DNA of 64,000 nt from Lachnospiraceae bacterium AC2012 (lineage in GTDB: Bacteria > Bacillota > Clostridia > Lachnospirales > Lachnospiraceae): assembly GCA_000702525.1 (NCBI GenBank), contig JNIN01000001.1, forward strand, positions 558,001-622,000. The letters run 5' to 3'. This document shows, one piece after another, positions 1 through 64,000 of this stretch. The position numbers and the translations under genes were made by a program. The notes below the pieces were generated by a model. It did not search any database, had not been told where the DNA came from, and saw only the letters and a program-made list of their open reading frames with translations. Every line of letters starts with the position of its first letter. Positions within the stretch are counted from its first letter, which is position 1.

Positions 1-287
1 CAAGTAATCTGCGGACGAACAAGTGCGTCTTCCGCATGAAATGTTGCGGCGTATACTTTTTCCAAAGTGTCTCTTCCCACATCATCATATCCATAGCCAG
101 TGGCTTGATTAAAACATTCTGCACTGACTCTGTTTTTCTGCATGGCATGAATCACTTTCATCTGATTATATTCTGCCACCTGATCCAATTCGTGAAAACG
201 GTCTTTTAAAGACTCTAATACTTTTTCTCCGAATTCATATACTTCGTTAGATATACCCATTTCGGCATATTGATTTGTAAGTTCCAT
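1..287 (-). CDS. Methionine gamma-lyase family / aluminium-resistance-type PLP protein (YnbB-like), N-terminal part only
   Basis: This gene runs off the left edge, so only about 95 N-terminal residues are present. Translating the minus strand from the ATG at 287 gives a helical start followed by ECFNQATGYGYDDVGR and then EKVYAATFHAEDALVRPQ. This matches the N-terminus of the Cys/Met-metabolism PLP-dependent family often annotated as aluminium resistance protein or methionine gamma-lyase family. The PLP lysine lies outside the window. A GAGAGG ribosome site sits just upstream of the ATG. It follows miaA at a 39-base gap, so it is probably the last member of the mutS-mutL-miaA run. The real substrate of this family is not settled, and the family call rests on a short stretch. 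Confidence 0.8.
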   Translation of the reverse strand, partial: MELTNQYAEMGISNEVYEFGEKVLESLKDRFHELDQVAEYNQMKVIHAMQKNRVSAECFNQATGYGYDDVGRDTLEKVYAATFHAEDALVRPQIT

Positions 288-326
288 TAATACTAACCTC
301 TCAATCTATTTATGAATGCAAAATCC

Positions 327-1262
327 TCATTCGGATGTAATTTCTCTTTCCATATAGGCAAGGATTTTGTCATGATCATATGCAAATTCTTCTTTATTGA
401 TCCAAGTAACTGTTTTTTCACGTCGAAACCATGTTAATTGACGTTTGGCATAATGTCTACTACCTTGTTTGATTAAATAGACGGCTCGCTCTAGCGTTGT
501 TTTCCCATCCAGATAATCAAGGATTTCTTTATAACCTATGCCCTGCATGGAAACCATGGAAGAATCACATCCCATATCCTTTAATTTCTGAACTTCTTCA
601 ACGAGTCCCTGCGACATCATTTCATCGACGCGTTCATCGATTCGATCATAGAGTTTCTTTCGATCATCGGTAAGAACAAAGTAGGTAAAATCATAAGGAG
701 ATTCCTTCTCTTTTTGCTCTTTATTATGTTCTGATATCTTTTGCCCGGTCTGTTTATAGTATTCCAATGCTCGAATCACACGTTTTACATTGTTTTCGTG
801 TATTTCGGATGCAGCTTCCGGATCGACCGTACGTAACATTTCATGCAAATGATGTGCACCCTTCTCTTCTGCAAGTTTTTCGAGTGAAAGTCGGTAGGTT
901 TGATCCTGTGGTTCCTCTTTGAATTCGATTTGATATAGTACCGATTGGATATAGAAACCTGTTCCACCAACAATAATGGGAATATGACCTCGTTGATAGA
1001 TTTCTTCTATCGCTTTATTTGCCATGGTCTGGAAACAATTCACATCGAAACTCTCGGTAGGCTCTAGCACATCGATGAGATGGTGTTTCACATTCTGCAT
1101 TTCTTCTTTTGTTACTTTTGCAGAACCGATGTCCATATATTTATACACCTGCATAGAATCAGCGGAGATAATCTCTCCGCCAATCTTCTTTGCAAGTTCA
1201 ATGGATAATTTTGTTTTTCCAACTCCGGTTGGTCCGGAGATAATTACAAGTTTATTTTTCAT
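327..1262 (-). CDS. miaA: tRNA dimethylallyltransferase MiaA
   Basis: MiaA transfers the dimethylallyl group from DMAPP to N6 of adenosine 37 in tRNAs that read codons starting with U. It is a soluble enzyme of tRNA modification. The 311-residue product is of normal family length. It opens with the P-loop GPTGVGKTKLS (about residues 10-20), then SADSMQVY, the substrate-recognition motif typical of MiaA. GGTGFYIQ follows near residue 100, and SMQGIGYKE lies in the C-terminal half. It sits directly downstream of mutL with a 22-base gap, an arrangement common in Firmicutes. The ATG at 1262 has only a weak AGG-type ribosome site, which suggests translation coupled to mutL. Identification is firm. 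Confidence 0.97.
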   Translation of the reverse strand: MKNKLVIISGPTGVGKTKLSIELAKKIGGEIISADSMQVYKYMDIGSAKVTKEEMQNVKHHLIDVLEPTESFDVNCFQTMANKAIEEIYQRGHIPIIVGGTGFYIQSVLYQIEFKEEPQDQTYRLSLEKLAEEKGAHHLHEMLRTVDPEAASEIHENNVKRVIRALEYYKQTGQKISEHNKEQKEKESPYDFTYFVLTDDRKKLYDRIDERVDEMMSQGLVEEVQKLKDMGCDSSMVSMQGIGYKEILDYLDGKTTLERAVYLIKQGSRHYAKRQLTWFRREKTVTWINKEEFAYDHDKILAYMEREITSE

Positions 1263-1284
1263 ATAGGATACCTAATATTTGAAC

Positions 1285-3135
1285 TTAAACAATACGTTTG
1301 AATTTCTTATCTAATTCATATTTTGTCATAGAAATAATCGTTGGTCGTCCATGCGGACAATGATAAGGATTATCCAGTGTTAAAAGCTCCGCAATTAATT
1401 CTTCGATTTCTGCATAGGTCAAATGATTATTTCCCTTCACAGCTGCCTTACAGGACATCGATGCAACCCTTTCTAAGATTAATTCGGAAGTGTCCGTTGG
1501 CTTATAATCTAAACATTGATTTATCATGTCCATAAAAAGCGCTTTTGCATCGATAGAGAACAGATTTCCAGGTACACCTGTAATCTGATATTCTCGTCCA
1601 CCAAAGGGTTCGATCTGGAATCCCAGTTTTGTAAATGCATCAGCGCATCTTTCATAAGCTTCCTGTTCGACCGCAGATAACGATACAATGATTGGTGGGC
1701 TCACCATCTGGGAAGTCATGGTATGGTTCTCGAGTGTTTTCATCGTTCGTTCATAGAGAACCTTTTCATGAGCGGCATGTTGATCAATCACATACATTTT
1801 TTCTTGAAATTCGATAATCCAATAGGTATCGAATACCTGTCCGATAATCTTGAACTGTGGTCGGCTCTCTTCCGTTAGAAATGTCTGCTGTTCATAGACG
1901 ATTTCTGCCGGTTTTTCTTCCGCTAATACCACTTCTTTTTCTTTGATTGCTTCGAAGGAAGATTTCGCATCCTCCATGGTTTGCTTTAGAAATGGTTCAA
2001 AGGAAGGTTTTATTTTTACAGGTTCTTTCGTCTCCGGTAAAACCTCTGGGGTTTCCGATACAAGCGGAGTTTCCACCTGATAGATGGATGAGAAATCCGT
2101 TGCCTCCTCTTCTTCTACAATCGGAACTTCGGCAATATCCTCGCGATTCAGTAAACGCTTGGATACGGCATGTTCTACCGAAAGGAAAATATCCTGCTGA
2201 TTGTTAAAACGAACTTCCATTTTCGATGGATGAACATTGACATCCACCTGTGCATCTTCAAATTCGAAGAACAAGATACAAAATGGATATTGATGCTGCA
2301 TCACAAATCCCTGGTAACCGGTTTCTACTGCCTTTGAAAGAATCCCGCTTTTGACATAGCGCCCTTGTACAAAGAAGTTTTCGTAGTTTCTGTTTCCACG
2401 GTTTACACGAGGCTCACCAATAAAGCCATGACAATGAAAACTTTCGCCTGAGAAATCAACCGGAAGAATCGCCTGTGTCATCTCTTTTCCATAAATTTGA
2501 TAAACAACATCACGTAAGTTTCCATTTCCTACCGTATGAAGCTTTTCTTTTCCATTGGAAAGGAAGGAAAATGCGATTTCCGTATGGGAAATGGCAAGAT
2601 GCTCCATGATTTCCTGGATGTAATTGCCCTCTGTCGTATTGGATTTTAAGAACTTCTTTCTCGCAGGTGTATTAAAGAATAAGGAATGTACGAGGAAGGT
2701 GGTACCGTCAGGAGCACCGATTTCCTCTAAAGTCACCTCGCGGGATCCCTCGATTACATAGTGATATCCGGTTAATTCGTCAGCGGTTTTAGTAATCATT
2801 TCCATACGGGAAACCGCGGAAATACTGGATAAAGCTTCTCCTCGAAAACCGAGAGAATGAATGGAAAGCAGATCTTTGGCATCGCGAATTTTACTCGTAG
2901 AATGTCGTAAAAATGCGACTTTTATCTGATCCTTTGGAATTCCGCATCCATTATCCGATACGCGAATAAAACTTGTTCCGCCATCCTTGATTTCCACCGT
3001 AATCGCTGTCGCGCCGGAATCAATGGCATTTTCCACTAATTCCTTAACAACAGAAGATGGTCTGTCTACAACTTCACCAGCTGCAATCTGATCAATTGTT
3101 TCTTGACTTAACAGTTCGATTCTATTTCTTACCAT
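1285..3135 (-). CDS. mutL: DNA mismatch repair protein MutL
   Basis: MutL couples mismatch recognition by MutS to strand incision. The 616-residue protein has an N-terminal GHKL ATPase domain, with KELVENAIDS at about 31-40, DNGCGIP at 61-67 and GFRGEALSSIS near 97-106. An acidic, proline-rich linker spans about 335-425 and a C-terminal dimerisation domain follows. That domain contains DQHAAHEKVLYE from residue 451, which fits the DQHA-x2-E-x4-E metal-binding motif of MutL proteins with intrinsic endonuclease activity, as found in bacteria lacking MutH. CPHGRP near the C-terminus is also conserved. The ATG overlaps the mutS stop by 7 bases, so the two genes are translationally coupled. Confidence 0.97.
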   Translation of the reverse strand: MVRNRIELLSQETIDQIAAGEVVDRPSSVVKELVENAIDSGATAITVEIKDGGTSFIRVSDNGCGIPKDQIKVAFLRHSTSKIRDAKDLLSIHSLGFRGEALSSISAVSRMEMITKTADELTGYHYVIEGSREVTLEEIGAPDGTTFLVHSLFFNTPARKKFLKSNTTEGNYIQEIMEHLAISHTEIAFSFLSNGKEKLHTVGNGNLRDVVYQIYGKEMTQAILPVDFSGESFHCHGFIGEPRVNRGNRNYENFFVQGRYVKSGILSKAVETGYQGFVMQHQYPFCILFFEFEDAQVDVNVHPSKMEVRFNNQQDIFLSVEHAVSKRLLNREDIAEVPIVEEEEATDFSSIYQVETPLVSETPEVLPETKEPVKIKPSFEPFLKQTMEDAKSSFEAIKEKEVVLAEEKPAEIVYEQQTFLTEESRPQFKIIGQVFDTYWIIEFQEKMYVIDQHAAHEKVLYERTMKTLENHTMTSQMVSPPIIVSLSAVEQEAYERCADAFTKLGFQIEPFGGREYQITGVPGNLFSIDAKALFMDMINQCLDYKPTDTSELILERVASMSCKAAVKGNNHLTYAEIEELIAELLTLDNPYHCPHGRPTIISMTKYELDKKFKRIV

Positions 3136-5783
3136 CGATTAATCACCTTATTTTGAATCTCGTTTAATTTGTTCATCGCTTCCATTGGTGTCATATTGCT
3201 GATATCCAGTGCACGGATATCATTTAAGATATCTTCATCGGATATTGTATCAAATAGAGACATCTGGTTCATATCAACTTCATCTAACATACGATTTTCG
3301 GTCTTCTTGGATGCAATTTCACGGGTTGCTCCAGTAACATCATTTTCAACGAGTTGGTTCACGATTTCCTTGGAACGTTCGATCACTGCATCTGGAAGTC
3401 CGGCGAGCTTGGCAACCTGAATACCATAACTCTTATCTGCTCCACCGGGAACGATTTTACGTAAAAATACGATATCATCTCCATTTTCTTTGACAGCAAT
3501 GCAGAAATTATTGACACCGGAAATCTTACCTTCCAATTCCGTCAGTTCATGATAATGCGTTGCAAATAAAGTTTTCGCACCGATAATTTTTATATCAGCG
3601 ATATATTCAACAACGGCCCAGGCAATACTAAGTCCATCAAAAGTACTTGTTCCACGGCCGATTTCGTCGAGAATTAAAAGGGAATTCGAAGTTGCATTTC
3701 TAAGAATATTTGCGACTTCATTCATTTCCACCATAAAGGTACTCTGTCCACTGGCCAGATCATCGGAAGCGCCGACACGTGTAAAGATACGGTCAACAAC
3801 ACCAATATTTGCTTCTTCTGCAGGCACGAAGGAACCAATCTGTGCCATAAGAACAATCAATGCAGTCTGTCTCATATAGGTGGATTTACCAGCCATATTT
3901 GGACCGGTAATAATGGAGACACGGTGATCCTTGCTATCGAGATAAGTATCGTTATCGATAAACATATCATTTGGAATCATCTTCTCAACTACCGGATGAC
4001 GTCCCTTTTTGATATCGATTTTTCCCTTGTCATTCATCTTTGGTCTACAATAGTGGTTTTTCTCTGCAACATAAGCAAGGGACTGATATACGTCGATTTT
4101 CGCAATATCCTTGGCAGCGGATTGAATTCTTGAAACCTGAGAAGAAATCTTATCCAAAATACGATTATAGTATTCATTTTCCAGATGCGTTAAGCGATCT
4201 TCTGAACCCATAATTTTATTTTCTAATTCCTTTAATTCTGGGGTATAGAATCGTTCCGCATTCGTCAATGTCTGCTTACGAATAAAGTAATCCGGAACCT
4301 GATCCTTGAAGGAATTTGTAACTTCAAGATAGTATCCAAACACTTTGTTATATTTGATTTTCAGTGTTTTAATGCCTGTCTTTTCTTTTTCTTTCGCTTC
4401 TAATTCCGCAAGCCATTGTTTTCCTTCTGTCTTTGCACGACGAAGTTCATCCACCTCTTCGTTAAAGCCTTCTTTTAAGATATCACCATCGTGGATAGAA
4501 ATCGGTGGCTCTTCCTGAATCGAATCGAAAATCAATTGATACAAGTCTGTTAAAGTATCGAGTTCCAGACAAATCTTTTTTAATTCTGCACCTTCAAATT
4601 CTTCCAATATATTTTTAATTGCTGGAAGTACGGAGATAGAATTTCGAAAAGAAATCAAATCTCTTGGATTTGCAGTTTTATATACGATACGTGTGATTAA
4701 TCGTTCTAGATCATATACGGGATTTAAATATTCTCTTAATTCTTCCCGTGTCATAAGATGCTGGTTCATCTCAGTGATCGCATCTAAACGCGCTTCAATC
4801 GCACTTTTCTGAATTAAAGGCTGTTCGATATAGGAACGAAGAAGTCTTGCTCCCATGGCCGTCTTGGTCTTATCCAAAACCCAAAGAAGAGATCCACGTT
4901 TTTCCTTTTCACGTAAGGTCTCTACCAGTTCCAGATTTCTTCTTGTAGAACCATCAATCATCATGAAATTACCACTTCTATATGGCGTGATGCGATTCAT
5001 ATGCGATAAATCTGACTTTTGTGTCTCGATTAAGTATTTAAATAAAGCACCTGCGGAAATGATACCGATTGGGAAATCGATAATTCCCAGCCCGTCCAGG
5101 CTCTTTACATGAAAATGCTCTAATAATACGGTTCTTGCAAGATTATCTTCGAAATAATAAGACTCCAAAGCGGAAACAGCGATATGTCTTCTCTCACGAA
5201 GAGAATCCACGTCTACTCCACTCACATAAAACGCTTCATTACAGATAATCTCTGATGGAGAATATTTATTTAATTCATCCATCAATTTACGTTCCGAATC
5301 TACTTCGGTAACAAAGCAATCACCGGTTGTTACATCGGCGATGGTAATGCCATAACTGTCTTCCATATAGACAATTGCCATCAAATAGTTATTCTTTGTC
5401 TCATCTAAAGAACCAGAATCGAGGTTGGTACCAGGTGTAACGACGCGAACAACTTCACGCTTTACCATCCCCTTTGCCATCTTTGGGTCTTCTACCTGTT
5501 CACAAATGGCAACCTTATAACCTTTGCTTACTAATCTTGTCAAATAAGTTTCTGCAGCATGAAATGGTACGCCGCACATCGGTGCTCGTTCTTCGAGTCC
5601 ACAACTTTTTCCGGTAAGTGTAATTTCTAATTCTTTTGATACAAGAATGGCATCATCGAAAAACATCTCATAGAAATCGCCAAGCCTGTAAAATAGAATA
5701 CAACCCGGATTTTCTTCTTTTGTTTGCAGATAATGCTGCATCATCGGTGTAATTTGCGCTAATTCTTTTTCTGTCAATTTCAT
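3129..5783 (-). CDS. mutS: DNA mismatch repair protein MutS
   Basis: MutS recognises mismatches and small loops and recruits MutL. The 884-residue product has normal length. The N-terminal mismatch-binding domain carries FYEMFF (from GDFYEMFF, about residues 35-42), the Phe-x-Glu element that wedges into the mismatch. The C-terminal ABC-type ATPase has GPNMAGKSTYMRQ, then LLILDEIGRGTS and the FATHYHEL switch. The closing segment matches the MutS helix-turn-helix dimerisation region. It begins with ATGA overlapping the stop of the preceding FAD-protein gene and overlaps mutL at its end, so the FAD protein, mutS and mutL form a tightly packed unit. Confidence 0.98.
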   Translation of the reverse strand: MKLTEKELAQITPMMQHYLQTKEENPGCILFYRLGDFYEMFFDDAILVSKELEITLTGKSCGLEERAPMCGVPFHAAETYLTRLVSKGYKVAICEQVEDPKMAKGMVKREVVRVVTPGTNLDSGSLDETKNNYLMAIVYMEDSYGITIADVTTGDCFVTEVDSERKLMDELNKYSPSEIICNEAFYVSGVDVDSLRERRHIAVSALESYYFEDNLARTVLLEHFHVKSLDGLGIIDFPIGIISAGALFKYLIETQKSDLSHMNRITPYRSGNFMMIDGSTRRNLELVETLREKEKRGSLLWVLDKTKTAMGARLLRSYIEQPLIQKSAIEARLDAITEMNQHLMTREELREYLNPVYDLERLITRIVYKTANPRDLISFRNSISVLPAIKNILEEFEGAELKKICLELDTLTDLYQLIFDSIQEEPPISIHDGDILKEGFNEEVDELRRAKTEGKQWLAELEAKEKEKTGIKTLKIKYNKVFGYYLEVTNSFKDQVPDYFIRKQTLTNAERFYTPELKELENKIMGSEDRLTHLENEYYNRILDKISSQVSRIQSAAKDIAKIDVYQSLAYVAEKNHYCRPKMNDKGKIDIKKGRHPVVEKMIPNDMFIDNDTYLDSKDHRVSIITGPNMAGKSTYMRQTALIVLMAQIGSFVPAEEANIGVVDRIFTRVGASDDLASGQSTFMVEMNEVANILRNATSNSLLILDEIGRGTSTFDGLSIAWAVVEYIADIKIIGAKTLFATHYHELTELEGKISGVNNFCIAVKENGDDIVFLRKIVPGGADKSYGIQVAKLAGLPDAVIERSKEIVNQLVENDVTGATREIASKKTENRMLDEVDMNQMSLFDTISDEDILNDIRALDISNMTPMEAMNKLNEIQNKVINRW

Positions 5784-7378
5784 GATCTATATTTCTCCAT
5801 TAATTTCTCCGCACATTTTAAGCCATCCATTGCAGCACTGGTAATTCCACCTGCATATCCGGCGCCCTCTCCACAAGGATAGAGACCCTTGATATCACTC
5901 ATAAAGTCATCATTTCTAGAGATACGAACAGGTGATGAAGTTCTGGATTCCACACCGGAGAGAATCGCATCTTCCATAAAATAACCACTAATTTTCTTAT
6001 CAAATTGTTTCATACCTTCGATGAAGGATGCATTTAATTCTTCAGAAAGAATCTGGTCTACACGTGCAAAGGTCGTATTTCCTCTGGTTTCACTCTCAAA
6101 ATGACCATACGATGTAGAAGTTTCTCCCTTGATAAAGTCCTTTAATAGCTGCTGTGGTATCGAACCATTTCCAATTTCATAAGCTTTTTCTTCAATCTTT
6201 CTTTGGTATTCAATACCAGCCAGTGGGTTTGATTTATCGAACTCTTTTTCTCCAACGGACACCACAATGGCACTGTTTGCATTTTTTGAACCACGATCGG
6301 AATAGCTCATACCATTTACAACGAGTCGATGCTCTTCGGACGATGCATTCACAACATAACCACCAGGGCACATACAAAAACTATAGACACCGCGCCCATT
6401 TTCGAGTGTCGTCGCAAGCTTATAAGGCGCAACCGGGAGATCTTCACGGTCGATGCCATATTGATGTAAATTGATAAAACGCTGTGGATGTTCTACACGA
6501 AATCCAACGGCAAAATCTTTCGCAAGCATGGGAACCTGCTTTTCGTGCAGTACTTTAAAAGTGTCTCTTGCGCTATGTCCAATGGCAAGAATGACATCCG
6601 ATACGGGAAGATATTCCTCCTGATTTAACCAAACACCTTTGATTTTTGAAGTTTCGTCAGATGATGTAATATCAAAATCCGTAACGCACGTCTCAAAACG
6701 AATTTCTCCGCCCAAGCGAAGAATCTCTTTTCTCATATTCGATACGACAGACACCAGTACATCGGTTCCAATATGTGGCTTGAAACTGGAAAGAATGTCC
6801 GGGTTTGCACCAAATTTTACAAAGGTTTCCAAAACGAAACGATTTCGGCCAAACTTGTCTTTTACGAGGGTATTTAATTTACCATCGGAAAATGTACCGG
6901 CGCCACCCTCTCCAAATTGTACATTGGATTTTGTATCTAAAACACCGGTTTCCCAGAATTTCTGGACATCTTCTCTTCGTTCTTCTACCTGCTTTCCACG
7001 TTCTAAGACGATTGGTTTTGCATTGCATAAAGCAAGTAAATACGCAGCAAAAAGACCTGCTGGACCGAGCCCAATAATCACAGGTCTTTCTATTTCATGT
7101 TCTGCAAAAGCATCCGGAATCGCATAGGATTTCGGATGAACTTCTGTAATATTGTTATTTTTTAATTTCGAAACAGATATTTTTTTGGAAACAGAAACAT
7201 ATACGGTATAAACGTAATATAATTCCGGTTTCTTTCTGGCATCGATGGACTTCTTTCGAATGTCTATCGATAGAATTTCAGAATCCGTAATTCGAAGAAG
7301 CTTACAGATTTTCTTTCGTAATGCCTTCTCTTGTTCTTTTTCATGGATGGAAACTTTTATCTGTTGAATCTGAATCAT
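5780..7378 (-). CDS. FAD-dependent dehydrogenase, COG2509 family
   Basis: Predicted flavoprotein oxidoreductase of about 532 residues. After an N-terminal domain of roughly 90 residues there is a clear Rossmann FAD motif, GLGPAGLFAAYLLA, followed by the acidic ribose-binding position in VLERG. FGEGGAGTFSDGKL and a C-terminal GEGAGYAGGI complete the pattern typical of this uncharacterised NAD(P)/FAD family. Its substrate is unknown. I place the start at the ATG at 7378 rather than further upstream, because AAAGGTAAGATT precedes it and forms the Shine-Dalgarno spacing, while longer versions run back into the preceding gene. It lies between the BaiN-type flavoprotein and mutS and overlaps mutS by 4 bases. 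Confidence 0.85.
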   Translation of the reverse strand: MIQIQQIKVSIHEKEQEKALRKKICKLLRITDSEILSIDIRKKSIDARKKPELYYVYTVYVSVSKKISVSKLKNNNITEVHPKSYAIPDAFAEHEIERPVIIGLGPAGLFAAYLLALCNAKPIVLERGKQVEERREDVQKFWETGVLDTKSNVQFGEGGAGTFSDGKLNTLVKDKFGRNRFVLETFVKFGANPDILSSFKPHIGTDVLVSVVSNMRKEILRLGGEIRFETCVTDFDITSSDETSKIKGVWLNQEEYLPVSDVILAIGHSARDTFKVLHEKQVPMLAKDFAVGFRVEHPQRFINLHQYGIDREDLPVAPYKLATTLENGRGVYSFCMCPGGYVVNASSEEHRLVVNGMSYSDRGSKNANSAIVVSVGEKEFDKSNPLAGIEYQRKIEEKAYEIGNGSIPQQLLKDFIKGETSTSYGHFESETRGNTTFARVDQILSEELNASFIEGMKQFDKKISGYFMEDAILSGVESRTSSPVRISRNDDFMSDIKGLYPCGEGAGYAGGITSAAMDGLKCAEKLMEKYRS

Positions 7379-7382
7379 AATC

Positions 7383-8618
7383 TTACCTTTCATCACTTGC
7401 ACTTCGACCAGTCATATAACCACTGGCCCATGCCCATTGTAAATTATATCCCCCACAGATACCATCAACATCCAGTATCTCACCTGCAAAGTACAAACCA
7501 GGATAGCCTACATATTCCAGTTCCGAAGACACGGATGATAAATCAATACCTCCGGCTGTCGTTTGTGAAAATTCAAATCCTTTTGTATCTGTTACAGTAA
7601 CTGTAAATTTTTTGCAAAGCCTGATCAAGGATCGAAGTTGCCCTTCGCTAATGGAACTTGCCATCTGTTCGGATGGAATGCCTGCTTCCTGAAGTATAAC
7701 ATCAATCAATTTATCATGCATAAGTCCTACCAGAGCTTCACGATTTGTCTTATACCATCCTTCTTCATAAAAACGCATTTCCAGAAGTTTCTGTAACGTT
7801 TCTTGTGAGAAATCAGGATATAAATCGATTTGTACCACGCAAGACTTTTTACGAAGCAAATCTTTTGCAATAAATCTACTGATCTGGAATACCGGAATAC
7901 CGGATATTCCTTCCTTTGTAAACTGTAATTCACCTTGATTAGAAATGCATCTGCCTTCGGCATTTTTATAGGACACTTGCGATTCCCAACGTACGCCTTG
8001 TAATTTTTTAAAGAAGTTTTCCTTACATTTTAAGGGAACAAGTGCCGGAACAACATCCTTTGTTTTAAAACCGGAAGCTTTTAAGAAATGAAACATCGCA
8101 CCATCGCTACCACTTTTTGGAGCCGCCAAACCACCTGTAGCAATAATACATTTTGTTCCGGTAAAGGATTTTCCTTCTTCGGATACCGCTTTATATCCAG
8201 ATGCATGCTGCGTAATCGTTTTACATTTAAAATTGGTAACCACGGTAATATTTCTCTTCTTTATCGCATAGCAAAAGGCATCTCGTACCTGAGAAGCCTG
8301 CATCGATAATGGATAATATCCCGTTCCAAATCGAATTTTCGGACAGACGCCCATCTTTTCAAAAAAAGCCAAGGTATCATCCTTCGAAAAGGATTCTAAG
8401 ATGTGTTTCATCTTTTGGTGATCGGAGTCTGTACGAAAACATTCTTCTCCCATGTAATCATTTGTAAAATTACAACGTCCATTACCGGTAGAGAGAATTT
8501 TCTTACCCAGAGAATCATTCGCCTCTAAAAGGATCACTTCTTTTCCAGAATCCGCTGCCGTACAAGCCGCCATTAAACCGGCCGCACCGCCACCAATTAC
8601 CATAATATCGTAACTCAT
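7383..8618 (-). CDS. NAD(P)/FAD-dependent oxidoreductase, HI0933/BaiN (YhiN) family
   Basis: A 411-residue flavoprotein. The N-terminal dinucleotide motif is GGGAAGLMAACTAAD, followed by EANDSLGKKILSTGNGRCN, a signature of the HI0933-like family that includes BaiN. The C-terminus holds FAGEILDVDGICGGYNLQ, the second FAD-binding patch of this family. Some relatives act on bile acid intermediates, but the name is applied broadly, so no substrate can be assigned here. It starts at an ATG preceded by AGGAGATTT. Four bases separate it from the next FAD gene and 7 bases from the flippase upstream, indicating cotranscription. It is unrelated in family to the adjacent COG2509 flavoprotein. Confidence 0.9.
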   Translation of the reverse strand: MSYDIMVIGGGAAGLMAACTAADSGKEVILLEANDSLGKKILSTGNGRCNFTNDYMGEECFRTDSDHQKMKHILESFSKDDTLAFFEKMGVCPKIRFGTGYYPLSMQASQVRDAFCYAIKKRNITVVTNFKCKTITQHASGYKAVSEEGKSFTGTKCIIATGGLAAPKSGSDGAMFHFLKASGFKTKDVVPALVPLKCKENFFKKLQGVRWESQVSYKNAEGRCISNQGELQFTKEGISGIPVFQISRFIAKDLLRKKSCVVQIDLYPDFSQETLQKLLEMRFYEEGWYKTNREALVGLMHDKLIDVILQEAGIPSEQMASSISEGQLRSLIRLCKKFTVTVTDTKGFEFSQTTAGGIDLSSVSSELEYVGYPGLYFAGEILDVDGICGGYNLQWAWASGYMTGRSASDER

Positions 8619-8625
8619 AAATCTC

Positions 8626-10278
8626 CTATAACAGTCGCATTTTTTTGGCTAGCTGAACTAATAATGCACCCTTAGGGAATCTTCGTAATTCACTTTCTGT
8701 AATACCATGCATTAATAATAAAACAACAAAATAAACTACTACACCAACACAGATGGATAATACCGTTGCAATGGCATTGGAACTTAAAATCAGATATACA
8801 AGTTCATAGAAAACATATACGGATAGTCCCATAACGAGAGATGCCAGTGTAGGTACACCATAGGTTTTGGCGAAATCCTGTTTTGCACCACTATATCGGA
8901 TGACTGCCAGTCCATTTAAAATACACATGAGAAGCGCATAAAACGCATTGGCAATGACAACCGCATAGATATTCAGATGGAATGCAAATAACAGTAAAAC
9001 CAGAACAACTGCCTGTGCTACTAAGGCGATGGCAGCATTTTTTACTGGTATTTTCATTCGATTGATGCCCTGCAATAAACCATTGGATAACGTGGATAAA
9101 GCATAAAATACAACGGCAATTGCACCGACGCGAAGCATTGCTGCAGAAGTCTCGTCCGGATCACCAAACAGAAGCATCATAACTGGTTTTGCTAAAACAA
9201 ATAATCCCATAGCACAAGGGATAGCGATTACCATAACAAATCTTGTCGCATTGGTAATCTGACGCTGAACACGTAATTTCTCTTTACTCTGGAAGGCAGC
9301 TGTCAATGCAGGAACGGATGAAGCTGCCATAGCAGATGCTATAGAAATAGGGACATTAATTAATACACGATATTGACCCGTGTAGACACCCCACCAACTG
9401 GAAATAAGCTTCTCATCATATCCCTGTATATGGACGATATTTTTGAAAATACCGGTATCAATAATAGAACTGATATTATAAAGGGTCGTACTTAATAATA
9501 CCGGAATGATTGTGAAAATAAGAATACGAAACAGGTCCTTATATTCTAAAACAACTTTTGTATGGTCTCTTCTGATTTTTCTCTTCAATCGTCTTGTATA
9601 CATGATCATAATGGTAATCATAAATACAAGCGCGGTAAGAGAACCAATGGCTGTTCCCAGTGTTCCGCCGGCTGCACCATAGGCGGCACGATAAGTTGTT
9701 TCATTTCCGAGAACCGCTCCTACTTTTGCTCCGTAGCGAACCAATGTATAGGCGGCTACCACACTGACAATCGCATTTAGAATCTGTTCCGCAATCTGTG
9801 ATATAGCGGTTGGAACCATGGTATGTAATCCCTGGAAAAATCCACGAAGAACACCAACAATTGCCACGATAAAAAGGACCGGGGCAAGTACGCGAAGTGC
9901 CAGTGCACACATAGGCGTCTTTAATAAAGATGCAAATACATCCGCAAGGAAAAATACAACGACAGCCGCTGTTCCACCAGTTATTCCGGCAAATACAAGG
10001 GAGCCCTTTAACACTTTCATTGCATTTTTCACCTGGCCATCTGACATTCTGGCGGCTACCAGTTTGGAAACGGCCAGTGGAATACTATAGGAAGAAATGA
10101 TTAATAAAATATTATAGATTTCATAGGCTGTGCCATAGTAATCATTTCCTGTTTTACCAATAATTGCCGTCAGTGGCATTCGATAAACCAAACCCACGAC
10201 TCTACTGATAATTGATGCAATTGCAAGTATGGAGCCTTGTAATATAAACGCTGTATCGTTTTTCTTATTTTCGCTCAT
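8626..10278 (-). CDS. MATE/MOP-superfamily flippase, MurJ/SpoVB-type polysaccharide biosynthesis protein
   Basis: Integral membrane protein of 550 residues with about 14 hydrophobic segments spread over its length and short charged loops. The N-terminus, with ASIISRVVGLVYRMPLTAIIG, matches the SpoVB/YtgP/MurJ branch of lipid-linked oligosaccharide flippases in Firmicutes. Members of this branch move lipid II or related precursors across the membrane, so a role in cell-wall or polysaccharide synthesis is likely. I cannot separate MurJ function from the sporulation-type SpoVB role by eye. It lies between the DUF3048 protein and the BaiN-type gene, with no visible terminator on either side. Confidence 0.85.
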   Translation of the reverse strand: MSENKKNDTAFILQGSILAIASIISRVVGLVYRMPLTAIIGKTGNDYYGTAYEIYNILLIISSYSIPLAVSKLVAARMSDGQVKNAMKVLKGSLVFAGITGGTAAVVVFFLADVFASLLKTPMCALALRVLAPVLFIVAIVGVLRGFFQGLHTMVPTAISQIAEQILNAIVSVVAAYTLVRYGAKVGAVLGNETTYRAAYGAAGGTLGTAIGSLTALVFMITIMIMYTRRLKRKIRRDHTKVVLEYKDLFRILIFTIIPVLLSTTLYNISSIIDTGIFKNIVHIQGYDEKLISSWWGVYTGQYRVLINVPISIASAMAASSVPALTAAFQSKEKLRVQRQITNATRFVMVIAIPCAMGLFVLAKPVMMLLFGDPDETSAAMLRVGAIAVVFYALSTLSNGLLQGINRMKIPVKNAAIALVAQAVVLVLLLFAFHLNIYAVVIANAFYALLMCILNGLAVIRYSGAKQDFAKTYGVPTLASLVMGLSVYVFYELVYLILSSNAIATVLSICVGVVVYFVVLLLMHGITESELRRFPKGALLVQLAKKMRLL

Positions 10279-10305
10279 AAAACCTTAATTCATTCCATTT
10301 CTAGA

Positions 10306-11412
10306 TTATTGTGGTACCTCTGCAGAATAAACATTCTGATCTGCATAGGCATTCTGAATCAGAGAAACCCAAGTCTGTCCCTGATTTAAAACGATTTCAT
10401 TTCCATCGTTATCATAGTAATGTGTCACACCGGAATCACTATCTTTCTTCCAAGTGATATCGATGATTTTACCATTGGTAATATACTTACCTGTTCCGCT
10501 TCCTACCAGTGGAATATTTAAGTACTGTGTTCCTTCATAGATCGAACTGTCTACATTCTGAAGAATGATATTTGTAACTGCAACCTGTTCGCCATCTACT
10601 TTATCAATCTGCTTATCACCAAACTGATAACGTAAGTATTTATGTGTCTCTTCATCATAAGTAAAGGATGGAGAATTGTTAAAGAAATACAGAGATACAT
10701 ATTTACAATCCTCTCCGGAAGCAAGTTCATTCACAGCACCATCCTCTGCAAACTGATAATGTCCTGTGTAACTGCTGTCATAAGCAGTATCATATCCCTT
10801 ATAAGAGATACCAGCGGCAATGCCCTCTGCACTCGTATAAGCATTGTGTGGCTTTGGATGTTCATCTGTACGGAAGAAAGTAACAGATTCTTCACCGCCA
10901 AGACCATTTAAGTCATCAACGATTCCTGTATTTAAGACTTCTTCACCCTGAACGCTCTGACCGAAGTGCACATAGATGGCATCGAATTCAGATGCAATAT
11001 AGGCATAGTACGGACGACAAGAACGTACATTACCAATCTGTGTTAAATTCTTGTAATCATCATAAATAGCCATTAAACGAGTGATACCACCCTCTACTGG
11101 ACACTCATAAATGACACCCGCAGAATTCAGACCATACTGTGGCATGTTTACCTTGGTATTTTCTGTCATAATCGCGATTGGACGAGAAGAAGCAAGCGCT
11201 TCATCAATCCATTCACCAGTTAAAAGTGATTTCGCCATTCCCTCATGACTTCCATCATCAACAACAGTTTCTTCTGTTGCTTCTGGTTCTGTCGCTACTT
11301 CCTCAGTTTCTTTTGGCTGTTTCAATACAAAGCCCAAAATCACTGCAGCAATAATAATCACTGCAAAAGAAATTCCCATAATGAGCTTTTGCTGTTTAGT
11401 TAAGTTTTTCAT
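10306..11412 (-). CDS. DUF3048 domain protein, membrane-anchored (YerB-like)
   Basis: Extracytoplasmic protein of 368 residues. An N-terminal signal anchor (hydrophobic from about residue 11 to 30) is followed by an acidic Thr/Glu linker (EETVVDDGSHEG) and then the DUF3048 region. That region includes SRPIAIMTENTKVNMPQYGL near its start and GGITRLMAIYDDY, both typical of YerB-type proteins. There is no lipobox cysteine after the hydrophobic segment, so unlike many relatives it looks anchored by its helix rather than by lipid. The molecular function of DUF3048 is unknown. The ATG at 11412 is chosen because AGGAGGAGG lies just upstream; a longer frame would need a TTG inside that ribosome site. 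It overlaps the end of ybeY by 17 bases. Confidence 0.85.
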   Translation of the reverse strand: MKNLTKQQKLIMGISFAVIIIAAVILGFVLKQPKETEEVATEPEATEETVVDDGSHEGMAKSLLTGEWIDEALASSRPIAIMTENTKVNMPQYGLNSAGVIYECPVEGGITRLMAIYDDYKNLTQIGNVRSCRPYYAYIASEFDAIYVHFGQSVQGEEVLNTGIVDDLNGLGGEESVTFFRTDEHPKPHNAYTSAEGIAAGISYKGYDTAYDSSYTGHYQFAEDGAVNELASGEDCKYVSLYFFNNSPSFTYDEETHKYLRYQFGDKQIDKVDGEQVAVTNIILQNVDSSIYEGTQYLNIPLVGSGTGKYITNGKIIDITWKKDSDSGVTHYYDNDGNEIVLNQGQTWVSLIQNAYADQNVYSAEVPQ

Positions 11413-11923
11413 TCGTTTCCTCCTCCTCAAAACGATAGATTTTTAATATGTCTAATATTTCTCGTTGGCGCTGTTCCATCTCTTTTCTTTCATCCTCTTC
11501 CATATGGTCATAGCCCATGAGGTGAAGCATGGAATGTGCGATAAGAAATGCATATTCTCTTTTTACAGAATGTCCATATTCCTCTGCCTGTTCATAGATT
11601 TTTGGTACACATAAGACGATATCTCCCAGCACTACCTCATCTGTTTCCGGATTTGTGATATCATTCATATGCTCAAGTTCAGAGAAATCTCCGGCAGCTG
11701 GGAAATCCAACATTGGAAAGGATAATACATCCGTTGGACGATCGATTTCACGAAATTCCCGATTAGCTTCTTGAATGCCATCTTTATCCATAAACGTCAA
11801 GGATATCTCTACTTCATAAGGAAAATCTTCATGTTCCAAAGCTGCATCAATGACGTCCTCCGCTAGTTTTTTGTAGTCAAAAGGAAATGTTACTTCTGTT
11901 TCTTCTTCTACTAATAATGTCAT
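11396..11923 (-). CDS. ybeY: Endoribonuclease YbeY (rRNA maturation factor)
   Basis: YbeY is a zinc-dependent single-strand RNase involved in 16S rRNA 3' end maturation and ribosome quality control. The 175-residue product contains REIDRPTDVLSFPM and the metal site HSMLHLMGYDH, which fits the HGxLHLxGYDH motif with Ser replacing the usual second Gly. The ATG overlaps the stop of the upstream HD-family gene by 4 bases (ATGA). PhoH, a 7TM-HD protein and YbeY in this order form a conserved Firmicutes arrangement. The C-terminus has a Glu-rich tail. Confidence 0.96.
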   Translation of the reverse strand: MTLLVEEETEVTFPFDYKKLAEDVIDAALEHEDFPYEVEISLTFMDKDGIQEANREFREIDRPTDVLSFPMLDFPAAGDFSELEHMNDITNPETDEVVLGDIVLCVPKIYEQAEEYGHSVKREYAFLIAHSMLHLMGYDHMEEDERKEMEQRQREILDILKIYRFEEEETNEKLN

Positions 11924-13104
11924 AGAATCGATTCCTCCCTAATCATTCGTTCTCTGACTAATAAGAATTGATTAATACTCAGTCCGGATTCATCGTAGAA
12001 TCCACGCTGGGAATATTCATTCAACGTTTGATATATTACCATATCCTGGTTCCAATTGCTTCGCATGGATTCATTTTCTGATAATAATTCCATCTTCGTC
12101 ACAACAACATCGCACATATGAACGATGGCTGATTCCTGCGTTTGTGGCTTTTTGATAATTCCGCCATATTCTGCCAGGATGCTCACGACCTCTTTTGGGA
12201 AGCAATGATCATTTGCAGTTTTAATGGCATTTTGTATCTCTGGCTTTCCAAGAATCTTACCAAGTCGATAATACATACCTGCGCAAGCGGCAGCGAGATC
12301 ATTTCCTCGAATTTCAACCGTACAGGATCTCGCCAGACGACTTACGCGAATCGCATGACGGTACTCTGCATTTGAGAAACGTTTGATATCCTGTAGTAGT
12401 GGATGTTCCAATTCCAGAAGTGCCTCATAGGCTGCGGTATTCTGTTGATCGATCCATTTTAAAATCGAAGGGAAAATGACCAGCATAAAAAAGGCAACAA
12501 AGATGCTTTCACAAAACATCACAAGATATACCGTTTTTGTAATCTTTTGCAGTGCCAGATAACTAAAGGCAATGGAAACACAGAGGTTGATCGCAAAAGA
12601 AACTACAAATAGATATATTTTTGGAATACGAAAATCGGATTTCATTGCATTGGATAACAAAATTCCGAGGATGGAAATCAAAATATAGCCATATAAGTAA
12701 TAGAGATTCAATCCCTGAATGATGGTATAAATAACAGCAAGGTAGCAAGTCGCACCAATCGCCAGTCCATCATCTAAGATCGAATTCAGCAATAACCCAA
12801 TGAGTACAAACGGCATGAAATACTTAGGCGCAAAGGAAAAACCAATAATCAGAGCCCAGCTAAGCAGATGCATGATAAAGACTCTTTTATAATTACTTCC
12901 ATAATACGTTCCATTTAATCTTCGAATTACAAGAGATAGCACAAAAACAATGAAAAAACTACCGGTTATAATAGAAAGACATAAAATTTCATCTATTAAA
13001 ACCTCATTTCGAAGAAATAGAATCAGGATTCCAATGACATACAGCGCAATCGTACCAATAACCGTGACGATTCGTTCTAAAGAAAATTTACTTTCTTCGA
13101 TCAT
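11920..13104 (-). CDS. 7TM HD-family (PgpH-type) membrane protein with degenerate HD domain
   Basis: A 394-residue protein in the position normally held by the 7TM-HD c-di-AMP phosphodiesterase PgpH, between phoH and ybeY. About seven hydrophobic helices fill residues 11-215, and a cytoplasmic domain follows from about 225. That domain aligns in pattern with the PgpH HD domain: EYRHAIRVSRLA keeps the first metal His (H250) and AGMYYRLGK stands where YYHDIGK is expected. The H-D pair is therefore Y279-R280. The later His-His region is also absent (LAEYGGI), although PQTQESAIVHMCDVV still resembles the family. The large extracellular 7TMR-HDED domain of full-length PgpH is missing. Hydrolase activity is unlikely; a sensing or scaffolding role is inference. 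It overlaps phoH by 17 bases and ybeY by 4. Confidence 0.75.
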   Translation of the reverse strand: MIEESKFSLERIVTVIGTIALYVIGILILFLRNEVLIDEILCLSIITGSFFIVFVLSLVIRRLNGTYYGSNYKRVFIMHLLSWALIIGFSFAPKYFMPFVLIGLLLNSILDDGLAIGATCYLAVIYTIIQGLNLYYLYGYILISILGILLSNAMKSDFRIPKIYLFVVSFAINLCVSIAFSYLALQKITKTVYLVMFCESIFVAFFMLVIFPSILKWIDQQNTAAYEALLELEHPLLQDIKRFSNAEYRHAIRVSRLARSCTVEIRGNDLAAACAGMYYRLGKILGKPEIQNAIKTANDHCFPKEVVSILAEYGGIIKKPQTQESAIVHMCDVVVTKMELLSENESMRSNWNQDMVIYQTLNEYSQRGFYDESGLSINQFLLVRERMIREESIL

Positions 13105-14110
13105 GTCGTGCTTCCTTTTTTATTTTTGCATTTTTGTTTTTTGTCTTTTTCTCCTGCTTTTTCTCATAATCTTCGTATGCATTTACAATCTTTTGTACCA
13201 ATGGATGTCTTACGACATCGGCGCCAGAAAGTGTACATACACTGATATCATCAATGTTTTTTAACACATTCGTCGCTACATCAAGACCCGATGTCTGCCC
13301 ACTTGGAAGATCCTTCTGCGTCTGATCTCCAGTGATGACTGCTTTTGAACCAAATCCAATTCTGGTTAAAAACATCTTCATCTGTGCAGGTGTTGTATTT
13401 TGCGCTTCATCAAGAATAATGAAAGCATTATCAAGTGTTCTACCACGCATATAGGCAAGCGGTGCGACCTCGATTAAGCCTTTTTCCATATTTCTCTGGA
13501 AATTATCCGCCCCCATAATCTGATAAAGGGCATCGTATAAAGGTCTTAAATAAGGATCGATTTTACTCTGCAGATCACCCGGCAGGAATCCAAGCTTCTC
13601 TCCTGCTTCAATAGCTGGTCGTGTCAGAATAATTCTACTGACTTCTTCGCGTTGGAAAGCGGTGATTGCCATTGCCATCGCAAGATATGTTTTACCTGTA
13701 CCAGCCGGTCCAATACCAAAGACAATCATGTCATCTCGAATCGCATCGACATATTTCTTCTGTCCAATGGTTTTTGGTTTTACGGGCTTTCCCTGGATGG
13801 TATGGCAAATAATATCATCGTCAAGTGTCAGCATATCATGCTTTTTGATCTGTTCCTTCAGAGAAAGCGCATAATTTACATTCTGTTCTGTAATGGTGTT
13901 TCCTCTTTTCGAAAGTTCCAGCAATTCTTTTAAGACATCAGAAGCACTCTTAACGTCTGCTTCCTCTCCGGAAATCTTTACCTGATCATCCCGGAGTACG
14001 ATGGTGACATTAAGAGTGCTCTCGATCAATTTTAAATTTTTATCAAATTGTCCAAATATATTGCCTAAATGTTCCAATGGAATATTTGTAAAAACTTCTG
14101 TCAAACTCAT
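13088..14110 (-). CDS. phoH: PhoH family ATPase
   Basis: Predicted cytoplasmic ATPase of about 340 residues. It has an N-terminal KH-like RNA-binding region, then Walker A GPAGTGKTYLAMAMAI, Walker B as AFIILDEAQNTTP and the sensor segment VITGDQTQKDLP. This is the PhoH/YbeZ family, linked genetically to YbeY and RNA metabolism. The C-terminus is Lys-rich. The ATG at 14110 is preferred over a TTG eight codons earlier, because an AAGG lies upstream of it and the family normally starts near this point. It leads the phoH-HD-ybeY block, and its 3' end overlaps the HD-family gene by 17 bases. Confidence 0.95.
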   Translation of the reverse strand: MSLTEVFTNIPLEHLGNIFGQFDKNLKLIESTLNVTIVLRDDQVKISGEEADVKSASDVLKELLELSKRGNTITEQNVNYALSLKEQIKKHDMLTLDDDIICHTIQGKPVKPKTIGQKKYVDAIRDDMIVFGIGPAGTGKTYLAMAMAITAFQREEVSRIILTRPAIEAGEKLGFLPGDLQSKIDPYLRPLYDALYQIMGADNFQRNMEKGLIEVAPLAYMRGRTLDNAFIILDEAQNTTPAQMKMFLTRIGFGSKAVITGDQTQKDLPSGQTSGLDVATNVLKNIDDISVCTLSGADVVRHPLVQKIVNAYEDYEKKQEKKTKNKNAKIKKEARHDRRK

Positions 14111-14183
14111 AAATCTAAATACCTTACTAAACAAATTATCTTTTATTCTACCATTTTATAAGCTTAAATCATAGTATTTCTCT

Positions 14184-15491
14184 TTATTCTGTAATTTCGT
14201 CCAGAATCATAGGAATACATTCCACTTTTTCATTGGAAATGTGATACGAAGCAAGGACTTCTTGCTCTGCAGCTTTTAATTGTTCCTTCGTATTTGCATA
14301 TAAAACAGCCAGTGTTTCTCCAGTAGATACTGCATCTCCCACTTTTTTGCAGATTTTCATGCCAACGGTAAGATCAATAACATCTTCTTTCGTCGCTCTT
14401 CCGCCACCAAGTCTCATAACCGTTTCACCAACGGCTTCGGTATCAATTTTCTTTACATAGCCGGAAGAGATAGATTTAACTTCATATACAAGCTTTGCTT
14501 TTGGGAATTTTTCCGGGTTTTCAATATAGGAAATATCCCCACCCTGTGAGCGAACAAATTCCTTGAACTTTTCAAATGCAGAACCATCGGAAATGGCACG
14601 GTGCATCTTCTCGTAAGCTTCCTCTTTTGTTTTTGCCTGTTTTCCAACTAAGAGCATCTGTGCACCAAGGGCATAGACAACTTCCATAAAACGTTTTTCG
14701 CCATGGCCGTGAAGTGCTTCAATGGCTTCGATGACTTCGAGATTGTTTCCCACATACGTACCAAGAGGCTCATCCATATTTGTAATCAATGCAACGGTTT
14801 CCTTGCCAGCACCATTTCCTAATTTTACCATTGTTTCGGCAAGGGAACGCGCTTCCTTTACATCTTTCATAAAGGCGCCATCGCCACATTTTACATCAAG
14901 AACAATCGCATCTGAACCAGAGGCAAGCTTTTTACTCATGATGGAACTTGCGATTAAGGAACGCTGCTGAACCGTAGCCGTCACATCACGCATCGCATAG
15001 ATTTTCTTATCCGCAGGTGCAAGATTGGATGTCTGTGATGCCAATGCAAAGCCCATACGATTTACCTGTGAAATAAAATCCTCTTCGGAAATGTTCACCT
15101 GAAATCCAGGGATACTTTCCAGTTTATCAATAGTACCGCCTGTATGTCCCAAACCTCTACCGGACATTTTGGCAACAGGAACGTTAAGTGCAGCAACCAG
15201 AGGTGCCACTACTAATGTGGTCTTATCTCCTACACCGCCGGAACTATGCTTATCTACTTTGATTCCTTTGATTTTGCTTAGATCCATCGTATCACCAGAA
15301 TCTCGCATAGCTTTCGTAAGCGTCAGTGTTTCACGCTCATTTAATCCTTGAAATACAACAGCCATCAAAAATGCGGATAACTGATAGTCCGGTAAGGAAC
15401 CGTCAATCAATGACGTAATCATTTCCTGTATTTCGTTGTCTGTTAATGCTTCTCCATTTTTCTTCTTTTCAATAATATCTACGATTCTCAT
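14184..15491 (-). CDS. pdp: Pyrimidine-nucleoside phosphorylase
   Basis: Catalyses reversible phosphorolysis of uridine, thymidine and deoxyuridine to base plus (deoxy)ribose 1-phosphate, in nucleoside salvage. The protein of about 435 residues begins with RIVDIIEKKKNGEAL and carries the phosphate-binding signature VDKHSSGGVGDKTTL near residue 80. MSGRGLGHTGGTIDKLE, the substrate-site signature, follows. The C-terminal segment matches the domain used by dimeric PyNP. The ATG at 15491 is preferred to one two codons upstream, because GGGGG lies 8 bases before it. The gene sits between rlmH and phoH and has no visible functional link to either. Confidence 0.95.
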   Translation of the reverse strand: MRIVDIIEKKKNGEALTDNEIQEMITSLIDGSLPDYQLSAFLMAVVFQGLNERETLTLTKAMRDSGDTMDLSKIKGIKVDKHSSGGVGDKTTLVVAPLVAALNVPVAKMSGRGLGHTGGTIDKLESIPGFQVNISEEDFISQVNRMGFALASQTSNLAPADKKIYAMRDVTATVQQRSLIASSIMSKKLASGSDAIVLDVKCGDGAFMKDVKEARSLAETMVKLGNGAGKETVALITNMDEPLGTYVGNNLEVIEAIEALHGHGEKRFMEVVYALGAQMLLVGKQAKTKEEAYEKMHRAISDGSAFEKFKEFVRSQGGDISYIENPEKFPKAKLVYEVKSISSGYVKKIDTEAVGETVMRLGGGRATKEDVIDLTVGMKICKKVGDAVSTGETLAVLYANTKEQLKAAEQEVLASYHISNEKVECIPMILDEITE

Positions 15492-15511
15492 TGTCATAAC
15501 CCCCTAAGTTT

Positions 15512-15991
15512 CTATTTATGATATGGTTCGTTGTGCATAATGCGGAATGCCCGATAGATTTGTTCTGTGAGAATGACACGCATCAACTGATGCGGAAATG
15601 TCATCTTCGAAAAACTTAGCAAATCATTACATCGCTTCTCCACTTCTTTGGAAAGCCCGAGCGAACCGCCAATAACAAAGACAAGATTCGAAGTTCCTGA
15701 GACAAATAATTTACTCATTTTCTCAGATAATTCTACGGAATCTAACTGTTTTCCCTGGATAAATAAACCAATCACATAGTCCTGATCTTTAATATTTCCA
15801 AGAATACGTTGTCCTTCTTTGTCTTTTACAAGCGTATTCTCATGCTCAGATGCATTTTCATCGGTTTTCTCATCGGAAACTTCGATAATCTGAAATTTCG
15901 TATAACGGGATAGTCGTTTGCTATATTCTGCAATCGCATCTCTATAAAATTTTTCTTTTACTTTTCCTACACAAATAATCTTAATATTCAT
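15512..15991 (-). CDS. rlmH: 23S rRNA (pseudouridine1915-N3)-methyltransferase RlmH
   Basis: SPOUT-class methyltransferase that modifies pseudouridine 1915 of 23S rRNA. The product has 159 residues, the usual RlmH length. It begins with MNIKIICVGKVKEKFY, contains FVIGGSLGLSKEV (the knot that binds S-adenosylmethionine) and FPHQLMRVILTEQIYRA, and ends with NEPYHK, the conserved RlmH C-terminus. It starts just after a hairpin that probably terminates the upstream transcript, so it may need its own promoter, which I could not identify. The ribosome site before the ATG is weak. Confidence 0.96.
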   Translation of the reverse strand: MNIKIICVGKVKEKFYRDAIAEYSKRLSRYTKFQIIEVSDEKTDENASEHENTLVKDKEGQRILGNIKDQDYVIGLFIQGKQLDSVELSEKMSKLFVSGTSNLVFVIGGSLGLSKEVEKRCNDLLSFSKMTFPHQLMRVILTEQIYRAFRIMHNEPYHK

Positions 15992-16000
15992 AATCTTCTA

Positions 16001-16027
16001 AAACAAGAAAACGCACCAAGATGGTGC
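16001..16027 (-). terminator. Probable intrinsic terminator after the zinc-ribbon/TPR gene
   Basis: On the minus strand a short hairpin (GCACCA - loop - TGGTGC, 16013-16027) follows the stop of the upstream gene and precedes a broken T-run (TTTTCTTGTTTT). The stem is only 6 base pairs, so read-through into rlmH is likely. Confidence 0.5.
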
Positions 16028-16035
16028 ATCTTCTT

Positions 16036-17160
16036 TTATGGTAAATATTGGTAATTCATTTTTAATACATTGCTGGACATGCCATGTTCATTTACAACAA
16101 TCACAGAAAGAATCTGATTTCCTTCTGGAATTGCGATTGGTTCCACATATTCAGCAGAATCGGAGGTAGGGACCGTTCCATCCCAGGTGTAATATATATG
16201 CTCTCCTTCATTTGCTGTCATCGTAATATAGGTTTGCGTATGATAGGTTCCAGAAGAAGGTGTTACTTCCGGATAATCTGGAGAGGTATATGTTATTTTA
16301 TAGGTTTTGGAAACAACGGAACTCTCTTTTCCATCGGTATTTACGCAAATCGATTTCACCGTTGTTGTTCCATCCGTAAGTTCGATTGGATTTTTGTATT
16401 TATGTCCGGATAATGCTGTTGGAGCCGTTCCATCCAATGTGTAATAAATCGTATATCCACTTGGTGCAGAAAGCTTTAACAGAATATCATCCTTATAACT
16501 GCCACCGTCTTCGGAATAAGTAACCGTATCTGTAACGTAATTTTGGAATAGTTTTAAAATACGTTCCGATGTCACATCTTCTTTTAAATCACGCATAGCT
16601 TCATAATCTTCGGTTTGATCATATAAACGAAGCAAGGTACGATAAGCTTCCGTATTATCAGAATCCAATGAAATGGCTTCTAAAAGAATCTCTTCTGCCT
16701 TCTCATATTCTTCTAACAAGAGATAGTCAGCGCCAATTTTCACTCTGGCCTTCACAGGATAAGTGACTTCTGCCTGCTCGTAATATAAAATTGCGGTTTC
16801 ATAATCTTTAGACTTGTCTTTTGCTTCTCCAACAGAGTAATAATAATTGCCGGAATGGAAATAAATCACCGCGCCTAGAGAAACACAAGCTAGAATGCAT
16901 AAAAGAGTAATCAAAATGATTTTCTTCTTGGAACGTTTCTTTTTTGCATGTTTTTTCGTTGTCGTAGGTTTCTTGTTTTTTTCATGCATAGCATCTGTTT
17001 CTTTTGCTACCGGATGTTCTTCTGGTTGCTCTTTCAATAAGGATGCAAGCGCATCATCATCAAAGGCATTATAATCCGGTACCACTTGAACAGACATTCC
17101 GCAGAAATCGCAGTAAAGTTTTCCATCTTCGATTTTATTACCACAATTTTTACAATTCAT
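16036..17160 (-). CDS. Zinc-ribbon, single-pass membrane protein with TPR and chitobiase-like repeats
   Basis: A 374-residue chimera whose function I cannot name. It opens with a zinc ribbon (CKNCG at the start, then CDFCG about 15 residues later). A Lys-rich segment precedes one membrane helix at about residues 80-100 (IILITLLCILACVSLGAVIYF). A TPR-like stretch follows (DYETAILYYEQAEV, YEKAEEILLEAISL). The C-terminus has two copies of a domain resembling the chitobiase/beta-hexosaminidase C-terminal fold, marked by IYYTLDGTAPT and IYYTWDGTVPT. The TPR and the repeats should face outside the cell, with the zinc ribbon inside. The start at 17160 is set by GGAG six bases upstream; a longer frame needs a TTG inside that site. 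It follows folD by 28 bases. Confidence 0.85.
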   Translation of the reverse strand: MNCKNCGNKIEDGKLYCDFCGMSVQVVPDYNAFDDDALASLLKEQPEEHPVAKETDAMHEKNKKPTTTKKHAKKKRSKKKIILITLLCILACVSLGAVIYFHSGNYYYSVGEAKDKSKDYETAILYYEQAEVTYPVKARVKIGADYLLLEEYEKAEEILLEAISLDSDNTEAYRTLLRLYDQTEDYEAMRDLKEDVTSERILKLFQNYVTDTVTYSEDGGSYKDDILLKLSAPSGYTIYYTLDGTAPTALSGHKYKNPIELTDGTTTVKSICVNTDGKESSVVSKTYKITYTSPDYPEVTPSSGTYHTQTYITMTANEGEHIYYTWDGTVPTSDSAEYVEPIAIPEGNQILSVIVVNEHGMSSNVLKMNYQYLP

Positions 17161-17188
17161 AACAATCTCCAATAAAACTACGTAAACT

Positions 17189-18034
17189 TTATTTTTGTAA
17201 GCTTAAAGCCTCTACACAGTTGTGCATCAGCATAGCAATGGTCATTGGACCTACACCACCAGGAACCGGTGTGATCTTTGAAGCGATAGGTTCTACAGAA
17301 GCAAAATCTACATCTCCGCATAATTTGCCATTTTCGTCGCGATCCATACCAACATCAATGACAACCGCACCCGGTTTTACATATTCTGCATCCACAAATT
17401 TACTTTTTCCAATAGCAACAATTAAAATATCTGCCTGTTTACATAACTCTTTTAAATTCTTTGTATGAGAATGACAAATGGTTACGGTTGCATTTTCACG
17501 AAGCATCAGGATTCCCATTGGCTTTCCTACGATATTACTTCGTCCAATGATTACGACCTGTTTTCCATCCATCTCTACATTGCTACGCTTTAATAATTCT
17601 ACGATACCTGCAGGTGTACAACTAACAAACCCCGGTCTTCCAATGGAGAGATTACCTACACTGACAGGATGGAACCCATCAACATCTTTTTTCGGATCAA
17701 TCGCCTCGATGACTTTGTTTTCATCAATGTGCTTTGGTAGCGGTAACTGTACTAAAATTCCATTTACTTCGTCGTTTTGATTTAAAGAAGCAATCAGTTT
17801 TAACAATTCTTCCTCTGTTGTATCGCCTGGAAGCTCGTAGGACAGGGATTCAATCCCTGTATATTCACAAGCTTTCTTTTTATTTCGAACATATACTGCA
17901 GATGCAGAATCATCACCAACTAATACAACAGCAAGACAAACCTTTTGTCCATCTTCCTTAAGTTTTGCAACGCGATCCTTTACTTCTTCTTTAATATCTT
18001 TCGAAATCTGTTTTCCATCAATCAATACTGCCAA
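17189..18034 (-). CDS. folD: Bifunctional methylenetetrahydrofolate dehydrogenase/cyclohydrolase FolD
   Basis: FolD interconverts 5,10-methylene-, 5,10-methenyl- and 10-formyl-tetrahydrofolate. The 281-residue protein has [14 protein letters not shown] with the catalytic Lys, [14 protein letters not shown], the nucleotide-binding [11 protein letters not shown] and the C-terminal signature [14 protein letters not shown]. The initiation codon is TTG at 18034, with GGAGG eight bases upstream and no ATG nearby that would keep the conserved N-terminus. It lies 18 bases after the formate-tetrahydrofolate ligase gene. Together the two carry formate to methylene-THF in one-carbon metabolism. Confidence 0.97.
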
Positions 18035-18052
18035 TTTCTATTCCTCCAAGTA

Positions 18053-19720
18053 TTAGAATAATCCAGTAATTACACCATCATCTGTTAAATCAATACCATA
18101 TGCAGCAGGCTTCTTTGGCAGGCCAGGCATGGTCATAATATTACCGGTGATTGCAACTACAAACTCTGCACCCGCAGATGGATAAATCTCTCGCACATTT
18201 AATGTAAATCCTTCCGGACGTCCTAATTTTTTAGGATCATCAGAAAGGGAATACTGTGTCTTCGCCATACAAACAGGAAGATCGTTCATTCCAAGTTCTG
18301 CTAAATGCTTTAATTCTCTTTCCGCTGCCTTAGAATAAGATACTTCCTTGGCACCATAGATTTCTGTTGCAATCTTTTCTATTTTTTCTTTTAAAGTCAG
18401 GCTATCTTCATAAAGAGGCTTAAACTCAGATTTTTTATGTTCTATGGTATCTAAAACTTTCTGAGCAAGCTCTACACCGCCCTGTCCACCATGTTCCCAT
18501 ACACGGGAAAGGGCAAATTCACAATTTCTTTCCTTACAGAAGTTTTCAATATAGGCAATTTCTTCTTCCGTATCACTTACAAAAGCATTCAAAGTAACGA
18601 CAACCGGAACACCAAATTTCTGGATATTCTCAATATGCTTTTCCAGGTTTACAATACCGGATTTTAATGCATCCATATTCTTTTCTGTAAGCTGATCCTT
18701 TGGTACACCGCCGTTATATTTCAAAGAACGTACGGTTGCTACAAGAACCACCGCATCTGGAGCGATACCAGCTTTACGGCATTTAATATCCATAAACTTT
18801 TCAGCACCTAAATCGGCACCAAATCCAGCTTCTGTAACAACATAATCCGCCAGCTTTAAGGCAGACTTTGTAGCTAATACACTGTTACAACCATGCGCGA
18901 TATTTGCAAATGGTCCACCATGTACAATGGCTGGTGTATGCTCTAATGTTTGAATCATATTCGGTTTCATCGCGTCTTTTAAGAGCGCAGCCATAGAACC
19001 AACGGCCTGTAAATCCTTGGCAGTAACAGGCTCGCCGTCATAATTATATGCGACGATGATCTGGCCAAGTCTTCTCTTTAAATCATGCAAATCTGTTGCA
19101 AGGCAAAGAATTGCCATGATTTCAGAAGCAACAGAAATAATGAAATGATCTTCGCGAACGAATCCATCCGCTTTTGATCCAAGTCCCACAACGATATTTC
19201 GAAGTGCTCGATCATTCATATCCATACATCTTTTCCAAACAATCTGTCTACTATCAATACCTAAGGCATTTCCCTGCTGAATATGATTATCCAAAAGTGC
19301 AGCAAGTAAATTGTTAGCAGATGTAATTGCATGAAAATCCCCAGTAAAATGCAGGTTTAAATCTTCCATTGGAACAACCTGCGCATGTCCGCCGCCTGCG
19401 GCTCCGCCCTTGATACCAAAACAAGGTCCAAGGGATGGCTCTCGTAACGCTAAACAAGCCTTTTTGTTTAAAACATTTAAAGCTTGGGCGAGACCAATAC
19501 TAATCGTAGTTTTTCCCTCTCCTGCAGGAGTTGGGTTAATGGCAGTAACCAGAATCAGTTTTCCATCTTCTCGATCCTGTAACTTTTCCAGAAGTTCGTC
19601 CGACAATTTTGCCTTATATTTACCATATAATTCTAAATCATCTTCACCTAAGTCCAGAAGCTTAGCAACTTCTGTGATTTTCTCCATTTTACAATTCTGT
19701 GCGATTTCAATATCAGTCAT
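18053..19720 (-). CDS. fhs: Formate-tetrahydrofolate ligase
   Basis: ATP-dependent ligation of formate to tetrahydrofolate, giving 10-formyl-THF. The protein of about 555 residues has the P-loop-like [15 protein letters not shown] near residue 65, [19 protein letters not shown] following it and the long conserved [15 protein letters not shown] block. The length matches the family. The ATG at 19720 is preferred to an in-frame TTG two codons earlier; AGGAGG lies 10 bases upstream. It is placed between ftsK (14 bases upstream) and folD. In Clostridia this enzyme serves purine and methionine synthesis and, in some species, the Wood-Ljungdahl pathway, for which there is no further evidence here. 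Confidence 0.98.
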
Positions 19721-19734
19721 CGTCAAAAAACCTC

Positions 19735-22377
19735 CTAAGATAATAATTGATCAAAATCTTCGGCTGCCATTAGAACCCGCCTTGGCTTGGTACCTTCTTC
19801 CGGTCCAACAACACCACTTTCTTCTAATTGGTCCATAATTCTAGCAGCTCTATTAAAGCCTATCTTAAAGTTACGTTGTAACATTCCGATAGAACCTTTC
19901 TGTTTTTCAATGATAAGTCGACCAGCCTGTTCGAAATACTGATCGCGCTCATCACCGTCATCTGAAGTACCGATTCCCCCAGAAGACTGCGTTTCAACGG
20001 AAACAATATTATTTTGAATTTCCTCATCATATGAGTACTCATTATTATCTTTTAAGAAGTTAACAACATGTGCAACTTCTTCATCGGAAACAAAAGCTCC
20101 CTGTACACGTAACGGTTTCGTATATCCCTGCGGATAATAAAGCATATCTCCTTTACCAAGAAGCTTTTCCGCACCAACCATATCCAGGATGGTTCTGGAA
20201 TCTACTCCAGAGGTAACAGAGAAAGCAATACGGCTAGGCATATTTGCCTTGATCAGACCCGTAATAACATTTACAGAAGGTCTCTGTGTAGCAATAATCA
20301 GGTGAATACCTGCAGCTCTTGCAAGCTGAGCCAGACGACAGATAGCCTCTTCTACTTCTTTAGAAGCAACCATCATCAAATCTGCCAACTCGTCTACAAT
20401 TACAACAATCTGTGGCATCTTCTTAGTGGCAACTTCAATGGTTTCCCCATTTTTCTCCATCGTAATGGTGCCGTTATGAATTCTGGCATTATAGCTCTTC
20501 ATATCTCGAACACCAAGATCTGCAAATTTCTGATAACGATCTGTCATTTCTTTTACAGCCCAATGAAGCGCACCAGCAGCTTTCTTCGGATCTGTAACAA
20601 CAGGAATTAAAAGATGTGGAATCCCATTATATACAGATAATTCCACGACCTTAGGATCAATCATAATGAATTTCACATCATCCGGATTCGCATGATAGAG
20701 AATACTCATAATAATCGTATTAATACAAACCGATTTACCAGAACCCGTTGCACCCGCAATCAGAAGGTGCGGCATCTTAGCGATATCGGAAATCACAACA
20801 TTTCCTGCAATGTCCTTACCCGCAGCAAAAGATATATTAGATTTCTTTGCAGAAGTCTGGAATTCTGTTGACTCTACTAATTCTCTAAAACCGACCATCG
20901 TAGCCGTTTTATTTGGAACTTCAATACCAACCGCTGCTTTTCCTGGGATAGGAGCTTCAATTCGAATATCTGCTGCAGCGAGATTTAATTTAATATCGTC
21001 CTGAAGATTTACAATCTTAGATACTTTCACACCCATTTCCGGCTGTAATTCATATCTCGTAACGGCAGGTCCACAACTTACATCTGTGACTGTGACATTG
21101 ACACCAAAATTTTTCAATGTCTGCTGCAAGGTATGTGCTGTCTCCTGCAACTCCATCTTTGTATTTGCATTTTTAGAATTTGTATTTTTCTTTAATAAAT
21201 CGATCGGAGGGAACACATAATCCTTGTGTTCCGTTTCCTGTCCCTTTACTTCTTCTGCAATCTTATTAGATTCTGCAGCAGCTTCTTCTTTTTGCTGCTT
21301 TTTCGACACTTTCTCTACTTCTGCTTGTGCTGGAATTGCTTCCTTTGCCGGAGTCTCAATTCTAGAAGGCATTGCATTCTTTACCGGGGTTTCTACCTTA
21401 ACCGGGATTTCTGCCTTTCTTGGAAGTTCTGCCTTTACCGGAGCTTTCTGTGGAGTTGTATCAAAATCACCATGGAACGTAATTTCATTTACAGCATCCG
21501 TTTCCGCTTTCGCAGATGTCGGATGAATGACAGATTCTGATGGCTGATCAGAAGATAATTTCACACGATTCACATTGGAAACATCCATGGATTCTGCCAT
21601 TTTTATTTCGTTCATATTGTCTGAACTTGTCTCATTAATATCCGTAACCGTACCATCGAAAGTACCCTGGATAAATTTTTCTTTTCTCTTTCTTTCCCGC
21701 TCTTCAATCATTTCCTGACGGCGAATCTGTCTGCGACGTTCTCGTTCCTGACGACGATAGTCCGCTTCACGATTATGATCTTCCTGTGCTTCCTTTAAAT
21801 AACGGAAAGTAGATTTTTCAAAGATCAAAATGCAAGACAAAATTAAGATAATTGCCGTAATCACATAGGCGCCAACAAGGCCAAAGAAATGCATCAGCAA
21901 GCTGCCAATAAAACCTCCGATAAATCCGCCACCGGTTTTATGATTTGCGCTATAAAGATAGGACATCACACCACTTTTTATTTCAGATTCATGTGTCAAT
22001 AAATCCGAAAAAACGCACAAAAAGACAAGGAGAACCATCGTTGCAATAAATTTCACCTTTGCAATCTGATTTTCCCTGTTGGAAATCAAAAATACTGTGC
22101 CTAGAAGCAAAAATACAGGAAAGATATAAGCAAGGATTCCCATAAGACCAAAAAGAAAGAAGCTGACGCCCTCTCCAACAACTCCTCCAAGGCCAAAATT
22201 ACTGATGAATAAAAGAATGGATACTGCCAATGCAGACCAAATCATAATTTCCATCTTCATTTCGAATTGATCCTTGTTCTCACGTTTTACCGTCTGTACT
22301 TTCGTATTTCTCTTATATGTTCTTTTAGAATTCTGATTGTTTTTCTTTTTAGGGCTATTTTTTCTATTACCAGCCAC
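19735..22377 (-). CDS. ftsK: FtsK/SpoIIIE family DNA translocase
   Basis: Membrane-anchored DNA pump that moves chromosomes through the closing septum. The 880-residue protein has a basic N-terminus, about four membrane helices (roughly 45-190), a charged and low-complexity linker (about 200-400), and then the alpha/beta motor. Walker A is [10 protein letters not shown] at 541-550, and [20 protein letters not shown] and [13 protein letters not shown] follow. The C-terminal winged-helix gamma domain ([20 protein letters not shown]) reads KOPS/SRS-type sequences. The start is GTG at 22377 with GAGGT just upstream. A promoter and the glgA terminator lie immediately upstream. The linker holds imperfect Pro/Glu/Thr/Lys repeats. 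Confidence 0.95.
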
Positions 22378-22426
22378 TGTCTACCTCATTCTAAATTAAT
22401 ATTTAGTAACTCATACCAACTAGCTA

Positions 22427-22455
22427 ATTTTAACATAATTCACCCATTCTGTCTT
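22427..22455 (-). promoter_or_regulatory. Probable sigma-A promoter for ftsK
   Basis: On the minus strand AAGACA (22450-22455) and TAAAAT (22427-22432) are 17 bases apart, and the -10 is preceded by TG at the extended position (TGTTAAAAT). It lies between the glgA terminator and the GTG of ftsK. Confidence 0.6.
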
Positions 22456-22468
22456 GTGGAAAATGATG

Positions 22469-22500
22469 AAAAAAAGCGCTTCGTAAATATACGAAGCGCT
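22469..22500 (-). terminator. Intrinsic terminator after glgA
   Basis: A perfect 10-base-pair stem, AGCGCTTCGT with a 6-base loop, followed on the minus strand by a run of T residues (22469-22475). It lies 5 bases past the glgA stop and separates glgA from ftsK. Confidence 0.93.
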
Positions 22501-22505
22501 CTAAC

Positions 22506-23966
22506 TTACTCAAAGACATTGCCGATTAGATAATTATACAATCCCTCGTAACTGAATTTCGAATGATTCCAAGAATAATCCTTTTGCATAATTCTTTCAG
22601 CAATTTTATTCCATTGTGCTTTTTTTACAAAATAGATGTATTTTGAATAATTAACGGTATTCAATAATTCATCTCCATTGTAATTCATGAAGGAGAAACC
22701 ATCTCCTGTTTTTTCGTATTCATTATACGGAATAACCGTATCCTTGAGTCCACCCGTCTCTCTTACAATCGGTACCGTTCCATAACGGAAAGAAATCAAC
22801 TGCGTAAGACCGCATGGTTCAAATCGAGATGGCATTAGAAATGCATCCGCTGCAGCATATAATTTACGTGCCAGCGCATCACTGTAACAAATATTGGCAG
22901 AGATACGATCCGGATACTTCCATGCATAATGACGGAACATATTCTCATACTTTGATTCACCGGTTCCAATGACAACCAACTGGGTGTGTTCATCCGCAAT
23001 TCCTTCAATACAATAATTGATAAGATCCAAACCCTTCTGATCGGTCAATCTGGAAACCAAACCAATCATATATTTCTTTGGATCAACGGTAAGTCCCAAT
23101 TCCTCCTGCAGACGAGTCTTATTCAGCTTCTTGTTCTTACGGAAGTTTGAAACATCGTAATTTTTGAAAATCTTCTCGTCTTTCGCTGGATCGTAAGAAT
23201 CATAATCGATTCCATTTACAATACCTTGCATGTCATAATGGCGCGCAGATAATAAACCATCCAATCCTTCTCCATAATATGGAGTCTGAATTTCATTCGC
23301 ATAGGAATTACTTACGGTTGTAATATAATCTGCATATACAATACCGCCTTTTAACATGTTGCCAGACTTATTAAATTCCAATTTGTCCGGCGTAAATAAT
23401 TCTTGTGGAAGTCCGGAAAGACCTTTTAAGGTTTTTACATCCCACACACCCTGGAACTTAAGATTATGAATCGTCATCAAAGTCTTAATATCAGAGAAGA
23501 ATGGATTTCCAGCAAATTCTGTTTTTAAATACACTGGAATCAATCCGGTTTGCCAGTCATGACAATGAATCAATTGTGGTTGAAAACCAATAACTGGTAG
23601 CATAGATAGAACTGCTTTATCGAAGAAAGTGAAGCGTTCCATATCCCATCTTGTCTCACCATACGGATAAAAGCATTCATAATAATCCAGATTATCAATA
23701 AAGTAATATGTAATGCCCTGGTATTCATATTTCATGACACCAACATAGCGATCGCCGATCAGCGGACCGCAATGCATATTAAAATGTGTTACATATTCAA
23801 ACTTATCTCTGAATTCTGGAGGGATACAAGTATAATCCGGAATGACAACACGAATATCCCAAAATGCTCTATCAAATTCCTTTGGTAAAGCTCCAACTAC
23901 ATCAGCCAACCCGCCTGTTTTGACAAATGGCACGCACTCACTTGCTGCAAATAAAATCCTATTCAT
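22506..23966 (-). CDS. glgA: Glycogen synthase (ADP-glucose type) GlgA
   Basis: GT5-family glucosyltransferase that extends alpha-1,4-glucan from ADP-glucose. The 486-residue protein starts with MNRILFAASECVPFVKTGGLADV, here in the form PFVKTGGLADVVGALPKE, where KTGGL binds the nucleotide sugar. IHCHDWQTGLIPVYLK and the C-terminal PSRFEPCGLTQLI carry the remaining active-site signatures, the latter with the catalytic Glu. GGGGG precedes the ATG. No other glycogen genes are in the window. It lies 34 bases after yebC and ends at a strong terminator. Confidence 0.96.
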   Translation of the reverse strand: MNRILFAASECVPFVKTGGLADVVGALPKEFDRAFWDIRVVIPDYTCIPPEFRDKFEYVTHFNMHCGPLIGDRYVGVMKYEYQGITYYFIDNLDYYECFYPYGETRWDMERFTFFDKAVLSMLPVIGFQPQLIHCHDWQTGLIPVYLKTEFAGNPFFSDIKTLMTIHNLKFQGVWDVKTLKGLSGLPQELFTPDKLEFNKSGNMLKGGIVYADYITTVSNSYANEIQTPYYGEGLDGLLSARHYDMQGIVNGIDYDSYDPAKDEKIFKNYDVSNFRKNKKLNKTRLQEELGLTVDPKKYMIGLVSRLTDQKGLDLINYCIEGIADEHTQLVVIGTGESKYENMFRHYAWKYPDRISANICYSDALARKLYAAADAFLMPSRFEPCGLTQLISFRYGTVPIVRETGGLKDTVIPYNEYEKTGDGFSFMNYNGDELLNTVNYSKYIYFVKKAQWNKIAERIMQKDYSWNHSKFSYEGLYNYLIGNVFE

Positions 23967-24000
23967 AGCTACCCCCTAGCCAATCTCTAAATGTAATAAA

Positions 24001-24729
24001 TTATTCGTCCCAGTTATGATATACTTCCTGAACATCATCATCTTCATCAAGGAAATCTAAGATTCTCTGTAAGTTGTTGATGTCCGTTTCATCTGTAAGT
24101 TCCACATATGTCTGAGGAATCATCTTAACAGCAGCATCTGCCATTGCAATTCCTTCTGCTTCTAATGCTTCACGTACTACAGAGAAATCAGCTGGAGCAG
24201 TTAAAATTTCAAAACTGTCTTCTTCTTCATTGAAGTCTTCTGCACCCGCATCTAAAGCTAACATCATAAGATCATCAGCATCCATTGTTACTTCTTCCTT
24301 ATCGAGAAGAATCTGTCCCTTTTCATCGAACATATAAGATACACAACCCTGTGTACCGATGCTACCGTGACCCTTTGTAAATGCATTACGTACGTTAGCA
24401 GCTGTACGGTTCTTATTATCTGTTAAAGCTTCTACGATAATTGCTGTACCACTTGGGCCATATCCTTCGTATGTTACAGATTCATAATTTACTGTATCTG
24501 CAGCACCAGCAGCCTTCTTGATACCTCTTTCAATTGTATCATTTGGCATGTTATTAGCCTTAGCCTTTGCGATTACATCACGAAGCTTACTGTTATTATC
24601 TGGGTTTGCACCACCCTCTTTAACAGCAATAGCAATTTCCTTACCGATGATAGTAAAGATTTTACCCTTTGCTGCGTCATTCTTTTCTTTCTTATGCTTA
24701 ATATTGGCAAATTTTGAATGTCCTGACAT
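24001..24729 (-). CDS. YebC/PmpR family translation/transcription regulator
   Basis: A 242-residue member of the TACO1/YebC family. It starts with [16 protein letters not shown], the family signature (GHSKWANIKH in most members, Phe for Trp here). [16 protein letters not shown] near residue 70 and [19 protein letters not shown] near residue 100 are also diagnostic. Relatives have been reported both as DNA-binding regulators and, more recently, as factors helping ribosomes through proline-rich stretches. Which applies here cannot be read from sequence. It lies between the CNNM-type gene (53 bases upstream) and glgA. Confidence 0.94.
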
Positions 24730-24782
24730 TATAAATCCTCTTTTCTACTTTTCTTTCTTAAAAAAGTTTATCATTTTTAAAA

Positions 24783-26093
24783 CTATGTTTCAACAGAACT
24801 ACGATCCGGACTGACTTCTATCTCTCGAATCACATTCTGATTAACATCACAAATATGGAAACAATATCCCTGGTATAAAACATCAAATACTTCATGTTCC
24901 TCAGGGATCCGATGGATTTGATTAATAATAAATCCATTGAGTGTCTCTACGCCATGATCTGGAAAGGTAATCTCTAACAACTCTTCTACTTCACTAAGTT
25001 CCGTAGAACCGCTCATAAGAAAGGTGTTGGATGAGACTTCTTCCACGGATTCTTCCGCTTCATCATGTTCATCTTCGATATTTCCTACAATTTCTTCTAA
25101 GATATCTTCCATAGCAACCAGACCAGAGGTCTGACCATATTCATCAACGATAATCACCATATGGGACTTCTCCAACTGCATCGTTGTGAAAAGTGTATTG
25201 ATACCATGCGTCTCCGGTACGAATTCGATTGGGCGAAGCAAACCATCCAAATCGCGGATTTTCTTTCGCATCAAATCGGATCGATTTGAAATCTCCAGTA
25301 ATTCTTTGATATGGACCAAACCTATAATATGATCTAAATCATTTAAATAAACGGGATAACGCGAGAAATGATTCTCTACCACAAAATCAATGGCAGTTCG
25401 AAGATCCATCTCTCCATCCATGCCGACGATATCCGGTCTGTGAACCATAATATCCTTCGCGATTTTTTCGTCAAAATCCAAAATATTTTGAATCATCTGT
25501 GCTTCACTACCTAAAATCGCACCTTGTTCATGTCCTTCATTAACCATCGAAAGAATCTCTTCTTCAGTGACATCCTGCGCATCAAAGTCATACGTCACAC
25601 CAAAAAATCCTGCAAGACGGCGCGCCAAATGATTCTCTAACGAAAACAAAGGCGTAAATAACGTATCAAGTATATGATAGACATATCCAGAAACAGGTAA
25701 AAATTTTAAAGGACGTTCTATACATACAAAATATGGCAGATATACACCAAACAACAAATACAAAAAGCAACCAAGGACGATGCAAATAATCGTTATCCAT
25801 ACTCCCATCGAAGAATGGTATACCGTTATTCTATCCGCAATCAACCAACTGACAAGCAAGGATAGGATACTTCCTATCAACAAAAATCCTGCACTATCCG
25901 CCAGTACTCTTTCTGATTTATCTCGATAGTTTTCCAAAAGCGCTTTAAAAGGCTCTGATAGTTTCTGATTTGCTTCCAAATCCGAATCCATTACATTATC
26001 ACATGTCGAAACAAATGCAAAAATACACCCCGTAAGAATAAGATTCACGAAATAGATTATGATTGCAATGAAAAATAATATCGACGAATCCAT
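24783..26093 (-). CDS. CNNM/CorC-type membrane protein with CBS pair (hemolysin-family)
   Basis: Membrane protein of about 436 residues. The first 150 residues form the DUF21/CNNM domain with three to four hydrophobic helices. They are followed by EEEILSMVNEGHEQGAI and a CBS pair (IMVHRPDIVGMD and YPVYLNDLDHIIGLVHIKEL in the first, VIIVDEYGQTSGLVAMEDIL in the second). The last 90 residues are the CorC/HlyC domain, with a FLMSGSTELSEVEELL start. Homologues are linked to magnesium or cobalt export; the hemolysin name is historical. The ATG at 26093 is preferred to a GTG two codons earlier overlapping the alr stop. Function as a Mg exporter is inference. Confidence 0.88.
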   Translation of the reverse strand: MDSSILFFIAIIIYFVNLILTGCIFAFVSTCDNVMDSDLEANQKLSEPFKALLENYRDKSERVLADSAGFLLIGSILSLLVSWLIADRITVYHSSMGVWITIICIVLGCFLYLLFGVYLPYFVCIERPLKFLPVSGYVYHILDTLFTPLFSLENHLARRLAGFFGVTYDFDAQDVTEEEILSMVNEGHEQGAILGSEAQMIQNILDFDEKIAKDIMVHRPDIVGMDGEMDLRTAIDFVVENHFSRYPVYLNDLDHIIGLVHIKELLEISNRSDLMRKKIRDLDGLLRPIEFVPETHGINTLFTTMQLEKSHMVIIVDEYGQTSGLVAMEDILEEIVGNIEDEHDEAEESVEEVSSNTFLMSGSTELSEVEELLEITFPDHGVETLNGFIINQIHRIPEEHEVFDVLYQGYCFHICDVNQNVIREIEVSPDRSSVET

Positions 26094-26098
26094 AAACA

Positions 26099-27259
26099 CT
26101 ACCCTATATAATCCTTCTCGGCAACAATTTTGCCATCCTTAAAGTAAACTCTTGGAATACGAATTCCAAGATCGCAAACAAATTCATAATTAAATCTATG
26201 CGATAATTCTCCCAATTTATCCAATGTGATTTTATGATCTCCATCGGAACCAATCAATGTTACTTTATCAAGAACAGATGCTTCCGGAATGCCGGATACA
26301 TCCACCATAAACTGATCCATACAGACTCTGCCAAGAATCGGAGCCTTATGTCCACGAATCAACACATAGCCGCAATTGGAAAGAGATCTTGCATATCCAT
26401 CAGCATATCCAACCGGAATCGTCGCAATACGCATGGTTTCCTCTGCTACAAAGGTACCGCCATAGCTTACGGTTGTTCCTGCTTCTACCGTTTTAATATG
26501 TACCACATGTGAATACAGTGATAACGCAGTTTCCAATGGGAAACTATGATCCATTTCTTCCGATGGCCAAAGTCCATACATGGTTATTCCGGCACGTACC
26601 ATTTCCAGATTTGCATCCGGAAATTCTAATATCGCTGCAGAATTCGCACAATGATGCAATTCAAATGTTACACCGTTATTTTCTAATTCATGAATCATCT
26701 GCATGAATAATTCGTACTGTTCTCTCGTAGCCGTTTTATCCATCTCATCGGCTCTCGCAAAATGTGTAAATACACCTTCCAGCCGAATGGATGCGAGTTC
26801 TGAAATACGTTTGATTTCTTCTACCGAATCACGATTCATCTGAAAGCCGATGCGGCCCATACCAGTATCAATGGCAAGATGAATCGGAGCTACTTTATGT
26901 AGTTTCTCAGCAGCATCCGCATATCTCTTGGCATCCTGATATGTGAAAAATGTAGGTCGGATATCATTTATAATCATATCCTCATAAGTATCTTCAAAAG
27001 TATAACCCAAAATCAAAATTGGTTTTTTAATATCTGCTGCTCTTAAATCCATTGCTTCATCTACCGTTGCTGCAGCATATCCAAAGACATAGGACACATT
27101 TTCAAGCATTTTTGCGATTTCAACGGCTCCATGTCCATATCCATCCGCTTTTAAAACGGCCATCATCTTGGTACCCGGTTTCAGGTTCTCATGCATGGCT
27201 TCCATATTGTTCTTGATTGCATCAAGATCCACCTCTGCCCATACACGGTTTTTATCCAT
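26099..27259 (-). CDS. alr: Alanine racemase
   Basis: PLP enzyme that makes D-alanine for peptidoglycan. The 386-residue protein has AVLKADGYGHGA near residue 35, with the lysine that binds PLP, AIDTGMGRIGF near 135-145 and the second catalytic base region TVSYGGTF, with its Tyr, near 265. The C-terminal beta domain carries GRVCMDQFMVDVS. GGAGG precedes the ATG. A probable promoter lies in the 3' end of nnr just upstream, and the CNNM-type gene starts at its stop codon. Confidence 0.97.
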   Translation of the reverse strand: MDKNRVWAEVDLDAIKNNMEAMHENLKPGTKMMAVLKADGYGHGAVEIAKMLENVSYVFGYAAATVDEAMDLRAADIKKPILILGYTFEDTYEDMIINDIRPTFFTYQDAKRYADAAEKLHKVAPIHLAIDTGMGRIGFQMNRDSVEEIKRISELASIRLEGVFTHFARADEMDKTATREQYELFMQMIHELENNGVTFELHHCANSAAILEFPDANLEMVRAGITMYGLWPSEEMDHSFPLETALSLYSHVVHIKTVEAGTTVSYGGTFVAEETMRIATIPVGYADGYARSLSNCGYVLIRGHKAPILGRVCMDQFMVDVSGIPEASVLDKVTLIGSDGDHKITLDKLGELSHRFNYEFVCDLGIRIPRVYFKDGKIVAEKDYIG

Positions 27260-27297
27260 AATTAAAATTTCCTCCTAAAAACACACATTGAAACTTT

Positions 27298-27326
27298 ATT
27301 ATAGCAATTTTACGATTGTATTTCAC
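27298..27326 (-). promoter_or_regulatory. Probable promoter for alr
   Basis: An extended -10, TGCTATAAT (hexamer 27298-27303), with GTGAAA (27321-27326) 17 bases upstream on the minus strand. It sits just downstream of the nnr stop and reaches into nnr, giving alr expression independent of nnr. Confidence 0.6.
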
Positions 27327-28803
27327 TAAAAACCTCAGAAATCCCGTCTAAAATATCTGAAGCCATTAAACTATAGGCTGATTTTCTATGAAATGCAGCA
27401 TCTCCAGCCCTACCATGTAAGTACATTCCATATGGCGCCGCTTCCGATGGGTTCATTCCCGTCACGATCAGTCCTGCAATGATTCCCGATAGCACATCAC
27501 CCGAGCCTGCAGTCGCCATTCCATCGTTTCCAGACAGATTCAGATAGGTTTTCTCGTAAGGAATCGCACAGACAGAAACCGCATCTTTTAATGCCATAAT
27601 CACTTGATAATCTCTGGCAAATTCCTCGGCTGTTTCGATCAGATGCTCCTTGATATAGGAAATACTTTCCTTTCGCAGTCTACTCATTTCTCCTAAATGC
27701 GGTGTCAAAACGAAGTCCGTATGCGGTTGCAATAACATCGATGTATTTTCGGATAAAAGATTTAGACCGTCTGCATCGCAAACAACCGGAACAGCTGCAT
27801 TTGTAAGGACAAACTGAAGCAGTTCTGCCATAGATTCTTCTTTTCCAAGACCAGGGCCAATTAAAATCGCATCGGCCCATTGCAGATCCTCCAAAACCTT
27901 TGCTTCTTCCCATGTTCCATCATATACCGAGAGAATGGCTTCTGGTAATTTCTCCTGCAAAAAGATGCGATTGGCTTCCGGCGTCATAATCTTTACCATT
28001 CCCGCGCCGCATAGATAAGCTGCTTTGGCTGAAAAATACGCTGCACCTGCCATGCCGAAGGAACCGGCAATCACAAGGAGCTTCCCGAACGTACCTTTAT
28101 TTCCATCCTTCGCACGAACCGGTACTTTAGATTTTAAATCCGCATCTTCTATGCCGAAATATCCTTCTTGCGGATCTGTCATCTGCTCATTGATTCCAAT
28201 ATCTGCAATGCAAATGTTACCGGCATAAGAATGACCCGGATACAATGCCTGTGCAACCTTCTGATAGGAAAATGTTACCGTCGTATCTGCCTGAAATGCG
28301 ACACTCTGAACATGGCCAAAGGAATCAATGCCACTTGGAATATCAATGGCAATTTTATAGCCTTTCCGTTTGTTGATTTCACGAATCACTTGAAAAGCCA
28401 AGCCATCAATTGGACGACTACAGCCAATGCCAAACAGAGCATCGACATATACGATATTCTCATCTTCTTGTGGTAATTCCATAAGTTTCTGAACTTTATA
28501 GGCATCTAACATCTTTAATTGCCGCTTATTTTCCTCGGTACACTTGGTATAATCACCAATAAGGAAAACTGCGACATCTCTTTTTCGTTCCGCTAACATG
28601 CGGGCGACGGCAATTCCATCTGCGCCATTATTACCAGTACCGCAAAGAACGATGATTCTTCGATTTTCCAGATGTAAATGATAGATTTCTTCGACAACTT
28701 TCAATGCCGCACGTTCCATCAAAACCATCGATGGAATAAAAAACTGCTGTATAGCGTTCTCTTCGATCTGATACATCTGTTTACTATTGTAAATATGCTT
28801 CAT
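27310..28803 (-). CDS. nnr: Bifunctional NAD(P)H-hydrate epimerase / ADP-dependent NAD(P)H-hydrate dehydratase
   Basis: Repairs NADH and NADPH that have been hydrated by heat or enzymes: the epimerase interconverts R and S hydrates and the dehydratase restores the coenzyme. The protein of about 497 residues joins both domains. The N-terminal YjeF_N epimerase has VLCGTGNNGADGIAVARML; the C-terminal ribokinase-like domain has GTFGKLLVIAGSFGMAGA and LSGNDGMATAGSGDVLSGII. The ATG at 28803 is set by GAGG seven bases upstream, so an ATG five codons earlier, which precedes that site, is rejected. Its neighbours are alr downstream and the Rex unit upstream, separated by a hairpin. Confidence 0.95.
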   Translation of the reverse strand: MKHIYNSKQMYQIEENAIQQFFIPSMVLMERAALKVVEEIYHLHLENRRIIVLCGTGNNGADGIAVARMLAERKRDVAVFLIGDYTKCTEENKRQLKMLDAYKVQKLMELPQEDENIVYVDALFGIGCSRPIDGLAFQVIREINKRKGYKIAIDIPSGIDSFGHVQSVAFQADTTVTFSYQKVAQALYPGHSYAGNICIADIGINEQMTDPQEGYFGIEDADLKSKVPVRAKDGNKGTFGKLLVIAGSFGMAGAAYFSAKAAYLCGAGMVKIMTPEANRIFLQEKLPEAILSVYDGTWEEAKVLEDLQWADAILIGPGLGKEESMAELLQFVLTNAAVPVVCDADGLNLLSENTSMLLQPHTDFVLTPHLGEMSRLRKESISYIKEHLIETAEEFARDYQVIMALKDAVSVCAIPYEKTYLNLSGNDGMATAGSGDVLSGIIAGLIVTGMNPSEAAPYGMYLHGRAGDAAFHRKSAYSLMASDILDGISEVFSEIQS

Positions 28804-28823
28804 ATCATTTCCTCGCATGGAAA

Positions 28824-28851
28824 ATATACCTCACCAATTGGTGAGGTATAT
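28824..28851 (-). terminator. Probable intrinsic terminator of the rex unit
   Basis: A near-perfect palindrome, ATATACCTCACCA with an ATT centre, begins at the stop codon of the unknown gene and is followed on the minus strand by only TTTT. The stem is long but AT-rich at its base, and the T-run is short, so efficiency is uncertain. Confidence 0.6.
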
Positions 28852-29606
28852 CACGTTTCGTAATTTTCTAGTTCTTTTGGTTCTTCGTTATTTTCTCCAT
28901 CCGATGTTTGCTTTTCCGTAACAGCACCATCGGATTCTTCCTTCACGATTGCTTCATTTTCAGCTGCAAGTTGTTCCTTCGCTTTCTTTTCGGCACGTGT
29001 TACATCCATATCTTCGTAATGTACATCAAATAATGTGATCACGTCTTTTCCAAAGATATCATGCATATAAGAATAGATTTCTTTATTGTTAATCTCTCGA
29101 TTTTGTTTTCGAATAATATTTCTCTTTAATTCCACTCGAATTTTCTGAATCCATTCAGAAATACTCTGAATATCAGATTCATTCGTTCGAAGTTTATCAT
29201 AAGAAAATGTCATCGTAAGCATCATCAATTCATGATTTTTCTCTTGAATCAATTTCGGGAGATCTAAGAGCTCATCCTCGTAGGCATCCATTTTTTCATT
29301 CAACTCATCCATAAGGCGCTTATCCGTTTCAGCCTTTTTTTGTCCCTCTGGAGTGGTCTTATTTTCATCTTTTGCATCCATATGATCAACGATGGATTGC
29401 ATCAGATCTGACTTCACCTTCTTGAGCCCTTTTAAATCTGTATTCAATTTTCCCTGTCGTTGCAGAAGCTCATTTAACTCCGCTTCAACCGCTTTCACCT
29501 CATCCGGCTTACCAGAGATTGCAAACAAGCGGTGCCATTTCTGATCTAATACCAGAATCGGAATTTTGGCAGATTCTAACGCTCTTTCAAATGAGGATTC
29601 ATCCAT
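28851..29606 (-). CDS. Unknown coiled-coil protein co-transcribed with rex
   Basis: I do not recognise this 251-residue protein. It has no signal peptide or membrane helix. The first 30 residues include IPILVLDQKWHRLF, the least charged part. Residues 35-145 are highly charged and look coiled-coil (AELNELLQRQGKLNTD, LMDELNEKMDAYEDEL). A second helical part includes IQKIRVELKRNIIRKQNREI, then YSYMHDIFGKDVITLFDVHYEDM. The last 45 residues are Glu- and Ala-rich and probably disordered. AAAGGTG precedes the ATG, 17 bases after the rex stop. The order promoter - rex - this gene - terminator makes it a candidate Rex-regulated partner. I see no catalytic motif. Confidence 0.8.
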   Translation of the reverse strand: MDESSFERALESAKIPILVLDQKWHRLFAISGKPDEVKAVEAELNELLQRQGKLNTDLKGLKKVKSDLMQSIVDHMDAKDENKTTPEGQKKAETDKRLMDELNEKMDAYEDELLDLPKLIQEKNHELMMLTMTFSYDKLRTNESDIQSISEWIQKIRVELKRNIIRKQNREINNKEIYSYMHDIFGKDVITLFDVHYEDMDVTRAEKKAKEQLAAENEAIVKEESDGAVTEKQTSDGENNEEPKELENYET

Positions 29607-29622
29607 AATTACACCTTTTATA

Positions 29623-30249
29623 TTAATTCTTCTTCGTAATATTATAGGATAACTGCATTAAAGTATCAGAGAGATGAACATTCTCAACCGTAACATTATC
29701 TAATTCATCTAAATCCACCAATGCAAAATTCCAGATACCCTTTACACCAAGCTCCACCAGCTTACGGGCTGTCTTCTCCGCCTGTGATTTTGGAAGGGTA
29801 AGCGCAGCGATATCCACATTTCGATCCTTTAGGCATTCCTCTAAATCATCAATATGGTGTACTTCGACGCCATTGATTTCCTTACCGACAATCGCTGGAT
29901 CCACATCAAAAAGACCTGTAATTTTAAATCCTAAACCAGCAAAATTGGAATAATTGGCAATCGCCTGTCCTAAATGACCTACACCGATCACAACCACATT
30001 ATGTGATTCATTTAATCCAAGAATCTTACCAATTTCTTCATGAAGGAATTTGACATTATAACCATATCCCTGCTGTCCAAATCCACCAAAATTATTTAAA
30101 TCCTGTCTGATTTGTGAAGCTGTAACATGCATTCTCTTGCTAAGATCATTGGATGAGATTCGTTCGGTTCCCGCATCGAGCAATTCATCCAAATATCTAT
30201 AATATCTTGGCATTCTGCGTATTACTGCTTGTGAAATTTCTTTTTCCAT
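29623..30249 (-). CDS. rex: Redox-sensing transcriptional repressor Rex
   Basis: Rex senses the NADH/NAD+ ratio and represses fermentation and redox genes when NADH is low. The protein of about 208 residues has an N-terminal winged helix (MPRYYRYLDELL, then TASQIRQDLNNFGGFGQQGYGY, here seen as SQIRQDLNNFGGFG plus QQGYGY) and a C-terminal Rossmann domain with VVIGVGHLGQAIANY and LFDVDP. The length is the family norm. The ATG at 30249 is chosen because GGGAG stands eight bases upstream, while an earlier ATG lies upstream of it. A strong promoter overlapped by a Rex-box-like site lies directly upstream, which indicates autoregulation. Confidence 0.96.
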   Translation of the reverse strand: MEKEISQAVIRRMPRYYRYLDELLDAGTERISSNDLSKRMHVTASQIRQDLNNFGGFGQQGYGYNVKFLHEEIGKILGLNESHNVVVIGVGHLGQAIANYSNFAGLGFKITGLFDVDPAIVGKEINGVEVHHIDDLEECLKDRNVDIAALTLPKSQAEKTARKLVELGVKGIWNFALVDLDELDNVTVENVHLSDTLMQLSYNITKKN

Positions 30250-30278
30250 GCCGTTTTCTCCCATCTAATTATATTAAA

Positions 30279-30307
30279 ATTATAGATGCTTTTTTTGAGT
30301 CTGTCAA
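30279..30307 (-). promoter_or_regulatory. Consensus promoter of rex
   Basis: On the minus strand TTGACA (30302-30307) and TATAAT (30279-30284) are exactly consensus and 17 bases apart. It drives rex and the unknown gene after it. Confidence 0.88.
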
Positions 30308-30318
30308 ACATTTAACAA
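30301..30318 (-). promoter_or_regulatory. Rex-box-like operator overlapping the rex -35
   Basis: TTGTTAAATGTTTGACAG on the minus strand resembles the Rex consensus TTGTTAA-N4-TTAACAA: the first half is perfect and the second matches 5 of 7. It overlaps the TTGACA hexamer, so bound Rex would block RNA polymerase. Autoregulation is inference from position. Confidence 0.65.
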
Positions 30319-30332
30319 ACATTCGATTGCAT

Positions 30333-32258
30333 CTATGAGAGTGCCATTTCCAAGTCTTCCCACTTCTCGTAACACTGCTCCAGACGAGCATTTAATGCCG
30401 CCTGTTTTTCCGTCAATTCATTCAGCTTAGCAGAATTATGAGCAACCTCATCTTTTTCAAATTCTTTCTCAATAAAGCTTAGCTGTTCTTCTAAATCAGT
30501 AATCTCTGCTTCTATTGCATCTTTTTCGCGTTCCAGTTTCTGAATACGCTTCGCTTCTTCTTTCTGCGAAGCCCAATCCATTTTTCCTTGTTCCTGCGAT
30601 CTCGAAGCATCCTTTGTCGAATCTGCTGTAGAGAGAGCTGCCTTTTCCTTTAACTCTTCCTTTCTACGCAAATAATATTCATAATCGCCCTGGTATTCTG
30701 TTAACGAATGATCCTCTAATTCTAAAATACGAGTCGCTGTCTTTTGAATAAAGTATCGGTCATGCGATACATAGAGCAACGTTCCGGTGTATCCAGATAA
30801 AGCATGTTCCAAAATCTCTTTGGATTCCATATCCAGATGGTTTGTCGGTTCATCGAGGATCAAAAAGTTTGCTCCAGACAACATAAGTTTCGCTAAGGAT
30901 ATTCTACCACGTTCTCCACCACTTAGGGTCTTAATTGGTTGAAATACTTCATCTCCTGTAAATAAAAATGCTGCAAGAACATTTCGAATACGCGTATCAT
31001 TTAAATTTGGATAAGCATCCTGCATTTCTTCAAAAAGCGTTTTCTCTTCGTCTAATTCCTGTTGTTCCTGGTCATAATATCCAACCGTTACATTCGCGCC
31101 AAGCGTAATCACACCAGCATCCTTGTCTTTTCTACCGGTAATCAGCTTCAGAATCGTTGTTTTACCCGTACCATTATCTCCAAGAATGGCAACACGATCC
31201 TGTCTATGTAAGGAAAAGCTCAGATTTTCAAACAAAGATTCTCCATCATAAGATTTCGAAATACCATCTACCGTCAAGACATCATTTCCGGAGCGAACAT
31301 CTGGTTCTAAAGAAAGCACCATTTTCTGAGAATCCATCATCGGAGCATCGATTCGTTCCACCTTATCCAACGCTTTTACACGAGACTCCGCTCTTTTGAT
31401 CGATTTTTCACGATTAAATTGACGCAACTTATCAATAACCGCTTCCTGATGTTCTATATACTTTTCCTGCTTCTCGTACTGTCGAAGCATCGTCTTCATG
31501 CGCTCTTCTTTCTGGCGCATAAATTCAGAATAATTGCCCTTATAACATACCGCCGTATGATTCGATAAATCAACAACACGATTCACGACACGATCAAGGA
31601 AATATCGATCATGCGCAACGATAATAACTGCTCCATCATATTGTGCGAGATAACCTTCCAACCACTGAATGGAATTCAAATCCAGATGGTTAATCGGCTC
31701 ATCTAAGAGCAAAACAGATGGCTTTTGAATCAATAAGCGTCCCATCGCAACACGTGTCTTCTGTCCGCCGGAAAGTGTCTCTAAATCCTTTTCAAAATCC
31801 TCTTCTGAGAATCCAAGGCCCTTTAACACACCACTGACTTCACTTCGAAATGTCAATCCACCTAAATCTTCAAATTCCTTGGATTTTCTGTGATAAACAT
31901 CCATGAAATGATCCATCTCACTCAAATCAACATCGCACATTTTCATTTCCATATTGCGAAGTTCCTTCTCCATATGGAGCAAGTCCTCTCTTGCAGAAAG
32001 TACGATATCATAGATATTTCCAGAAAGAGTATCCGTCTGATACTGTGCTAAATATCCAAGTGTGACATTTTTACCGAGTACAATCTCGCCACTGTCTTCA
32101 TGTTCTTCGCCGACAATAATCTTGAGCAACGTAGATTTTCCGGTTCCATTATTTCCAATTATCGCCAGTTTATCTCCTTCATTTACCTGAAAAGAAATAT
32201 CCTTTAGCACCGGACCGGCGCTAAAGGATTTACTGACGTTCTGTATAGAAAGTACCAT
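30333..32258 (-). CDS. ABC-F family ATP-binding protein
   Basis: Cytoplasmic double ABC ATPase without membrane domain, 641 residues. The first cassette has GNNGTGKSTLLK and LSGGQKTRVAMGRLL, the second GDNGTGKTTILK and LSGGERGRISLAKLM; both have LDEP Walker B motifs (LLLDEPINHLD, LILDEPTNHLD). A linker of charged helices (about 240-300) and a C-terminal coiled coil (about 560-640) match ABC-F proteins that act on ribosomes. The subgroup (translation factor or antibiotic protection) is not clear; I see no feature that marks it as resistance. It starts at the base after the icd stop, and its ribosome site lies inside the icd end. Confidence 0.93.
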   Translation of the reverse strand: MVLSIQNVSKSFSAGPVLKDISFQVNEGDKLAIIGNNGTGKSTLLKIIVGEEHEDSGEIVLGKNVTLGYLAQYQTDTLSGNIYDIVLSAREDLLHMEKELRNMEMKMCDVDLSEMDHFMDVYHRKSKEFEDLGGLTFRSEVSGVLKGLGFSEEDFEKDLETLSGGQKTRVAMGRLLIQKPSVLLLDEPINHLDLNSIQWLEGYLAQYDGAVIIVAHDRYFLDRVVNRVVDLSNHTAVCYKGNYSEFMRQKEERMKTMLRQYEKQEKYIEHQEAVIDKLRQFNREKSIKRAESRVKALDKVERIDAPMMDSQKMVLSLEPDVRSGNDVLTVDGISKSYDGESLFENLSFSLHRQDRVAILGDNGTGKTTILKLITGRKDKDAGVITLGANVTVGYYDQEQQELDEEKTLFEEMQDAYPNLNDTRIRNVLAAFLFTGDEVFQPIKTLSGGERGRISLAKLMLSGANFLILDEPTNHLDMESKEILEHALSGYTGTLLYVSHDRYFIQKTATRILELEDHSLTEYQGDYEYYLRRKEELKEKAALSTADSTKDASRSQEQGKMDWASQKEEAKRIQKLEREKDAIEAEITDLEEQLSFIEKEFEKDEVAHNSAKLNELTEKQAALNARLEQCYEKWEDLEMALS

Positions 32259-33467
32259 TTATAGGTTTTCCTCCAAAGTTTTACGAATGGCTTTGATAAA
32301 ACCTTCAGAATCAACCGTCTTCGGATTTTTGATTGTTGTAATACGTGCTAAATCGCCCGTCATAATACCGCTTTCAATTGTTCCAAGGCAAGCCTTTTCC
32401 AGATCGTCTGCGAACTTCACAAGTTCTGGAAGTTCATCAAGTTCTCCTCGTTTTCTCAGGGCACCACTCCATGCAAAAATAGTTGCCACCGAGTTGGTAG
32501 AGGTCTTTTCACCCTTCAAGTGTTTATAGTAATGTCTCTGAACAGTACCATGTGCGGCCTCATATTCAAAATATCCGTGAGGTGATACCAGAACCGAAGT
32601 CATCATAGCAAGAGAACCGAAAGCAGATGAAATCATATCTGACATAACATCGCCATCATAGTTCTTACATGCCCAGATAAATCCACCTTCTGATTTCATT
32701 ACACGAGCTACTGCATCATCAATCAATGTATAGAAATATTCAATCCCGCAGGCATCGAATTTTTCCTTATATTCTGCATCGAAGATTTCCTGGAAAATAT
32801 CCTTAAATGTATGGTCATAACTCTTTGAGATCGTATCTTTGCTGGAGAACCATAAATCCTGTTTTGTAGATAAAGCATATTCAAAACAACTTCTCGCAAA
32901 GCTCTCAATAGATGCACAAACATTGTGCTGACCCTGTACTACACCGGCACCTGTGAAGTTATGAATCAATGCTCTCTCTTCTGTGCCGTCTTCCTTTGTG
33001 TATACAAGTTCTACTTTGCCAGCCGCAGGGATTTTCATCTCTGTTGCTTTGTAGACATCGCCATAGGCATGTCTCGCAATGGTAATCGGTTTCTTCCATG
33101 TACGTACATTAGGTTCGATTCCCTTTACGACAATCGGCGCACGAAATACCGTACCATCCAGCATAGCACGAATCGTTCCATTCGGACTCTTCCACATTTC
33201 TTTCAGGTTATATTCCGTCATACGAGCTGCATTTGGTGTGATTGTTGCACACTTTACAGCAACTCCATATTTCTTTGTCGCATTACTTGCATCAACAGTC
33301 ACTTGATCATTCGTCTCATTTCTATGCTCTAATCCAAGATCATAGTATTCCGATTTCAAATCAACAAATGGAAGAATCAAATCATCTTTGATCATCTTCC
33401 ATAAAATTCTTGTCATTTCATCGCCGTCCATTTCGACGAGTGGTGTAGTCATCTTAATTCTTTCCAT
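32259..33467 (-). CDS. icd: NADP-dependent isocitrate dehydrogenase
   Basis: Oxidative decarboxylation of isocitrate to 2-oxoglutarate, which supplies glutamate. The protein is about 402 residues and of the homodimeric type also found in eukaryotes, judging from [13 protein letters not shown] at the start, [18 protein letters not shown] and the C-terminal [12 protein letters not shown]. The E. coli-type enzyme has a different pattern. The ATG at 33467 follows GAGGAAGG; a start five codons earlier precedes that site and is rejected. It is directly followed by the ABC-F gene with no gap. Other TCA-cycle genes are not nearby. Confidence 0.96.
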
Positions 33468-33486
33468 AAAAACCTTCCTCATTTCG

Positions 33487-33523
33487 AAAAAAACACACCG
33501 CAGAATATGGTGCGATGTGTTTT
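33487..33523 (-). terminator. Intrinsic terminator after leuS
   Basis: A 12-13 base-pair stem with one mismatch (left arm AAACACACCGCA, right arm TGCGATGTGTTT) and a 7-base loop, followed on the minus strand by seven T. It separates leuS from icd. Confidence 0.9.
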
Positions 33524-33545
33524 AATCTTAGTCTAAAAACACTTA

Positions 33546-35957
33546 TTATTTAGCTACGATATTTACAATCTTACCAGGAACATAAATCTCTTTGATAATA
33601 TTTCCTGTAAGCTTATCTCCCAGTGCTTCCTTACCCTTAGCAATCGCATCATCCTTTGAAATATCCTTAGCAACAGAGATAACAACCTTTGTCTTACCAT
33701 TAATCTGTACTGGAATTTCAATTTCATCCGCTTCCATCATCTTCTCGTCATATGTTGGCCATCCCGCATCGAATACCGATGTATCATGTCCTAACTTTTC
33801 ATAGAGTTCCTCTGCAATATGAGGAGCAAATGGTGCAAGGAGGATTACAAATGTTTCAAGAGTTTCCTTATCAATGCCACCCTTCTTTGCTAAATCGATT
33901 AATGTATTGTTATATTCCATAAACTTAGAAATAACCGTATTTAAACCGAAGTTTTCAAGACGAGTTGTAATATCATAAACCATGTTATGACGGATACGGA
34001 TCATCTCTTTTGTAGCTTCTACATTATCATCCTTATGATCTAATACAAGGTTCCAGAATCTGGAAATGAAACGGTAAACACCGTCGATTCCTCGATCATC
34101 CCATTCAGAATCAAGTTCTGGTGGTCCAACGAAAAGCTCATACAGTCTTAAGCTATCGCAACCGTAATCACGAACTAAATCATCTGGAGAAACAACATTT
34201 CCCTTAGACTTACTCATCTTAATACCATTCTTACCAGTAATCATACCCTGGTTGAATAACTTCACAAATGGTTCATCGAAGTCAACAACACCGATATCAT
34301 GTAAGAACTTTGTATAGAATCTAGAATACAGTAAGTGAAGAACGGCATGCTCAACACCACCGATGTACATATCTACAGGAAGATACTTATTTGCCTTTTC
34401 CTTAGATACTAATTCTTCGTCATTCTTATTATCTACATAACGAAGGAAATACCAAGAAGAACCAGCCCACTGAGGCATCGTATTTGTTTCTCTCTTTGCT
34501 GGCTTTCCACAGCAAGGACAAGTTGTATTTACCCAATCTTCCATTGCTGCGAGTGGAGATTCTCCAGTACCTGTAGGTTCATAAGACTCTACCTCTGGAA
34601 GTAATAATGGCAACTGATCTTCTGGAACTGGAACACATCCACAATCTGGACAATGTACGATTGGAATAGGTTCACCCCAGTATCTCTGACGTGAGAATAC
34701 CCAGTCACGAAGCTTGTAATTTGTCTGCTTCTTACCAAATCCAGCCTTTTCAATCATTTCTGGAGCTTCTTTCTTCAGTACAGCAGATTCCATACCATTC
34801 CAGTCACCGGAATTAATCATTGTTCCAACGGCGTCGGTGTAAGCTTCTTCCATATGGTCGATTGCCTTGCCGTCCTTAGCAATAACCTGAACGATTGGAA
34901 TTTCAAACTTTGTAGCAAAAGCGAAATCACGATCATCATGCGCAGGTACGCACATAACAGCACCTGTACCGTAATCTGCAAGTACATAGTCAGAAAGCCA
35001 GATTGGTACCTTCTTGCCATTAATTGGATTGATAGCATAAGCACCTGTAAATGCACCTGTTTTCTCTTTTGCCTGAAGACGATCTACAGAAGACTTCAGA
35101 GATGTCTGGTAGATATAATCCTCTACTTCAGCCTTATGTTCTTCTGTTGTGATATCCAGAGCTAATTCATGTTCAGGAGCCATAACAAGGAATGTACATC
35201 CATGAAGTGTATCTGGACGAGTTGTATAAACTGTAATTTCCTGATCTGTTCCATCAATCTTGAAATTCACTTCTGCACCTGTAGATTTACCGATCCAGTC
35301 AGACTGCATCTTCTTAACCTTTTCAGGCCAGTCAAGCTTATCCAAATCATCTAACAGACGATCTGCATAATTTGTAATTTTAAGCATCCACTGCTTTAAG
35401 TTCTTCTTTGTAACGTCAGCGCCACAACGCTCGCACTTACCATTTACAACTTCTTCGTTTGCAAGACCTGTCTTACATGATGGACACCAGTTGATTGGCA
35501 TTTCCTTCTCATAAGCAAGACCCTTCTTAAACATCTGAACGAAAATCCACTGTGTCCACTTATAGAACTTAGGATCTGTTGTATTTACTTCCATATCCCA
35601 ATCATAGATAGAAGCGATTTCCTGAATCTGACGCTTGATATTAGAAATATTTGCCTCAGTTGAAATTGCAGGATGTGTTCCCATCTTGATCGCATAATTC
35701 TCAGCAGGAAGACCAAAAGCGTCCCATCCCATTGGATGAATTACGTAATATCCATGCATTAATTTATATCTGGACCAAACATCAGAAATAACATATCCTC
35801 TCCAATGTCCTACATGAAGTCCATTACCTGATGGATATGGAAACATATCCAAGCAATAATATTTATCTTTTTTACCGTCGTTGACGTTGATTGGATGTTC
35901 TTCCCAATGTTTACGCCATTTCTTCTCGACAGCTTTGTGATTATATGGTTCTGCCAT
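33546..35957 (-). CDS. leuS: Leucyl-tRNA synthetase
   Basis: Charges tRNA-Leu. The protein of about 803 residues is a class I synthetase with PYPSGNGLHVGHWRGY (HIGH motif as HVGH), a CP1 editing domain (VYTTRPDTLHGCTFLV), a zinc-knuckle pair CPSCKTG with CERCG and KMSKSKGN. The C-terminal anticodon-binding part closes with a short leucyl-specific tail. The ATG at 35957 is chosen because AGGAGG lies upstream and the longer frame begins 11 codons before that site. A promoter lies about 40 bases upstream, too close for a T-box leader. It ends at a strong terminator, so it is transcribed alone. Confidence 0.98.
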   Translation of the reverse strand: MAEPYNHKAVEKKWRKHWEEHPINVNDGKKDKYYCLDMFPYPSGNGLHVGHWRGYVISDVWSRYKLMHGYYVIHPMGWDAFGLPAENYAIKMGTHPAISTEANISNIKRQIQEIASIYDWDMEVNTTDPKFYKWTQWIFVQMFKKGLAYEKEMPINWCPSCKTGLANEEVVNGKCERCGADVTKKNLKQWMLKITNYADRLLDDLDKLDWPEKVKKMQSDWIGKSTGAEVNFKIDGTDQEITVYTTRPDTLHGCTFLVMAPEHELALDITTEEHKAEVEDYIYQTSLKSSVDRLQAKEKTGAFTGAYAINPINGKKVPIWLSDYVLADYGTGAVMCVPAHDDRDFAFATKFEIPIVQVIAKDGKAIDHMEEAYTDAVGTMINSGDWNGMESAVLKKEAPEMIEKAGFGKKQTNYKLRDWVFSRQRYWGEPIPIVHCPDCGCVPVPEDQLPLLLPEVESYEPTGTGESPLAAMEDWVNTTCPCCGKPAKRETNTMPQWAGSSWYFLRYVDNKNDEELVSKEKANKYLPVDMYIGGVEHAVLHLLYSRFYTKFLHDIGVVDFDEPFVKLFNQGMITGKNGIKMSKSKGNVVSPDDLVRDYGCDSLRLYELFVGPPELDSEWDDRGIDGVYRFISRFWNLVLDHKDDNVEATKEMIRIRHNMVYDITTRLENFGLNTVISKFMEYNNTLIDLAKKGGIDKETLETFVILLAPFAPHIAEELYEKLGHDTSVFDAGWPTYDEKMMEADEIEIPVQINGKTKVVISVAKDISKDDAIAKGKEALGDKLTGNIIKEIYVPGKIVNIVAK

Positions 35958-35998
35958 CTCGTTTCTTCCTCCTACCGACTCAAATAACATTCCTTAAA

Positions 35999-36026
35999 AT
36001 TCTATCATAAGGTGTCCATTTGTCAA
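35999..36026 (-). promoter_or_regulatory. Probable promoter for leuS
   Basis: TTGACA (36021-36026) and TAGAAT (35999-36004) with a 16-base spacer and TG upstream of the -10, on the minus strand. The predicted leader is about 35 bases. Confidence 0.75.
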
Positions 36027-36071
36027 GGAATTATCACTCTTTTGACGAATTTTCTTTTATGCGTTAAAGCG

Positions 36072-36100
36072 TTGACTTTTTGTCAATAAATCATTACTAT
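36072..36100 (+). promoter_or_regulatory. Probable promoter for tyrA-aroA
   Basis: TTGACT (36072-36077) and TACTAT (36095-36100), 17-base spacer, on the plus strand. The -10 is poor; a TATAGA a few bases downstream is an alternative. It lies in the 178-base region shared with the divergent leuS promoter. Confidence 0.5.
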
Positions 36101-36135
36101 AGAATAGATTTTAGAAAAAACTTGGGAGTTTTATC

Positions 36136-37233
36136 ATGAAAAAAGATACCATAGCATTTATTGGTTTAGGCTTAATTGGCGGCTCGATTGCCAAAAATAT
36201 CAAAAAGCGTTATCCGGATACGAAAATTTATGCCCTGGCTTCCCGGGAAAGCACTTTGAAGGAAGCTTATCGTGCTGGCGTTATTGAAAATGATACCGTG
36301 CTGGATTTAAAGGCTTATGCTACCTGCGATATCATCTTCTTATGTGCTCCGGTGGGCATTAACATTTCCTATTTGGAAAAGCTAAAACCAATGTTATCAA
36401 AAGACTGTTTACTCACGGATGTTGGATCGGTAAAATGCGATATTCAGGAGGCAATTTTACGTCTCGGACTGGAATCCCAGTTTATTGGCGGCCATCCAAT
36501 GGCTGGGTCAGAAACGATTGGTTTTCAAAACGCTTCTACCCAGTTATTAGAAAACGCCTATTATATTCTGACCTGTTCCGATGCCATCGATCCGTGCATT
36601 TACCAGGAATTTCATCACTATATCGAAACACTTGGTGCAATTCCCATCAAAATGTCACCGGAAGAACATGATTATGCAACCGCCACAATCAGTCACCTTC
36701 CACATGTGATTTCTGCTTCGCTTGTAAATCTCGTTTGTAAGCGGGATGACGACAGGGAAATCTTGAAGACCATTGCGGCAGGAGGATTTCGCGACATCAC
36801 AAGAATTTCCTCCTCTTCTCCTGTTATGTGGCAACACATTTGTACTGCCAACAGGGATAAGATTTTGACATTGATTGACGCATACAAAGAACAATTATTG
36901 GAATTCCGACAGATTATAGCAGACGGCAATCCAAAAGAAATTGAAACATACTTTTCCCATGCAAAAGAATACCGAGATTCCCTCCCTATCAAAAAGAAGG
37001 GAGTCTTACCCGATGTGTTTGAATTTTATCTGGATCTGGATGATAAGGTCGGCGGAATCGCAACCATTGCAGCATCGCTTGCAGAACAAAAATTAAGCAT
37101 TAAAAACATTGGGATTATTCATAATCGAGAATTCCAGGATGGCGTCTTGCATATTGAGATGTATGATTTAGAATCCATGGAAAAAGCAATTGAAATACTT
37201 CGTAAAACCTATCGTATACATCGAAAGAAATAG
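36136..37233 (+). CDS. tyrA: Prephenate dehydrogenase with C-terminal ACT domain
   Basis: NAD-dependent oxidation of prephenate to 4-hydroxyphenylpyruvate in tyrosine synthesis. The 365-residue protein has a Rossmann motif GLGLIGGSIAKNIKKRY at its start, IGGHPMAGSETIGF near residue 120 with the conserved His and ISHLPHVISASLV near 190. The last 70 residues (DDKVGGIATIAASLAE, LSIKNIGIIH) form an ACT domain, which would allow feedback control by tyrosine. It starts the plus-strand pair, with GGGAG just before the ATG, and is followed 12 bases later by aroA. Confidence 0.95.
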   Translation: MKKDTIAFIGLGLIGGSIAKNIKKRYPDTKIYALASRESTLKEAYRAGVIENDTVLDLKAYATCDIIFLCAPVGINISYLEKLKPMLSKDCLLTDVGSVKCDIQEAILRLGLESQFIGGHPMAGSETIGFQNASTQLLENAYYILTCSDAIDPCIYQEFHHYIETLGAIPIKMSPEEHDYATATISHLPHVISASLVNLVCKRDDDREILKTIAAGGFRDITRISSSSPVMWQHICTANRDKILTLIDAYKEQLLEFRQIIADGNPKEIETYFSHAKEYRDSLPIKKKGVLPDVFEFYLDLDDKVGGIATIAASLAEQKLSIKNIGIIHNREFQDGVLHIEMYDLESMEKAIEILRKTYRIHRKK

Positions 37234-37245
37234 AGGCATTATAGG

Positions 37246-38523
37246 ATGATTGAAAAAGTAACATCATTAAAGGGTGAGATTCAAATCCCCGGAGACAAAT
37301 CGATATCACACCGCGGAATTATGCTTGGATCCATTGCGGAAGGCATCACAGAATTAAATGGATTTCTTGATGGAGCGGATTGCCGATCCACAATTTCCTG
37401 TTTTCAAAAATTGGGGATTGCGATTCAAAAAGAAGCAGACCACGTGGTCATTCATGGAAAAGGTCTTCATGGCTTAACAGCGCCTACAGAAGTGTTAGAT
37501 ACCGGAAACAGCGGCACAACCACGCGAATTATCAGTGGTATCCTATGCGCGCAAAATTTCACATCACATATCAATGGGGATGCTTCCATTCAAAAGCGAC
37601 CGATGAAGCGCATTATTCGACCTCTTCAGGATATGGGGGCTTGCATCTATTCTGATTTAGGAAATGATTGCGCTCCCATTACCATCAAGGGAACCGCACT
37701 GCATCCGATTCACTATTCTTCTCCAGTTGCTTCTGCACAGGTGAAATCCGCGATACTGCTCGCCGGATTATTCACAGAAGGGGAAACCTCGGTTACCGAA
37801 CCCATCCTATCCAGAAACCATACGGAACTTATGATCAATGGATTCGGTGGAGAAGTCACATCCATTGGTACATGTGCTACGATCAAAGGATTAACGGATC
37901 TTCATGGGCAAAAGATTGCCATCCCTGGAGATATCAGTTCCGCAGCTTATTTCATTGTCGCAGGATTACTTTGTAAAAATGCAGAACTATTGATAAAAAA
38001 TGTAAATACCAATCCAACCAGAGCGGGTATTTTAAAAGTTGTAAAGCGCATGGGCGGCAATATGAAATTACTTAACGAACGTATCATTTCCGGAGAACCG
38101 GTTGCAGATATCCTGGTGCAAACTTCAAATCTGCATGGCATCACAATCGACAAGGAACTGATTCCTTCCCTGATTGATGAAGTACCAGTGATTGCTGTTC
38201 TTGCAAGTCAAGCCGAAGGACAAACCGTCATTAAAGATGCTGCCGAGCTAAAAGTAAAAGAATCCAACCGCATTGATACCGTATGTGAGAATCTATGCGC
38301 CATGGGTTGCCATATTACGCCAACCGAAGATGGTATGATTATTGAAGGCAACCAAACGTTACACGGAACTAGAATTCAGACACATCTGGATCATAGAATT
38401 GCAATGGCTTTTGCCATAGCCGGGCTCATTGCAGAAGGCGAGACAACCTTCGATCATCCAGAATGCATAGAGATCTCTTATCCAACGTTCTTTGAAACAA
38501 TAGAAAAAATCCAAAATAAATAA
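37246..38523 (+). CDS. aroA: 3-phosphoshikimate 1-carboxyvinyltransferase (EPSP synthase)
   Basis: Sixth step of the shikimate pathway: shikimate 3-phosphate plus PEP gives EPSP. The 425-residue protein has PGDKSISHRGIMLG near residue 17, LDTGNSGTTTRIISG near 85-100, PSLIDEVPVIAVLA with the catalytic Asp and DHRIAMAFAIAGLIAEG near the C-terminus. Where the glyphosate-sensitive family has GNAGTAMRP, this protein has GNSGTTTR, which belongs to the class II type of Firmicutes. It follows tyrA with a 12-base gap and ends at a bidirectional terminator. Confidence 0.97.
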   Translation: MIEKVTSLKGEIQIPGDKSISHRGIMLGSIAEGITELNGFLDGADCRSTISCFQKLGIAIQKEADHVVIHGKGLHGLTAPTEVLDTGNSGTTTRIISGILCAQNFTSHINGDASIQKRPMKRIIRPLQDMGACIYSDLGNDCAPITIKGTALHPIHYSSPVASAQVKSAILLAGLFTEGETSVTEPILSRNHTELMINGFGGEVTSIGTCATIKGLTDLHGQKIAIPGDISSAAYFIVAGLLCKNAELLIKNVNTNPTRAGILKVVKRMGGNMKLLNERIISGEPVADILVQTSNLHGITIDKELIPSLIDEVPVIAVLASQAEGQTVIKDAAELKVKESNRIDTVCENLCAMGCHITPTEDGMIIEGNQTLHGTRIQTHLDHRIAMAFAIAGLIAEGETTFDHPECIEISYPTFFETIEKIQNK

Positions 38524-38534
38524 ATACTTCTAAA

Positions 38535-38585
38535 AAGAAAAAAACACTTTCAAAACTCCTCGTGAATTTTGAAAGTGTTTTCTTT
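38535..38585. terminator. Bidirectional intrinsic terminator between aroA and the SEC-C gene
   Basis: A 14-15 base-pair stem (left arm 38541-38555, right arm 38567-38581, AAACACTTTCAAAA-type) flanked by A-runs and T-runs on both sides. It can end aroA on the plus strand and the SEC-C gene on the minus strand. Confidence 0.92.
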
Positions 38586-38596
38586 GTATGAACGAC

Positions 38597-39136
38597 TTAT
38601 TTAGCCATACGAGCTTCGCGCTCAGCAGCCTGGTCCTTCTTTAAGCAACACTGCTTATATTTCTTACCAGAGCCACATGGACATGGATCATTTCTACCAA
38701 TCTTCTTCGCACGTACAATCGTATGAGAAGATTTCTGTGCACGATAAAGCTCTTTCTGCTTATCCGCATCAAAGATACGATTCCACTGCTCTAATCCATA
38801 TAACCAATCTGCTTCTGCATCAACCATATTCATATACAGTCTTTCTTTGTCAAATGCAAGAGATACTACCGTATCTTCTTCCATTGTTTCGATTGGATTT
38901 GGCTCAACCAAACTATCGTTGATTCCATCAAGGAAACCTGTCATTGTCATGATATCAATCTTAAAATGATCAGCAAGTTCCTTAACAGTACCTTTTACAA
39001 CATTATCTGGATCTGTTAACAGGATTTCATATATCTCTTTTTCTTTTGCGAAATAATCATTCCATAATTTCTGAAGCTTTGCCTGATCTTCTTCACGATT
39101 GTAGGCCATGCTTCTCCACTGTTCTAATAAAGCCAT
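38597..39136 (-). CDS. SEC-C metal-binding domain protein
   Basis: A 179-residue soluble protein. Its C-terminus has [18 protein letters not shown], the SEC-C zinc motif with C-x-C-x8-C-C spacing, as at the end of SecA. The N-terminal 130 residues are mostly helical ([39 protein letters not shown]) and belong to a widespread clostridial family with no known role. It is preceded by a promoter with extended -10 and ends at the shared terminator, so it is probably transcribed alone. Confidence 0.88.
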
Positions 39137-39175
39137 AGTCTAATACCACCTTTACATAAATTTAACAACGAAATC

Positions 39176-39204
39176 ATTTTACCATGATTAGAAATGTTTG
39201 TGAA
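39176..39204 (-). promoter_or_regulatory. Probable promoter for the SEC-C gene
   Basis: TTCACA (39199-39204) and TAAAAT (39176-39181) 17 bases apart on the minus strand, with TGG in front of the -10 as an extended element. Confidence 0.7.
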
Positions 39205-39221
39205 CTAGTATTCATAACCAT

Positions 39222-39251
39222 TTGACTTCCTATGCATCCATACAATAACAT
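39222..39251 (+). promoter_or_regulatory. Possible promoter for the small membrane protein
   Basis: TTGACT (39222-39227) followed after 18 bases by TAACAT (39246-39251) on the plus strand. The -10 is weak, and the call rests mainly on position. Confidence 0.4.
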
Positions 39252-39284
39252 AGATAGCATAAAACAATAAGAGAGGCAAACATC

Positions 39285-39539
39285 ATGAAAAAAGCAAAAC
39301 AAATCATCGCAGTCATTGGCATCATAGCACTTGTACTTCTATACGCATCTACCCTGGTAGCTGCAATCCTAGATTCTACAAGCACTATGCGTTATCTGAC
39401 TGCTTCTATTGGAGCAACAATTATCATCCCGGTTTTTATCTGGGTTATTGAAATTTTTCTTCGTATCGCTCCTAAAAATGAACCGGAAGAGGAATTATTT
39501 ACAGATTCTTCTTCTAGCGAAGACGATAATTCCAATTAA
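39285..39539 (+). CDS. Small two-helix membrane protein, unknown function
   Basis: An 84-residue protein with GAGAGG eight bases before its ATG. Two hydrophobic helices (about residues 7-29 and 41-63) are joined by a short polar loop with DSTSTMRY, and the C-terminal 18 residues are acidic and Ser-rich (EPEEELFTDSSSSEDD). The composition and the ribosome site support a real gene. It is convergent with the Gld-type exporter gene and overlaps its 3' end by 45 bases. I do not recognise a family. Confidence 0.75.
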   Translation: MKKAKQIIAVIGIIALVLLYASTLVAAILDSTSTMRYLTASIGATIIIPVFIWVIEIFLRIAPKNEPEEELFTDSSSSEDDNSN

Positions 39540-41612
39540 AATCAGGAGTACTGGAAGAATAAATCCCCAAACAACTCCATACCAGATAATTGCTCCGGCA
39601 GTGAATACCAGATAGTCTGTAGAATAAGATTTACTATCAACTACAACTGTCTGGGCATCCTCGTCGGTATTAAATGTCGAAACAATATTCTTGAATACCT
39701 GCATATTCGTATCTGAAACAACCTGATCTACATTATCATTAAACATCATATAAGATCCAAAGATATAGAAATTATAATTTTCACCATCCGATGCAACTTC
39801 CAAACCTAAATTAAATGGTCCCTCAGCTGCTACATCGGTCGATGCTTTCTTGGAACCAGATTCTTCATCCGTAGTTATCTGTAAAGAAACCGCAGAGTCG
39901 GAAGTTGTAAGCAATGGATTAAATGCATAAGAATCAGATTCTTCATATGTCATACCGACAGCTTCTAACATTAATACATAACCATTTAAATCCGAGGTAA
40001 TATCTGTACTCTCAATCGTTGGTAACAAATAATACTGATTCTGATAATAATTATTTCCATCATTTTCCTGCACTACACCATCTACTACAGAAACAGAATA
40101 AGCATTCAAAATGGATTGGAAGTTTGGCATATCACTCATATTTACAGCATTTAAAGTAATAATAACTTTACCACCGTTATTGATATAATCGATAACTTTT
40201 GCTGCATCATCTTCTGAGAAATCAGAAGAAGGTCCGTTAATAATCACTCCAGAAACTTCATCCACAGAAAGTGAATCTACATCCATAAGATTGACTTCTT
40301 CTAAATTCATATTCGCTTTTGAAAATACAGTTTCATAGTCACCCGCTAAAGCAGTTTCATTGTGACCTGTAATCTCATAAACCAATGACTGATTATCAGA
40401 TGTTACATACTGAAGAGCAGAAACCAGCTGTCCCTCTCCGTCATAGGCTGATACAGACTGTGTATAAGTTGTATAATCAACGGAATATTCATAAATATCA
40501 TCATAACTAACAATAGAAACACGATCACCGCAGACAACAATCATACTGTTATCAGTCAAAGATTCATCCGTATACGTTGACTCAAATGTTGGATTTTCTT
40601 CCGGATCAACATACTCTACGGTAATATGACTATTTGCAGCTTCAAATCTCTTTAAAGTCTTTGCTAATGTAGAATCTGCGGAAGACTTTGCAATACAAAC
40701 ATAAATCGTAACATCCTGATTCAAAGTCTCTAAATATTCTTTTGTTTCATCCTCTAAGGTATAGAGCTTCTTCTGTGTCATATCAATACTATTGATATTA
40801 TCCGGAATAAATGTAGCTCCAACATTTCCAGCAATCACAATGGCAAAAATCAATACAATCGCTGATACAGAGAATACAGAAGTACGAATTCTCTTAGAAC
40901 TAATCGTCCATCTTCTCTTCAAAATAATCTGCGTTGTTAAGAAGAGGCAAAGTACAATAATCGAAATATAATAAATAATATTTGCAAGATTTAATGTACC
41001 GCTAAAGAAATTATTGACCGGTGTTACAAGGTCATAACAATTTAAAACCGTTGTAAACAGATTTCCATCGCTAGAAATCAAATTCGTAATAGAATTCATC
41101 ATGAATCCAAGGAACAGAACTGCTACTGTTAAAACCGCTGCAATAATCTGACTCTCTGTAAAAGAGGAAATCAAAACACCAATCGCAATACAGGTTAATC
41201 CATAAAGGAAATAACCAAGGATTGCTGTATAGTTTTCTGGAAATGATACCGTTCCAAATAAACTAAGGAAAACAGGTGACAAACACATAACAACAACTAC
41301 AATAAACAATGTTGTTGCAATAGCAAGGAATTTTCCAAAAACAATCTTTCCTACAGAAACCGGTGACGTAAGAAGTAACTGATCTGTCATATTCTTACGT
41401 TCTTCCGCAAATGCACGCATCGTAAGAAGCGGAACGGTAATAATATAAATAAATGTCGTAGCGGAAAGCGTATAAGCAATGGATGGATAACCATAAGAAA
41501 GATTATACGCAAAGAAATACAAACCGAATAACGCAAGTGTAATTCCTATAAATAACCAGCCCACCACATTCTGAAATAAAGACTTAAAATCACGTTTAAA
41601 TATAGCGAACAT
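39495..41612 (-). CDS. ABC-2 permease fused to Gld-type auxiliary domain (GldF-GldG fusion)
   Basis: A 705-residue membrane protein. The N-terminal 260 residues are an ABC-2 permease with about six helices (start RDFKSLFQNVVGWLFIG; RAFAEERKNMTDQLLLTSPV is the usual GldF-like signature). A helix near 265 leads into an extracellular ABC_transp_aux domain of about 370 residues (ILKRRWTIS before it; VTIYVCIAKSS and VIINGPSSDFSEDD within it). One helix near the C-terminus (ILPVLLILIGIIVFA) ends with RRR. In many bacteria these are two proteins, GldF and GldG. The ATPase gene lies two bases upstream, so the two form a complete exporter. The substrate is unknown; a gliding role is not implied. Confidence 0.88.
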   Translation of the reverse strand: MFAIFKRDFKSLFQNVVGWLFIGITLALFGLYFFAYNLSYGYPSIAYTLSATTFIYIITVPLLTMRAFAEERKNMTDQLLLTSPVSVGKIVFGKFLAIATTLFIVVVVMCLSPVFLSLFGTVSFPENYTAILGYFLYGLTCIAIGVLISSFTESQIIAAVLTVAVLFLGFMMNSITNLISSDGNLFTTVLNCYDLVTPVNNFFSGTLNLANIIYYISIIVLCLFLTTQIILKRRWTISSKRIRTSVFSVSAIVLIFAIVIAGNVGATFIPDNINSIDMTQKKLYTLEDETKEYLETLNQDVTIYVCIAKSSADSTLAKTLKRFEAANSHITVEYVDPEENPTFESTYTDESLTDNSMIVVCGDRVSIVSYDDIYEYSVDYTTYTQSVSAYDGEGQLVSALQYVTSDNQSLVYEITGHNETALAGDYETVFSKANMNLEEVNLMDVDSLSVDEVSGVIINGPSSDFSEDDAAKVIDYINNGGKVIITLNAVNMSDMPNFQSILNAYSVSVVDGVVQENDGNNYYQNQYYLLPTIESTDITSDLNGYVLMLEAVGMTYEESDSYAFNPLLTTSDSAVSLQITTDEESGSKKASTDVAAEGPFNLGLEVASDGENYNFYIFGSYMMFNDNVDQVVSDTNMQVFKNIVSTFNTDEDAQTVVVDSKSYSTDYLVFTAGAIIWYGVVWGFILPVLLILIGIIVFARRRICK

Positions 41613-41614
41613 AC

Positions 41615-42694
41615 TTATTCTTCAACCTCCGTTTCTTCGTTAAATTTCTTAATCTTTTTATTTTTCTTAAAAGGATTCTTAAAACGAGGGAAACGATGTT
41701 TCTTGTCCGTTTTTTGATCGACAATATTCTCCACTTCTGTCTCGTCATCTTCCTGTGTTTCTTCGAAATGAAATACCTTATCCATAAAGATATCTTCCAA
41801 AGACTGCTCCAAAAGCTGCATTTCAAAAATTGGGCAATTCATACTTCCAAGTACATTCGATACTTCTTCTCGAATATCATGCATATCCACAGATGTAACA
41901 ATAAATTTGCATACACCCTTCTGTTCCCCTTCAAAAGAAACTTCTGAAACACATGGAAGTGCCTGCAGTGCAAGAAGCATATCTTCTTTCTCACCCTTAA
42001 CGGATACAGAAACCTTCTTTGATCCAGTAAACTGTGAAGTAATCGATAATGTGCTATCAGAAAGCACAAGACGTCCATGTGCAATCATAAAGATATAATC
42101 ACAAATTTCCTGAATCTCAGATAAAATATGAGAACTAATCAGAATGATATGATCTTCTTTTATATCTAATAATAACTGATTAAATTCCTTAATCTGGATA
42201 GGATCTAAACCAACCGTAGGTTCATCTAAAATTAATATTTCTGGATTACCAATCAAAGCCTGTGCAAGACCAACTCTCTGACGATATCCCTTAGAAAGCT
42301 TACGAATTAATCGATACTGCTCTAAAGTAAGACCCGTCTGCTCGCAAATCTTATCAATCATCTCTGTTCTCTGTTTTCTAGGAACCTTCTTAAGATTTGC
42401 AACAAATGTCAGATATTCTCGTACAGTCATATCCGGATATACCGGTGGAATCTCCGGAAGATATCCAATCTGTGCCTTTGCTTTTTTACTATTTGTAAAG
42501 ATGTCATAGCCATTGATTTTCACTTCACCTGAAGTTGCACCAATATATCCAGTCATCATATTCATAGTAGTTGACTTACCTGCACCATTTGGTCCAAGAA
42601 GTCCATAAATCTTACCTTTTTCCATGGAAAGACTAAGATCTTTTACAGCGACCTTATCTCCATACTTCTTTGTAAGGTGACTTAATGTAATCAC
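41615..42694 (-). CDS. ABC transporter ATP-binding protein, GldA-like
   Basis: A 359-residue ATPase with Walker A GPNGAGKSTTMNMMTG, signature LSKGYRQRVGLAQAL, Walker B ILILDEPTVGLDP and the switch His in ILISSHILSE. The domain after residue 220 matches the GldA-type C-terminal part. The last 50 residues are unusual: an acidic stretch (ETQEDDETEVEN) then a Lys/Arg-rich, aromatic one (FPRFKNPFKKNKKIKK). The start is GTG with AGGAGG seven bases upstream. It pairs with the fused permease downstream, whose gene begins two bases after this stop. Confidence 0.93.
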   Translation of the reverse strand: MITLSHLTKKYGDKVAVKDLSLSMEKGKIYGLLGPNGAGKSTTMNMMTGYIGATSGEVKINGYDIFTNSKKAKAQIGYLPEIPPVYPDMTVREYLTFVANLKKVPRKQRTEMIDKICEQTGLTLEQYRLIRKLSKGYRQRVGLAQALIGNPEILILDEPTVGLDPIQIKEFNQLLLDIKEDHIILISSHILSEIQEICDYIFMIAHGRLVLSDSTLSITSQFTGSKKVSVSVKGEKEDMLLALQALPCVSEVSFEGEQKGVCKFIVTSVDMHDIREEVSNVLGSMNCPIFEMQLLEQSLEDIFMDKVFHFEETQEDDETEVENIVDQKTDKKHRFPRFKNPFKKNKKIKKFNEETEVEE

Positions 42695-42799
42695 GACGTT
42701 TCCTCCTAGTAATTAATCAACAATTCCATCCTACTCTTTTCAAGAATCGTTTACGTGAAATTTTTGTGAATTATTTGTATATGTTTTATATACAATTAG

Positions 42800-42829
42800 A
42801 AAAACAGGGAATGTTAATTACATTCCCTG
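42800..42829 (-). terminator. Intrinsic terminator after purA
   Basis: Nine-base stem CAGGGAATG with a 7-base loop, followed on the minus strand by TTTTT. It lies 20 bases past the purA stop. Confidence 0.88.
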
Positions 42830-42849
42830 CATCAAAAATCATATACAAA

Positions 42850-44124
42850 CTAGCGATAAATAATATCATGTCTTCCTGGTCCATTAGAAACCATAGTAAT
42901 TGGGAAACCAATCTGTTCTTCAACGAACTCAATATATTTTCTACAATTTTCAGGAAGATCTTCGTACTTCTTAATACCTCGAATATCTGTCTTCCAACCC
43001 GGAAGCACCTTATATACCGGCTTTGCCTTATTAAGAAGAGGTGTTACCGGGAAGTCCGTTGTAACTTCTCCATCAATTTCATAACCGACACAAACCGGAA
43101 TCTCATCAAGATATCCAAGAACATCTAATACAGTAAATGCTACATCTGTTGTACCCTGCATTCTACAACCATATTTTGAAGCAACACAGTCGAACCAACC
43201 CATTCTACGAGGACGTCCTGTTGTTGCACCAAATTCACCACCATCTCCGCCTCTACGACGAAGTTCATCCGCTTCATCACCAAAGATTTCACTAACAAAA
43301 TCGCCAGCGCCTACGGCGGAAGAATATGCCTTTACAACCGTAACAATTTTCTTGATTTCATATGGTGGAATACCAGCACCGATTGCACCATAAGCAGCAA
43401 GTGTAGAAGACGATGTAACCATTGGATAAATTCCATGATCCGGATCTTTCAATGTACCAAGCTGTCCTTCTAAGAGAATCTGCTTCCCATCTTTGATTGC
43501 ATCCCAGAGGAATTTTGAAACATCACACTTATAAGGCGCTACCATATCGCGGTACTCGTGTAATGTATCCAATAATTCCTTCTTATCAATGGTTGGCTTG
43601 TGATACATATGCTCTAACATGATATTTTTCATATCTACGATACGATCTACCTTCTCTGTTAGAACATCTTCATCGAATAATTCACTAACCTGAAATCCAA
43701 TCTTCGCATATTTATCAGAATAGAATGGAGCAATTCCGGATTTTGTAGAACCAAATGACTTCTTACCCAGACGCTCTTCTTCATACTGATCAAAGAGAAC
43801 ATGATATGGCATAACAATCTGTGCACGATCAGATACCAATATCTTCGGTGTTGGAACTCCTTTATCTGTAATGGATTTAATCTCGTTAAATAATTTCGGT
43901 ATGTCTAATGCAACACCATTACCAATAATACTTGTTGTATGCCCGTAAAATACGCCAGATGGGAGGGTGTGTAATGCGAACTTGCCGTAATCATTTACAA
44001 TCGTATGACCTGCATTCGCTCCACCTTGAAAACGAACAATAATATCCGCCTTCTCGGCAAGGGTATCTGTAATCTTACCCTTTCCTTCATCTCCCCAGTT
44101 TGCTCCAACAACAGCTGTGACCAT
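42850..44124 (-). CDS. purA: Adenylosuccinate synthetase
   Basis: GTP-dependent first step from IMP to AMP. The protein of 424 residues opens with VTAVVGANWGDEGKGK, the P-loop region with its catalytic Asp, then GGANAGHTI and GVVxDP-type segment IIGNGVALD. GTTDVAFTVLDVLGYL and FPVTPLLNKAKPVYK lie in the C-terminal half. The ATG at 44124 is set by GGAG seven bases upstream. It lies 38 bases after the DegV gene and ends at an intrinsic terminator, so degV and purA form one unit. Confidence 0.97.
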   Translation of the reverse strand: MVTAVVGANWGDEGKGKITDTLAEKADIIVRFQGGANAGHTIVNDYGKFALHTLPSGVFYGHTTSIIGNGVALDIPKLFNEIKSITDKGVPTPKILVSDRAQIVMPYHVLFDQYEEERLGKKSFGSTKSGIAPFYSDKYAKIGFQVSELFDEDVLTEKVDRIVDMKNIMLEHMYHKPTIDKKELLDTLHEYRDMVAPYKCDVSKFLWDAIKDGKQILLEGQLGTLKDPDHGIYPMVTSSSTLAAYGAIGAGIPPYEIKKIVTVVKAYSSAVGAGDFVSEIFGDEADELRRRGGDGGEFGATTGRPRRMGWFDCVASKYGCRMQGTTDVAFTVLDVLGYLDEIPVCVGYEIDGEVTTDFPVTPLLNKAKPVYKVLPGWKTDIRGIKKYEDLPENCRKYIEFVEEQIGFPITMVSNGPGRHDIIYR

Positions 44125-44162
44125 AATCATTCTCCTTCTCAATTGAAAATTACTTAAATATA

Positions 44163-45029
44163 TTAATACTCATGTCTCTTACTAGCAGTTACTGCTAACG
44201 ATCCCGGTCCGATATGACAGGAAACGGATAGAGACAGAGGATCAATCACAATGTCATGGCCCGGCCACTTCTCTAATAATTCTTCTTTAAACTGAAGTGC
44301 CTCTTCATAATTATTTGAATGAGCAATGGCGATAATTGTATTCTCACCTGTAGGATCATCGAAACGCTGTGCCATATCTTTTTCAATGGCTTCCATCATA
44401 ATCTGCTTGCACTGCTTTACTGTACGTGCCTTAGCAAAGGAATCCAGCTTTTCTCCCTGAATCTGCAATACCGGCTTAATCTTTAAAAGAGAACCAATCG
44501 TTGCAACAGCAGGTGTTAATCTTCCACCCTTCTTCAAATATTCTAGTGTACTTAAGGAAATGTAAATGGAGGAATCAAATTTTGTCTCCTCTAAGAAATC
44601 TTTAATTTCTTCTGCGCTCTTTCCTGCGTCAGCCATCTGTTTTGCTTCCCAAACAGAAAGCTTCTGTGTAACGGAAATACGCTGATTATTTACTACCTGT
44701 ACACGGCCATCATAATCTTGTGCCATCATATATGCGGTTTCGCAAGAACTGCTCAATCCGCTGGACATTGGAATGTATACAACTTCATCATATTCTTCCA
44801 ATAATTCTTCCCATTTGTCTATTAAGTTACCAACCAATGGCATAGATGTTGTAATCTCTGCGCCACCTGTCAGTTTTTCATAAAACTGCTCCTGACTGAG
44901 ATCGATTTCCTCGTAATAGAGTGTGCCATCAATGTAGAATGGCATTGGTAAGCTATAAACGCCCCATTCTGCTGCCTGTCCTTGTGTAATACCACTATTA
45001 CTATCAGTCAAAATAGCTACTTTATTCAT
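44163..45029 (-). CDS. DegV family fatty-acid-binding protein
   Basis: A 288-residue protein of the DegV (FakB-like) family, which binds single fatty acids for phosphorylation by FakA. AILTDSNSGI at the start and TSMPLVGNLIDKWEELL near residue 60 are typical, as is IPMSSGLSSSCETAYMMA near residue 90, which contacts the fatty acid carboxylate. No FakA kinase gene is in the window. It lies downstream of its own promoter, beyond the groEL terminator, and is followed by purA. FakB-type function is likely but not proven. Confidence 0.9.
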   Translation of the reverse strand: MNKVAILTDSNSGITQGQAAEWGVYSLPMPFYIDGTLYYEEIDLSQEQFYEKLTGGAEITTSMPLVGNLIDKWEELLEEYDEVVYIPMSSGLSSSCETAYMMAQDYDGRVQVVNNQRISVTQKLSVWEAKQMADAGKSAEEIKDFLEETKFDSSIYISLSTLEYLKKGGRLTPAVATIGSLLKIKPVLQIQGEKLDSFAKARTVKQCKQIMMEAIEKDMAQRFDDPTGENTIIAIAHSNNYEEALQFKEELLEKWPGHDIVIDPLSLSVSCHIGPGSLAVTASKRHEY

Positions 45030-45089
45030 AATATCCCTCGCGATCTAATTCTTGCTTTCGTACCTTTCGGTAAAACTCACACAGTGACG

Positions 45090-45118
45090 ATTTTAACATA
45101 TTTAAAGTATCGATACAA
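45090..45118 (-). promoter_or_regulatory. Probable promoter for degV-purA
   Basis: TTGTAT (45113-45118) and TAAAAT (45090-45095), 17-base spacer, with TGT before the -10 (TGTTAAAAT) on the minus strand. Confidence 0.7.
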
Positions 45119-45136
45119 TCGTAATTCCGTATTCAT

Positions 45137-45168
45137 TAAAAAAGGAGGAGTGGCTTATCACTCCTCCT
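45137..45168 (-). terminator. Intrinsic terminator of the groES-groEL operon
   Basis: A perfect 10-base-pair stem, AGGAGGAGTG, with a 6-base loop (ATAAGC), followed by T residues on the minus strand. It lies 18 bases past the groEL stop. Confidence 0.93.
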
Positions 45169-45185
45169 AATAAATACAATATATA

Positions 45186-47115
<1,930 letters not shown>

Positions 47116-47154
47116 AATATATATGCCTCCTTTAATATAATCTTCTTTCTGTTG

Positions 47155-47181
47155 TTAGCACTCAATTAGATGGAGTGCTAA
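47155..47181 (-). promoter_or_regulatory. CIRCE operator (HrcA binding site)
   Basis: Perfect TTAGCACTC - N9 - GAGTGCTAA, the canonical CIRCE inverted repeat, located between the promoter and groES. HrcA bound here represses groES-groEL until heat or misfolded protein titrates GroEL. Confidence 0.98.
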
Positions 47182-47192
47182 CCGATATTCAT

Positions 47193-47221
47193 ATAATAAG
47201 ATTCTCCCGATTTAGTTGCAA
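47193..47221 (-). promoter_or_regulatory. Promoter of groES-groEL
   Basis: TTGCAA (47216-47221) and TATTAT (47193-47198), 17-base spacer, on the minus strand, directly upstream of CIRCE. The stretch from here to 47294 shows no clear hairpin. Confidence 0.85.
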
Positions 47222-47294
47222 CAGTTGCCGCATCCCAAAATCAAGAAGAATCCTACTATTTTCTCGCGAAATCTCACTTATTCTATCAATTTGC

Positions 47295-48482
47295 TTATTT
47301 TTTCGTTTTCTTGTTATTCGTTAATGTTTTCTTTCTTCGGCTATTATTCACACTTTTTGTCACTGTATCCAAGATGGAATCTTTCATGGTATCTTTTCCT
47401 GAAATTGCAAGCTTCCGAAGAACTTCCTTGAACATTTCCTGATGTTCTTCTTTTACGGCTCCAATATTCTTTGAAAGTACACGAATCGTCTGTGTTGGAT
47501 TCTGAATCAAATCGTCAATCGTAAGAACACCACGTCTCTGTTCGGTTGCTAACAATCCAAACAATTCATCTACAAACATTTTTCTGGTTTCTTCGTCCAG
47601 TTCTGACAACCAGTTTTGAAATGTTTTCTGGAAACGTAAACTCTGATCTGAAATACCATGTTCCGATGGAACGATTCGGTTACGACAGACCTGCCAGGTA
47701 ATCATATCATGTTGTAATAACCCATCGGCCGCACTGACAATCACCTGTTTTTTCGCATGACTTTCAAACATCATAGAAACCACAGATTGTTCCGGCACAA
47801 TACGATGGATTTTCGGAACGATTCTTTGATATCCTTTGTCCGATAGTAACTGTTCTCGAAAGCCAGGACCATCATTGGAATAGATATCCAGAATTTTCTT
47901 TTGAATGGATGGCGCACAAAATGCACCGGCAAAAACTGCAAAATTGCCACCTTTCGAATGTCCACCGATTCGCAACTTCCGTCTTGTGTATTTAAAATTC
48001 TTGTTCAAATACTCTGCAGCCATGATTTGTCCCGGTGTTTTATAAAGAAAACTCATATTAAAATCTTCTTTCCACCCAACAATCGTATGATCCGTTCCAC
48101 GAAAGGCGATAAAATTCGTTCCATCCGGGAGTATATAGGTCATGCAGGCAAATTGCACCTGCGTTTCTTCATCCGTATGACTGACATACCCAGTCACTTT
48201 GATATCCTGATAGCGTTCTGCATGAATCATCTTATGCAGCAATAAAGGCGCAGTATACGCAGCTTCCGTCGCATTTTCAAATTCTGTATCCTTATGTTTT
48301 GCAAAAAACAAATCATGTAATTTCTGCATGGAAATCGTATGTTTGCAATCCGGACCCGGGACAATCCCGCCAAAATGCGCATATACAAGAAATGAAAATA
48401 CCAAATTATCGACTTCATTAAAGGGATCCACCGCAAAGGAAATGTCTCCTCGCCAGTCGATATAATCACTTAAATTTGACAT
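47295..48482 (-). CDS. Mbeg1-like (DUF2974) alpha/beta-hydrolase fold protein
   Basis: A 395-residue protein with a lipase-like core. IAFRGTDHTIVGWKEDF at about residues 125-141 resembles the oxyanion segment of class 3 lipases. RIGGHSKGGNFAVF carries the nucleophile elbow G-H-S-K-G with Ser176, and YSNDGPGF from 201 may supply the acid Asp. The N-terminus (NLSDYIDWRGDISF) is the DUF2974/Mbeg1 signature. The C-terminal 110 residues are helical and end very basic (RRKKTLTNNKKTKK). Catalysis is plausible; the substrate is unknown. No signal peptide is seen, so it is likely cytosolic. It follows the DUF308 gene by 18 bases. Confidence 0.85.
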   Translation of the reverse strand: MSNLSDYIDWRGDISFAVDPFNEVDNLVFSFLVYAHFGGIVPGPDCKHTISMQKLHDLFFAKHKDTEFENATEAAYTAPLLLHKMIHAERYQDIKVTGYVSHTDEETQVQFACMTYILPDGTNFIAFRGTDHTIVGWKEDFNMSFLYKTPGQIMAAEYLNKNFKYTRRKLRIGGHSKGGNFAVFAGAFCAPSIQKKILDIYSNDGPGFREQLLSDKGYQRIVPKIHRIVPEQSVVSMMFESHAKKQVIVSAADGLLQHDMITWQVCRNRIVPSEHGISDQSLRFQKTFQNWLSELDEETRKMFVDELFGLLATEQRRGVLTIDDLIQNPTQTIRVLSKNIGAVKEEHQEMFKEVLRKLAISGKDTMKDSILDTVTKSVNNSRRKKTLTNNKKTKK

Positions 48483-48500
48483 AGATTCTCCCCCACAAAA

Positions 48501-49169
48501 CTATTCTTCCAGTTGACTGATCGTATCCTCTTTTTCTTCCAGATTTTCCATTTCCGTCACCTCTGCCTCTTCCTGCAAAGCAACTTCTTTCTTTAATTCC
48601 TGCTCGCGATGATATCGATTTGTTTGAATGGCTACTACAATTTGAGAGATAACACCAATGATTCCAATGATAAACAAGAATACATAAAATGCATCCGCGT
48701 AATCATTTAACACACTCTCTTCTGCAAGTAACATCAAAACAGAAAATACGATTAAAACAGTAGCAAATACCAGTGTCAGCCACCAGGTTCCCTGCATATG
48801 CTTCATTTGAATGGTATGCTGTAACAAAATAACGCCTTCCACTAAAACCATAATACCAAGATAAATCGTAATAATCTGGACCACTTCTTCCGCTCTGATT
48901 AAAGTCACAAGAGCCATAATCAAAATCAATAGCCCCACGGAAAAATGATAGTTCGATACCATTTCATATTCTTTCTTTGCGAAATAACGAATCACAAGAT
49001 AGGAACCATAGGTCAAAAAAACGCCACCGGCAATGTAACAGAAATAAATCATCTTCATATCCGGTACGAAAATCATACATCCACCAACAATTCCTAAAAG
49101 CAAAAACAGAAGTACTGCTGCCAGTACTCCTGATATATTACTTCGATTTTTGTTATTTGTCTTTTCCAT
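48501..49169 (-). CDS. DUF308 (HdeD-like) membrane protein
   Basis: A 222-residue protein with six hydrophobic helices in residues 15-190 grouped in pairs (GVLAAVLLFLLLGIVGGCMIF, then pairs separated by short polar loops), the layout of DUF308/HdeD proteins. The C-terminal 35 residues are a cytosolic acidic tail (LQEEAEVTEMENLEEKED). HdeD in E. coli is linked to acid stress, but no function is established for this clostridial type. It sits between the CPBP protease and the DUF2974 hydrolase with gaps under 20 bases, so the three are probably transcribed together. Confidence 0.8.
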   Translation of the reverse strand: MEKTNNKNRSNISGVLAAVLLFLLLGIVGGCMIFVPDMKMIYFCYIAGGVFLTYGSYLVIRYFAKKEYEMVSNYHFSVGLLILIMALVTLIRAEEVVQIITIYLGIMVLVEGVILLQHTIQMKHMQGTWWLTLVFATVLIVFSVLMLLAEESVLNDYADAFYVFLFIIGIIGVISQIVVAIQTNRYHREQELKKEVALQEEAEVTEMENLEEKEDTISQLEE

Positions 49170-49185
49170 CGTTTCACTCCCCCTG

Positions 49186-49842
49186 TTAAAAAATAGTTGT
49201 ATAGAGAACTACAATAAGATTTGTAAGTCCATGCGCAACGATCGGTACCCAGATTTTATGATTCTTTAAATAAATCATACCCAATACGACTCCACAGATA
49301 CCTGCATATAGGAATTGTACCACATTAAAATGCATGATGCCAAAAAGAACTGCACTAAGAAGAATCGCTATTTTCTTATTCTGATACATCACTTCCAATT
49401 GTCCTGCAATAATTCCTCGATACAACAGTTCCTCCAACACTGGAACAAAAATCGCATTACAAAGAATCTTTATTACAAAACCACCCGAATACAATACTTT
49501 AGATGCCGATTCATAAGATGTCGTCTCTGGTAATAGATGAAACTGTGAAACCAGAATGTTTAATCCTAAGCCGACAATAAGAACCAGCAAAATGGACCCC
49601 AGATCAACGAAAGCATCTTCTCTACGGAACCACTTCTCAGCTCTTACAATGGGAGCTTTCCGATAAATCACATAAATAGGAATTATCGTAATGATGGCAG
49701 ACAGCATCAAACATGTTAACGGACTAACCTTTGAACCAATACTAACCAAAAACAGGAAATCCATTGCCTGATATACCAAATAGTATACAAGCAATGGATA
49801 CAGTATTTGGAAAAGTCGATTCATATGATATTTATGATTCAT
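49186..49842 (-). CDS. CPBP family intramembrane glutamic protease
   Basis: A 218-residue membrane protein with about six helices. The CPBP (CAAX/bacteriocin-protection) signature is complete: EELLYRG with E137, E138 and R142, FGIMHFN with H171, and a final His in AHGLTNLI (H204). These are the residues thought to form the glutamate-based active site. The substrate is unknown. AGGAG lies seven bases before the ATG. It follows the topoisomerase A gene by 13 bases, so it may be read through from that operon. Confidence 0.93.
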   Translation of the reverse strand: MNHKYHMNRLFQILYPLLVYYLVYQAMDFLFLVSIGSKVSPLTCLMLSAIITIIPIYVIYRKAPIVRAEKWFRREDAFVDLGSILLVLIVGLGLNILVSQFHLLPETTSYESASKVLYSGGFVIKILCNAIFVPVLEELLYRGIIAGQLEVMYQNKKIAILLSAVLFGIMHFNVVQFLYAGICGVVLGMIYLKNHKIWVPIVAHGLTNLIVVLYTTIF

Positions 49843-49855
49843 TCCACTTCTCCTG

Positions 49856-52090
49856 TTATTTCTTTACACCCTTTGTGTCTCTTGGTGATACATGTAAACG
49901 CCCTAATTGTACGCTCTTACTCTTTACCTTAACGGTAGGATTATCGCCCGGTTTCAAGATACAAACGCCCTTTAAGCTATCGCCTTCTTCCAAACGAATA
50001 CCACGTACACCAACCGCTGCTTTCTTCTTCTCTGGAATATCCGCAGCATCAATTCTAAGGAAATACTGATTCTTAGAATACATAACGACATTGTCGCCTT
50101 CTTCTACAATACCAACGCGAAGCACCAAATCATCCTCTGCAAGTTTTGTAGCAGCTGTCGTTCTCTTAGAAACATCAAACAGACCACCATCTACAACCTT
50201 AACCATACCTGCAGCGGTTGCAAAAAGAATCTTCTTATCCTTCATATTCTGCAATGCTTCAATCAACAGAACATCTTCTTTTCGCGTATCATAATTACTT
50301 ACATTATCAATCGGAATGCCTTTATCTCTAAATTTACCCATTGGTAAATCCAGTACTTTAATCAGATGCATCTGCCCCTGACTTGTAAATACACCCAGTT
50401 TATCCAGGTTTTTACAGAAGATAATCTTCTTACTTTCACTATCGGCAGCTTCCTTATTTCGATCATAAGTAGCCTTGTCAATCACTCTCGCATAGGCAAA
50501 CTTATCGAGAAGAACAACGACATCTTCTTCTTCGATTGGCTTCTCTTCCACAACAGCCTCTGCTACATTATCGATTACCGTCTTACGAGGAGTTGCAAAT
50601 TCCTTCTTAATGCTCTGAAGATCCTTCATGATAACCTTCGCCATAGAGCTTCGATTTTCTAAAATATCTGTGTATGTCTGGATATTCTTAACGGTTTCAT
50701 CGAATTCCTTCTTCAAAGCTTCAATTTCGAGACCAATCAATCGATGCAGGCGCATCTCAAGGATTGCCGTCGCCTGATTTTCTGTGAAATGTAACTGCTT
50801 TGCGTCTTCGCGTGACTGCGCAGATTTGAAATGGATCGCATCAACATTTCCATTAATCAAACAATCTTTGGCATCTTTAACATTTTTACTTCCACGAAGG
50901 ATTTCAATAATCAGGTCAATAACATCACAAGCTTTAATTAAGCCTTCCTGAATTTCTTTCTTATCCTGTTCCTTCTTAAGAAGAGTTGTATACTTCTTTG
51001 TTGCAAGTTCAAACTGGAAGTTTACATGATGGCGAATCATTGGAACAACGCCCAGTGTTTCCGGTCTTCCATCACAAACTGCAAGCATATTTACGCCGAA
51101 CGTATCTTCCAGACGTGTTTTCTTGTAAAGAAGGTTACATACATTTTCAGCATCCGCACCCTTCTTTAATTCGACTACAATACGGATACCTTCTTTGGAT
51201 GACATATTAGAAATATCCGTAATGTCATTTGTCTTATGTGTCTCTACTAAGCTATAAATATCATTTAAGAACTTACCGATATTTGCGCCAATCATGGTAT
51301 AAGGAATCTCTGTAATAACGATTGCCTGCTTACCGCCCTTAATCTTTTCGATTTCCACTTTACCACGCAGCTTAATCTTACCTACACCCGTAGAATAAAT
51401 CTGTTTTAGATCATCCTTATTGGTAACAATGCCGCCCGTAGGAAAATCCGGACCAGGAATATATTCCATCATTTCCTCTGTAGACATATCCGGATTCTTC
51501 ATGTATGCAATCACACCATCGATGACTTCTCCAAGGTTATGCGTTGGAATAGACGTTGCCATACCTACCGCAATACCTTCTGCACCATTGACCAAAAGGT
51601 TTGGTACACGAACCGGTAAAACTTCCGGTTCCTTTTCTGTTTCATCGAAGTTTGGAAGGAAATTTACAACATCCTTGTCCAAATCCTGCAGATATACTTC
51701 CTGTGTAATCTTCTTAAGACGCGCTTCTGTATATCGCATCGCAGCGGCGCCATCGCCTTCGATGGAGCCAAAGTTACCATGGCCATCCACAAGTGGTAAT
51801 CCCATCTTGAAATCCTGTGCTAATACTACAAGCGCACCATAAATAGAACTATCCCCATGTGGGTGGTATTTACCCATCGTATCACCGACAATACGAGCGG
51901 ATTTACGATAAGGCTTATCATAACGAATTCCTAATTCATACATATCATAGAGTGTTCTACGCTGTACCGGTTTCAAACCGTCACGAACGTCTGGAAGAGC
52001 TCGTGCTACAATAACACTCATCGCATAATCGATATAAGATTTCTGCATGATTTCAGAATATTCTGTCTGAATCAATCTATCATTTACCAT
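49856..52090 (-). CDS. Type IIA DNA topoisomerase subunit A (ParC/GyrA family)
   Basis: Breakage-reunion subunit, 744 residues. DYAMSVIVARALPDVRDGLKP opens the winged-helix domain, shown here as SVIVARALPDVRDGLKP. The catalytic Tyr is Y120 in AAAMRYTEARL. The C-terminal beta-propeller (about 500-744) has no GyrA-box of the QRRGGKG type, which favours a topoisomerase IV or paralogous role over a supercoiling gyrase. The QRDR reads HPHGDSSIYG: Ser81 aligns with E. coli GyrA S83 and Gly85 with D87. It follows the B subunit gene by 15 bases. The classical gyrA/gyrB pair near dnaA is not in the window, so the exact role is open. Confidence 0.9.
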   Translation of the reverse strand: MVNDRLIQTEYSEIMQKSYIDYAMSVIVARALPDVRDGLKPVQRRTLYDMYELGIRYDKPYRKSARIVGDTMGKYHPHGDSSIYGALVVLAQDFKMGLPLVDGHGNFGSIEGDGAAAMRYTEARLKKITQEVYLQDLDKDVVNFLPNFDETEKEPEVLPVRVPNLLVNGAEGIAVGMATSIPTHNLGEVIDGVIAYMKNPDMSTEEMMEYIPGPDFPTGGIVTNKDDLKQIYSTGVGKIKLRGKVEIEKIKGGKQAIVITEIPYTMIGANIGKFLNDIYSLVETHKTNDITDISNMSSKEGIRIVVELKKGADAENVCNLLYKKTRLEDTFGVNMLAVCDGRPETLGVVPMIRHHVNFQFELATKKYTTLLKKEQDKKEIQEGLIKACDVIDLIIEILRGSKNVKDAKDCLINGNVDAIHFKSAQSREDAKQLHFTENQATAILEMRLHRLIGLEIEALKKEFDETVKNIQTYTDILENRSSMAKVIMKDLQSIKKEFATPRKTVIDNVAEAVVEEKPIEEEDVVVLLDKFAYARVIDKATYDRNKEAADSESKKIIFCKNLDKLGVFTSQGQMHLIKVLDLPMGKFRDKGIPIDNVSNYDTRKEDVLLIEALQNMKDKKILFATAAGMVKVVDGGLFDVSKRTTAATKLAEDDLVLRVGIVEEGDNVVMYSKNQYFLRIDAADIPEKKKAAVGVRGIRLEEGDSLKGVCILKPGDNPTVKVKSKSVQLGRLHVSPRDTKGVKK

Positions 52091-52105
52091 AAAATACTCC
52101 TAACA

Positions 52106-54037
52106 CTATACATCCAATTCCGCATCTCTAGCATGTGCATGGATAAATTCACGTCTTGGTGGTACATCATTACCCATCAGAAGTTCTGTTACATCTGATG
52201 CCATACGACCATCCTCAATTTCAACCTTACGAAGCATACGTTTTTCAGGGTCTAATGTTGTTTCCCATAACTGTTCCGCATCCATTTCTCCAAGACCCTT
52301 ATATCTCTGTAACGTAAATTTGCCCTTGTGTGTTTTACGATACTTCTCTAATGCTTCATCATCATATAAATATTCTTCTTCTCCACGCTGTGGCATAGCC
52401 TTATAAAGTGGAGGCATCGCAATATATACATGACCTTCATAAATCAGTTCCGGCATAAAACGATAAAACAGTGTCAAAAGCAAGGTAGCAATATGTGCAC
52501 CATCGACGTCGGCATCGGCCATGATAATAATCTTGTCATAACGAAGCTTTGTAATATCAAAATCATTTCCATATCCTTCGGAGAAACCACAGCCAAATGC
52601 ATTAATCATGGTCTTGATTTCGGCATTTGCAAGAACTTTATCGATGGAAGCCTTCTCTACATTCAAAATCTTACCACGAATTGGTAAAATCGCCTGGTAC
52701 ATACGATCTCTGGCAGTCTTTGCGGAACCACCAGCGGAATCTCCCTCGACGATAAAGATTTCACATTTCTTTGCATCTCGACTCTCACAGTTTGCCAATT
52801 TACCATTGGAATCAAAGGAGAACTTCTGCTTTGTAAGAAGGTTTGTCTTCGCACGTTCTTCCGTCTTACGAATCTTAGCCGCTTTTTCCGCGCAACTAAG
52901 TACATTCTTTAAGATTTCTACATTACGATCAAAATACAAAGGAATCTCATCACTTGTAACCTTGGATGTAGACTTTGCAGCATCCTGGTTATCAAGCTTT
53001 GTCTTTGTTTGTCCTTCAAAACGAGGATCCGGATGTTTCACAGAAATAACCGCAGTCATACCATTTCTAACATCCGCACCGGTAAAGTTTGGATCCTTGT
53101 CTTTCAGAATACCCAGCTCACGGGCATAACTATTCATAATTGATGTAAATGTTGTCTTGAAACCTGTAATATGTGTACCACCCTCTGAGTTATAGATGTT
53201 ATTACAGAAACCAAGAATATTCTCATGGAACTCATTCACATACTGGAAGGCAACCTGAACCTGGATATTATCTGCTTCCCCTTCAAAATAAATGACATCA
53301 TGAATTGGCTCAGCATTCTTATTAATTGCTTTGACAAATCCAATAATACCCTCTGGTTCATGATAAACAATATGTTCTGGAGCTTCTAATTTATCTGTTC
53401 GAAGATCATCATAAATAATCGTAAGATTTGGATTCAAATAAGCAGTCTCATGAAGACGGCTCTTAATCTCATCTTCTTTAAATCTTGTCTTTTCGAAAAT
53501 CTCTGGATCTGGCAAGAAATTAATCTTCGTACCTGTTTTCTTTGTTTTTCCCAAGGTTGGGAGTAATCCGTTCACCAACTGTTCCACAGGACGTCCCTGC
53601 TCAAAACGATCATGGTGAATATATCCATCTCTGGAAATCTCTATATCAAGATAAGTTGATAATGCATTGACAGCGGAAGAACCTACACCATGGAGACCTC
53701 CACTTGTCTTATATGCGCTGTCATCAAACTTACCACCAGCGTGTAATGTTGTAAGAACCACTCGTTCTGCCGGAATACCCTTCGCGTGTAAACCTACCGG
53801 GATACCACGTCCATTGTCTTCTACGGTACAAGATCCATTCGCTTCTAACGTAACATGGATTTCCGTACAAAAACCTGCAAGATGTTCATCCACAGAGTTA
53901 TCTACGATTTCATAGATACAATGATTGAGACCCTTAGTAGATACAGAACCAATATACATACCAGGACGTTTACGAACTGCTTCCAGCCCCTCTAAAACTG
54001 ATATGCTGCTCTCATCATAAACTTCTTTCTTAGCCAT
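52106..54037 (-). CDS. Type IIA DNA topoisomerase subunit B (ParE/GyrB family)
   Basis: ATPase subunit of about 643 residues. GHKL motifs: IYEIVDNSVDEHLAGF, VEDNGRGIPVG and TLHAGGKFDDSAYKTSGGLHG. TOPRIM motifs: IVEGDSAGGSAK with its Glu and MADADVDGAHI with the DxD pair. GQTKTKLDNQ is the QTK loop. It ends with LQRYKGLGEMDAEQLWETTLDP and a short tail, with no insertion of the Gram-negative GyrB type. The ATG at 54037 before AKKEVYDESS is chosen; the frame extends 34 codons further but crosses the promoter. GGAAAGGGAAG lies upstream. It pairs with subunit A just downstream. Confidence 0.92.
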   Translation of the reverse strand: MAKKEVYDESSISVLEGLEAVRKRPGMYIGSVSTKGLNHCIYEIVDNSVDEHLAGFCTEIHVTLEANGSCTVEDNGRGIPVGLHAKGIPAERVVLTTLHAGGKFDDSAYKTSGGLHGVGSSAVNALSTYLDIEISRDGYIHHDRFEQGRPVEQLVNGLLPTLGKTKKTGTKINFLPDPEIFEKTRFKEDEIKSRLHETAYLNPNLTIIYDDLRTDKLEAPEHIVYHEPEGIIGFVKAINKNAEPIHDVIYFEGEADNIQVQVAFQYVNEFHENILGFCNNIYNSEGGTHITGFKTTFTSIMNSYARELGILKDKDPNFTGADVRNGMTAVISVKHPDPRFEGQTKTKLDNQDAAKSTSKVTSDEIPLYFDRNVEILKNVLSCAEKAAKIRKTEERAKTNLLTKQKFSFDSNGKLANCESRDAKKCEIFIVEGDSAGGSAKTARDRMYQAILPIRGKILNVEKASIDKVLANAEIKTMINAFGCGFSEGYGNDFDITKLRYDKIIIMADADVDGAHIATLLLTLFYRFMPELIYEGHVYIAMPPLYKAMPQRGEEEYLYDDEALEKYRKTHKGKFTLQRYKGLGEMDAEQLWETTLDPEKRMLRKVEIEDGRMASDVTELLMGNDVPPRREFIHAHARDAELDV

Positions 54038-54059
54038 AAAACTTCCCTTTCCATTATTA

Positions 54060-54078
54060 TAGGCACAAAATCTGCCTA
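54060..54078 (-). repeat. Inverted repeat in the topoisomerase leader
   Basis: TAGGCA - 7 bases - TGCCTA, between the predicted transcription start (about 54082) and the ribosome site. It could form a small RNA hairpin or bind protein; no T-run follows, so it is not a terminator. Confidence 0.5.
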
Positions 54079-54088
54079 TCTCGTCGAG

Positions 54089-54117
54089 ATTATAACACAA
54101 GGTTTTGTGTAATGCAA
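54089..54117 (-). promoter_or_regulatory. Promoter of the topoisomerase B-A unit, with a palindrome in the spacer
   Basis: TTGCAT (54112-54117) and TATAAT (54089-54094) 17 bases apart, with TGT ahead of the -10 (TGTTATAAT). The spacer (54095-54110) contains ACACAA-N4-TTGTGT, a perfect 6-base inverted repeat. This could be an operator, or simply sequence chance. Confidence 0.78.
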
Positions 54118-54177
54118 ACAACCGTTCTGTTAAATCCAACGGCCCTGTCCGATGTTTTCCATTTCCTTGACTTGGGC

Positions 54178-54208
54178 AAAAAAATCTCCGGGCATTTCCA
54201 CCCGGAGA
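54178..54208 (-). terminator. Intrinsic terminator of the dut/phosphoribosyltransferase region
   Basis: Eight-base-pair GC-rich stem TCTCCGGG with an 8-base loop, followed on the minus strand by seven T. It lies 17 bases past the phosphoribosyltransferase-like gene and separates it from the topoisomerase promoter. Confidence 0.93.
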
Positions 54209-54224
54209 AATGAATGATTAAATT

Positions 54225-54881
54225 CTACAATTTTGAATATCCATAGCCATTTACCATTGCTTCCAATGGAATCTTCTTCTGACAGAACGGACATTCATTC
54301 GGTGCATATGCTGCATATCCCGGCAAATCTTTCTCCGTAAACAGTGTAAATACATCCTGATTACCAACTTTATCTACCGTACTAAAAATAGAGCAAACAC
54401 CATTAATAATTCCACCATAATATTCAATACATTCCAGAGCTTTTGATACCGTTTCTCCTGTTGTCATCGTATCTACAAGTACAATAACCTGTTTACCCTC
54501 GACTGCAGGGCGAATGTTCTCACGGAACATAAATTGATGAATGGTATTTTCTTCTGGATGAACAACATAAATGGTTTCATGCATATTATTCATATGGATA
54601 TCCGCTTTTTCCAATTCATTTGCAAGGAAACCGCCAAGCATCTCCATACTATCCAGACAAACAATCGTATCGACCGTTGTCACTCTGTTCATAAGCTTTG
54701 AACGTAAGCTTCTAGCCGCCTCTTTTGCCTCACTTACACGCACCTTTAATCGTGTAACATCAATATAATAATTGATATGTGACTGACTCGTTGCAAAATG
54801 ACCCTGACAGGCATTGATGGTAATGGAACCATCGCCCTCAGAATAGAACTTCATCATACGTTCTCTAATTGAATCTCCCAT
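54225..54881 (-). CDS. Orotate phosphoribosyltransferase-like (type I PRTase) protein with C-terminal CxxC
   Basis: A 218-residue type I phosphoribosyltransferase fold. VIVLVDTMTTGETVSKALE near residues 133-151 is the PRPP-binding motif (VLVDTMTTGET, with Thr for the usual second Asp). TIVCLDSMEMLGGFLANEL is the earlier strand-loop. The C-terminus ends with NECPFCQKKIPLE, one CxxC pair that may bind metal together with another ligand. Classical PyrE motifs are not clearly present, and pyrimidine genes are not adjacent, so the true substrate is open. It is 25 bases after dut and ends at a strong terminator. The start (GGATTC-type context) has a weak GGAGG upstream (GGGAGGT). Confidence 0.8.
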   Translation of the reverse strand: MGDSIRERMMKFYSEGDGSITINACQGHFATSQSHINYYIDVTRLKVRVSEAKEAARSLRSKLMNRVTTVDTIVCLDSMEMLGGFLANELEKADIHMNNMHETIYVVHPEENTIHQFMFRENIRPAVEGKQVIVLVDTMTTGETVSKALECIEYYGGIINGVCSIFSTVDKVGNQDVFTLFTEKDLPGYAAYAPNECPFCQKKIPLEAMVNGYGYSKL

Positions 54882-54906
54882 ACACTATAACCTCCCATTA
54901 CTTATG

Positions 54907-55341
54907 CTATTTACCTGTGGAACCAAATCCCCCAGCTCCACGCTGCGTCTCTGAAAGAGTTTCCACTTCGTCAAACTCTACAGATAAAAATGGAAGCACT
55001 ACAAGTTGTGCAATCTTCTCGCCAACGGTTACAACGCGTTCTACTTCACTGTCATTATGCAAAGCCACTTTGATTTCGCCACGATAATCTGCATCTACAA
55101 CTCCCGTACAATTTGCAGGTCTAAGTCCTTCCTTTGAAGATAATCCACTACGTGCAAAAATTCCACCAAAATATCCTTCTGGAATTGCTGCAGCAAGGCC
55201 TGTTCCAATCATCTTTGTTTCATGTGGCTTGATCACAACATCTTCCTCCATGCAAGCAAAGAGATCATAACCAGCTGCTGAAGCAGAACCTCTTTCCGGT
55301 AAAACTGCACTTTCCTGTAATTTCTTAATCTCTATTTTCAT
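54907..55341 (-). CDS. dut: dUTP diphosphatase
   Basis: Hydrolyses dUTP to dUMP, keeping uracil out of DNA and supplying dTMP synthesis. The 144-residue protein is a trimeric dUTPase: SAAGYDLFAC near the start, GGIFARSGLSSKEGLRP (P-loop-like phosphate site), GVVDADYRGEIKVAL with the catalytic Asp, and the C-terminal arm RGAGGFGSTGK. The ATG at 55341 is set by GAGGAG upstream; an in-frame TTG five codons earlier lies within that site. It lies between gpsA (29 bases) and the phosphoribosyltransferase-like gene. Confidence 0.97.
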   Translation of the reverse strand: MKIEIKKLQESAVLPERGSASAAGYDLFACMEEDVVIKPHETKMIGTGLAAAIPEGYFGGIFARSGLSSKEGLRPANCTGVVDADYRGEIKVALHNDSEVERVVTVGEKIAQLVVLPFLSVEFDEVETLSETQRGAGGFGSTGK

Positions 55342-55370
55342 TATAGTTCTCCTCAATCAAAATGGAAACC

Positions 55371-56381
55371 TTAATTCCAGCTTACGCTGTCAGATTCCGA
55401 TTTCTTATCCCTCGTCATAAGTTCAATCACAGCATCTCTCGCTGACATGCCATCAAATAAAACACGATTCACATAGGTAATAATTGGCAGTTCCACTCCC
55501 AGCTTCTGACCAAGTGCCAAGGCAGCCTTTGCGGAATAAACGCCTTCTACTACCATATGTACTTCTTCCATTGCCTTCTTTGGGTCCATGCCCTGACCGA
55601 TCAGAAAACCAGCCTTTCGATTTCGGCTATGTAAACTCTGACATGTAACAATTAAATCGCCAATACCAGTTAATCCGCCAAGTGTCTCTGGCTGACCGCC
55701 CATAGCAACTGCGAGCTCAGACATTTCCTTCACACCTCGCGTAATCAATGCAGCTTTCGCATTGTCACCAAATCCAAGTCCATCGGACATACCAGCCGCA
55801 AGTGCGATGACATTCTTAAGAGATCCGCCCACTTCAATACCCATCAAATCGGCACTGATATAGACACGGAACATATCATTCATAAATAATTCCTGCGTAA
55901 AAACTGCAAGTGCTCTAGAGGAAGCTCCAGCAACAATTGCCGTAGGCTGTCCTTTTACCACTTCTTCCGCATGACTCGGACCACTTAAAATACCAACTTC
56001 CGCATTTGGAAGGACATCTTTCATAATCTCACACTGTGTAAAAAGCGTATCTTCTTCAATACCCTTGGTTACACTAATAAGATATTGACCATCCGAAATA
56101 TAATCCTTGATTTTTTCCATGGTACTGCGCGTTGCAGTCGATGGAACGGCAGATACGATTAAATCCTGATTCGTACAGGCTTCCTTTAAATCTGCTGTAT
56201 AAATTATCTCTTTTGGGAGATCTACTCCCGGTAACTTACTCTCATTTCGTCCTGTAGATCGTAATTCTTCTACCTGTGACTCACGATGTGACCAAAGCGT
56301 CACACGGTGACCATTTCCCTGAAGCAATACAGCCAACGCTGTACCCCAGCTACCGGCACCCAATACAGAAACATTCGCCAT
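55371..56381 (-). CDS. gpsA: NAD(P)-dependent glycerol-3-phosphate dehydrogenase
   Basis: Reduces dihydroxyacetone phosphate to sn-glycerol 3-phosphate for phospholipids. The 336-residue protein has GAGSWGTALAVLL at the start, IVSAVPSTATRS and SVTKGIEEDTL in the nucleotide domain, and LKNVIALAAGMSDGLGFGDN with the catalytic Lys in the C-terminal domain. The first base of its ATG is the last base of the plsY stop (TAATG). With plsY it forms the start of phospholipid synthesis, giving the substrate on which PlsY acts. Confidence 0.97.
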   Translation of the reverse strand: MANVSVLGAGSWGTALAVLLQGNGHRVTLWSHRESQVEELRSTGRNESKLPGVDLPKEIIYTADLKEACTNQDLIVSAVPSTATRSTMEKIKDYISDGQYLISVTKGIEEDTLFTQCEIMKDVLPNAEVGILSGPSHAEEVVKGQPTAIVAGASSRALAVFTQELFMNDMFRVYISADLMGIEVGGSLKNVIALAAGMSDGLGFGDNAKAALITRGVKEMSELAVAMGGQPETLGGLTGIGDLIVTCQSLHSRNRKAGFLIGQGMDPKKAMEEVHMVVEGVYSAKAALALGQKLGVELPIITYVNRVLFDGMSARDAVIELMTRDKKSESDSVSWN

Positions 56382-57046
56382 TATTTTTCTCCCTTCTTAG
56401 AAGAATGTAATGAAAACTTATTCTCATTGTGATGAAGCAAACGATCAATATTACTTCTATGAAGCCAGATTGCAAGAATTGCTGCCAAAGTAGCAATCAC
56501 TTCTGCTTCCACTAAATCACGTCCCTGGTATGGAAGCCATCCAAGATAGGAAAACAGATAAACTTCCACCATAAATCCAATCGCACAAAGAATCGATCCC
56601 AGTGACACATAACGTGTAATCCATACGGTCACTACAAAAATCAGAATCAAAAGTGGAAGCGCCTTTGGAAACGCAATTAAAATCATTCCAAAACTGCAGG
56701 CAATTCCTTTGCCACCCTTAAAATGCATATAAAAAGGGAAATCATGGCCAAGCACAGCACCTACAGCACCATATAAAATCAGTAAACACTGCTGACTGAA
56801 TGTCTCCACTTGATTATGGAACAAGGCATAGGCAATCAAGCCCGCCAAAACAGCCTTGAAACAATCACATAAAAGTGTAATTGCTCCCGCCTTTGGTCCA
56901 AGAATACGAAGCGTATTTGTTGTACCTACGTTTCCACTGCCCTGTTTTGTAATATCTACATGATTCTTCTTACCATAGAAAAATCCTGATAAGAAAATTC
57001 CACAAAAGTAACCAATAATAATTGAGATAATGCGATAAAGAAGCAT
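56381..57046 (-). CDS. plsY: Acyl-phosphate:glycerol-3-phosphate acyltransferase PlsY
   Basis: Integral membrane enzyme that acylates glycerol 3-phosphate from acyl-phosphate, the first step of phosphatidic acid synthesis in most bacteria. The 221-residue protein has about five to six helices and the motifs SGNVGTTNTLR (near residue 37), GKGIACSFG (near 110) and the FPFYMHFKGGKG run before it. The C-terminus is basic. AGGAAGG precedes the ATG. It lies one base after der and overlaps gpsA, whose product makes its substrate. Confidence 0.97.
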   Translation of the reverse strand: MLLYRIISIIIGYFCGIFLSGFFYGKKNHVDITKQGSGNVGTTNTLRILGPKAGAITLLCDCFKAVLAGLIAYALFHNQVETFSQQCLLILYGAVGAVLGHDFPFYMHFKGGKGIACSFGMILIAFPKALPLLILIFVVTVWITRYVSLGSILCAIGFMVEVYLFSYLGWLPYQGRDLVEAEVIATLAAILAIWLHRSNIDRLLHHNENKFSLHSSKKGEK

Positions 57047-57047
57047 G

Positions 57048-58370
57048 CTAGCCTTCCTTTCTCTCTCTAATGATAAATTTTAATGATGTACCCTGGAATC
57101 CAAAGGAATCACGGATACGATTTTCCAAGTAACGCACATAAGAGAAATGCATAAGCTCCTTAGAATTTACAAAGATTACAAATGTAGGTGGCTTAACCGC
57201 AACCTGTGTTACATAGTAAATCTTAAGTCTCTTACCTTTATCAGAAGGTGGCTGCTGCATCGCAACGGCCTCTGTAACAATTTCATTTAATACACCAGTT
57301 GCAATACGCATACTGTTGTTTTCGATCACTGCATCAATCGTCTCATAAATCTTACCCAGTCTCTGACCAGACTTAACAGAGATGAATAAAATGGATGCAT
57401 AGGACATGAAACTAAGAACCTGACGGATTTTCTCTGTCTGCTGTTTCATCGTCTTATCATCTTTTTCAATCGCATCCCATTTATTTACGAGTACGATGAC
57501 ACCCTTACCACGTTCATGTGCAATACCGGCAATCTTCGCATCCTGCTCAGTAACACCTTCTGTAGCATCAATCATAACAAGTACCACATCAGCCTTTTCC
57601 ACTGCAGCAACAGCGCGCACAATACTGTATCGTTCCAGATCTTCCTTAATCTTACTCTTACGACGAAGACCTGCGGTATCAATCAGAATATAATCCTTCT
57701 TATTATAACGAACACGGGTATCGACAGCATCTCTTGTTGTACCAGCGATATCCGATACAATCACTCGTCTCTCACCTGCAAGCTTATTTACAAGAGATGA
57801 CTTACCTACATTTGGCTTACCAACGATGGCAATCTTAGGTGTATCATCATCTGCAGAAAGATCTGCATCGGATGGGAAATGAGAAATCACTTCATCCAGC
57901 ATATCACCTAATCCAAGCTGTGATGCTGCTGAAATTGGATGTGGATCCCCAATACCAAGATTGTAAAATTCGTATACATCCGGCATAAACTTATCAAAGT
58001 TATCTACCTTATTTACAACCAATACCACAGGCTTATGAGATTTACGAAGCATATCTGCAACTTTCTGATCTGCATCCTGAAGTCCCTGACGAACATCCAC
58101 GATAAAGATGATCACATCTGCTGTATCAATCGCAATCTGCGCCTGTTCTCTCATCTGGCTTAAAATAATATCTTTCGAATCCGGTTCGATACCACCGGTA
58201 TCAATCATCGTAAAGTTTTTATTTAACCATTCTACATCAGCATAGATTCGATCTCTTGTAACACCTGGTGTGTCCTTAACAATAGAGATACGTTCTCCAG
58301 CTAACACATTAAACAGGGTAGATTTTCCTACATTTGGCCGTCCTACTACGGCAACTACTGGTCTACTCAT
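57048..58370 (-). CDS. der: Ribosome biogenesis GTPase Der (EngA)
   Basis: Tandem-G-domain GTPase for 50S assembly, 440 residues. The first G domain has [18 protein letters not shown] and NKVDNFD; the second has [18 protein letters not shown] and [12 protein letters not shown]-like C-terminal domain ([24 protein letters not shown]) finishes it. The ATG at 58370 is chosen because GGAGT lies eight bases before it; a longer frame starts 12 codons earlier without a site. It leads the plsY-gpsA run. Confidence 0.97.
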
Positions 58371-58456
58371 ATGATTCACTCCTTTATAAAAACGCAAAAA
58401 CTGCATAATTTACAACGCTCGATTGATTTTACAATAACTGTCTTCTCTTGTAAAGT

Positions 58457-59323
58457 TTATCCCTTTAGCATTAAGAATGCTCCGAGGTTTCCGCGGCGCC
58501 CCTGAGACGCTCTATGGGAGAATAATAATTGTTCATTGCAGCAAGTGCAAATATTGGTAACCGCCAGATTTTCTTCCTTTATACCAGCGGAAAGCAACAC
58601 CTCACGATTTGCCTTCCACAAATCCAATTGATATTTTCCTTCCTTCTTTCCTGGAAGAACGATTTCTTGATTTAAAAATTCTTTTTTAAATGCAAATGCA
58701 ACATCTTCACTAACTTCATAACAATCCTGACAGATCGATGGCCCAATAGCGGCGATAACATCCTCTGGATTCGTTCCGAAACATTCCTTCATCTTCTCCA
58801 AAGTGGCCGCACCCATACGATTCACCGTTCCACGCCACCCAGAATGTGATAATCCTATGGCCTTATGTACAGAATCATAGAAATACAACGGCACACAATC
58901 CGCATAAAATGTCGCGAGCAATAATCCCGGTTCCTTTGTCACCATGCCATCGACATCTGTAAAATCCCGCTCTCTCGTAATTCCTGAACCACCATGGAGA
59001 GAGGTAACTTCTATGACATTAGTTGTATGCGTCTGATCAGAAGTGACAATATGCTCTAAATCTACGCCAAAATAATCAGACACTCTACGGTAATTATCGA
59101 GAACGGAAGCAGGATCATCCCCTCTTGTAAAAGAGAGATTTAAACTCTCGTAAATTCCCGTACTAACGCCACCCAATCGTGTAGAAAATCCATGTTGCAT
59201 CCCTTTTTCTCGCTGGAAAAGCTGAAATTTCAACATGGGAAGTTCATAATCCAACGTCTTTTTTGTATCAAGATCAAATATCTTATTCTCTGTTTTCTGT
59301 TTAAAATTCTGTAATGTAATCAT
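58457..59323 (-). CDS. pgeF: Multicopper-oxidase-like laccase-domain protein PgeF (YfiH)
   Basis: A 288-residue member of the YfiH/DUF152 family. Relatives cleave purine nucleosides or prevent peptidoglycan errors. MQHGFSTRLGGVSTGIYESL starts the domain (GFSTRLGGVSTG). TFYADCVPLYF, GLSHSGWRGTVNRMG (with the metal His and the GWRG motif) and DCYEVSEDVA follow, and the C-terminal CCNEQLLFSHRA with Cys and His ligands completes the site. The first 30 residues are an N-terminal extension without a recognised motif. It begins with ATGA overlapping the yraN stop. A gap of 86 bases follows before der. Confidence 0.93.
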   Translation of the reverse strand: MITLQNFKQKTENKIFDLDTKKTLDYELPMLKFQLFQREKGMQHGFSTRLGGVSTGIYESLNLSFTRGDDPASVLDNYRRVSDYFGVDLEHIVTSDQTHTTNVIEVTSLHGGSGITRERDFTDVDGMVTKEPGLLLATFYADCVPLYFYDSVHKAIGLSHSGWRGTVNRMGAATLEKMKECFGTNPEDVIAAIGPSICQDCYEVSEDVAFAFKKEFLNQEIVLPGKKEGKYQLDLWKANREVLLSAGIKEENLAVTNICTCCNEQLLFSHRASQGRRGNLGAFLMLKG

Positions 59324-59685
59324 GATGCTCCTATATATTCAAATGCATTTTTCATATGCGAAATCTTATCACCTAAGATACCGATGACATCAAATCGTAT
59401 CTGGTACCTCTGCAATCTTGGATGTGTCATCAGATAATATCTCGCGGCACTACTTATTTTCCTCTGTTTCTGATAAGTAACCGCTTCCAGAGGATCTCCG
59501 GAAGCATGATTTTTCCTGTATTTCACTTCGACAAAGCATAAAAACCTTTCGGAATCCAGTGCGATAATATCTATTTCTCCGTATTTCGAATAGAAATTTC
59601 GATCTAAGACTTGAAATCCATTTGCTGTTAGAAATGAAACTGCACGCTCTTCGTAAGCATTTCCAATACGTCTCTTATTCACCAT
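59320..59685 (-). CDS. YraN family (UPF0102) nuclease-fold protein
   Basis: A 121-residue protein with the restriction-endonuclease-like fold of the YraN family: GNAYEERAVSFL at the start, YGEIDIIALD (Glu-x-Asp) and FVEVKYRKNH (Glu-x-Lys) form the putative metal site, with QKQRKISSAARYYL after it. Function in bacteria is not established, although the active site is intact. The ATG at 59685 is preferred over a GTG three codons earlier, because GGGG lies eight bases before it. It lies 11 bases after the FlhB-tail gene in the rbgA-to-yraN cassette. Confidence 0.92.
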   Translation of the reverse strand: MVNKRRIGNAYEERAVSFLTANGFQVLDRNFYSKYGEIDIIALDSERFLCFVEVKYRKNHASGDPLEAVTYQKQRKISSAARYYLMTHPRLQRYQIRFDVIGILGDKISHMKNAFEYIGAS

Positions 59686-59696
59686 CAAGCACACCC

Positions 59697-59981
59697 CTAA
59701 AGCTTGCCATCTAATTTTGCTTTAATCTTATCCATACCATCAACAAACACCAGAATCTCCGCAACGACTTCATATAATTCCGGAGGAATGGCATCCCCAA
59801 TTTCCAGCTTTGACAACGTCTCCGCTAGCTTATCATCCTTATAAAAAGGCACGTCATGTTCTTTGGCTTCTTCGATAATTCGTTCTGCAATATAGCCCTT
59901 ACCTGTCGCGAGAATCTTTGGCGCATCATCTCCCGGGTTATAGGCCAGAGCTACCGCTGTTTTCTCTTTTTTTTCTGTCAT
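59697..59981 (-). CDS. FlhB C-terminal-like cytoplasmic protein (FlhX/YlqH type)
   Basis: A 94-residue protein equal to the cytoplasmic C-terminal domain of FlhB/YscU. TAVALAYNPGDDAPKI carries the segment following the NPTH autocleavage loop, but the strand-turn here reads NPGD instead of NPTH, so no autocleavage is expected. AKEHDVPFYKDDKLAETL and LEIGDAIPPELYEVVAEILVFV match the rest. In B. subtilis the comparable protein is YlqH, near rnhB and ylqF. No membrane helix is present. It lies 8 bases after the FliK-like gene. Function is unknown. Confidence 0.85.
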   Translation of the reverse strand: MTEKKEKTAVALAYNPGDDAPKILATGKGYIAERIIEEAKEHDVPFYKDDKLAETLSKLEIGDAIPPELYEVVAEILVFVDGMDKIKAKLDGKL

Positions 59982-59989
59982 AGCTCCTC

Positions 59990-61879
59990 CTATGCCTTTA
60001 CATCAAAGGAATATCTTTGAATAACATTATCCCCATTTCCCATCGCAACTTCTTTCTCCAGAAAACTGGAAATCAGATTTACAGGCTCCTGATCACAAGA
60101 AACCGTAATCGTTGCATGAAATCCCTTGGATTCTAATCGTTTTTGGAGAATTTCAATATGATCCTGAATCAATTGAAAAGATTTATCATCATCCATAAAG
60201 AACTGCGTATCCACATTTTTATTTTTTAATTTTACAGAAATGTCCGTTGATCCAAGATGTTCCAAATCAAAATGTAAAAACGCGGATAATTCATCGGATT
60301 CTTCGCCTTTTCCCCGCTTATTCGAATAGACATAGAGATCCCCTGTTGCATTTTGATTCGCAAATTGCAACGGAATCTGCACATAAGTAAAGGCGTGATT
60401 TACCTGATTGATAAATTCAATATTGGACTGCACATTATGCGCCACTTTCGAAAATGCATTATTTTCATTTCCCGTAAGCTGTTTCGCCGCTTCTTCCATC
60501 TGCTTCATATGAACTTCTAATTTCTCATACAGATTCTGTATTTTATTCTCTTCGCTTAACGACTCCGGTTTTATCGTCCAACTCTCCTGCATCAGGTTCT
60601 TTAATAACGTTTTATACGGAGACGAATCGAATAATTTTAGCAATAGATTACGATCTATATTCGGCTGCGCTTGTAAAGCACTCGTAAGCTGATTTAAAAA
60701 CTCTTTTACGGAAACATCGGGCTTTATCGTTCCATTTAAAAAAACATCCGAAAGCGATTCTCGAATCTGTGGCATCTGTTTTAATAATTCCTGCAATTCT
60801 GCCTGATCACTCTTTGACAAAATCGCTATTTGCTCCTGGTTTACGACCAAAATATCCCGTTCTACGGATGCCTCAGTAGACGATACCATTTGCTTTGCAT
60901 CTGTTCGTACACCTTCCATATTTGGATCAGACGGATTCTGCGCCTCTACACTTTTTGCACTGATATTCTGCAGATCTTCTGCAGGCTGTGCACCAATCTT
61001 CTCAAGATTCTGTGCATTTCCTGCAGGCTGTACCGATTCTGCATTCTTCGCATTTTCTGTATTCTGTACATTCTCAGCAATCTGCGTATTCCCAGCGCCT
61101 TGTGAATTCTGCGCAAGCTCTGCATTTCCTGTATTCTGCACGTTTTCTGCATTTTGCGCATTCTTAAGGGTTTCCGTCGAAAGAACGGTCTCTTCTTCGC
61201 CCAATTGCAAAAGGCCTACCAGATTTTTCTGGAAGGAAATCGCATCTTCCGTCGAAATATCCGAATCCGCCATCGTCTGCGCCATCGTATTTACAAGGTC
61301 ATCCACTGCCTTTAAAATAGCTCCTTCGTTGGCCTTATAATTCTCAAATTGCTCAATCATCTCACCTGTAATCGGAATATTCAATTTTTGCATCATAACA
61401 ATAGAATCTGCCGATGTTGCAGGATTCATATGCAGTGTCTGTGCCATAAACTGCAAGCTTTTCGCATCAATTGGCATCTGCTCCTGCATCATGGAATTCA
61501 CCATGGTCAGATTTCGCTCCGTTGCAGGGAGACCAGCTGCATCTAAAGCTGTTAAAAGTGTTGGATTATTCGATACCACGCGATCTAATGCACGAATTTG
61601 GATCGTATTATCTGCATTTGATTTCACTTCAAAAAAGACAGACTGTCCCTGGGATATGGATACCCCTTGGTCCAGTCTGGCTTGAATACTCTGTCCTGAG
61701 CTAAGTGAAATCTTGACTTGATCACCTTTCACACTTGTGATAGAGCCTTCGAAGATCTGACCCGGTTTCAACGACTGTAAGGTCTGCGATGTCTGCTCGA
61801 TACCTTTGGTACCAGCTTTCATCTCCGTTCCGGTCTTCAAACTATTATGAAATTGAGAAACTAAATCATTTATCTGCAT
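59990..61879 (-). CDS. FliK-like hook-length-control domain protein with degenerate Asn-rich repeats
   Basis: A 629-residue soluble protein whose last 200 residues match the Flg_hook-type C-terminal domain of FliK (LDLEHLGSTDISVKLKNKN, then FHATITVSCD). The first 220 residues include an oligosaccharide-binding-like strand pattern (GQIFEGSITSVKGDQVKISL). Residues 239-305 are an Ala/Asn/Gln-rich stretch with the near-repeat AENVQNTGNAE at 244-254 and AENVQNTENAK at 268-278. There are no flagellar genes in the window. Position between rnhB and the FlhB-tail gene matches that of B. subtilis YlqG. The function is unknown, and a role outside the flagellum is inference. Confidence 0.75.
   Translation of the reverse strand: MQINDLVSQFHNSLKTGTEMKAGTKGIEQTSQTLQSLKPGQIFEGSITSVKGDQVKISLSSGQSIQARLDQGVSISQGQSVFFEVKSNADNTIQIRALDRVVSNNPTLLTALDAAGLPATERNLTMVNSMMQEQMPIDAKSLQFMAQTLHMNPATSADSIVMMQKLNIPITGEMIEQFENYKANEGAILKAVDDLVNTMAQTMADSDISTEDAISFQKNLVGLLQLGEEETVLSTETLKNAQNAENVQNTGNAELAQNSQGAGNTQIAENVQNTENAKNAESVQPAGNAQNLEKIGAQPAEDLQNISAKSVEAQNPSDPNMEGVRTDAKQMVSSTEASVERDILVVNQEQIAILSKSDQAELQELLKQMPQIRESLSDVFLNGTIKPDVSVKEFLNQLTSALQAQPNIDRNLLLKLFDSSPYKTLLKNLMQESWTIKPESLSEENKIQNLYEKLEVHMKQMEEAAKQLTGNENNAFSKVAHNVQSNIEFINQVNHAFTYVQIPLQFANQNATGDLYVYSNKRGKGEESDELSAFLHFDLEHLGSTDISVKLKNKNVDTQFFMDDDKSFQLIQDHIEILQKRLESKGFHATITVSCDQEPVNLISSFLEKEVAMGNGDNVIQRYSFDVKA
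60965..61165 (-). repeat. Coding low-complexity repeat in the FliK-like gene
   Basis: On the plus strand this stretch is made of recurring TTCTGCATT/TTCTGTACATT-like units of about 12-15 bases, encoding Asn-Ala-Glu/Gln-rich protein. Copies vary, so it is an old or constrained repeat rather than a fresh tandem array. Confidence 0.7.
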
Positions 61880-61895
61880 AGGCTCCCCACCCTTC

Positions 61896-62660
61896 TCAGA
61901 TAAAGTTTTTTATAAATGTCGCTCTATGAATTGGTGATGGACCATACTTCTTAATTGCCTCAATATGTTCCTTTGTACCATAGCCCTTATGTTTGGCAAA
62001 TCCATATTCCGGCATCACTTTATCATATTCATACATCAAACGATCCCTGGTAACTTTTGCAATGATAGAAGCGGCACCGATGGAAACCGACTTTGCATCA
62101 CCCTTTACGATTGCCACCTGCTTCATAGAAAGTTCCGGAATCGTAACCGCATCATTTAATAATAAATCCGGTGATACCGACAATTTAGAAATTGCCTCTC
62201 TCATCGCTTCATACGTCGCCTGAAGAATATTGATTTCATCAATTCGCTGTGGAGAAGCCATACCGATTCCTACCGAAATTGCCTTTTCCATAATGAGATC
62301 ATATAATTCTTCTCTCTTTTTTTCACTTAACTTTTTCGAATCATTAATTCCAATAATATCTGTATCTGCAGGAAATACCACTGCTCCTGCAACAACCGGC
62401 CCAGCTAATGGCCCACGCCCGGCTTCATCAATCCCGCAAATCACATGAAAAACATCGCCATATTTACGTTCGAAGAATTTCAAATTCTCCATACGCGCAA
62501 TCTCTGCACGAAGCTTCTCCACACGTTTATTTGCCTGTACTACAAGTTTCTGAACACCCGGTCTTTCATCTGATACATAGGCATCTAAAAAAGCCTGCAA
62601 ATCCTCTGTCTTTGTAGCCTTCAGTTCTTCCTGAATCTCTTTGATTTTCTTTCCTGTCAT
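61896..62660 (-). CDS. rnhB: Ribonuclease HII
   Basis: Removes ribonucleotides from DNA. The protein has 254 residues. The catalytic core starts at about residue 75 with CGIDEAGRGPLAGPVVAGAV (first Asp-Glu pair in GIDEAGRG), INDSKKLSEKKRE follows, and the later Asp and DRLMYEYDK are also present. The N-terminal 70 residues are an extra helical extension (EEIQEELKATKTEDLQAFLD in form) typical of Firmicutes RNase HII with a long N-terminus. It lies 10 bases after lepB and 16 bases before the FliK-like gene. Confidence 0.96.
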   Translation of the reverse strand: MTGKKIKEIQEELKATKTEDLQAFLDAYVSDERPGVQKLVVQANKRVEKLRAEIARMENLKFFERKYGDVFHVICGIDEAGRGPLAGPVVAGAVVFPADTDIIGINDSKKLSEKKREELYDLIMEKAISVGIGMASPQRIDEINILQATYEAMREAISKLSVSPDLLLNDAVTIPELSMKQVAIVKGDAKSVSIGAASIIAKVTRDRLMYEYDKVMPEYGFAKHKGYGTKEHIEAIKKYGPSPIHRATFIKNFI

Positions 62661-62669
62661 CTTTATGTC

Positions 62670-63245
62670 CTAATCTTCATTTGTTAGTAATGTAAAGTCC
62701 GTAAATGGAAATACACGAAGTACAGCTCGTCCGATAATATCACTTCTCTTAATTAAGCCAACATTTTCAAAACGACTGTCCGTACTGTTATTTCGGTTAT
62801 CTCCAAGAACAAAATATTGATCTTCCCCTAAGGTAATCGTTGAAGCAGCAATTCCAGGATTCTTAATGGTTTCATAACCGTAATCTTCTTCTAACAAAAC
62901 ATCATTGATATAGATATTACCTTCTTCATCAATTCGAACCTTCTCACCTGGGAGACCAATAATTCTCTTGATATAATAAGTATCTTCTTCATATTGATAA
63001 GGGAAAACAATAATATCAAAACGCTGTGGATCTGAGAAACGATACGTCAACTTATCGATAATCAGATTATCCCCATCACTCAGTGTCGTTTCCATTGAGG
63101 AACCGCTTACAACTGTTCTTTGTCCTACAAACTCAATAATACAGAATGTAATGGCTAAAATAGCTGCAAAATAGAGGACCATACGTATAATCTCACGTAA
63201 TCCACTCTTCGAATCATTCTTAACTTCCATCTCTTCCGTACTCAT
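62670..63245 (-). CDS. lepB: Signal peptidase I
   Basis: Membrane-bound Ser/Lys protease that removes signal peptides, 191 residues. One N-terminal helix at about residues 21-40 is followed by SGSSMETTL with the catalytic Ser, TYYIKRIIGLPGEKV with the catalytic Lys and FVLGDNRNNSTDSR near the C-terminus. The ATG at 63245 is preferred over an ATG two codons earlier, because AGGAG lies seven bases before it. It lies between rbgA and rnhB. Confidence 0.97.
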   Translation of the reverse strand: MSTEEMEVKNDSKSGLREIIRMVLYFAAILAITFCIIEFVGQRTVVSGSSMETTLSDGDNLIIDKLTYRFSDPQRFDIIVFPYQYEEDTYYIKRIIGLPGEKVRIDEEGNIYINDVLLEEDYGYETIKNPGIAASTITLGEDQYFVLGDNRNNSTDSRFENVGLIKRSDIIGRAVLRVFPFTDFTLLTNED

Positions 63246-63259
63246 ACCCATTCTCCTAA

Positions 63260-64000
63260 TTATTCATAACTTTTCGCAATTTCAACAGAAATGCGACCCA
63301 AAGCTCCGCTTCGATATTCGTCTAAAACAAGATTGGCTGCCTTAGAGTAATCAATTTCATTACCCTTCTTAATACAGTTTCTGTTTTTTGCAATCTCTAT
63401 TAATATATCGGCTGCTTTTTGCGATTCCTCCACTCCGAAACGTTCCTTTAACGTACCTTCGTAGTTCTCCTGCAAAAATTCAATCAATAATAAGGTTAAT
63501 TCATCAATATTTAAAACATGATCTGAAATCGCTCCAATCCAAGCAAGATGAAGTCCTACCATCTGATCATCAAACTTCGGCCATAAGATACCCGGCGTAT
63601 CAAGAAGTTCGGTATCCTTATTTAAACGAATCCACTGCTTTCCCTTCGTTACACCCGGCTTATTACCAGTCTTTGCGGCGGCCTTACCAGCAAACGAATT
63701 AATAAATGTTGATTTACCAACATTCGGAATACCAACCACCATCGCACGAATCGGACGATTCTTAATTCCACGACGGCGATCACGTTCTCTCTTTTCTTTA
63801 CAAGCTTCTTCTATCTTCTGAGAAACCTGCTTCATACGGTTTTTCTTACGAGAATCCAATGTAACAACCTGATAGCCCTTATTCATAAAATAAGTTTCCC
63901 ATTCCTGTGTCACCTTAGGATCGGCTAAATCCGACTTATTCATAAGAATCAGTCTGGCTTTATTCTGCGCCAATGTGTCGATATCCGGATTCCTACTCGC
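63260..64000 (-). CDS. rbgA: Ribosome biogenesis GTPase RbgA (YlqF), N-terminus beyond the window
   Basis: Circularly permuted GTPase needed for late 50S assembly. The visible part, about 246 residues, carries NKSDLADP (G4) first, then GIPNVGKSTFIN (G1) and DTPGILWPKF (G3), the permuted order that marks this family. A C-terminal helical domain follows. The reading frame stays open to the last base, and the residues SRNPDID upstream match the conserved start region of YlqF, so the gene continues past the right edge. It leads the cassette rbgA-lepB-rnhB-FliK-like-FlhB-tail-yraN. Confidence 0.95.
   Translation of the reverse strand, partial: ASRNPDIDTLAQNKARLILMNKSDLADPKVTQEWETYFMNKGYQVVTLDSRKKNRMKQVSQKIEEACKEKRERDRRRGIKNRPIRAMVVGIPNVGKSTFINSFAGKAAAKTGNKPGVTKGKQWIRLNKDTELLDTPGILWPKFDDQMVGLHLAWIGAISDHVLNIDELTLLLIEFLQENYEGTLKERFGVEESQKAADILIEIAKNRNCIKKGNEIDYSKAANLVLDEYRSGALGRISVEIAKSYE

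Follow-up and report, generated by a model that had tools for sequence, protein, structure and literature searches.

A reduced and probably non-catalytic descendant of the c-di-AMP phosphodiesterase PgpH at the phoH-ybeY locus of Lachnospiraceae

The gene located between phoH and ybeY in Lachnospiraceae bacterium AC2012 encodes a 394-aa descendant of PgpH, the 7TMR-HD membrane enzyme that functions as a c-di-AMP phosphodiesterase, and this descendant is probably a non-catalytic, membrane-anchored pseudo-phosphodiesterase that most likely acts through protein binding. Judging from its sequence, hydrolysis of c-di-AMP by the 394-aa protein is very unlikely, and its HD domain is presumably metal-free. 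From the presence of an HD protein at the PgpH locus, one would expect these bacteria, which are abundant in the gut and the rumen, to have c-di-AMP hydrolyzed by a second enzyme; given that the sequences found at this locus contradict such an expectation, GdpP is probably the main c-di-AMP hydrolase in the family. Among the matches listed from the open-licence literature, covered as titles and beginnings of abstracts, there was no report of a PgpH pseudoenzyme, of a PgpH without the extracellular domain (hereinafter ED-less PgpH), or of a PgpH from Lachnospiraceae.

The gene, its neighbors and the fold of the protein

The window (the whole analyzed stretch of 64,000 nucleotides) carries the gene on the minus strand as a single uninterrupted frame (11920..13104), which shares 17 nt with the upstream neighbor phoH (13088..14134, minus strand, with the frame starting at TTG; Pfam PhoH, 323 bits) and 4 nt with the downstream neighbor ybeY (11396..11923, minus strand; PF02130, 164.5 bits, scored at the corresponding position in the genome). 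This confirms the initial annotation, in which the frame of 394 residues was described as open from start to stop and overlapping both neighbors. The only Pfam family listed for the protein at E<=10 is 7TM-7TMR_HD (PF07698; residues 44-212, 26.5 bits with a cut-off of 29.4), and no Pfam or NCBIfam model scores over its own cut-off; PF07698 is matched at E<=1 by 15 of 29 members of the reduced family to which the protein belongs. HDOD (PF08668) is not listed for the 394-aa protein at E<=10, in a search where filters drop most matches above ~0.1, and is matched weakly by 2 of the 29 family members (best 0.15).

In an AlphaFold2 model computed from 56 sequences (mf58cd531c8d7; mean pLDDT 88.6, pTM 0.73), the first predicted helix (residues 9-32, presumably membrane-spanning; 13009..13080, minus strand) is connected to the next one (residues 37-63) by a loop of four residues (33-36; 12997..13008, minus strand), which occupies the place of the extracellular 7TMR-HDED domain of canonical PgpH; in two full-length relatives (L188 and L189), this domain spans residues 36-246 and 41-294, respectively. 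The rest of the membrane region, delineated from the PF07698 match and the model helices, covers residues 37-215 (12460..12996, minus strand), the C-terminal limit being approximate, and is followed by a degenerate cytoplasmic HD domain (residues 231-394; 11923..12414, minus strand) recognized by structural matches to the HD domain of PgpH.

As the reference for the HD fold, we used the structure of the HD domain solved for PgpH from Listeria (Lmo1466; PDB 4s1b/4s1c). A profile of the 29 family members matches 4s1b with E=1e-24, in three blocks that are split by stretches without a counterpart in the family, and superposition (VIA) of the predicted model on 4s1c_A yields Z 20.5 and an rmsd of 1.8 over 158 residues, with model residues 233-394 superposed on residues 497-707 of 4s1c (ranges only). 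The best match among solved structures outside PgpH reaches Z 13.0, compared to 20.5 for the PgpH HD domain, and in a Foldseek search of the solved structures all four chains found at E<=1e-3 belong to PgpH (E=1.2e-6). In the predicted model, the cytoplasmic part thus is an HD fold of the PgpH type. Membership in another 7TM family was considered and rejected since only PgpH chains match at E<=1e-3, this match concerning the HD part; the homology to PgpH proposed in the initial annotation is supported by the locus, the profile and the predicted fold alike.

The metal ligands of PgpH we take to be H514, H543, D544, H580, H606 and H607. By profile alignment and by superposition on the PgpH HD domain, H250 (12355..12357, minus strand) maps onto H514, the first metal His, and Y279-R280 (12265..12270, minus strand; also read in the DNA) map onto H543 and D544, the HD dyad. 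The alignments give the ligand pattern of the 394-aa protein as H-YR-E-YG-D, in which the place of the HH cluster is occupied by Y313-G314 and the residues kept besides H250, neither of them mentioned in the initial annotation, are D332 (12109..12111, minus strand), which corresponds to D648, the final Asp of the metal site, and K283, the Lys of the HDIGK motif. A review (PMC12072042) describes Asp648 of PgpH as binding one iron and Lys547 as stabilizing the oxyanion. The HD domain has lost two stretches, one of roughly 26 residues after HDIGK and the other of roughly 28 residues after the HH motif; the YFYxKA-like stretch that follows HH in the active relatives is absent from 11 aligned family members, and the C-terminal tail of these members differs from that of the active relatives. 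The remainder of the domain was examined for an intact HD pair by profile, alignment and superposition, and none was seen. Thus, the retained first His, the Tyr-Arg dyad, the missing second His cluster and the missing extracellular domain all were read correctly in the initial annotation. The Tyr-Arg motif is not a chance feature because it recurs throughout a clade (see below).

Altogether, the protein resembles PgpH in its position between phoH and ybeY, the membrane region, the HD fold, the first His, the last Asp and the HDIGK Lys, and differs from it in lacking the extracellular domain, the HD dyad, the third His, the HH cluster and the two HD stretches, as well as in the C-terminal tail and a Pfam 7TM score below the cut-off.

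Distribution in Lachnospiraceae and the fate of the metal ligands

We searched 200 genomes of the sampled family, which we infer to be Lachnospiraceae, with one genome per genus and with a profile match >50 bits defining a member. The reduced PgpH is represented in at least 59 of these genomes (51 in a search with the 394-aa protein alone), a lower bound given that up to nine candidates were scored per genome; 141 genomes have no match >50 bits, and five have no match at all. Among the other matches listed, scores are ~40 bits or less, and those in the remaining genomes are confined to the profile positions around 245-338 and mostly come from frames of 517-564 aa, so that, by size and position, they are taken for RNase Y. 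No 7TMR-HDED domain was detected over the Pfam cut-off in any of the 200 genomes; the single match below the cut-off (20.7 bits) lies in a 191-aa frame of one genome (G003), whereas three of the 14 control genomes, including that of B. subtilis, did contain the domain.

The locus was examined in the best 80 of 158 named relatives, which come from Lachnospiraceae, Pseudobutyrivibrio, Roseburia, Butyrivibrio and Agathobacter, along with a few Eubacterium, Eubacteriaceae and Clostridiales. Within this set, YbeY is encoded at most 150 nt downstream in all 80 loci, PhoH at most 150 nt upstream in 78, and the frame measures 380-432 aa in 74; the two loci without a close PhoH are L087, where the frame was called with an upstream extension, and L105, where it is broken. 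The latter, from Butyrivibrio fibrisolvens 16/4, has 197 aa as the longest matching piece, which could reflect either a draft error or a lesion. For 20 divergent members, YbeY adjoins the gene in every case and PhoH in 18, the stretches of the other two ending before it.

Among the 141 genomes without the gene, the locus was read in 60 that were chosen by hand from those with YbeY placed. In 57 of these, phoH and ybeY are located at most 400 nt apart; among the other three, two have another ORF in between and the third showed no PhoH within the stretch that was read. The gene is therefore absent from many genera and its function cannot be universal. In one family genome that has no PgpH-like gene, phoH and ybeY flank a gene for 3-dehydroquinate synthase (identified by Pfam; L261:1646-2761), and in another one, without a family protein, this place is taken by a 213-aa membrane ORF (L272:2834-3475), possibly a remnant of the PgpH membrane part, the profile comparison being weak (31% probability).

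None of the 59 family members retains the complete set of metal ligands. The place of the dyad Asp is occupied by D in 4, E in 12, R in 24, K in 8, H in 5 and another residue or a gap in 6 members, and that of the dyad His by H in 36 and Y in 16, whereas the first His is retained in 44 and the last Asp in 46. The segment containing the third His is shortened in all 59 members, with a spacing of 0-10 residues from the dyad motif (4 residues in 43 members), compared to 30-32 residues in all 19 sister-family proteins described below. A second set consisted of 120 distinct proteins from 164 loci, with duplicates removed by the last 330 residues; it is weighted toward close, best-scoring relatives and includes the fragments L105 and L023. 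In this set, the Asp place is occupied by R in 103 proteins, 89 proteins have Y in place of the dyad His (84 Tyr-Arg and 5 Tyr-His), and the HDIGK Lys is retained in 65. The HD Asp is not kept in any of these 120 best-scoring proteins, whereas among 20 added divergent members there are 4 with HD and 8 with HE; given that the 120-protein set held only the best-scoring members, we took the count of the HD Asp over the 59 genomes. Between positions 514 and 648, E was counted in 12 of 19 R/K rows, as opposed to 2 of the other 101; this charge-pair covariation is strong by counts, but was dropped because the independent events are too few.

Sister families and the order of loss

An order-wide search of 294 genomes revealed PgpH-sized frames in many genomes of sister families and only weak RNase Y-like matches in some families (e.g., f6 and f10). 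From this listing, 19 sister-family genomes were picked by frame size, and their proteins comprise 6 canonical PgpH (675-774 aa) and 13 proteins without the extracellular domain (457-519 aa; L175-L187) that come from the groups f3, f18 and f19. All 19 genes are located between phoH and ybeY, and the ligands of all 19 proteins follow the pattern HHDHH[HQ]D, the alternative place, counted as the seventh, being occupied by Gln in 8 proteins (7 of the 13 ED-less ones). In the three ED-less proteins that were scanned, the Pfam 7TM and HD domains were found and 7TMR-HDED was not. These proteins share with the 394-aa protein the locus, the lack of 7TMR-HDED and the combination of the membrane region with HD but, unlike it, keep the dyad and at least six of the seven ligands (13 of 13) in a full-length HD domain, and represent a natural test of the role of the extracellular domain.

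Phylogenetic trees were built from 97 and 117 rows, with 78 of the 120 family proteins retained after exclusion of rows that were filled to less than 70% or were at least 72% identical to a retained row. In both trees, a branch with SH-aLRT 100 separates the reduced proteins from the rest. In the 117-row tree, the Tyr type is a single group of 52 rows, in which Tyr is paired with Arg in 49 and with His in 3; the 15 rows with HD or HE, 9 of which still have the first of the two His in the HH pair, are mostly found near the base and are followed by rows with His plus a basic residue. The ED-less proteins form a single group in the 97-row tree but not in the 117-row tree. Given that these are quick trees in which long branches meet and the grouping of the ED-less proteins is unstable, only the single origin and the broad order are relied upon. 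At this level, the sequences place the reduced proteins in one clade with a single origin, and fixation of the Tyr-Arg pair in a clade, which the initial annotation proposed to check, applies to the crown (49 of 52 Tyr-type rows) but not to the family as a whole, where the dyad Asp place varies across the 59 members. The result is a graded series of forms that extends from full-length PgpH through ED-less PgpH to shortened HD domains with HD or HE, with His plus a basic residue and, finally, with Tyr-Arg; several divergent members (L283, L284 and L300) are badly eroded.

Read along the tree, this series suggests an evolutionary scenario in which the extracellular domain would have been lost first, with the HD dyad retained. 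Excision of the two HD stretches would come next, taking the third metal His with them, followed by replacement of the dyad Asp by Glu and later by Lys, Arg or His and, in the crown that contains the 394-aa gene, by replacement of the dyad His by Tyr. The family thus displays the dismantling of a two-metal signaling enzyme, from the sensor domain through the third-His segment to the dyad Asp and the dyad His, with both end states visible, namely a conserved dead protein or the absence of the gene.

Selection, possible functions and the c-di-AMP pathway

Compared to the nearest relative (L041, 78% identical), the gene has pN 0.138 and pS 0.758 (ratio about 0.18) and its HD part pN 0.099 and pS 0.781 (ratio 0.13), whereas the pN of the neighbors is 0.059 for phoH and 0.073 for ybeY; we give no rate ratio because dS is saturated. 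By these sequence comparisons, the PgpH-like gene changes at about twice the pace of its two neighbors, yet far from neutrally. Among the 89 Tyr-type proteins, conservation is much higher in the HD part than in the membrane part: mean column entropy is 1.42 in the HD part and 2.55 in the membrane part, compared to 1.20 and 2.12, respectively, among the active relatives, and 19 positions are invariant across 56 proteins. Residues close to the C-terminus, such as W351, Y358, Q359, N362, S365, Y370, N378, F380 and R384, are near-fixed in the 89 Tyr-type proteins but not in the active ones. Retention of the gene by many genera, at an old locus and under selection, suggests a role that does not require catalysis.

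What remains of PgpH is a membrane anchor and a folded, presumably metal-free HD domain, which most likely functions as a regulatory or scaffolding subunit that is made together with PhoH and YbeY and contacts another protein, with the c-di-AMP hydrolysis of the family probably resting mainly on GdpP. Action by contact is proposed because the fold persists, Tyr and Arg have replaced the dyad, and the clade-specific conserved residues are found near the C-terminus. The candidate partners are PhoH and YbeY, the products of the overlapping neighbors, and GdpP and CdaA, the members of the pathway. The more specific proposal, that the dead HD domain of the crown clade, with a new conserved surface (residues ~351-387), is a membrane-tethered regulatory subunit of GdpP/CdaA or of PhoH/YbeY, is tentative; if correct, it would link the membrane either to the second messenger or to ribosome and RNA quality control. 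HDOD domains and degenerate HD-GYP proteins (e.g., Bd1817) are catalytically dead and regulatory, and are not known to carry the membrane region of PgpH. These folds of the HD superfamily match the model with Z 11.3 (3hc1) and 10.8 (3tm8), far below the 20.5 of PgpH and close to the values of many other HD entries, and can be regarded, by analogy, as precedents for a regulatory role. Several observations count against a non-catalytic binding role: H250, K283 and D332 are retained, none of which a purely structural domain needs; the lack of a match >50 bits in 141 of the 200 family genomes indicates that the gene is dispensable over evolutionary time; divergent members such as L283, L284 and L300 are badly eroded; and the members near the base with the H-HD/HE-D pattern could bind a single metal.

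The gene might instead be a slowly eroding relic, with PgpH made redundant by GdpP, its activity lost and the gene being discarded without the acquisition of a new function. Absence from many genera (with phoH adjoining ybeY in 57 of the 60 sampled), the graded loss of ligands up to the eroded L283, L284 and L300, and the about twofold rate of change relative to phoH and ybeY are compatible with such decay, which nevertheless appears unlikely given the pN/pS of about 0.18 (0.13 in the HD part) against the nearest relative, the presence of Y279 in 89 and of R280 in 103 of the 120 distinct proteins, the 19 positions invariant over 56 proteins, and the frames of 380-432 aa in 74 of the 80 named loci. 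The notion of a stable pseudoenzyme put forward in the initial annotation is supported with respect to the loss of most of the metal center and to retention across genera, as opposed to recent decay (pN/pS about 0.18).

It is similarly improbable, in our assessment, that the protein is a non-catalytic receptor of c-di-AMP or another nucleotide, in which the old pocket binds the messenger and the signal is transmitted via the membrane domain. The retained H250, K283 and D332, the preserved fold (rmsd 1.8 in the model) and the diadenylate cyclase domain in the source genome would fit this function; however, most of the metal ligands and the two HD stretches (roughly 26 and 28 residues) are lost, which makes a receptor less likely, and the HDIGK Lys is present in only 65 of the 120 family proteins. 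Enzymatic activity through other residues or a single metal is highly improbable. HD-superfamily enzymes with other metal numbers exist, and in 9 of the 15 HD/HE tree rows the leading His of the HH pair persists, which together with H514 and D648 could bind one metal; however, both the 394-aa protein and the crown clade have Tyr plus Arg or His in the dyad and lack the third His and the HH pair.

The source genome (2.55 Mb, 99.9% complete) encodes one diadenylate cyclase domain, and DHH matches are present in four of its frames, one of which (317 aa) has the size of a stand-alone DHH/DHHA1 protein. The suggestion that the protein regulates an intact paralogue was not borne out: no second PgpH-type protein was found over the Pfam cut-off in this genome, and the phosphodiesterase that is present, the unrelated GdpP, has a gene cut by an in-frame TAG. 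The other PF07698 matches in the genome (13.8 and 12.1 bits) were rejected, the first being located in a frame of an ECF riboflavin transporter S component (Pfam). In gdpP, which is located outside the window (G000:C1:1674958-1677006, L007; L238:4956-7007), the TAG follows residue 458, within the DHH domain, and is itself immediately followed by an ATG that opens 224 codons; the first piece contains the Pfam GdpP GGDEF domain and the start of DHH, and the second one the rest of DHH and DHHA1. This stop may be a sequence error or a strain adaptation, or may be bypassed. If real, it is notable because B. subtilis is reported not to tolerate the joint loss of GdpP and PgpH, which is toxic to it (PMC12072042).

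A full-length GdpP is encoded by the genomes of 16 of the 17 named relatives and by 2 of the 3 congeners, sets that share assemblies, and the sole exception in both is one incomplete assembly (the nearest congener, 78% complete). Given that rplI, the neighbor of gdpP in the source genome, is missing from this assembly as well, the missing GdpP is uninformative, and its loss as a genus trait was rejected. Across the family, a GdpP match at E<=1e-40 was detected in 197 of the 200 genomes; one stop is counted in some of these rows, and in the other genomes listed the match extends as far as the query does, the single stop being taken for the natural end of the protein.
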